This document shows, piece after piece, positions 1 to 20,177 of a stretch of 20,177 nt of DNA. The stretch comes from a virus, in the IMG/VR virus record IMGVR_UViG_3300042375_000551, positions 1 to 20,177 of that record; one strand, given 5' to 3'. The notes beneath the pieces are model-generated. The model was given only the letters and a program-made list of their open reading frames with translations. It did not search any database and was not told the origin of the DNA. Within the stretch, counting starts at the first letter, position 1. The number at the start of each line of letters is the position of its first letter. Made by a program: the position numbers and the translations under genes.

Positions 1-1260
1 GCGACGGGCAATCCGTCCTCCTTGACCGTCGGCGAACTGGCCGTGAACACCGCCACAGGAGAACTCTTCCTCGGCGGCGACACTGCCGTGATGTTGCTCA
101 ACCCACCAACAGCAGCGGGCACTACCGTCACCGAGGCAACTGGTGACGGCACGACCACGGCGTTTGCTTTCACGGGGTACAACGGGACTGCCGACGGCGG
201 CTACATAGTGAGCGTGGGCGGCATTGACCAGCCTCCGAGCAAGTACGAAGTGACCTCGACTGCGGGCGGCACCATCACGTTTGTGGAGGCTCCGACAGCG
301 GGAGAGTTAATTAGCATCCGCGCCATCGTGGCTGGCGAGGGCGATGGTGGGGATGGTAATGCGATACAGATCCAAGGTCGCGACGTTGCTGACACTGCTC
401 CGACCAACGCGCAGTTTTTGGCGTGGAACGCGACAACCTCAAAATGGGAACCGCAGGGCGGTGGCGGCAGCGTCACATTTAACACAGTCGGCACTCACTT
501 GTGGAGTGTCCCGGCGTCCGTGCGTTATGCGGCAATTTCCGCAACAGCAGGCGATGGAAGTGCAGGAACGGCAGGCACAAACGGCGCTACTGGAGCAACA
601 GGCGCAGACGCTTATTTTGATTATGACACACAATCTTGGGTTGCGCCAACAACAGGCGCAAACGGCGCAAATGGCGACGACGGCGCTGACGGTGCAGTTG
701 GAAAATCTCTTTCTCTTGCTGCTATTTCTTTGGCGCTGGCAGGCGGAACTGGTGGCGAAAAAGGATTAAAAGGTTTTGGGGGAGGTGGTTCTGGTGGCGG
801 CATTGTTACTGATTCTGGTTTTACCTCTATGCCTGGGGCAGCAGGCAATGGCCCAACACCCGGGGGTGGAGGCGGATCTTCTGGACAAGCCACAGGAGGG
901 GCGGCAGGGGGAGAGGGTGCAACGGCGGGAACTGAGGGGGGGCAGTCCACACAAGGCATTGGGGGCACTGGATTTTCTAACGGCGGAAACGGCGGAAACG
1001 GTGGTTTGGGTTACAACGGCAGTGGAGGCGGCGGAGGCGGCGGAGGAACAAATAGAAGCGGTGGCGGTGGCGGTGGCGGTGGTGCTGACCCTGCTGCGGC
1101 AGGCGCACCCGGCGCAGGAGGAACTGCCACTGAAGGCACCGCAGGCACCGCAGGCCAATCGTTTACCGGCGCAGCAAACTTCTCCGCGTACGCAGGCGGG
1201 CAGGTGTCCATCGTAATTTCCGAAGGCGAAGGAAACGCCTCAATAACAATCACTTACTAA
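1..1260 (+). CDS. Glycine-rich tail fibre/tail-tip protein, 5' end cut by window
   Basis: The frame is open from base 1, so the true start lies upstream; the TTG at 22 is only the first in-window start-like codon. The beginning (LTVGELAVNTATGELFLG) is the short N-terminal motif common in phage tail-fibre proteins. Next comes a beta-rich segment (DGTTTAFAF ... GGTITFVEAPTAG), then a linker (IQGRDVADTAPTNAQFLAW) that recurs in the next gene, then a glycine-rich C-terminal domain with collagen-like G-X-Y triplets near base 660 and runs of eight or more glycines. The end (ASITITY) resembles the end of the next protein. A structural role at the tail tip, host contact or fibre, is inferred from composition and the position before the lysis genes. 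No catalytic motif is seen. Confidence 0.75.
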   Translation, partial: ATGNPSSLTVGELAVNTATGELFLGGDTAVMLLNPPTAAGTTVTEATGDGTTTAFAFTGYNGTADGGYIVSVGGIDQPPSKYEVTSTAGGTITFVEAPTAGELISIRAIVAGEGDGGDGNAIQIQGRDVADTAPTNAQFLAWNATTSKWEPQGGGGSVTFNTVGTHLWSVPASVRYAAISATAGDGSAGTAGTNGATGATGADAYFDYDTQSWVAPTTGANGANGDDGADGAVGKSLSLAAISLALAGGTGGEKGLKGFGGGGSGGGIVTDSGFTSMPGAAGNGPTPGGGGGSSGQATGGAAGGEGATAGTEGGQSTQGIGGTGFSNGGNGGNGGLGYNGSGGGGGGGGTNRSGGGGGGGGADPAAAGAPGAGGTATEGTAGTAGQSFTGAANFSAYAGGQVSIVISEGEGNASITITY

Positions 1261-1261
1261 C

Positions 1262-2935
1262 ATGCCGCTCAACTCTCCAATCATTACCGGCGACGTGTCC
1301 GGCGGGCTGCACTCCACGAGCGTGGACAAGCTCAAGGGCAACGCGGTGGCAGCAACGGCACCAACCAGCGGGCAGGTGCTGACGTGGGACGGTGCGCAGT
1401 GGGCTCCTGCCGCCTCTACGGGCGGTGGTGGCGGCGGCGCTAACGGGTTGACGTATTATTTGAATCAAGGCACCAACGCAGACGCGCCGACAACCAACCT
1501 GCCGGGCACACCAAAACAGCTTGGGCGCAGTGCAGACGCGAGTCAGACGACCGCAGCGAGTGGCACGCTGACCCGAGAAACATGGACGCAGTTTGCGGGC
1601 TTTGTCAGCGAGTCCACGCCGCAGGATCCGGGATCGACTGACATCCCGGCGGGGCTGTGGGATTTTAATGTGTGGCTTCTTGGAGAAGCCAACAGCAACC
1701 AGTCCAACCAAGTCCGCGTAAAGGTTTTCAAATACAACGGCGCAGACGCGCCTACGCTGCTGGCGACATCTGCGGCGGTGACGATTGGGACGACTGCCGC
1801 CCTAGTTGGATTTGAGGTGATGGTGCCCGAAACTGCCATGCTGGTGACAGATCGCATCTTCGTTACGCTCGAAGCCTACGCGACCGGCAACGGGCACAGC
1901 GTGACTGGGCAGTTTGGTGGCAGCACTCCGAGCCATGTTCACACGTCCCTCGGGCTTGTGGCAGGCACGGGGCTCTGGAAAAATGTGGCTGGCGTGCTGC
2001 AATCGCCTGCGAGTCTGCTGGTGGACGCTGACGTAGACGCGGCTGCTGCGATTGCGCAGAGCAAAATCAGCGGGCTAACTGATGCACTGGCGGCAAAGGC
2101 TGCACAGGCTCAGGTGGACGTTTACAGCACGGCTGGCACCTTTACTTGGACAAAACCAGCAAACGCAAAATTGGTGAATGTCGTTGTGATCTCTGGCGGC
2201 GGCGGCGGGGGCTCTGGGCGCAAAGCGGGCGTTGGATCTCAGGCATCTGGCGGTGGTGGTGGGGGCGGCGGATCATATTCGTTGCGTGACATTGCAGCTT
2301 CAATTTTGGGATCGACTGAAACTATTGTTGTCGGAAGCGGGGGGACTGGTGGAGCTTCCGTAACAGCCAACAGCACAAACGGAAGCATTGGAGGTCCCGG
2401 AGGAAACTCTTCCTTTGGCACTTGGATACAAGTGACAGGTGGCGGCGGCGCTGGGGCTGCAACAAACACAAGCGGCCCTGCTGGGGCAGGTTCAAGTTCC
2501 CGCGCCATGTTTCAGGGGGGTAACGGATCAGCGGGCGGTGGAGGGGCAGGGGCACTTACTGGTGGTTCAAATGTAAATATTTCAGGCGCAGGAGGAGGCG
2601 CAGGAGGAGGGCTTCCTGCTTCCGCAACGGTTGGATTTACAGGAAGCACGGGAGGAACTGCTCTTGGCAGTTGGTTTAGTGGCGGCACTGCCACAGGCGG
2701 AACAATTGGAGGCAACGGTGGATCTGCTCCAAACGTCGCAGCAGGTTTTGCTGCCAGTGGCAGCGCAGGCGGAGGCGGTGGGTCTAGCGTTACCGGAAAC
2801 GCCGGAAACGGTGGCAACGGCGGGCTTTATGGCGGCGCAGGGGGCGGCGGAGGCGCGGCTCTCGATAACGTCGGTAACTCTGGTGCAGGCGGTGCAGGGG
2901 CGCAGGGCATCGTGATTGTCACCACCTACTTCTAA
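1262..2935 (+). CDS. Second glycine-rich tail fibre-like protein
   Basis: This 557-residue protein starts one base after the previous stop. Residues 5-50 hold the fibre linker motif (TGDVSGGLHSTSVDKLKG, then TAPTSGQVLTW) that is also inside the upstream protein. Residues about 60-225 form a non-repetitive region rich in beta-prone segments, possibly a head domain. From about residue 285 a segment VYSTAGTFTWTKP leads into a glycine-rich C-terminal domain that closes with IVIVTTYF, the usual arrangement of phage glycine-rich tail domains. The shared linker and glycine-rich domain indicate paralogy with the upstream gene. A virion receptor-binding or fibre role is inferred. No Shine-Dalgarno precedes the ATG. 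Confidence 0.75.
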   Translation: MPLNSPIITGDVSGGLHSTSVDKLKGNAVAATAPTSGQVLTWDGAQWAPAASTGGGGGGANGLTYYLNQGTNADAPTTNLPGTPKQLGRSADASQTTAASGTLTRETWTQFAGFVSESTPQDPGSTDIPAGLWDFNVWLLGEANSNQSNQVRVKVFKYNGADAPTLLATSAAVTIGTTAALVGFEVMVPETAMLVTDRIFVTLEAYATGNGHSVTGQFGGSTPSHVHTSLGLVAGTGLWKNVAGVLQSPASLLVDADVDAAAAIAQSKISGLTDALAAKAAQAQVDVYSTAGTFTWTKPANAKLVNVVVISGGGGGGSGRKAGVGSQASGGGGGGGGSYSLRDIAASILGSTETIVVGSGGTGGASVTANSTNGSIGGPGGNSSFGTWIQVTGGGGAGAATNTSGPAGAGSSSRAMFQGGNGSAGGGGAGALTGGSNVNISGAGGGAGGGLPASATVGFTGSTGGTALGSWFSGGTATGGTIGGNGGSAPNVAAGFAASGSAGGGGGSSVTGNAGNGGNGGLYGGAGGGGGAALDNVGNSGAGGAGAQGIVIVTTYF

Positions 2936-3414
2936 TGTCCTTCCTTTCCAAACTCCTCCCCACTATCGGCAATCTCCTAGGCGGTCCGCTGGGCGGTGCT
3001 GCCGTGGAGGCCGTTGGCAAGGCGCTTGGCATGAGCGAAGCGACAACCGACAAAGTCCAACGGGCACTTACCTCGGGCAACCTCACCGCGGAGCAGATTG
3101 CTGCCTTACAAGCCGCCGACATGCAGCTTAAGACCCGCATGGCCGAACTAGGCATCGACGCTGAGAAACTGGCAGCAGAGGACCGGGCAAGCGCACGGGC
3201 GATGCAAACCTCTACGGGATCATGGGTGCCGCCAGCGCTGGCGTGCACGCTTACCGTTTGCTACCTCGGAATCATCTGCGCGCTCCTCACTGGCGACATG
3301 AAACTGTGGAGCGACCCGACGCTGACACTGCTGTTGGGCGGGCTGACCTCGGGCTTCACCGCGGTGCTGGGTTTTTACTTTGGCGCGGCGCACAAGCAGC
3401 AGGAACGCAAATGA
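2935..3414 (+). CDS. 3TM-type phage holin
   Basis: The protein has 159 residues and its ATG shares one base with the previous stop (TAATG). An amphipathic or hydrophobic N-terminus (about residues 5-30, rich in Gly, Leu and Ala) is followed by a charged helical part (about 35-92). Two clear membrane segments follow at about 98-118 and 125-146, with a basic tail (HKQQERK). This layout matches the phage 3TM holin family, which makes the inner-membrane lesion that times lysis and lets the muramidase reach the cell wall. The location just before a muramidase gene supports this. The family call is by recognition of layout and sequence style, not by a database search. Confidence 0.75.
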   Translation: MSFLSKLLPTIGNLLGGPLGGAAVEAVGKALGMSEATTDKVQRALTSGNLTAEQIAALQAADMQLKTRMAELGIDAEKLAAEDRASARAMQTSTGSWVPPALACTLTVCYLGIICALLTGDMKLWSDPTLTLLLGGLTSGFTAVLGFYFGAAHKQQERK

Positions 3415-3656
3415 CCATTACCCCCGGCAACCTCTCCATGCTGCTCGCCATCGCGTCTTCCATTGCCCCCGGCACTTGGGCGCTTGTGGCTGGTGTTGCT
3501 GGGCTGGCAGTGGGATTCTTTGGAAAACAATTTTATGACCGTGCTCCCCGTCCCAACGATACCAGCAATGCAGGCCCGTTACCTAGGCGCAACGCCGCCC
3601 GCCGGGCTGCAAGTACTAGCAAGCGTAAAGCGGATGCTTCCTCCCGCAAGCATTGA
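3411..3656 (+). CDS. Small membrane protein of lysis cassette
   Basis: The start is the ATG at 3411, which overlaps the holin stop as ATGA and gives 81 residues. One hydrophobic stretch (about residues 10-36, with two GxxG-like turns) is followed by a strongly basic, Ser/Arg/Lys-rich C-terminal tail. Small single-span proteins with basic tails beside holins can be second holins, antiholins or regulators. Nothing here separates these options, so the function is unknown. An upstream in-frame GTG/ATG extension into the holin gene exists but would duplicate coding in another frame and was not chosen. Confidence 0.55.
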   Translation: MTITPGNLSMLLAIASSIAPGTWALVAGVAGLAVGFFGKQFYDRAPRPNDTSNAGPLPRRNAARRAASTSKRKADASSRKH

Positions 3657-3931
3657 TGGAGTGGGGTTGCCTCCTGATAAAATCTCACCATACTCTGGGA
3701 TTTATGACGCCAACGGACGACTGCCCACAGTGCCCGGACCGGGCTCAACCTTCATTGCGCATGTATAACCGCCACTTGTTCGACCTCGCAACCGTTAATC
3801 TGGCAAACGTCAGCGCACTAGCGCTCTCGTTAAGCGAGGTCGAGCAGTGGATCCGGGTTGCGGGATGCCTACTGGCGGCCGTGTTTACCGCTCTGAAAAT
3901 CATCGAAACCATCCGCAGCTTGCGCAAATGA
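3656..3931 (+). CDS. Small single-span membrane protein, possible holin partner
   Basis: The frame gives 91 residues from ATG 3656, which shares one base with the previous stop. ATGs at 3704 and 3761 are alternative starts. The part after 3761 (MYNRHLFDLATVNLANVSALALSL...) looks most protein-like and would give 56 residues. One membrane segment lies near the C-terminus (IRVAGCLLAAVFTALKII), followed by a short basic end. The longer version adds a CPQC pair. It is the third membrane protein in a row before the muramidase, which suggests a role in lysis timing. No family is recognised with confidence. Confidence 0.55.
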   Translation: MEWGCLLIKSHHTLGFMTPTDDCPQCPDRAQPSLRMYNRHLFDLATVNLANVSALALSLSEVEQWIRVAGCLLAAVFTALKIIETIRSLRK

Positions 3932-4530
3932 ACCTTTCACCTCGCGGCATCAAAGCGATCATCACTTGGGAAACGGGCGGAGAAAAATACTACGACCGCA
4001 ACCCAGAATGGCCCGGTGAGCAGTCCGGGATCACCATCGGGGTGGGCTGGGATCTGGGACACACTTCAGCGACCGAAACTTCCCGAGCGTGGGCGCCACA
4101 CCTCGACGCTGCCACGCTGGCTTTGCTCGTCTCGGTATCGGGCAGAAAGGGCACAGACGCGCAGCAGGTGCTTCCGCACGTGCGGCACCTAAATGTGCCG
4201 TGGACTGCGGCAATGGCGGTTTTTGAGAAAGTCACCCTGCCCACTTGGTACATGCGGACGCTTCGCATTTATCCGCAAATGGTTGACCTTCAAGGCGATT
4301 GCGCGGCTGCTTTGGTTTCGCTTGTTTTCAACCGGGGCGCCAGCCTGTCTGGTGATAGGCGCAAGGAAATGGTTGAGATTCAATGGCTTCTCCGAACCGG
4401 AGAGCTTGCAGGAATCCCTGGCGCATTCCGACAGATGACCAGACTTTGGCCTAACTCTGTCGGGCTGCGCAGGAGACGGAACGAGGAAGCTGACTTATTT
4501 GCAGCCGGGCTCGTTCCTGTAAGGGACTAA
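3928..4530 (+). CDS. Endolysin, pesticin C-terminal/T4-lysozyme-like muramidase
   Basis: The likely start is ATG 3928, overlapping the upstream stop as ATGA and giving 200 residues. A longer in-frame start at 3847 would run through the previous gene. The N-terminal half carries the muramidase signature: E15 in WETGG, then WPG, then T36 and D42 in TIGVGWDLG. The six-residue T-to-D spacing and the GxGxDLG context match the Glu-Thr-Asp catalytic set of pesticin-type muramidases, which cut peptidoglycan glycan strands. A typical phage-lysozyme helix (CAALVSLVFNRG) follows near residues 130-142. No signal peptide is evident, so release through the upstream holin is expected. Confidence 0.8.
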   Translation: MNLSPRGIKAIITWETGGEKYYDRNPEWPGEQSGITIGVGWDLGHTSATETSRAWAPHLDAATLALLVSVSGRKGTDAQQVLPHVRHLNVPWTAAMAVFEKVTLPTWYMRTLRIYPQMVDLQGDCAAALVSLVFNRGASLSGDRRKEMVEIQWLLRTGELAGIPGAFRQMTRLWPNSVGLRRRRNEEADLFAAGLVPVRD

Positions 4531-4784
4531 ACGTCGCACGCAGCGACACACTTTACTGCAGCTTGCTCAACGTTGAGCCAAGCTGTTTTCACGGCGGTGC
4601 GCTTATCTTCAAGAGCTTGCCGAAATTGCTCGATTTGCTTTTCAATTTTCCCGGCAGCAAGGTTAAAGGAGTGTTCCGCTTTGAGCGCGGCGGACATCGC
4701 CTTTTTCATTTCAGCGACGTGGGGCGCCGAAGCCTTGACTGTACGTGGTTTGCGAGTTTTAATCGTGGGTGTATTCGTTTCCAT
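4527..4784 (-). CDS. Small basic coiled-coil protein on the minus strand
   Basis: This 85-residue protein begins with a Thr/Lys/Pro-rich basic tail (residues 1-22) and continues as a long predicted alpha-helix with heptad-like spacing (AEMKKAMSAALKAEHSF ... IEKQIEQFRQALEDKR ...). Its composition is protein-like, unlike the Cys-rich plus-strand frames over the same bases. The stop codon overlaps the muramidase stop from the other strand, a convergent arrangement. Its 5' end faces a 150-base divergent region shared with the DUF3310 gene. No family is recognised. A small nucleic-acid-associated or structural protein is possible from the basic tail plus helix, but this is inference. Confidence 0.6.
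   Translation of the reverse strand: METNTPTIKTRKPRTVKASAPHVAEMKKAMSAALKAEHSFNLAAGKIEKQIEQFRQALEDKRTAVKTAWLNVEQAAVKCVAACDV
4533..4547. terminator. Short inverted repeat between convergent genes
   Basis: GTCGC (4533-4537) and GCGAC (4543-4547) flank a five-base loop just after the muramidase stop. There is no T-run, so it is at best a weak stop signal for the lysis transcript. Confidence 0.25.
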
Positions 4785-4841
4785 AACGGCTTCAGGATTA
4801 CAGACACACAGCGGAACTCAATAGCAATTTGCCGAATGGTA

Positions 4842-4858
4842 CGCAGGGAGATCCTGCG
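4842..4858. promoter_or_regulatory. Inverted repeat in divergent intergenic region
   Basis: CGCAGG (4842-4847) and CCTGCG (4853-4858) are perfect inverted repeats around GAGAT. The site lies between the minus-strand gene starting at 4784 and the plus-strand gene starting at 4936, so a shared operator is possible. No T-run follows on either strand that would make it a clear terminator. Confidence 0.3.
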
Positions 4859-4901
4859 GCGGGGCTTTTAGGATTTCCCCTCTTGAAACAAAGGCGACCT
4901 G

Positions 4902-4929
4902 TTTACAAACTAGCGAGCCGGGGTAGGGT
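4902..4929 (+). promoter_or_regulatory. Putative promoter A, near-leaderless, for DUF3310 gene
   Basis: TTTACA (4902-4907) and TAGGGT (4924-4929) are separated by 16 bases. The -10-like box ends six bases before the ATG at 4936, so transcription would begin at or next to the start codon. No Shine-Dalgarno is present. The same geometry recurs before 5330, 6399, 6706 and 17255. Confidence 0.45.
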
Positions 4930-4935
4930 AGTGGC

Positions 4936-5136
4936 ATGGACCCAGTCGAGAACCCGCCTCACTACACACAGCACCCTTCCGGGGTGGAGTGCATCCGAAT
5001 CGCAGAATGCTTTTCGTTTTCTATCGGCAACGCCATCAAGTACTTATGGCGGGCCGGGCTGAAGGGCGACGCAATTGAAGACCTACGGAAGGCTGCTTGG
5101 TATATCAACAACGAAATCAACAGGTTAAGCAAATGA
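4936..5136 (+). CDS. DUF3310 family protein (T7 gp1.7-like)
   Basis: The protein has 66 residues. The core NPPHYTQHPSGVECI ... GNAIKYLWRAGLKGDAIEDLRKAAWY is the hallmark pattern of DUF3310: an N-terminal PxHY, then the helix motif GNAxKYxxRxGxKxD, then a Lys/Ala-rich helix. Family members are small early phage proteins, and T7 gp1.7, a nucleotide kinase, belongs to the same group. A role in nucleotide metabolism is therefore plausible, but this short copy is only the core domain and catalysis is not demonstrated. It opens the early rightward gene set. Confidence 0.85.
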   Translation: MDPVENPPHYTQHPSGVECIRIAECFSFSIGNAIKYLWRAGLKGDAIEDLRKAAWYINNEINRLSK

Positions 5137-5297
5137 TCACACTACAAGAACACTGCCAGAGAATCGCCAAGCTCGGAGGAGCAAAGAAGTCTGAAAAAAA
5201 AGCAGCTGCGGCACGGGAGAACGCTCGCAAGCCGCGCCCTAAAGCGCGTGAACTCAACGCCTTAAAGAGGGCGAAAAATAATTTACAAAAAAGCTAG
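5133..5297 (+). CDS. Small Lys/Arg/Ala-rich hypothetical protein
   Basis: From ATG 5133, which overlaps the DUF3310 stop as ATGA, 54 residues are encoded. The sequence has an N-terminal helix (MITLQEHCQRIAKLGG) and then a very basic region with the pattern KKSEKKAAAARENARKPRP, a style seen in small phage and plasmid proteins that may bind nucleic acid. No enzyme motif is present. It is probably translated by coupling to the upstream gene. The in-frame start at 5097 lies inside the upstream gene and was rejected. Function unknown. Confidence 0.6.
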   Translation: MITLQEHCQRIAKLGGAKKSEKKAAAARENARKPRPKARELNALKRAKNNLQKS

Positions 5298-5322
5298 CCA
5301 AGCGTGATTGGGTGGCTATAGT
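5291..5322 (+). promoter_or_regulatory. Putative promoter B, leaderless, for the gene at 5330
   Basis: An upstream box AAGCTAGCCAAGCG begins at 5291 and TATAGT occupies 5317-5322. Seven bases then separate it from the ATG, so the first transcribed base would be the A of ATG. The upstream box begins exactly 39 bases before the ATG, as in the copies at 6360 and 6667. Confidence 0.5.
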
Positions 5323-5329
5323 TGGGCCC

Positions 5330-5506
5330 ATGAAAGCAACCCCAATCGGAATGATCGAACTCGGAGCAAAAGTGTACGTCAAACCTGTAAACGCTTTTGG
5401 AGTTGTTGAAGACAACACAAACGGCAATTACCTAGTAGTTTTCGGCTCCGATTCTCTGGATGAGATTTTTGGAATCTACGAACGAAACGACCTTCGCTGC
5501 TACTAG
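5330..5506 (+). CDS. Small hypothetical protein, SH3/KOW-like beta pattern
   Basis: The protein has 58 residues and starts at ATG 5330. An in-frame GTG at 5312 would overlap the promoter-like box and was rejected. The sequence alternates short beta-strand-like pieces with turns (IELGAKVYV, FGVVEDNTNGNYLVVFG, IFGIYERNDLR), resembling a small barrel of SH3 or KOW type. That is an impression of pattern only. No Shine-Dalgarno precedes it; expression from leaderless promoter B is inferred. Function unknown. Confidence 0.6.
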   Translation: MKATPIGMIELGAKVYVKPVNAFGVVEDNTNGNYLVVFGSDSLDEIFGIYERNDLRCY

Positions 5507-5512
5507 GCCGAA

Positions 5513-5561
5513 ACGCCCCCCGGGGCGTCCACCCGTGACGCGGGTGCTGACGAGGCCGTCA
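5513..5561 (+). ncRNA. Three consecutive hairpins, structured leader or intergenic RNA
   Basis: Three stems follow one another: ACGCCCC/GGGGCGT (5513-5519 with 5522-5528), CACCCG/CGGGTG (5530-5535 with 5541-5546) and TGAC/GTCA (5548-5551 with 5558-5561). There is no T-run, so simple termination is unlikely. The array sits between the gene ending at 5506 and the conserved A/C-rich leader of the gene at 5589. Confidence 0.45.
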
Positions 5562-5563
5562 GA

Positions 5564-5593
5564 GTGAAACAACAAACCAAGAACCAAAATGAA
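5564..5593 (+). promoter_or_regulatory. Repeated A/C-rich translation leader, copy 1
   Basis: The 25 bases before the ATG at 5589 end in CAAACCAAGAACCAAA. Bases 6908-6937 match this 30-base stretch except at about three positions, with the same distance to the ATG. No Shine-Dalgarno is present. An A-rich initiation enhancer is the likely role. Confidence 0.5.
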
Positions 5594-5771
5594 CGCAACC
5601 GACCTAGCTGATTTGATTGGAGACCTGCTCCTCACAGAAACTACCCATAGCGACTCCATTTCGAGCGTCAGAACCTACGCAGATGCAGGCATCCTGACAA
5701 CCGACGACGGGCTGGTCGTCACCACCACCCGCGGCGTCGAATTCCAGATCACCATCAAGCGCTCCCGCTAA
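5589..5771 (+). CDS. Hypothetical protein, 60 residues
   Basis: This is a small acidic-to-neutral protein with an N-terminal helix (MNATDLADLIGDLLL) and a C-terminal beta pattern (DDGLVVTTTRGVEFQITIKRSR). It has the feel of a small phage accessory protein that could form a dimer, but no family is recognised. Its start is fixed by the conserved A/C-rich leader shared with the gene at 6933. It shares one base with the next gene (TAATG). Function unknown. Confidence 0.55.
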   Translation: MNATDLADLIGDLLLTETTHSDSISSVRTYADAGILTTDDGLVVTTTRGVEFQITIKRSR

Positions 5772-6028
5772 TGAAAACCTGCCAGCAAATACGCGCCGAC
5801 CTGCAAGTGCACCTCGAGCGCTTAATCGAACTCGACGAAGTCGCTAACGGAGCCATTAGCCATTTTGGGCAGTGCGACTCAGATCTGGATGCGTGGGACG
5901 CCCCTACACTCTGGATCGAAATTTGGAGGGGGTACCACTGGTCCACCCCGGAAGGCTTGCTGGAAGTCTCTGAAGGGGATGGCGAAAGCGGGAAGGTGTT
6001 CGGCTATCAACTCATCAACGTAAAATGA
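5771..6028 (+). CDS. Hypothetical protein, 85 residues
   Basis: The ATG shares one base with the upstream stop, pointing to coupled translation. The first 40 residues form a likely helix (CQQIRADLQVHLERLIELDEVANG). The rest is Trp-rich and probably beta (LWIEIWRGYHW, then GKVFGYQLINVK). The composition is protein-like with no membrane segment and no nuclease or helicase motif. The next gene overlaps its stop by four bases. Function unknown. Confidence 0.55.
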   Translation: MKTCQQIRADLQVHLERLIELDEVANGAISHFGQCDSDLDAWDAPTLWIEIWRGYHWSTPEGLLEVSEGDGESGKVFGYQLINVK

Positions 6029-6354
6029 CCAAGGCTCAAGAACTTCTCGCATGGGAGGCTTTTTATCACTCCCTTCCCTCGGATTCGTATTCAAAAGGAG
6101 CGCTTCCTTCTTTGTTGCTGGAACTCGAATGCGCCTTGCGTTCCGACTTTCTGCCGACCCTTTCTTTGGCCGATGCAAACGCGGCCGCTGTGAAAGTACT
6201 GCTCGAAGCGCAAGAGGCTTCAAAGCGGCTCCTCGTGGCAGCAACAGGGCAAAGCGACGCAATGCTTAAGGAGGCAAACAAGAAGGCAGAAAGAATGGCA
6301 GAGCAAATGGAGGCATGGAAGGCTTCCGCAATTCGGCAAATCGAAAAAATATGA
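6025..6354 (+). CDS. Hypothetical helical protein, 109 residues
   Basis: The start ATG overlaps the upstream stop as ATGA. Residues 40-109 are rich in Ala, Glu, Lys and Met and look like a long coiled-coil helix (AAAVKVLLEAQEASKRLL ... KEANKKAERMAEQMEAW). The first 40 residues are more mixed (LLAWEAFYHSLPSDSY). No catalytic motif is visible. The stop overlaps an ATG at 6351 in the frame of the next gene. Function unknown. Confidence 0.55.
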   Translation: MTKAQELLAWEAFYHSLPSDSYSKGALPSLLLELECALRSDFLPTLSLADANAAAVKVLLEAQEASKRLLVAATGQSDAMLKEANKKAERMAEQMEAWKASAIRQIEKI

Positions 6355-6614
6355 AAACAAAGCTTCCCCGCCGTGGTTTGCTAGCTACAGTTGCGCACAT
6401 GAAAGAAAACACCGCAGCACTGCTCAAGAAAATCGCAACCGAACTTACCGAAGGCGGCGTGCCAATCGAAAAGGCAAAGATGGTCGCAACTTCGGTTGTG
6501 ATTAAGGGGTTGATGGAGGCTGGCATGGATATGAAAGACGCTTACGAAATGTGCTTCGGCGCTGGGCACTGGGAGGCAATGCTCAGCCACATCGAAAAAA
6601 ATCTGGCAGCTTAA
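6351..6614 (+). CDS. Hypothetical protein with two plausible starts (6351 and 6399)
   Basis: ATG 6351 overlaps the upstream stop as ATGA and gives 87 residues; ATG 6399 gives 71. The segment between them (KTKLPRRGLLATVAH) is also the DNA of promoter-like box C, whose -10 box ends seven bases before ATG 6399. The short form (MKENTAALLKKIATELTEGG...) looks like the natural protein: an Ala/Lys/Glu helix, a turn, and a second helix with Met and Asp (GLMEAGMDMKDAYEMCFG). A read-through mRNA could still make the long form. A strong terminator follows the gene. No family is recognised. Confidence 0.6.
   Translation: MKTKLPRRGLLATVAHMKENTAALLKKIATELTEGGVPIEKAKMVATSVVIKGLMEAGMDMKDAYEMCFGAGHWEAMLSHIEKNLAA
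6360..6391 (+). promoter_or_regulatory. Putative promoter C, leaderless, for start at 6399
   Basis: AAGCTTCCCCGCCG begins at 6360 and TACAGT lies at 6386-6391, seven bases before the ATG at 6399. The distance from box start to ATG is 39 bases, as in the copies at 5291 and 6667. The element lies within the coding frame that opens at 6351. Confidence 0.5.
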
Positions 6615-6622
6615 GCTGAAAC

Positions 6623-6644
6623 GCCCTCTTCGGGGGGCTTTTTT
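6623..6644 (+). terminator. Rho-independent terminator with UUCG loop
   Basis: The six-pair stem GCCCTC (6623-6628) with GGGGGC (6633-6638), including one wobble, closes a TTCG tetraloop and is followed by six T (6639-6644). This is a classic intrinsic terminator and ends the gene set that stops at 6614. Confidence 0.85.
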
Positions 6645-6666
6645 CCTTCTAAAAAACCTCAAAATA

Positions 6667-6699
6667 AAGCTTCCCAAGCGCGCTTCGCTAACCCATATT
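6667..6699 (+). promoter_or_regulatory. Putative promoter D for the gene at 6706
   Basis: AAGCTTCCCAAGCG begins at 6667, exactly 39 bases before the ATG at 6706. CATATT (6694-6699) lies six bases before the ATG, though it is a poorer -10 match than the other copies. It stands directly after the strong terminator at 6623, where a new promoter is needed. Confidence 0.5.
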
Positions 6700-6705
6700 C
6701 CCGCC

Positions 6706-6864
6706 ATGAAAACGAACCGTACAATCAACACCGGAAACAACGAAACGCTGTGCAAAGGAATTTTTCCGCAGGCTGACGGAACCTTTTTGGCTCTTACCTT
6801 CAGCGTTTCCAAGACCTTTAAGACGCTGGTTGGGGCTCAAAAGTGGATGGCGCGCCGCGCTTAA
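6706..6864 (+). CDS. Small hypothetical protein, 52 residues
   Basis: The frame encodes MKTNRTINTGNNETLCKGIF, then PQADGTFLALTFSVSKTFK, then TLVGAQKWMARRA before TAA at 6862-6864. The pattern of beta-like pieces followed by a C-terminal basic helix (KTFKTLVGAQKWMARR) resembles small phage proteins found in early regions. It is the only frame with its start at promoter-like element D and it directly follows a terminator, both supporting a real gene. No known function. Confidence 0.6.
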   Translation: MKTNRTINTGNNETLCKGIFPQADGTFLALTFSVSKTFKTLVGAQKWMARRA

Positions 6865-6907
6865 ATGTTCCCGACGTGCGTCGCTGTTGGTGGCGCACTG
6901 GGGAGCA

Positions 6908-6937
6908 GTTAAACTCCAAACCAAGAACCAAAATGAA
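6908..6937 (+). promoter_or_regulatory. Repeated A/C-rich translation leader, copy 2
   Basis: This stretch nearly duplicates bases 5564-5593 and sits at the same distance from its ATG (6933). A possible hairpin GTGCG/CGCAC lies upstream around 6875-6899, paralleling the hairpins before copy 1. Confidence 0.5.
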
Positions 6938-7106
6938 TATCCTTCACACAATCACCCTCTCGAATTGCGCCACCGGCGAACAGTCCACGCGCCACATCAC
7001 ACGCGCTCGCCGCCTGACCTATATCGGGGCCGAGCGAATACTCCGCCGCAACGGGATGTCCACAGACCTGACCGTGGTCCGCATTAAAACTGCAATTTAC
7101 GCCTGA
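6933..7106 (+). CDS. Small basic hypothetical protein, 57 residues
   Basis: The chosen start is ATG 6933, because it follows the conserved A/C-rich leader; longer in-frame starts would read through that leader and the structured region. The sequence is Arg/Thr/Ile-rich (ITLSNCATGEQSTRHITRARR ... GAERILRRNGMSTDL) with a predicted helix in the second half, pI clearly basic. Small DNA- or RNA-binding roles are possible but no motif proves it. Function unknown. Confidence 0.5.
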   Translation: MNILHTITLSNCATGEQSTRHITRARRLTYIGAERILRRNGMSTDLTVVRIKTAIYA

Positions 7107-7133
7107 GCAGCGAGGCAAACTAACCCACCCCAA

Positions 7134-7349
7134 ATGAGCACCTCACACTACTCTTCCCGCCCCTATCAGGGGCCAACACCGACGCCGCCCAACAAAAGGC
7201 GCCACAGCCTTTGGTATGCCAGCGGATTTTGGATGCTGGCAGTTGTTGACATCATGGCACTCGCTGGCGCCACTGACTTAGTCGAGGCACTCACGTTCGC
7301 CGGGTTGACGCTCCTCAATGTAGCCATCCTTCTTCGCCTCACACGATGA
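7134..7349 (+). CDS. Small two-span membrane protein
   Basis: The 71-residue product has a Pro/Ser/Tyr-rich, basic N-terminus (residues 1-25) followed by two hydrophobic segments at about 26-46 (LWYASGFWMLAVVDIMALAG) and 52-69 (ALTFAGLTLLNVAILLRL). The topology suggests a hairpin in the inner membrane. It lies among early genes far from the lysis cassette, so a role in host takeover or superinfection control is conceivable, but this is only inference. The ATG follows a C/A-rich stretch with no Shine-Dalgarno. Confidence 0.6.
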   Translation: MSTSHYSSRPYQGPTPTPPNKRRHSLWYASGFWMLAVVDIMALAGATDLVEALTFAGLTLLNVAILLRLTR

Positions 7350-7915
7350 ATATGATGAACGGGGCGGCTTATTATAGCCCGCCAAACCGCCACCAAAAGT
7401 GCTTCGGCAGCATGCTAGGGGCGCCTGCCGAAGCCACAAACAAGCCTGACCTGTCAGAGTTCCCAAGCCTTGTCGAACAAGCTGTGCGCGCCGGGTTAAT
7501 CCAGCGAGCAACGGTGGAGGCGGTCCTTGAGCAAAAAGCACGCCTGCTAAAAAGCGCTTGGCAGGTTGCAAACTGCAGGGCCTGCGGCATTCGATTTGAG
7601 CGCGGCAGGCGCTCGCTTCTTGATTGTGACAGGTGCCGGATCCCAACACGGAACTGTGGGGGATGCGGCAAAGAGTTTCGCCCACCGGATCGAAAGAAAT
7701 TCTGCTGCTCCAAAGACTGCTCCCGCGTAATGCAGGTGCGGAACTTCAAAGCCAACTACGTTTCGGCCGCGAAGACGCTCGTGCAGTGCGTAGTTTGCCG
7801 AGAATACAAGCCTGCCCGGCAAGCGGGAAGCGCGGTTGCAAAGACCTGCAGCCCGACTTGCGCAGACACCTACAGAGCCAACCTCAACCAGCTTAGAACC
7901 AAACCCAAAAAATGA
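7346..7915 (+). CDS. Triple zinc-binding-motif protein
   Basis: The ATG overlaps the upstream stop as ATGA; 189 residues. An N-terminal helical part (residues 1-75, including EFPSLVEQAVRAGLIQRATVEAVLEQ) precedes three cysteine clusters. These are C77-x2-C80 with C94-x2-C97, C104-x2-C107 with C121-x3-C125, and C148-x2-C151 with C168-x3-C172. The second and third have the CxxC...CSxxC form of treble-clef fingers. The tail is basic. Such arrays usually bind DNA or RNA or bridge proteins. The gene stands directly before the exonuclease/RecT-like module and overlaps the exonuclease start by four bases, so a recombination or regulatory role is likely. No named family is recognised. Confidence 0.7.
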   Translation: MNMMNGAAYYSPPNRHQKCFGSMLGAPAEATNKPDLSEFPSLVEQAVRAGLIQRATVEAVLEQKARLLKSAWQVANCRACGIRFERGRRSLLDCDRCRIPTRNCGGCGKEFRPPDRKKFCCSKDCSRVMQVRNFKANYVSAAKTLVQCVVCREYKPARQAGSAVAKTCSPTCADTYRANLNQLRTKPKK

Positions 7916-8904
7916 ATATCCGACACTCATCACTCCCTAAGCTCGCGCTCTGCGGGCAGTACGAAGGCACCAGCGGCGCCGCCTCCGAGGCAGCAGCCCG
8001 CGGCACGAAACTCGACACCGCGTTCCGCCACGCGTGGGAGCACGGCGAGTTTCCAGATTGGGAACTTTCCGAGGAGGACGCGCAGGCGATCCGGTGGACC
8101 ATCAACCAGTGCCTGATTATAGGCAACAACAACGCGTGGCTCACAACCCGAGAGGAGGAGTGCCGGACTAAGAATACCCTCATGGACCACGTGGGCACCG
8201 CGGACGGGGTATCAGTCAAGCAGGCCTTCCATATCGACCTGAAAAGCGGTCAAATTTACAATTACGAAGCGCAGATGGCAGCGTATGCCCTAGGCTTTAT
8301 GGAGGAGAACTTTGAGGTTGAATGGACTGCACACCTGTTGTTTTGCGACCAAAGGAAGGTTATCACGCATCACTTCACCTACGACTCCGCAAAGGCGATC
8401 GTGGCTGGGGTGCTTCGGAATATCGGGACGGCCCCGAAACAGAACGATTACTGCGGGTGGTGCGCTAAAAGCCTGACCTGCGTCGGCAGGGTAGAATCTA
8501 CCCTGATTGCATTGCAGCCCGTTGAAAGGGGAATTGCGGTCACGAGCGAGGCTTTTTTGGACGTACTCAACGACCCCATTCAACTCGGGAAGTTTCTTGC
8601 GGCTTGTTCTACCCTCGACGACTTCCGCGAGGCTGCCAAAAATAAGGCACGGGAACTCCTCGATGCTGGGCAGGCGGTTCCGGGCTGGAAACTGCAGAAG
8701 CCGCGAGCCTCCGCTTACGTCGAGGCGGACGTGATCGCACGGGCAGTGGAGGAGGGGCTGATCGGCGCAGGCGACGCAATCCGAGCGGGCGGGAGCCTGA
8801 GCGGGAAAAAGGCCGAAGCTCTGTGGAGCGCGGCCGGGCACGAACTTCCGGAACACGTCGTGCAGCAGAAAATTGGGCAAGCTCCTTTGGTACAGGCCAA
8901 ATAA
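7912..8904 (+). CDS. PD-(D/E)XK exonuclease, DUF2800-like, with four-cysteine cluster
   Basis: The 330-residue protein has the RecB/Cas4-type nuclease motifs in order: GTKLD near residue 31, D98 in GTADG, D109-L-K111 in HIDLKSG, and Q121-x3-Y125 in the QxxxY helix. C14 together with C181-x2-C184-x5-C190 has the one-plus-three spacing of iron-sulfur nucleases in this superfamily. The N-terminal pattern (SSLPKLALCGQYEG...ASEAAARGTKLD) fits phage DUF2800 exonucleases. It probably chews one strand of linear DNA to expose ssDNA for the RecT-like protein encoded next. The usual His of motif I (GTxxH) is replaced here by Asp. The function is inferred from motifs plus context. Confidence 0.8.
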   Translation: MNIRHSSLPKLALCGQYEGTSGAASEAAARGTKLDTAFRHAWEHGEFPDWELSEEDAQAIRWTINQCLIIGNNNAWLTTREEECRTKNTLMDHVGTADGVSVKQAFHIDLKSGQIYNYEAQMAAYALGFMEENFEVEWTAHLLFCDQRKVITHHFTYDSAKAIVAGVLRNIGTAPKQNDYCGWCAKSLTCVGRVESTLIALQPVERGIAVTSEAFLDVLNDPIQLGKFLAACSTLDDFREAAKNKARELLDAGQAVPGWKLQKPRASAYVEADVIARAVEEGLIGAGDAIRAGGSLSGKKAEALWSAAGHELPEHVVQQKIGQAPLVQAK

Positions 8905-8910
8905 TCACAC

Positions 8911-8938
8911 AGGGGGCTGCGCATCCTACCTAACGCGG
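8911..8938 (+). promoter_or_regulatory. Conserved leader hairpin, copy 1 (RecT-like gene)
   Basis: AGGGGGCTGCGCATCCTACC begins at 8911. CTGCG (8917-8921) pairs with CGCGG (8934-8938) with one G-U wobble. An almost identical element lies at 10099-10125, where the stem is perfect. The element precedes ATG 8955 by 16 bases. Confidence 0.6.
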
Positions 8939-8954
8939 ACAACCAAAAACTACT

Positions 8955-9632
8955 ATGTCAGACATGCAACTCATTCCCTTTGGGGAACTTCAGGCGATGG
9001 CTACGGTCATCGCAAAGGCAGGAAGCTTCGGCTTCAAAACGATGGAACAAGCCGCGGCGCTCATGCTTGTGGCTCAGGCAGACGGGCTCCACCCAGCTAA
9101 GGCGGCGACCCATTATCACATAATTAATGGCAAGCCCAGCCTTACGGCGGACGCCATGCTGGCGCGTTTTCAAAGCGCGGGAGGAAGGGTCAACTGGGAC
9201 ATGTACGGGGACGGGGTCGTCACCGGCACGTTCAGCCATCCGAAGGGCGGGAGCGTCACGATCACGTGGACCTATGAGCGCGCAAAGAAAGCCGGGGTTG
9301 GCAACCTCGAGAAGTTTCCGGCAGCGATGCTTCGCGCCCGGTGCATTTCGGAAGGAGTGCGGACGGTCTACCCCGGCGTGATTGTCGGCATGTACACGCC
9401 CGACGAGATCAGCACGTTCCACGTTGAGGCACAGCAGCCGATTCAGATTCAGGCTTCCCCGCAAACCATTGACGTCGAACCTGTGCCAGAGGTTCCGTCC
9501 GTGATCGCTAGCGCAAAGAATATGCAGGAACTCGTGGAGGCTTTTCAGTACGCGACTCGCGGCTGGGACTCCTCAACTGAGTATTACAAAGCGTGCCAAG
9601 CAGCAGCAACCGAAAGAAAAGCCTCCCTATGA
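8955..9632 (+). CDS. RecT-like single-strand annealing protein
   Basis: The 225-residue protein shows the phage annealing-protein pattern: an N-terminal helix pair (MATVIAKAGSFGFKTMEQAAALMLVAQ), then DGLHPAKAATHYHIINGKPSLTADAMLARFQSAGG, and later EKFPAAMLRARCISEGVRTVYPGVIVGMYTPDE. The GKPxLxADxML and AMLRAR...EGxRxxxPxxxxGxYTPDE blocks are typical of RecT-type recombinases. Residues 165-200 form a Pro/Val-rich linker and the end is a separate small helical part. Its role would be annealing complementary ssDNA produced by the upstream exonuclease. The start follows a conserved hairpin leader and has no Shine-Dalgarno. Confidence 0.75.
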   Translation: MSDMQLIPFGELQAMATVIAKAGSFGFKTMEQAAALMLVAQADGLHPAKAATHYHIINGKPSLTADAMLARFQSAGGRVNWDMYGDGVVTGTFSHPKGGSVTITWTYERAKKAGVGNLEKFPAAMLRARCISEGVRTVYPGVIVGMYTPDEISTFHVEAQQPIQIQASPQTIDVEPVPEVPSVIASAKNMQELVEAFQYATRGWDSSTEYYKACQAAATERKASL

Positions 9633-10087
9633 GCATCAAATACACTCCCCGCGAAAGCCGCGGAATCCTTCAACCCGGCAGCTATGTTGCCCGCGTGAAA
9701 TCAGCGCAAGAGGCTTACTCCCTGAAGGGCGACCAGATGATCGAAATGGAAGTTTCGGTTGGACCGAACGCTGAAATGAAATTCATCGAGAAGCTGTACA
9801 ACACTGAAAAGGCAGCGTGGAAAATCACGCAAGTCAGGCATGCGCTTGGCTTTGCGGATGAGATAGGCGCAGACGTCGATTTTGAAGCAGTCGACCTCCT
9901 TAATTGCTCTGGCATTGTGGAGGTTGGCTACGGGAAGGAAGTCACGGAAGGCAAACACGCAGGCAAGAAGTTCCTCGAAATCCTGCGCTGGCTGCCGCGC
10001 GGTAGCATCCCAATGGGACCAGAGGCAACGCAAGTGAAGGACGAAATCCCGATGGATTCAGTTCCGAGCGCAGCAATGCCGTTTTAG
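9629..10087 (+). CDS. DUF669-like single-stranded DNA-binding protein
   Basis: ATG 9629 overlaps the RecT-like stop as ATGA and gives 152 residues; an upstream start at 9593 would read inside the previous gene and is rejected. The pattern GSYVARVKSAQEAYSLKGDQMIEMEVSVGP, then FIEKLYNTEKAAWKITQVRHALGF, then CSGIVEVGYGKEVTEGKHAGKKFLEI is the OB-fold-like layout of phage SSB proteins in the DUF669 group. The acidic end (DEIPMDSVPSAAMPF) resembles the C-terminal tip that recruits partners in SSBs. The role is protection of ssDNA and loading of recombination or replication proteins. Confidence 0.7.
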   Translation: MSIKYTPRESRGILQPGSYVARVKSAQEAYSLKGDQMIEMEVSVGPNAEMKFIEKLYNTEKAAWKITQVRHALGFADEIGADVDFEAVDLLNCSGIVEVGYGKEVTEGKHAGKKFLEILRWLPRGSIPMGPEATQVKDEIPMDSVPSAAMPF

Positions 10088-10098
10088 TTCAACAGCTT

Positions 10099-10126
10099 AG
10101 GGGGCCGCGCATCCTACCAACGCGGG
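10099..10126 (+). promoter_or_regulatory. Conserved leader hairpin, copy 2
   Basis: AGGGGGCCGCGCATCCTACC starts at 10099. CCGCG (10105-10109) pairs perfectly with CGCGG (10121-10125) around an 11-base loop. The sequence closely repeats 8911-8938, and the change from CT to CC in the stem keeps pairing. The start ATG of the next gene follows at 10136. Confidence 0.6.
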
Positions 10127-10135
10127 AACCAACAA

Positions 10136-10261
10136 ATGACCGAAGATATTTTGAATGGCTGCGCGTGGATTGTAGTACTCAGCGGAACGCTAACAATTTT
10201 AGCCCTCGCAGTGATGTGCGTGGTTTTTGCTGTAACCATTGTGCGCGATTTTTTTCGATGA
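10136..10261 (+). CDS. 41-residue membrane peptide in the recombination operon
   Basis: The frame encodes MTEDILNGCAWIVVLSGTLT followed by ILALAVMCVVFAVTIVRDFFR, with TGA at 10259-10261. Nearly the whole peptide from residue 11 to 37 is one hydrophobic span, with acidic residues before it and basic residues after it, a pattern for an integral inner-membrane peptide. The conserved hairpin leader immediately upstream, and the ATGA overlap with the helicase start at 10258, support it as a real gene. A holin-like, anchor or host-modulating role cannot be separated. Confidence 0.55.
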   Translation: MTEDILNGCAWIVVLSGTLTILALAVMCVVFAVTIVRDFFR

Positions 10262-11883
10262 ATCTTAGAACCTACCAACAAGAATGCATCGAAGGACTTA
10301 GGAAAGCCTTCAACGCAAAACATCGGCGAGTGCTCCTAGTGGCGCCAACAGGGGCAGGCAAGACAGTGATGTTTAGCTACCTGACAAGCAAACTTATCGA
10401 GCGCGGCAACCGGGTGCTCCTTATGGCTCATCGGGATTTCCTGCTAGAGCAAATATCTGAGACGCTTTCCCGGTTCGAGATTCAACACGGGTTTATAGCA
10501 GCAAAACGCAAGCGGGAACTTTGTCACCTTGTGCAGGTCGCCGGGGTGCACACGTTAAAAAACCGCGTCGAAAAAATAGCATGGAAGCCCGACTGGATTA
10601 TCTGCGACGAAGCGCACCACGCCACGGCAGGAAGCTGGAACACGATCCTAGGCGCCTACCCTGCTGCCCGCGTTGTGGGCGTCACGGCAACCCCACAGCG
10701 GCTCGACGGGCGGGGTCTGGGCGAGGTGTTCGAGCACATGATCCTTGGCCCGCGCGTGCAGGATCTAATGGATCAGGGGTTCCTCTCCAAGGTGCATTAC
10801 TACTCGCCAAAAACCGTTTCAACCGAGGGAATGCACACCCGCATGGGCGACTTTGTGCAGCGCGAAATCGAGGAGGCGGTGAACAATAAAGGTGTCACAG
10901 GGCACGCGGTGGAGTGGTATCGCAAGGTTTGCGACGGGCTTCCTGCTATTGCTTTTTGCGCTTCGATTTCGCATGCGGAACACGTTGCCGAAGGGTTTCG
11001 CGAGGCTGGATACCGCTGGCAGGCTCTCCACTCCCGCATGACCTACGCAGACAACCAAGCCGCAATCCAAAAGCTAGGCAACGGGCAGTTGCACGGGATT
11101 TCCTCCTGCGACATCGTGTCTGAAGGGTTCGACGTTCCTATTGTAACCGCGGCAATTCTCCTCCGCCCAACACAGTCGCTAGGGCTGCACCTGCAACAAA
11201 TTGGGCGGGTTCTCCGCCCCGCTCCGGGCAAGGAAAAAGCAATCGTGATCGACCACGTTGGCAACGTCGCCCAGTGCCTTAAAGGAGCATGGCTCCTCAA
11301 CCACGGACGGGCAGAAGACGACCGCGTATGGAGCCTTGAAAGTCGGGCGAAAGGTGAAAGCAAAACGCCGATAAAACGGTGCCCAGAGTGTTTGGGAATG
11401 ATTCCGGCAGCAGCACCCGAGTGTCCTTTGTGCGGGTTAATTTTTGAGAAAACCGAACGCGGAACCCTCGAACAACTTGACGGCGAGCTCGACACACTTC
11501 CCCAGTGGCTTCCTCCGCCGCAGTCAGGGATTCGGAAGCACATACTCGAAGTGATAGCGCGCAAGCTCGACGTCCGCGAAGACGAACTGGCAGAAGACCT
11601 CATCCCGCAGGTTCCCTTAAACGCCTACGCAATTACGCAAGCGCTTGAACTTCGCGATCAATGCGTGGGCAGGCTTGCCGTCCACATCCACGAGCAGCAA
11701 ACAAAGGCAACGTGGGAAGCCTTTAACGAGTGCTTCACCCCGTTTTTGAAACTCGTCACCGGAGCGCTTTGCGCAAGCGCGCAGACGCTTTCAGAATTTC
11801 AGTCAATAGCAGAGCTCAACGGGTACAAACCCGGCTGGGCATTTTATCGCCACCAACAAAAGCAAGGCCATGCAAGAAACTAA
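10258..11883 (+). CDS. SF2 DEAD/H-box helicase with C-terminal zinc ribbon
   Basis: The start at ATG 10258 (541 residues) overlaps the small peptide's stop. Motifs appear in order: Q-motif-like RTYQQ at 5-8, Walker A APTGAGKT (K35), DEAH at 117-120, TATPQRLDG, then the second RecA lobe with EGFDVP and QIGRVLRP (motif VI). Two CxxC pairs, C375/C378 and C389/C392, form a zinc ribbon. The layout matches the phage and bacterial SF2 helicases of the UvsW/RecG-like, type III restriction-subunit-like group. Such enzymes unwind or migrate branched DNA; here it likely works with the VRR-NUC nuclease and RecT-like protein. Confidence 0.85.
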   Translation: MNLRTYQQECIEGLRKAFNAKHRRVLLVAPTGAGKTVMFSYLTSKLIERGNRVLLMAHRDFLLEQISETLSRFEIQHGFIAAKRKRELCHLVQVAGVHTLKNRVEKIAWKPDWIICDEAHHATAGSWNTILGAYPAARVVGVTATPQRLDGRGLGEVFEHMILGPRVQDLMDQGFLSKVHYYSPKTVSTEGMHTRMGDFVQREIEEAVNNKGVTGHAVEWYRKVCDGLPAIAFCASISHAEHVAEGFREAGYRWQALHSRMTYADNQAAIQKLGNGQLHGISSCDIVSEGFDVPIVTAAILLRPTQSLGLHLQQIGRVLRPAPGKEKAIVIDHVGNVAQCLKGAWLLNHGRAEDDRVWSLESRAKGESKTPIKRCPECLGMIPAAAPECPLCGLIFEKTERGTLEQLDGELDTLPQWLPPPQSGIRKHILEVIARKLDVREDELAEDLIPQVPLNAYAITQALELRDQCVGRLAVHIHEQQTKATWEAFNECFTPFLKLVTGALCASAQTLSEFQSIAELNGYKPGWAFYRHQQKQGHARN

Positions 11884-12208
11884 AATCCAAAACCAAATCC
11901 TAGCAGCAGTGGGCTCACGCCCCGACTGCCGTTTATTCCGAAACCACGTTGGCCGAGTGCAGGACCAGCACGCACGGTGGCACACGTTCGGGCTGTGTCC
12001 CGGTTCCGCTGACCTTATCGGCTGGCGCGCGATAACCGTAACCCCGGAACACGTCGGGCAAACGCTCGCGGTGTTCCTGTCCATTGAGGTTAAAACGGAC
12101 AAGGGTAAGCCGAGCACTGAACAACTCCGATGGCAGAAGGTCGTGCAGCAACACGGCGGGATCGCAATGATTGCGCGTTCGGCAGAGGAAGCGGAGGCGG
12201 GGCTATGA
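11870..12208 (+). CDS. VRR-NUC domain endonuclease
   Basis: The protein has 112 residues and overlaps the helicase gene by 14 bases, a sign of tight coupling. RNHVGRV (24-30), FGLCPGSADLIG with D48, and IEVKTDKG with E73-V-K75 make the PD-(D/E)XK core of VRR-NUC nucleases; the closing STEQLRWQKVVQQHGG matches the family's C-terminal helix. Stand-alone phage VRR-NUC proteins are thought to act on branched DNA such as Holliday-type junctions. Next to an SF2 helicase, a role in resolving replication or recombination intermediates is likely. Confidence 0.85.
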   Translation: MQETKIQNQILAAVGSRPDCRLFRNHVGRVQDQHARWHTFGLCPGSADLIGWRAITVTPEHVGQTLAVFLSIEVKTDKGKPSTEQLRWQKVVQQHGGIAMIARSAEEAEAGL

Positions 12209-14400
12209 GCATCGACTTTGACTCCATCAACGCAGGGCTGCTCAATAATTACTTTGCAACGCTCAACCAGTGGCTTCCTAACGGGAAGAAAATTGGCCCG
12301 AACTGGTGCGTGGGCTCGCTAGCAGGGGAACCCGGCGACTCGCTGAAAATTCACGTCCGCAAAGGCATCTGGGCGGACTTTGCAACTGGCGACAAGGGCA
12401 GCGACCCTGTCAGCTTGTACGCAGCGCTGCACGGCATCGGCCAAGGAGAGGCAGCGAAGCGCTTAGGCGGCACAGTGCAGCAGGCTCCCGTGAAAAAATC
12501 ACCGGAACCGGAGGAACCCGAACTCGACCCCGTGCTGGATCCGCCCGAGGACATGCCTGACCCGAAGCTTCCTTCCTGCACTGCGCGGTATACCTACCGC
12601 AACGCAGCGGGCAACGTGCTGGGGTTCATTTCCCGAATCGACTCCGAAGACGGTAAAAAGAAACTCATCCCCCGGACCCCGTGGTACGACGAGCACCGTC
12701 AAATTGTGTGGCAGACTAAGGGCTTTGCCTGCCCGCGACCGCTCTACGGGTTGGACAAGCTGGCAGCCCTTCCCGACGCAGTCGTGCTCATTGTAGAGGG
12801 GGAGAAATGCGCCGACGCCTACAAAGCGCTGGATCCTGCCACGCCCACGGTAACATGGCCGGGAGGCTCTGGCGGGGTGGAACACGTGGACTGGGATTCG
12901 CTTTCAGGGCGCCGTGTGATCCTTTGGCCGGATGCGGACGAGCCTGGGCGGAAAGCAATGGCCCGCGTGGCTGAGTTGCTTATCGTTCGGGGGTGCGAGG
13001 TAAAAATCGCCCACCCGAAATCTTACGACCAAAACGGTTGGGACGTTGCCGACGCAATTGCCGAGGGGTGGAGCTTGGAGGCATGCTACGCCTTTCTTGG
13101 CCGCGCCGAGCGTGTAGGCGTGCAGGAACTCATCGTGGCACGTACGACGACCACAACCCAAGCCATCCGCACAGGTGAAACGGAACTCATCCAGCGGGTC
13201 GAGGTGCGGGAGGAGCTAGCAGAGTCCAAGCCGGTGCTCGATGACTTTGGCTTTCAGCGCGGGGCGCAGGGGCGGTACGTGCCATGCTTAAACGGCGTGT
13301 GCCACGTCCTTGAAAAACACCCGCGGTGGAAGGGGCGGATCTGGTACGACACGTTTCTCGAGAAAATCCAAACCGACGCCTTCGGCCCAACAGAAAACCT
13401 GACCGACTTTTTGGTAGGAAAATTGACTCGGTGGATTCAAGCCATATTCGAGTTTCCCACGTTAGGTTCAGACCGCGTACACGAGGCTGTTGAGATTGTG
13501 GCGCGAGGAACTCCGAGGAATGCCCTAAAAAGCTGGCTGGAATCTCTGAAGTGGGATTCTACCCATCGACTGCATGAGGTGCTTTCCCGTGGCTTTGGCG
13601 CGGTCCTCGACCCATACCATGTTCGGGTAGGGGAGTGCTGGCTCATTTCCATGGTCGCTCGAGCGCTTCGCCCCGGCTGCAAGGTCGACACGATGCCGGT
13701 TTTCGAGGGGAGCCAAGGTGCAGGCAAATCCAGCGCACTCGCTATTCTTGGGGGCGATTACTTTGGGGAATGCCACGAGGATTTTGGGAGCAAGGACTTC
13801 GTGCTTTCCCTGAAAGGGCGCTGGCTTATCGAGGTGGCCGAGATGCACGCGTTTCGCAGGGCCGACGTGGACAGGCTTAAAGGGATCATGAGCACGCAGG
13901 TTGACCGGGTTCGCCTCCCCTACGGGCGGATGACCGAGGAACACCCCCGCCAGAGCGTTTTCGCGGGCACTACAAACCGTGATGACTGGCAGGCGGATGA
14001 TACAGGCGCCCGAAGGTTTTGGCCCGTGAGATGCGGGTTTCTGTCGGCCGAGTGGCTGGCAGAGAACCGGGAGCAATTATTTGCGGAAGCCGTGAATCGG
14101 TTCAGAGCAGGCGAAGATTGGTGGAGCGTGCCTAAGCAGGAGGCCAAGAACGAGGCTGACGAGCGCCGCCCCGAAGACCCGTGGGAGGAAGTTCTCGCAA
14201 ATTACATCGACGACCATCGCACGTATTCTGCGAGGGAACTCCTTGCCAGCCCGCTACTTATCGACATCGAGCACCAGTCAAACGCGGCCGCGAAACGCGT
14301 AGGCGTGATCCTGCGCAGGCTTGGCTGGACGAACTACGTGGCACGCATTGGCAACTCTACCGTGAAGCGTTGGAGGAAGTTTCTCGATGTTACCGGATAG
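12205..14400 (+). CDS. Phage primase-helicase (TOPRIM plus VirE/D5-type helicase)
   Basis: The likely start is ATG 12205, overlapping the VRR-NUC stop as ATGA, giving 731 residues. The N-terminal region holds a primase-like DNA-binding part (NWCVGSLAGEPGDSLKIHV) without a full zinc set. A TOPRIM domain follows with VEGEK at 197-201 and DAD at 243-245, the metal-binding residues for primer synthesis. The C-terminal half carries a helicase of the virulence-associated protein E group: Walker A GSQGAGKS (K508), then LIEVAEMHAFRRADVDRLKG, then a TTNRDDWQADDTGARRFWPV block. It should prime and unwind DNA at phage forks. It is the last gene before the AT-rich region. Confidence 0.85.
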   Translation: MSIDFDSINAGLLNNYFATLNQWLPNGKKIGPNWCVGSLAGEPGDSLKIHVRKGIWADFATGDKGSDPVSLYAALHGIGQGEAAKRLGGTVQQAPVKKSPEPEEPELDPVLDPPEDMPDPKLPSCTARYTYRNAAGNVLGFISRIDSEDGKKKLIPRTPWYDEHRQIVWQTKGFACPRPLYGLDKLAALPDAVVLIVEGEKCADAYKALDPATPTVTWPGGSGGVEHVDWDSLSGRRVILWPDADEPGRKAMARVAELLIVRGCEVKIAHPKSYDQNGWDVADAIAEGWSLEACYAFLGRAERVGVQELIVARTTTTTQAIRTGETELIQRVEVREELAESKPVLDDFGFQRGAQGRYVPCLNGVCHVLEKHPRWKGRIWYDTFLEKIQTDAFGPTENLTDFLVGKLTRWIQAIFEFPTLGSDRVHEAVEIVARGTPRNALKSWLESLKWDSTHRLHEVLSRGFGAVLDPYHVRVGECWLISMVARALRPGCKVDTMPVFEGSQGAGKSSALAILGGDYFGECHEDFGSKDFVLSLKGRWLIEVAEMHAFRRADVDRLKGIMSTQVDRVRLPYGRMTEEHPRQSVFAGTTNRDDWQADDTGARRFWPVRCGFLSAEWLAENREQLFAEAVNRFRAGEDWWSVPKQEAKNEADERRPEDPWEEVLANYIDDHRTYSARELLASPLLIDIEHQSNAAAKRVGVILRRLGWTNYVARIGNSTVKRWRKFLDVTG

Positions 14401-14601
14401 GTTTCTTTCCTAAGTAGTTCAAATGCAAGCATGTTACCCTGTTACTGATAGTATTCCCTTTAATAAAGTATAAAATAGAATATAGGCGTGATGCGCGCGA
14501 GGAGCGTACGCGTGGCGCCTATAGAAAACGCGTTGTTTCCGGAAACTAAGGAAACACGAGAAACGCTAAAGAACCTGAACCCAGTCGCCGAACTAAGAAT
14601 T
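14401..14601. other. AT-rich, repeat-bearing intergenic region, origin candidate
   Basis: A 70-base AT-rich tract (about 14415-14485) is followed by a 12-bp palindrome GTTTCCGGAAAC (14535-14546). Three GAAAC direct repeats follow at exactly nine-base spacing (14542, 14551, 14560). The location directly after the primase-helicase gene fits a replication origin with an unwinding element and iterons. An operator for the next gene set is the alternative. Confidence 0.4.
14453..14481 (+). promoter_or_regulatory. Putative promoter E
   Basis: ATTCCC (14453-14458) and TAGAAT (14476-14481) are separated by 17 bases, and a GTG at 14488 lies six bases after the second box. The CCC-containing upstream box is at almost the same distance as in copies C and D. 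If this promoter is leaderless, the gene below starts at 14488 rather than 14602. Confidence 0.4.
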
Positions 14602-14940
14602 ATGACCCTTGATTTAACCAACCTCACAAAGGCAGACGTGTATGCTGCCGCTCAAGACCTAGCAATGCGCCTAGAAAGGCAGATTGCACTAACTGAAGCC
14701 CTACGCAGCGAGAACACCGCACTGGCATCCCGGCCATGCTTCTCGTGCGACATGATCGTGCCCGAGCGAATCCGGGCGCTGACAGAACGGGTAACCCTTC
14801 TCGAAGCCGAACTCCGGGGGGCGCTGTGTATGCTCGACCTCGTAAAGGCGGAGCCGGGGAGCCTATATTTAGGAACCGTCGAGGAATTTACCCGCGACAG
14901 AAACGAACTAAACGAGAACTTCAAAAGGCTAACGAAATGA
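14602..14940 (+). CDS. Hypothetical coiled-coil protein, 112 residues
   Basis: From ATG 14602 the protein has a helical N-terminus (LTKADVYAAAQDLAMRLERQIALTEALRSENTALA), a CFSC pair in the middle, then a second coiled coil (RIRALTERVTLLEAELRGAL) and a charged end. An alternative GTG/ATG start at 14488/14491 would add 37-38 residues and is favoured only if promoter E is leaderless. This is probably a structural or scaffolding-like early protein. It opens a run of seven overlapping small genes. No family is recognised. Confidence 0.5.
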   Translation: MTLDLTNLTKADVYAAAQDLAMRLERQIALTEALRSENTALASRPCFSCDMIVPERIRALTERVTLLEAELRGALCMLDLVKAEPGSLYLGTVEEFTRDRNELNENFKRLTK

Positions 14941-15248
14941 CCGACGAACAAATCAACCAGGCCATCGCTGAGGCGTGCGGCATCGTCGGGAAAAACGAGT
15001 ATGGCCCGCTGTACCAGACCCCAGACGGCTGGGTCGTGGACTGCCCTCAGTTTGCAACCGACCTAAACGCGATGCATGAGGCTGAGAAGGTTCTTGCACC
15101 TAAAAATTGGAACCGTTTCTCTGAAAAGTGGTGGGATTATTACCATCACCTTTTGGATGGCGATGTTCACAAAACAATCCACGCAACAGCCCGCCAACGC
15201 GCAGAGGCTTTCCTAAGGACGCTTGGCAAATGGGAGGAGGGACAATGA
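14937..15248 (+). CDS. Phage ABA-sandwich-like small protein, copy 1
   Basis: ATG 14937 overlaps the upstream stop as ATGA and gives 103 residues. The sequence TDEQINQAIAEACG ... FATDLNAMHEAEKVL ... HATARQRAEAFLRTLGKWEEG is the pattern of small phage proteins assigned to the ABA-sandwich type: an N-terminal helix, a DLNAMHEAEK block and a C-terminal RQRAEAFLR helix. Function is not established in this family. The gene at 15487 is a clear paralogue, sharing the start, the LNAMHEAEKV block and the last 20 residues almost exactly. Confidence 0.65.
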   Translation: MTDEQINQAIAEACGIVGKNEYGPLYQTPDGWVVDCPQFATDLNAMHEAEKVLAPKNWNRFSEKWWDYYHHLLDGDVHKTIHATARQRAEAFLRTLGKWEEGQ

Positions 15249-15469
15249 AATCTATCCGCTGGGATAAAAACACGATCATCACGGTTTGCGACTTGGCCGA
15301 CCAAAAAATCACCGTGAACGGCAAGGTGTGGCGGTTTGACTACGACAGGCGTCTTGGTCCGCTTTGGCTCAGAAAAGACGGCAGCGAGCGGCGGTGTCAG
15401 AGCCCAAATAAAGCCGTTTGGACAGCGTTTGAGCAGTGGCGAATTGAACACGAATTGAACACAAATTGA
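15245..15469 (+). CDS. Hypothetical protein, 74 residues, ends inside tandem repeats
   Basis: The start ATG 15245 overlaps the previous stop and has a clear Shine-Dalgarno-like GGAGGAGGG seven bases upstream. The sequence contains a WRFDYDRRLGPLWLRKDGSERRCQSPNKAVWTAFEQW block of alternating aromatic and basic residues, likely a small beta fold followed by a helix. Its last five residues (ELNTN) and stop are encoded by the 11-bp repeat array, so a change in repeat number would alter this end. It sits between two paralogous genes. Function unknown. Confidence 0.55.
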   Translation: MKSIRWDKNTIITVCDLADQKITVNGKVWRFDYDRRLGPLWLRKDGSERRCQSPNKAVWTAFEQWRIEHELNTN

Positions 15470-15486
15470 ACACGAATTGAACACAA
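15443..15486 (+). repeat. Four tandem 11-bp repeats ending at a start codon
   Basis: ATTGAACACGA and ATTGAACACAA alternate in four perfect units at 15443, 15454, 15465 and 15476. The next base is the A of ATG at 15487. The unit is not a multiple of three and equals about one helical turn. The array holds the stop codon of the upstream gene and is the whole leader of the next one. Confidence 0.85.
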
Positions 15487-15819
15487 ATGACCGACAAACA
15501 AATCAACGCGGCCATTGCGCGAGAGTGCGGGTGGACGGAGATTAGAGAAAATCTTGTTGGCAAGGCGCCTGGCGAAACAGCCAACAGGGTAATGTTTTTG
15601 CCAAACTACTGCGGCTGCCTAAACGCCATGCATGAGGCGGAGAAAGTGTACATGAACACGCCGGAAAAAAAAATTCAAATCCTAGTTCAGATCCTAGAAT
15701 GGTGGCTTGATGCAGTAGTACAAAAGCGATCTAAAGGAACTCCAATATGGCACGCAACTGCCCGCCAGCGTGCAGAGGCTTTTCTAAGGACGCTAGACAA
15801 ATGGGAGGAGGGGGAATGA
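15487..15819 (+). CDS. Phage ABA-sandwich-like small protein, copy 2
   Basis: The 110-residue protein is paralogous to the gene at 14937. Both start MTD(E/K)QIN and share the LNAMHEAEKV block and the end HATARQRAEAFLRTL(G/D)KWEEG. This copy has a longer middle part (NTPEKKIQILVQILEWWLDAVVQKRSKG) that may replace a loop. The start ATG directly follows four 11-bp repeats instead of a Shine-Dalgarno. The paralogy points to local gene duplication, with the intervening 74-residue gene either captured or carried along. Function unknown. Confidence 0.65.
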   Translation: MTDKQINAAIARECGWTEIRENLVGKAPGETANRVMFLPNYCGCLNAMHEAEKVYMNTPEKKIQILVQILEWWLDAVVQKRSKGTPIWHATARQRAEAFLRTLDKWEEGE

Positions 15820-16034
15820 GCACAGATCCAAACCACATTAGAATGATTAATGATGCACGCTGCGATTGCGGCGATCCTTGTATTCTCAATTCCGATTTGG
15901 ACGAGGCAGAAGCCAGAATTGAAAAGCTGGAAGTTGTACTCAAACGCATTCGAGACAGTGAATTTCCGCAAAGTGGATCTGCTACTGACCGCATGGACGC
16001 GGTGCGGGCAATAGCACGGGAGGCACTAGAATGA
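15816..16034 (+). CDS. Small coiled-coil hypothetical protein, 72 residues
   Basis: ATG 15816 overlaps the previous stop and follows GGAGGAGGGGG, a strong Shine-Dalgarno-like run. A Cys-containing N-terminus (DARCDCGDPCILN) is followed by a coiled coil (DEAEARIEKLEVVLKRIRD) and the ending MDAVRAIAREALE. The next gene shares the LxxxLxRIRD and RxIAxEAL blocks, so these two are paralogous. This style is common in short phage genes of the early region. The three Cys residues near the start could bind a metal, but a fourth ligand is not obvious. Function unknown. Confidence 0.55.
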   Translation: MSTDPNHIRMINDARCDCGDPCILNSDLDEAEARIEKLEVVLKRIRDSEFPQSGSATDRMDAVRAIAREALE

Positions 16035-16219
16035 CTTGGAAAGAGAAATACCGGCGTGATCCTGATTTGGCTGAGTCAATAATTGAGACACTTAGGCAAA
16101 ATCTCAAAGACGCAGAGAAGCGTGCTGAGATGCTGGCGTTTGCACTGGAACGCATCCGAGATTATCATGGAAATTGGGCACTAAGCATGCGGCAAATTGC
16201 ACAGGAGGCACTAAAATGA
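16031..16219 (+). CDS. Small coiled-coil hypothetical protein, 62 residues
   Basis: The start overlaps the previous stop as ATGA and follows the sequence CACGGGAGGCACTAGA, with GGGAGG as a Shine-Dalgarno. The product is almost entirely helical (LAESIIETLRQNLKDAEKRAEMLAFALERIRD) and closes with MRQIAQEALK. The shared blocks LERIRD and IAxEAL show it is a paralogue of the 72-residue protein before it. Function unknown. Confidence 0.55.
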   Translation: MTWKEKYRRDPDLAESIIETLRQNLKDAEKRAEMLAFALERIRDYHGNWALSMRQIAQEALK

Positions 16220-16398
16220 AACCCATCGAACGCTTAGAAAACCATTACCTCATCGAGGCGCTCAAGATGCACCTGCAAGAGGCCAAGGCGCGCGCATTGC
16301 GAGCAGAGGCCAGGGCGGCAGCACTTGAGGGGCAGATGCGCCGAGAGGGCTGGACACAGGAGGACCTTGACAGTGTGCAGCCTAGTGTGCATCACTGA
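16216..16398 (+). CDS. Small Ala/Arg-rich helical hypothetical protein, 60 residues
   Basis: ATG 16216 overlaps the previous stop and follows ACAGGAGGCACTAAA, a nearly exact copy of the Shine-Dalgarno context of the previous gene. The product forms a long helix (LIEALKMHLQEAKARALRAEARAAALEGQMRREG) and ends in a short variable tail. Similarity to its neighbours is limited to style. It is the last gene before the structured non-coding stretch. Function unknown. Confidence 0.5.
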   Translation: MKPIERLENHYLIEALKMHLQEAKARALRAEARAAALEGQMRREGWTQEDLDSVQPSVHH

Positions 16399-16646
16399 TG
16401 GCCTACTTCCGCGACACCTGCGTGGCTTCGACCTTTTCGGGGCTAAAAGTGGTGCGACAGACTGGAGAGTCAGCCATGGTCGACAACTGACTTGTGAGTT
16501 GTGGGGAACGCAGTCCTTACCGGCGTGACAGTCGGGAGAGACCGGCACGAACTCGGCCAGAGTGTGCGAGTCCTGCCGCACACAAAACGATAGCGGGACT
16601 GGGAACGCCGCATGCTAGGCGTGACAGCCGGAGAGACGGCAACACA
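16399..16646 (+). ncRNA. Structured gene-free stretch with three copies of a hairpin motif
   Basis: No credible gene covers this DNA. The sequence GGYGYGACAG occurs at 16451, 16522 and 16618. Each copy is followed by a small hairpin with a GGAGAG-type loop: GACTG/CAGCC around GAGAGT (imperfect), GTCGG/CCGGC around GAGAGA, GCCG/CGGC around GAGAGA. Further hairpins lie at 16409-16425, 16483-16502 and 16562-16583 (seven pairs). It may be a structured RNA ending in the tRNA-like gene below, or DNA-level terminase binding sites. Confidence 0.5.
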
Positions 16647-16747
16647 TTCCCAGTAGCTCAGTCGGTAGAGCAGCGCTCCCTCAAGGCTAAGGGCCAAAAT
16701 GCTGGGACAAAGCGCAGGCCGTACAGTTCGAGTCTGTACCTGGGAGC
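16647..16747 (+). tRNA. tRNA-like gene with an oversized anticodon loop
   Basis: A seven-pair acceptor stem TTCCCAG (16647-16653) with CTGGGAG (16740-16746) is followed by TA and a normal D-arm GCTC/GAGC with AGTCGGTA loop. The anticodon stem GCGCT (16673-16677) with AGCGC (16711-16715) closes a loop of 33 bases instead of seven. The T-arm has the standard TTCGAGT loop but a six-pair stem (GTACAG/CTGTAC). No CCA is encoded and a T-run follows. A normal anticodon cannot be assigned; CTC is the nearest candidate but position 33 is C. Either a processed insertion-bearing tRNA or a tRNA mimic is possible. Confidence 0.5.
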
Positions 16748-16757
16748 CTTTTTCAAA

Positions 16758-17096
16758 ATGATTGACGACGCCGATTATTCCGCCGCCTGCGATGACCTAG
16801 CCGACCTTGGCCTGACCGAGGACCAGATCGACGACGTTTGGCGCTGGCACAGGGTCACAGCACGACGCCAGGCTCAGACGGCAGGAGGCGTGGCTGTCGT
16901 GCGCCTCTTGACGTACATGCTCACTGGACACAAGGACAGCAACCTGCACTTGCGACTTGTAGGGTTGGCCTTCGGTGTAGGCATGGGGCACATCACCGGG
17001 CACGAGCACCAGGCTGCCGCTGCGCACGCACTGGGGGTGAGTCGGCAAGCTGTGGCTGATGCTGGAGAGAGGGCCAGAAAAGCGATTCTGGGGTAG
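16758..17096 (+). CDS. Putative HTH-containing protein, 112 residues
   Basis: The chosen start is ATG 16758, just after the tRNA-like gene's T-run; a longer frame begins at 16494 but would read through the tRNA-like gene and the repeats. The N-terminal half is acidic and helical (DLADLGLTEDQIDDVWRWHRV). The C-terminal end (GHEHQAAAAHALGVSRQAVADAGERARK) has the helix-turn-helix pattern AAxxLGVSRQAVxxxxxRA. It could regulate the packaging operon or help terminase find DNA, given its place upstream of the small terminase gene. No family is recognised with certainty. Confidence 0.6.
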   Translation: MIDDADYSAACDDLADLGLTEDQIDDVWRWHRVTARRQAQTAGGVAVVRLLTYMLTGHKDSNLHLRLVGLAFGVGMGHITGHEHQAAAAHALGVSRQAVADAGERARKAILG

Positions 17097-17099
17097 GGT

Positions 17100-17151
17100 G
17101 CCTCCCCCGGGGGAAGGAGTCTCCTACAGGGGGTTTTCATCGGGGTGAGGC
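17100..17151 (+). other. Highly GC-paired segment with 12-bp palindrome, cos candidate
   Basis: TCCCCCGGGGGA (17103-17114) is a perfect palindrome. The larger segment can also fold so that GCCTCCCCCG (17100-17109) pairs with CGGGGTGAGGC (17141-17151) with one bulge. The site lies about 150 bases before the small terminase gene, the position where lambda-like phages have their cohesive-end site. A cos role is inferred from position and symmetry only. Confidence 0.3.
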
Positions 17152-17173
17152 CAAGGACGCTTGCCCTTTTTTT
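17149..17173 (+). terminator. Intrinsic terminator before packaging genes
   Basis: CAAG (17152-17155) pairs with CTTG (17160-17163) around GACG, extended by GG/CC across one mismatch, and seven T follow (17167-17173). It would end transcripts from the HTH gene and the structured region. Confidence 0.55.
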
Positions 17174-17202
17174 GTGCAATCGGCAAAAAACGCCCATAGG
17201 CC

Positions 17203-17246
17203 ACCAGACTGGTAGGGTATTGACCGGCAATATCTGCCGGTATACT
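17203..17246 (+). promoter_or_regulatory. Promoter F with operator-like inverted repeats for packaging operon
   Basis: TTGACC (17220-17225) and TATACT (17241-17246) are -35 and -10-like boxes with 15 bases between. The spacer is largely the inverted repeat CCGGCA/TGCCGG (17224-17229, 17235-17240), and a second one, ACCAG/CTGGT, lies at 17203-17213. A repressor bound there would block the promoter. The GTG start of the small terminase gene lies only eight bases past the -10 box. Confidence 0.6.
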
Positions 17247-17254
17247 ACTGCGTT

Positions 17255-17755
17255 GTGGCAAATCAGAATAAAGGCTCATCGTATTCCAAAGTCGCCAAAC
17301 ATTTTGGCGTAAGCGCTTCCTCTGTGCAGTTTTGGGAAAAGCACGGCTTTGACAGGGACTGGTCTACGGAAGAGCAAGAAGCGTGGCGCAAGACCTATAC
17401 GAAAGACCGCATCATAGAGCCTCCATTGCGCAGGAAGAAGCTGGAGTCACTTAGCCCGGCAACTACTGCCGAGCCGGTGCTCGACTACAAAGAGGCACGG
17501 ACGCAAAAGCTGGCGAAGGAGATCGAACGCCTCTCTATCATCATCGGCCGCGAGAAAGGCGAACTGGTGCCCGCCGCTGACATGCGAGAGACCGCGACGC
17601 GGGTAGTCTCTGTCTGGTGCTCTGAACTGGACGCACTGGTGGGGGATCTCCCTGGGCAGTTGGCGGGACTGACCGAGGCCGAGATCCAGCCAAAGCTGCG
17701 AAGCCGCATCGAGCTGCTCAAAGCCAACGCACGGGAGGGCTTTTCCAATTTGTGA
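17255..17755 (+). CDS. Terminase small subunit, Nu1-like
   Basis: The protein has 166 residues with a GTG start. The N-terminus carries a helix-turn-helix (SYSKVAKHFGVSASSVQFWEKHGFD). A central coiled-coil and linker region follows (DYKEARTQKLAKEIERLSIIIGREKGELVPAADMRE), then a helical C-terminal part that should contact the large subunit. The REKGELVP motif after the coiled coil is typical of Nu1-type small terminases. It recognises the packaging site on concatemeric DNA. The gene ends four bases inside the large-subunit start. Confidence 0.8.
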   Translation: MANQNKGSSYSKVAKHFGVSASSVQFWEKHGFDRDWSTEEQEAWRKTYTKDRIIEPPLRRKKLESLSPATTAEPVLDYKEARTQKLAKEIERLSIIIGREKGELVPAADMRETATRVVSVWCSELDALVGDLPGQLAGLTEAEIQPKLRSRIELLKANAREGFSNL

Positions 17756-19530
17756 ACCCGATTGCTGACGGTTCCTGCATCGGCATCCGACTCGCCTACA
17801 CCGGCGACCCTTTGGACTGGTTAGAGAGCAATGTTCGTTTCCCGCACTCGTCGCGCTCCACGCATTTTGACCGGCAAACCGCCCCCTGGTGGAACGCGGT
17901 GTTTGCCGACTTTGCCGACCCCTCCTGTCGGCAGACATTCGTCCAAGCCTGCACCGGCGCAGGTAAGAGCACCGCACTAGAGGCGCTGGTGTGCTGGGCG
18001 GTGGCTCAACAGCCTGGGCCGATGCTGTCCATTACCCAGACCGACGCCACATCGGCCGAGTGGATGGCAACCAGGTTAATGCCGGTGCTCAACGCCTGCG
18101 AACCGCTGCGGGGACTGATGCCAACCAACCGGCATCACACCAAGAAGGACGGCATTTATTTTCCTCACATGCCGCTGATGCTTGGCGGTGCCAACACCAG
18201 CAACGCGCAGGAAAAGTCCGTGCAAGTGCTTTTTCTTGACGAGTGCTGGCAGTATTCCGACCTCATCACGCAGTTCAAAAAGCGCTTGCACGACCGCTGG
18301 AACGGCTACGCGCTGCTGACCTCGCAGAGCTTTGAGGAGCCTCACCAGCTCACCGAGGAGTGGAGGTCGGGCGAGGAGTTCCAATGGTGCCATCGGTGCC
18401 CGGGGTGCAGTGAGTGGGTCAAACCGGCGTGGGTGGACATTAAGTACGAGGAGGCCAAAAACGAGAACGGCGAGTGGAACTGGGGCGCGCTGGTCAAAAC
18501 GGTGCGCCATGAGTGCCCCCACTGCGGGCACGTCACACCAGACACGACGGCAGCGCGGCGGGCGTTGACCCAGCGCAGCGAGTGGAGGACAGAGGGAAAT
18601 GACCACGTCGAGGGCTACCGCTCCCGGCGCGTGTCCGCCCAGTCCGTTTACTGGATCCGGTGGGCCGACCTGGTGATTCAGTGGTGCCAGGCGTCCGACG
18701 CTCGACACCTCGGGGTGCTGCAGCCCACCAAAGATTTCCGCATGCAGCGCTTGGCCGAACCGTGGAAGCAGGAGGAAGAACTGCCGGCGCTTGAACTGGA
18801 GGCGTCCGAGTATTTTACAAACGAGTGGCAAGATGGCCGGCCAATGCCAGACGAGGCCGCACGGGTTTTTACCGTGGACTGCCAGCAAGATCATTATTGG
18901 GGCATCTGCCGCGTCTGGCTTAAGGACGGGCACAGCAGGCTGCTGTGGGCGGGCAAGATCCTAACCGTGGACCAGCTCCGCGAGATTCAGACTCGGCTCA
19001 AGGTGCCTGACAAGCGCACGCTGCTGGACGCTGGCAACTCGTTTCACGGGCGAATTTACGACACTTGTGCGCGCTACGGGTGGACGGCGCTCATCGGGCG
19101 CGCAGAAGATCAATTCACCGTGAGAGGGCCTGATGGCAAACCGATTCGCCGGTATTACTCGGCACCGGATCGGGTAGTGGCTCCGACGTACAAAGACCAG
19201 CACGGCAAACGCGTGTTCGTCACCTTCTTCTACTGGTCGTCAGATCCGATTAAGGACATCCTCGCAAACTTGCGAAATACTGGCTCTCCGGTGTGGGAAT
19301 TTCCACAGGACGCACCGCCCGAGTATGTCCGGCACCTCAACAGCGAGCGTAAACGCGCTACGGTAGACAAACGCAGCAAGAAGACCCGACTCCGGTGGAC
19401 CGCTACAGGGCGCCCAAACCACATGTGGGATGCCGAGGCCATGAACGTGCTGGCCGCCCAGATCCTTGGTATCCTACCGGATATGGCGAGCACAGCACCA
19501 GAGGTTGACGACCCCGCGCCGACAGAGTAG
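17752..19530 (+). CDS. Terminase large subunit, GpA family
   Basis: The protein has 592 residues with a GTG start overlapping the small subunit's stop. Walker A ACTGAGKST has K72; Walker B VLFLDE has D163 and E164. A zinc ribbon-like pair CxxC occurs near residue 220 (CHRCPGC) and CPHCG near residue 260. The RNase H-like nuclease acids appear as D376 (VDCQQD), D426 (LLDAGNS) and D560 (HMWDAEAM). These are the ATP-driven translocase and cohesive-end-cutting nuclease of GpA terminases. The protein docks at the portal and packages DNA into the prohead. Confidence 0.9.
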   Translation: MNPIADGSCIGIRLAYTGDPLDWLESNVRFPHSSRSTHFDRQTAPWWNAVFADFADPSCRQTFVQACTGAGKSTALEALVCWAVAQQPGPMLSITQTDATSAEWMATRLMPVLNACEPLRGLMPTNRHHTKKDGIYFPHMPLMLGGANTSNAQEKSVQVLFLDECWQYSDLITQFKKRLHDRWNGYALLTSQSFEEPHQLTEEWRSGEEFQWCHRCPGCSEWVKPAWVDIKYEEAKNENGEWNWGALVKTVRHECPHCGHVTPDTTAARRALTQRSEWRTEGNDHVEGYRSRRVSAQSVYWIRWADLVIQWCQASDARHLGVLQPTKDFRMQRLAEPWKQEEELPALELEASEYFTNEWQDGRPMPDEAARVFTVDCQQDHYWGICRVWLKDGHSRLLWAGKILTVDQLREIQTRLKVPDKRTLLDAGNSFHGRIYDTCARYGWTALIGRAEDQFTVRGPDGKPIRRYYSAPDRVVAPTYKDQHGKRVFVTFFYWSSDPIKDILANLRNTGSPVWEFPQDAPPEYVRHLNSERKRATVDKRSKKTRLRWTATGRPNHMWDAEAMNVLAAQILGILPDMASTAPEVDDPAPTE

Positions 19531-19587
19531 ATTGGCCGCTCAACCAATCAACCCGAAAGGTGCGACTGGGCGAGACAACGGAAAATG

Positions 19588-19621
19588 ACCCGGCTCTGCG
19601 TGTGCAGATGTCCGGGTTTTT
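19588..19621 (+). terminator. Intrinsic terminator after large terminase gene
   Basis: ACCCGG (19588-19593) pairs with CCGGGT (19612-19617), and TCTGC/GCAGA form an inner stem with a GTGT loop. A five-T run (19617-19621) follows. It divides the terminase genes from the head genes. Confidence 0.8.
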
Positions 19622-19645
19622 CCTTGTCCCGGGAAGCTTAAATAG

Positions 19646-19912
19646 ATGGCTCCCGATCAAAAGTTACTCCTGCAAGTTTTCCTCACGCGGGACGTGGCAG
19701 AGTTGCGCGCCATCGTGGCAAGTAAGTTTGACCTAGTGCTGGCGGGCAAAAGCTCTTTGGTTTCGTCGTCTATCGACGGCGCCGCGTTCCAGTTTAATGT
19801 GGGCGGCACTCTGTCCCCGCTGGACGTGGTAATGCTGGCACAGCAGGCTCTTAATTACAAAGCCGCGGGCATCAGCGCGCCGGTGCGCAGGACTCAGGCG
19901 TATTTCATATGA
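19646..19912 (+). CDS. Small head-completion-like protein, possible gpW
   Basis: The product has 88 residues between the large terminase and portal genes, the place of gpW in lambda. It has an N-terminal helical stretch (LLLQVFLTRDVAELRAIVASK) and a beta pair (SSSIDGAAFQFNVGG) followed by a helix (SPLDVVMLAQQALNYKAAG), which resembles the gpW order of helix, beta hairpin, helix. A possible Shine-Dalgarno GGAAG lies upstream. gpW-type proteins join the head to the tail. The call is from position, size and pattern and is not certain. Its stop overlaps the portal start. Confidence 0.5.
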   Translation: MAPDQKLLLQVFLTRDVAELRAIVASKFDLVLAGKSSLVSSSIDGAAFQFNVGGTLSPLDVVMLAQQALNYKAAGISAPVRRTQAYFI

Positions 19913-20177
19913 GCCTTTTTGATCGTATTAAAAAGCTGGCTGGGTTTGGCGCGCCTAAGGTGGAAGCCAACAACAGCGGCGCCTATCGTCGGCAACGACT
20001 CGTGGAGGGCGGCGTCTGGGGCGAGCCGTGGTGGAGGAACCACACCCAGAGCATCAGCAAGGAACTGACCGTTGGCGAATGGCGCACGGTGAACAGCGCG
20101 GCTCGCAAGTTGTACTGGAACAACGGCATGGTGAATGCCGCGATCGACCAGAAGTCGATGTTGTCCGTTGGAATGGC
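19909..20177 (+). CDS. Phage portal protein, lambda type, 3' end cut by window
   Basis: ATG 19909 overlaps the previous stop as ATGA and about 89 residues are visible. The start (MSLFDRIKKLAGF) and the block LTVGEWRTVNSAARKLYWNNGMVNAAIDQK match the beginning of lambda-family portals, whose N-terminal region has a similar L..R.RxLxxNNxxxxxAI pattern. The portal forms the ring at the head vertex through which terminase drives DNA. The remaining sequence lies outside the window, so domains cannot be checked. Confidence 0.75.
   Translation, partial: MSLFDRIKKLAGFGAPKVEANNSGAYRRQRLVEGGVWGEPWWRNHTQSISKELTVGEWRTVNSAARKLYWNNGMVNAAIDQKSMLSVGM

Follow-up and report, generated by a model that had tools for sequence, protein, structure and literature searches.

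Bacteria of several phyla are known to have leaderless genes in which a TANNNT box lies about 12 bp ahead of the start (Zheng et al. 2011, PMC3160421; Deinococcus-Thermus, PMC12340547). The phage promoters described here, like those of such genes, place a −10 box a short and constant distance ahead of a start codon that lacks a Shine-Dalgarno sequence; unlike them, they also carry a −35-like hexamer, spaced by exactly 16 bp, and a palindrome that overlaps the promoter. Type II hammerhead ribozymes (RF02276) are known from bacteria and phages, and a pseudoknot between loop I and the tail has been described for them (Perreault et al. 2011, PMC3088659). The element at our locus shares with the published ones the core, the permuted type II layout, the GUC cut site and the location in a phage, whereas it is set apart by its fixed site, where it is fused to the stop of a variable gene behind a predicted leaderless promoter, and by a pseudoknot that is only partly kept.

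A related arrangement is that of the PeSL cassettes of T4-type phages, said to have been described by Arbiol and colleagues in 2010, in which modules of a promoter and an RNA hairpin reportedly lie on either side of variable early genes and may help to shuffle them. The likeness of our locus to these cassettes is only an analogy and does not imply membership. In contrast to PeSL, the start codon here is part of the 5′ module and the 3′ module is a predicted self-cleaving ribozyme overlapping the stop; nothing in the analysis linked the phage to T4. We found no description of a leaderless promoter combined with a hammerhead at the stop codon in the literature that we searched, which left subscription journals outside. 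Our reading, to which we assign a probability of about 0.78, is that a sigma-70-type leaderless promoter and a stop-fused ribozyme bracket an exchangeable cargo gene.

The phage and its relatives

The window, that is the whole stretch of viral DNA analysed, comprises 20,177 bases, and the mapped parts, from the promoter at 4902 to that of the terminase, lie on its + strand. Among named phages, the best match to its terminase comes from Verrucomicrobia phage P8625 (24% identity); that the host is verrucomicrobial is no more than a guess. A terminase scan of cellular genome contigs gave no relative, a scan of cellular genomes with the ribozyme pattern gave none either, and neither pointed to a host. 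The relatives, denoted here by L numbers, are metagenome contigs of uncultured phages, several of them near-identical and collapsed only by exact context. Genes were called with a simple longest-ORF rule, which missed some starts (e.g. 6399).

A proposed exchangeable gene between promoter and ribozyme

The gene at 5133–5297 has homologues in many contigs, and in these the same promoter follows directly. In the window this promoter, S1 (5291–5329), consists of the −35-like hexamer TAGCCA (5295–5300), a weak one with a 4/6 match to TTGACA, followed by 16 bp, TATAGT (5317–5322), 7 nt and an ATG; a palindrome centred at 5304/5305 overlaps it. The ATG opens a gene of 58 aa (5330–5506), the TAG stop of which shares its G with the ribozyme. 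The 58-aa protein has no Pfam or PHROG match, and among the 29 phages in which S1 is orthologous only L164 carries a homologue in this slot. In these 29 phages the slot holds small proteins of 19 families, none of which BLASTP relates to another at E 1e-3, although distant homology between proteins as short as these could be missed. Those cargo genes that were compared with Pfam and PHROG yielded no function, apart from DUF1391 for the gene at 6706.

The slot gene ends in TAG, with its G as the first base of the ribozyme, in 25 of the 29 phages. The ribozyme of L219 lies 344 nt further on, and L113 has two small genes in tandem in the slot. The gene order, mapped in 15 phages, is conserved genes, S1 or its counterpart, a small gene, the ribozyme, none to several variable genes and again conserved genes. 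Most of the 29 phages were picked up through S1 or the ribozyme pattern, so the co-occurrence of the two is partly a matter of ascertainment, which the 15 gene maps, being anchored on the upstream gene, reduce and do not remove.

Both borders of the slot are sharp. Where two phages carry non-homologous cargo, they share 75% identity in the promoter and 83% over the first 12 coding nucleotides, and 30% from there to the stop. DNA similarity drops after codon 4 and is back within a few nucleotides of the ribozyme, where the 100% identity over the first nine bases is a product of the search pattern and not evidence. L168 and L177, which carry different cargo, share 98% identity downstream of a point 2 bases ahead of the ribozyme, and the upstream sequences of L177 and L208 agree at 94% as far as 18 bases beyond the ATG. 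The first cargo codons, usually ATGACAACGAAC or ATGAAAGCAACC, are A/C-rich, which could help leaderless initiation or merely mark the recombination border.

From these comparisons we read the locus as an exchangeable cargo slot, whose mRNA would start at the AUG and would be cut free by the ribozyme. We give slightly better than even odds to the stricter form of this idea, a nucleotide-precise exchange slot in which the transcription start is fused to the start codon and the ribozyme to the stop, so that any small gene placed there would become a self-contained mRNA.

The type II hammerhead ribozyme

The element at 5506–5564 matches the type II hammerhead model RF02276 with 39.4 bits (E 5.1e-5), the Rfam gathering threshold being 37, and it scores 87 bits under our own model, in the building of which this copy was used. 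Further Rfam matches were obtained in L089 (two), L102, L106 and L091. The window element is predicted to be a self-cleaving ribozyme, with a cut between 5529 and 5530, after GUC, a position which we take from established hammerhead knowledge.

In a 17-copy alignment, stem I is paired in 97% of the cells with changes on both sides, and its covariation score was reached by none of 500 shuffles; the slid controls for this stem were also far lower. Stem II is invariant and so uninformative on covariation, and the pseudoknot between loop I and the tail is paired in 69% of the cells of this alignment. In addition, the tail sequence GUCAG is able to pair with CUGAC of the core. Because this pairing would compete with the active fold, folding may be conditional. 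The ribozyme is followed by a CA-rich leader without a Shine-Dalgarno sequence (5565–5588), which precedes gene 5589. Similar leaders are found after the ribozyme in relatives and before the window gene at 6933.

Over 620 kb scanned with our own model, ribozymes occur only at the slot junction, one per phage and two in L089. An alternative to our reading is that the ribozyme, and not the promoter, is the mobile element, with hammerheads seeding gene insertion much as in cassette arrays and the promoter as a bystander. The two gene–ribozyme units that stand in a row in L089 would fit this, as would the presence of ribozymes of this form in at least 120 viral contig stretches, but every other phage of the group has a single ribozyme here and the 5′ and 3′ borders are of similar sharpness. 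We consider this explanation unlikely.

Gene 6399, a possible moved cassette, and downstream genes

A second promoter of the same type, S2 (6360–6398), reads TTCCCC (6364–6369), 16 bp, TACAGT (6386–6391), 7 nt and ATG, and precedes a predicted leaderless gene of 71 aa (6399–6614). Homologues of this gene, with the same Met start and with 86% and 48% identity, occupy the S1 slot of L105 and L106, where an intact ribozyme follows. In the window the gene is followed instead by an intrinsic terminator (6615–6645) made of GCTGAAACGCCC...GGGGGGC and a T run, with a terminator-like site at 6623. By eye, this terminator resembles the 5′ half of the ribozyme. Taken with the slot homologues and the gene's own S2, this resemblance hints at an earlier joint move of promoter, gene and ribozyme.

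The next gene (6706–6864) encodes a 52-aa protein with DUF1391 (PF07151, phrog_751). Further on are a DUF2800 protein (7912–8904; Pfam E 9.6e-7), which is conserved downstream of the slot and is possibly a recombination exonuclease, and a RecT-family annealing protein (8955–9632; Pfam 24.2 bits at a cut-off of 24).

Promoter repeats and the spacing of their boxes

An earlier note on this DNA had described three copies of AAGCT[A/T][G/C]CC..GCG at a fixed distance from a start codon. The repeat AAGCT[A/T][G/C]CC is present at 5291, 6360 and 6667, each copy beginning exactly 39 nt 5′ of an ATG (5330, 6399 and 6706). The trailing GCG holds for two copies only, as the one at 6360 reads CCG, and an exact search for the full motif returns two. 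The boxes TATAGT and TACAGT end 7 nt before their ATGs, as had been reported, and the three ATGs have no Shine-Dalgarno sequence; such sequences are present at other genes of the window (15245, 15816, 16031 and 16216). The third copy, S3 (6667–6705), also has the poor −10 box described for it, CATATT (6694–6699), which ends 6 nt before ATG 6706. It keeps the palindrome, CCAAGCGCGCTTCG, well, and lacks the combination of a −35 near TTGACA, a 16–18 bp spacer and a TANNNT −10 that marks sigma-70-type promoters. S2 and S3 score 29.8 and 26.2 bits under the S1 matrix, each being itself in the training set, and S3 is, by its sequence, a weak member of the family.

A similar layout had also been proposed for three other starts, and it is indeed found at ATG 4936, which has TAGGGT 6 nt before it. 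This predicted leaderless promoter, P4936 (4902–4935), reads TTTACA (4902–4907), 16 bp, TAGGGT (4924–4929), 6 nt and ATG, and in most relatives its orthologues read TAGACA or TTGACA, 16 bp, TANNNT, 5–7 nt and ATG. The starts at 14488 and 17255 are both GTG and have a different geometry. We rejected 14488, which has no −35 and an N-terminus that is not conserved in homologues, its start itself being uncertain. The start at 17255 does not belong to the early family either: it has a separate terminase promoter (17220–17254), in which TTGACC is followed by a 15-bp spacer, TATACT (17241), 8 nt and GTG, and the TTGAC of which is largely conserved across about 25 orthologues. The motif matches L097, L107–L112 and L114–L116 were dismissed as chance, having no ATG in register, and so was L099, which has an ATG in register and no −10.

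All predicted ATG starts of the phage group (n = 1,623) were then classified by the distance of the −10 to the ATG and of the −35 to the −10. The cells with a 16-bp spacer and an offset of 6 or 7 nt contain 27 and 16 starts (43 in the group), compared with a mean of 0.28 and a maximum of 2 in the background cells, and with 0 and 1 in the same two cells of 127 unrelated contigs. About four promoter families (S1, the 4936-type and two terminase-end clusters of relatives, which read TTGTTA, 16 bp, TATWTT) account for the 43 starts, so the counts are not independent and represent a pattern rather than 43 separate events. More generally, a −10 box 6–8 nt before the start codon is commoner than chance in the group, as judged against the unrelated contigs.

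A probable promoter-fixed start of transcription

In the 29 phages, the −35- and −10-like boxes of S1 are 16 bp apart. The −10 is followed by the ATG after 7 nt in 19 of the phages and after 6 nt in 2, and in the other 8 there is no ATG here: a G occupies the same +1 base and opens a leader of 23–38 nt, which is followed by an ATG. The +1 base is a purine in every phage, be it part of a start codon or of a leader, so the promoter itself appears to set the start of the RNA there, and this is the best argument from sequence for a promoter-fixed start. In the first set of relatives, a matrix built on the motif and the −10, with the ATG left out, recovered 16 S1-like sites, and 12 of them have an ATG in the identical position. 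The proposal that the transcripts are leaderless is strongly supported by the 6–7 nt kept across diverged sequences, the −35 at 16 bp, the purine at +1 and the eight phages with a G and a leader, and we regard leaderless transcription as a well-supported prediction. The slot locus does not depend on leaderless translation, since the same promoter precedes a leader in 8 of the 29 phages.

The early promoters have in common a palindrome, CCAAGCGNGNTTGG, between the −35 and the −10, at a distance from the −10 that differs between the two families: the 4936-type promoters have the same CCAAGC..GCTTGG core nearer to the −10. This suggests a common operator, which is probably one for a repressor because the palindrome overlaps the polymerase site. 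One may ask whether the repeats are nothing but operators or other regulator sites, with transcription starting elsewhere upstream and the genes having leaders without a Shine-Dalgarno sequence. The S1 palindrome, centred between positions 14 and 15, is marked (dyad score 0.75 against a mean of 0.26), and S3 keeps it although its −10 is poor. However, 27 of the 28 aligned sites have TANNNT as their −10, the distance from this box to the ATG is fixed at 6–7 nt, and the 4936-type promoters keep the −35, the 16 bp, the −10, the 5–7 nt and the ATG despite their shifted palindrome, which makes this explanation improbable.

We give equally little credence to the view that the three window copies are a recent duplication which carried the ATG along, so that the 39-nt distance would simply be inherited. 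The relationship of S1, S2 and S3 is clear, and two copies are present in L113, but the spacing has been retained in spite of divergence in the 7-nt gap, and promoter families of unrelated sequence share the same geometry. Common descent and functional constraint of the repeats are not mutually exclusive.

The sigma-70-type features are clearly seen in P4936 and in the terminase-end promoters of relatives, the hexamers of the P4936-type being TTGACA, TAGACA or TTTACA, 16 bp from TANNNT. The idea of a sigma factor or activator encoded by the phage and acting at these promoters, as suggested in the earlier note, might draw on a long sequence block shared beyond the core hexamers, but it is unlikely given the near-consensus TTGACA/16 bp of the 4936-type and the TTGTTA/16 bp of the terminase end, which point to a general sigma-70-type factor. 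With hexamers that are sigma-70-like, a dedicated early factor common to these genes is not required and found no support; the P4936-type boxes resemble those of host sigma-70, the use of which at these promoters is our assumption.

Several genes of phage P8625 are organised in a similar way: by eye, TTGACA stands 17 bp from a TAT-like box, and an ATG without a Shine-Dalgarno sequence follows some 7 nt on. In contrast to the window phage, P8625 has a 17-bp spacer and another palindrome (GTATCC/GGATAC), and it gave no S1 match in a matrix scan and no ribozyme in a scan with our own model.

Proposed mechanism and significance

According to our reading of a cargo gene bracketed by promoter and ribozyme, S1 would drive an early operon, the first gene of which is the exchangeable cargo. 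The host RNA polymerase would start on the A of the cargo ATG to give a leaderless mRNA, ribosomes would initiate on its 5′ AUG, and the palindrome overlapping the promoter would probably serve as a repressor operator. Cleavage by the ribozyme after the GUC at 5529 would then release a short leaderless mRNA with a 3′ hairpin, the other product being the mRNA of the downstream operon with its own 5′ hairpin and the CA-rich leader. The slot would be delimited on the 5′ side by the promoter, the ATG and the first four codons, and on the 3′ side by the TAG fused to the type II hammerhead. The cargo would be swapped by recombination in these conserved borders, perhaps via the RecT-family protein encoded downstream. 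Of this scheme, the comparison of sequences shows the promoter anatomy, the fixed spacing, the conserved and covarying ribozyme, the unrelated cargo and the sharp borders, and we infer from these the start of transcription, the cleavage in the cell, the operator and the route of exchange.

Little is settled about what hammerhead ribozymes do in phages. The exact and conserved placement of this one, fused to the stop codon of a variable gene behind a promoter that appears to yield leaderless mRNA, makes its role directly testable. The ribozyme may trim or stabilise accessory mRNAs, may separate them from the replication operon, or may act as a recombination border. The slot is also a source of at least 19 families of small early genes, which are candidates for host take-over or counter-defence. 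Overall, the arrangement points to a neat means by which these phages could exchange and express small accessory genes.

Sequences upstream of start codons

The promoter region of the terminase gene (17220-17254), which carries a TTGACC box and lies upstream of the GTG start, holds an inverted repeat, CCGGCA/TGCCGG, within its spacer, and is mostly kept across about 25 relatives. Upstream of another GTG, the putative start at 14488, the window has an AT-rich stretch, TATAAAATAGAAT (14440-14490), which recurs in two other viral contigs, L084 and L010, with TAGGAT. In the Verrucomicrobia phage P8625, a TTGACA-like box, 17 bp, a TAT-like box, about 7 nt and an ATG follow one another at 5448, 10772, 15594 and 17541, and these promoter-like boxes are accompanied by a GTATCC/GGATAC palindrome.

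Hammerhead ribozymes and CA-rich leaders

The type II hammerhead ribozyme of the window (5506-5564) is fused to a stop codon, as are those of the viral contig L089 (4137-4194 and 4428-4485), where two gene-ribozyme units stand in tandem. The scan of viral contigs revealed hammerheads of the same form in at least 120 stretches and, among the matches listed, many lie where a gene ends, with a leader behind them that is either CA-rich or carries a Shine-Dalgarno. In the window, the CA-rich leader CAAACCAAGAACCAAAATG precedes genes 5589 (5565-5588) and 6933 (6910-6932); the two leaders are almost the same in sequence, and neither contains a Shine-Dalgarno. The terminator 3' of gene 6399 (6615-6645) is similar, by eye, to the 5' half of the hammerhead, as if it were a decayed ribozyme.

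Follow-up and report, generated by a model that had tools for sequence, protein, structure and literature searches.

The window analysed here, the whole stretch of 20,177 nucleotides corresponding to positions 1 to 20,177 of the IMG/VR virus record IMGVR_UViG_3300042375_000551, carries a non-coding region in which three structured units lie in tandem ahead of a tRNA-like element, a conserved 112-aa ORF and, further downstream, terS (PHROGs terminase small subunit) and a GpA-type terL. The features referred to below, in window coordinates, are:

16399-16757, + strand: non-coding region with the array (359 nt), delimited from the ORF list, between a small ORF whose stop lies at 16398 and the conserved 112-aa ORF
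16413-16475, + strand: unit 1 (degenerate), whole, covariance model R1 match; R at 16413, P3 ACACC 16414-16418 with GGTGC 16451-16455, GACA 16456-16459, P4 16460-16464 with 16471-16475, loop GAGAGT
16477-16546, + strand: unit 2, whole, covariance model R1 match; 5' hairpin CAACT/AGTTG 16484-16501, P3 ACGC 16508-16511 with GCGT 16523-16526, GACA 16527-16530, P4 16531-16535 with 16542-16546, loop GAGAGA 16536-16541
16551-16640, + strand: unit 3, whole, covariance model R1 match, with pseudoknot covariation in relatives; 5' pseudoknot formed by the hairpin 16562-16568 with 16577-16583, whose 8-nt loop 16569-16576 pairs with 16593-16600; P3 ACGCC 16605-16609 with GGCGT 16618-16622, GACA 16623-16626, P4 16627-16630 with 16637-16640, loop GAGAGA 16631-16636
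16648-16748, + strand: tRNA-like element, 7 nt after P4 of unit 3; Rfam tRNA match, ARAGORN call with introns
16758-17096, + strand: 112-aa ORF downstream of the array
5506-5564: type II hammerhead ribozyme (RF02276), Rfam 39.4 bits, above the gathering score

The motif GGYGYGACAG matched the window exactly three times, at 16451, 16522 and 16618, always on the + strand and with start-to-start spacings of 71 and 96, just as the first-pass annotation had described; 0.27 matches were expected from dinucleotide shuffles, and three were reached in 1 of 100 shuffles. Each copy is followed on its 3' side by a hairpin, well formed in unit 2 (GTCGG-GAGAGA-CCGGC) and unit 3 (GCCG-GAGAGA-CGGC) and degenerate in unit 1 (GACTG-GAGAGT-CAGCC, imperfect), again in line with that annotation. 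The covariance-model search that it had proposed was carried out with a model trained on other phages (R1) and returned strong matches for unit 2 (42.9 bits, E=7.4e-10) and unit 3 (46.9 bits, E=7.3e-11) and a weak one for unit 1 (14.2 bits, E=0.013), these E-values being rough. The element extends beyond the motif, with an upstream P3 strand in every unit and a 5' pseudoknot in unit 3. The repeats are also present at the same place in close relatives, where unit 1 has intact counterparts (e.g. GGTGCGACAGCAGGAGAGACTGC); throughout this phage group the arrays comprise two to four units of differing type, reshuffled among relatives, with their position constant.

The earlier observation that the third unit runs into a tRNA-like gene was borne out by the Rfam tRNA match (32.2 bits over 16648-16745 in a local search, exceeding the gathering score), in which the acceptor, D and T arms fit the Rfam tRNA and the anticodon arm (16673-16715) has a loop of 33 nt. 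ARAGORN made no call without introns and called the element as i(36,26) once introns were allowed. The same tRNA-like module follows other units in three related contigs. The 112-aa ORF adjoins the array in 13 IMG/VR contigs, and its product matched no family in Pfam or PHROGs. Between this ORF and terS, six related contigs share one end, ...GAGGTCAAGGAC(G), at window position ~17159, which is the probable cos end of the phage group and lies ~520 bp downstream of the array and separate from it. Tandem short repeats of the TGTGCTATAGA / TGTGCGATAGA type were seen right after the 112-aa ORF in four contigs, beside the candidate cos end, and are more plausible as terminase binding sites than the RNA array is. 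Elsewhere in the window, the hammerhead ribozyme ends 24 nt before the ATG at 5589, a placement equivalent to that of the new element before genes, and positions 1-2935 contain two adjacent long ORFs, very rich in glycine runs and perhaps encoding tail-tip adhesins.

Further copies were retrieved mostly by sequence patterns. An IMG/VR search with the pattern GTGACAGNCNGGAGAGAC yielded at least 120 stretches versus 9 for a scrambled pattern of the same composition. A search of bacterial genomes with this pattern also gave many matches, those listed being a lower bound, and a second subtype with a GAAAGA loop proved equally common. Since most loci were fetched with such patterns, the retrieval itself accounts for part of the conservation of the pattern letters; redundancy was reduced with an identity cut-off of 72% across some 60-70 nt rather than by phylogeny, and gene calls in the metagenomic loci are mechanical. 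Comparison of the units with all 4,227 Rfam 15 models, in which the window and 34 other loci were scanned, gave no family match. No description of the motif was found in the literature, although an earlier one is possible, the search having covered few subscription papers.

The element is an apparently undescribed RNA family of hundreds of tailed phages and prophages, and its hosts are spread widely: the phages infect Proteobacteria, Bacteroidota and cyanobacteria, and the bacterial records come from Chloroflexota and other phyla. Carriers include Planktothrix phage Pra-JY27 (two units), Rhodobacter phage RcCWillis, Mannheimia phage 587AP2, Microcystis phage Mwe-JY26, Pseudomonas phages Cruim01 and Medea1, Cronobacter phage CS01, Stenotrophomonas phage Pokken, E. 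coli phage mEp390, Bacteroides phage BS-TP2 and Phaeobacter phage MD18. No copy was found in the scanned portions of the K-12 cryptic prophages Rac (part) and Qin (most). A distinct family of the element was observed at seven loci in genomes of Anaerolineae (Chloroflexota), with up to six copies per genome.

The core of the element consists of UGACA followed by P4, a hairpin of 4-5 bp whose loop reads GAGAGA or GAAAGA. In the subtype found in the window, UGACA is preceded by a P3 helix of exactly 5 bp, ACNNN/NNNGU, which ends on the U of UGACA. Among pattern hits in which the outer stem had not been demanded, the full 5-bp P4 was present in 113 of 121 non-redundant copies; in the GAAAGA subtype all five pairs formed in 107/109, with only two of the five free on both sides in the pattern used. 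The least biased set was picked by the P3 strands alone (GCGACACCTGC...GTGGTGTGACA), with nothing demanded downstream. This set contained GAGAGA in 74 of 89 cases, combined with 27 different stem pairs, and a perfect 4- or 5-bp stem in fixed register in 37 of its 63 distinct tails, against a shuffled mean of 0.8. An ungapped alignment of the 28 tails of one register, for which pairing was no criterion, contained 38 two-sided compensatory cells versus 11 after shuffling, and the pairing collapsed when the register was slid. Covariation on an alignment of sequences that had been chosen for pairing was regarded as circular and was not counted as evidence.

For P3, a Watson-Crick partner of 5 bp was found upstream in 137/217 copies versus 28 in shuffles, the count dropping to 14 (6 in shuffles) when a sixth pair was demanded; in the GAAAGA subtype the helix is weaker and shifted upstream by one base (33/120 versus 12). 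The likeness of each unit to the 5' half of a tRNA, remarked on in the first-pass annotation, proved superficial, the P3 strand pairing with the upstream segment and not with the downstream one. Further upstream, the pseudoknot helix P1 is enriched at a score of at least 14 (25% versus 11%) and is not universal among members, and the 5' half of the element as a whole is very variable across copies. The pseudoknot of unit 3, a 7-bp hairpin with an 8-nt loop pairing with 16593-16600, changes on both sides of its helix in relatives (AGUCCUGC/GCGGGACU, AGUCUUGC/GCAAGACU, AGUGUUGC/GCAACACU). Comparison of the copies shows an element that works at the RNA level, as judged from its covarying P3 and P4 helices, its invariant (U)GACA junction and its GARAGA loop. 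A compact core, covarying helices and invariant unpaired bases are also traits expected of a small self-cleaving ribozyme (about 50-80 nt).

Placement was assessed relative to tRNAs and to genes. A tRNA or tRNA-like element lies within 220 nt downstream of 36 of the 345 non-redundant copies, and in 21 of these 36 it starts exactly 3-7 nt past P4 (mirror control, 0). Counted by locus, a tRNA within 300 nt on the same strand accompanies 17 of 107 phage loci versus 1.2% at random, and the independent GAAAGA subtype behaves alike (17/109 loci versus 1.5%), so that the tRNA adjacency of unit 3 is general in the family; where tRNAs lie upstream of the element, their distances are loose. A start codon with a Shine-Dalgarno sequence follows within 80 nt in 83 of 344 copies, mostly at 20-30 nt, compared with 16 in the mirror control. 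These statistics show that the element sits on the sense strand, directly 5' of another RNA, often in tandem (tandem units in 71/344 copies), and most contigs have a single locus of one to five units. The genes downstream are diverse (terS, portal, head-tail adaptors, ParB, HNH and methyltransferases, among others), which argues for a generic element and led to rejection of a gene-specific riboswitch; from phage to phage the element differs widely in its distance from terL and in its strand relative to that gene, and a late-operon leader was rejected on this ground. Free-standing copies, in a non-coding stretch with an apparent terminator and no same-strand gene downstream, occur in Acinetobacter phage Alexa and Brevundimonas phage Bajun. 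The element of Rhodobacter phage RcCWillis abuts the 3' end of the integrase gene on the other strand, and an integrase gene stands beside the element in two isolates. Hammerheads co-occur in 3 of 72 element contigs, a figure without a background rate for comparison and so unusable as an argument for ribozyme nature.

As a separate observation, unrelated phages have, immediately behind the element, tRNA-like genes whose anticodon loop is enlarged by 5-40 nt (window 16673-16715; L265 2026-2133; L117; L401 2674-2786), and these look like a recurring tRNA mimic that is perhaps non-decoding. In E. coli prophages the element, or a diverged version, was found within longer non-coding regions, one of which contains a 113-nt tRNA-Gly annotated as pseudogenic. 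DNA resembling one of these regions was detected in 1,555 of 5,426 complete E. coli genomes (about 29%), in most of which only parts of the query matched. In the E. coli E2348/69 prophage (L401 2121-2993), ~870 nt of non-coding sequence between terminase and portal, on the strand opposite the late genes, hold several structured modules, a tRNA-Gly-like gene and a terminator. Two lambdoid prophage loci (L400 2330-3313, and L135 from mEp390) have ~1 kb of untranslated sequence after the repressor gene, with further repeated module types that include a hairpin of ~75 nt, GAAAGCGC...GCGCTTTC, common to the E2348/69 region.

The strongest functional clue is that, on the sense strand, the next RNA starts at a fixed distance from the element, because of which the element is taken to mark a 5' boundary. 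The combination of an invariant junction and purine loop with freely varying stems, in hosts of very different phyla, suggests RNA catalysis or a universal partner, and for this reason a cis-acting boundary or maturation element is ranked first, tentatively and with a probability a little short of even. The element would fold during transcription, with P3, the GACA junction and the docked GARAGA loop forming a compact core that would separate the upstream transcript from the downstream one and leave P4 to cap the new 5' end. Self-cleavage within GACA would be the likeliest way of achieving this and is the most likely single mechanism, although taken by itself it is doubtful; alternatively, a universal host factor may cleave or protect the RNA. 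In the window, the element would thereby delimit both the untranslated leader and the tRNA-like RNA that precede the 112-aa ORF. It is conceivable, with similar reservation, that the family is a new class of small self-cleaving ribozymes, present in tailed phages of many phyla and cutting before tRNAs, tRNA-likes and genes so as to leave a hairpin-capped 5' end. Counting against a 5'-boundary element are its restriction to one locus in most phages, the free-standing copies of Alexa and Bajun, the placement in RcCWillis and the variable 5' half, and tandem arrays of two to five units are unusual for ribozymes.

The main rival, which we consider somewhat unlikely, sees in the element the conserved 3' portion of free phage non-coding RNAs that act on their own as scaffolds or oligomers, as suspected for GOLLD and ROOL, the downstream tRNA or tRNA-like serving as an RNase P site that makes the 3' end. 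Mammalian MALAT1-mascRNA offers a comparison for a 3' end made by RNase P at a tRNA-like structure. The exact spacing of 3-7 nt to tRNA 5' ends would suit such a processing event as well, and many of the adjacent tRNA-likes have enlarged anticodon loops and presumably cannot decode normally; the long non-coding hubs of E. coli prophages, Alexa and Bajun, each a set of structured modules, and the variable 5' half joined to a conserved 3' half, likewise fit, GOLLD and ROOL also being phage RNAs near tRNA islands (PMC12286853). However, minimal copies occur in short gaps 20-30 nt before start codons with no tRNA after them, and the Rfam scans matched neither GOLLD nor ROOL nor any further model. 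A role like that of HK022 put, in which the RNA would bind RNA polymerase and keep it from pausing or terminating in leaders and tRNA arrays, is considered improbable. RNA polymerase is universal, and the element is found in tRNA arrays and often in long untranslated leaders at operon starts, as in mEp390 and E. coli prophages (after the repressor gene), Mannheimia phage 587AP2 and Planktothrix phage Pra-JY27; copies are, however, also situated mid-array between tRNAs and right before single genes, an intrinsic terminator lies close behind the element in Alexa and E. coli E2348/69, and the described putL fold, compared at the level of its published structure, is unlike P3/GACA/P4.

The functional proposals of the first-pass annotation fared less well than its description of the array. 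A decoy or sponge for an RNA-binding protein, whether CsrA or another, would profit from tandem units raising the dose, such as occur in 71/344 copies, and from the invariant purine loop, but it is held to be quite improbable: most phages have a single unit, and CsrA itself was matched in 11 of 25 carrier genomes and in none of the other 14. The GGA that had been placed in an apical loop is not in an open, unpaired ANGGA loop, its first G belonging to the loop-closing pair and the preceding bases covarying as a stem. Least probable by far, and hardly credible, is a site acting at the DNA level, be it a cosB or pac site for terminase, an operator for the nearby HTH protein, a TTGACA-like promoter -35 box or a recombination site. 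The array does lie upstream of terS and terL here, TGACA does resemble a -35 box and an integrase gene is adjacent in two isolates; against this, both helices undergo compensatory changes and loop lengths are variable. Terminase and HTH sites are unsupported because the stems covary as RNA, and moreover the element has no fixed position beside the packaging end and terminase genes across phages, the candidate cos end is apart from the array, and hundreds of phages with quite different neighbour genes carry the element. As for a promoter, the covarying P4 stands where the spacer would be, nothing resembling a -10 box comes next, and tRNAs start 3-7 nt after P4. What stands of the earlier interpretation is repeated structured units running into a tRNA-like gene; its CsrA decoy, terminase (cosB/pac) and HTH-site readings do not.

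One compact RNA core is common to hundreds of diverse phages, with precise spacing to tRNAs and start codons, and is not listed in Rfam. If the cis-acting element does cut itself, it would be both a new class of ribozyme and a naturally occurring insulator part; should it instead be a module of large phage RNAs, then tRNA islands, long leaders and prophage non-coding regions would be tied to one testable family.

Several known systems resemble the element in part. CsrA decoys of the CsrB/RsmZ type also consist of repeated hairpins with GGA at the loop, but the GGA of the new element is not exposed and its hosts include genomes without CsrA. The Pistol ribozyme is similar in general layout, with one hairpin that pairs through its loop with the strand immediately 3', followed by a junction and another hairpin; it has no core sequence in common with the element, which gave no Rfam match. 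The type II hammerhead (RF02276), whose copy in the window precedes a start codon by 24 nt as the element does, has a different core, and the array units did not match the hammerhead model. The HK022 put RNA, with two stem-loops and a triple helix and known from a few lambdoid phages (PMC9378689), is likewise a short cis RNA in untranslated phage leaders and differs in its described structure. GOLLD and ROOL are very large RNAs, many GOLLD members exceeding 800 nt, and GOLLD has a conserved 3' and a variable 5' region (PMC12286853); the new element is comparable in being a phage and prophage non-coding RNA near tRNA islands with (as in GOLLD) a conserved 3' and a variable 5' part, whereas its core spans about 40-60 nt, has no Rfam match and is also found in short 5' UTRs. 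The theta ribozymes are HDV-like, phage tRNA-associated and located at the tRNA 3' end, where their cleavage site lies (PMC10879173). The position of the new element is not compatible with cleavage within ~5 nt of a tRNA 3' end, the criterion for a theta or HDV-like ribozyme. Like the theta ribozymes, some isolated copies of which are near ORFs (PMC10879173), it is a compact pseudoknotted phage RNA directly beside tRNA genes, but it has no Rfam match, adopts another fold and lies 3-7 nt before the tRNA 5' end.
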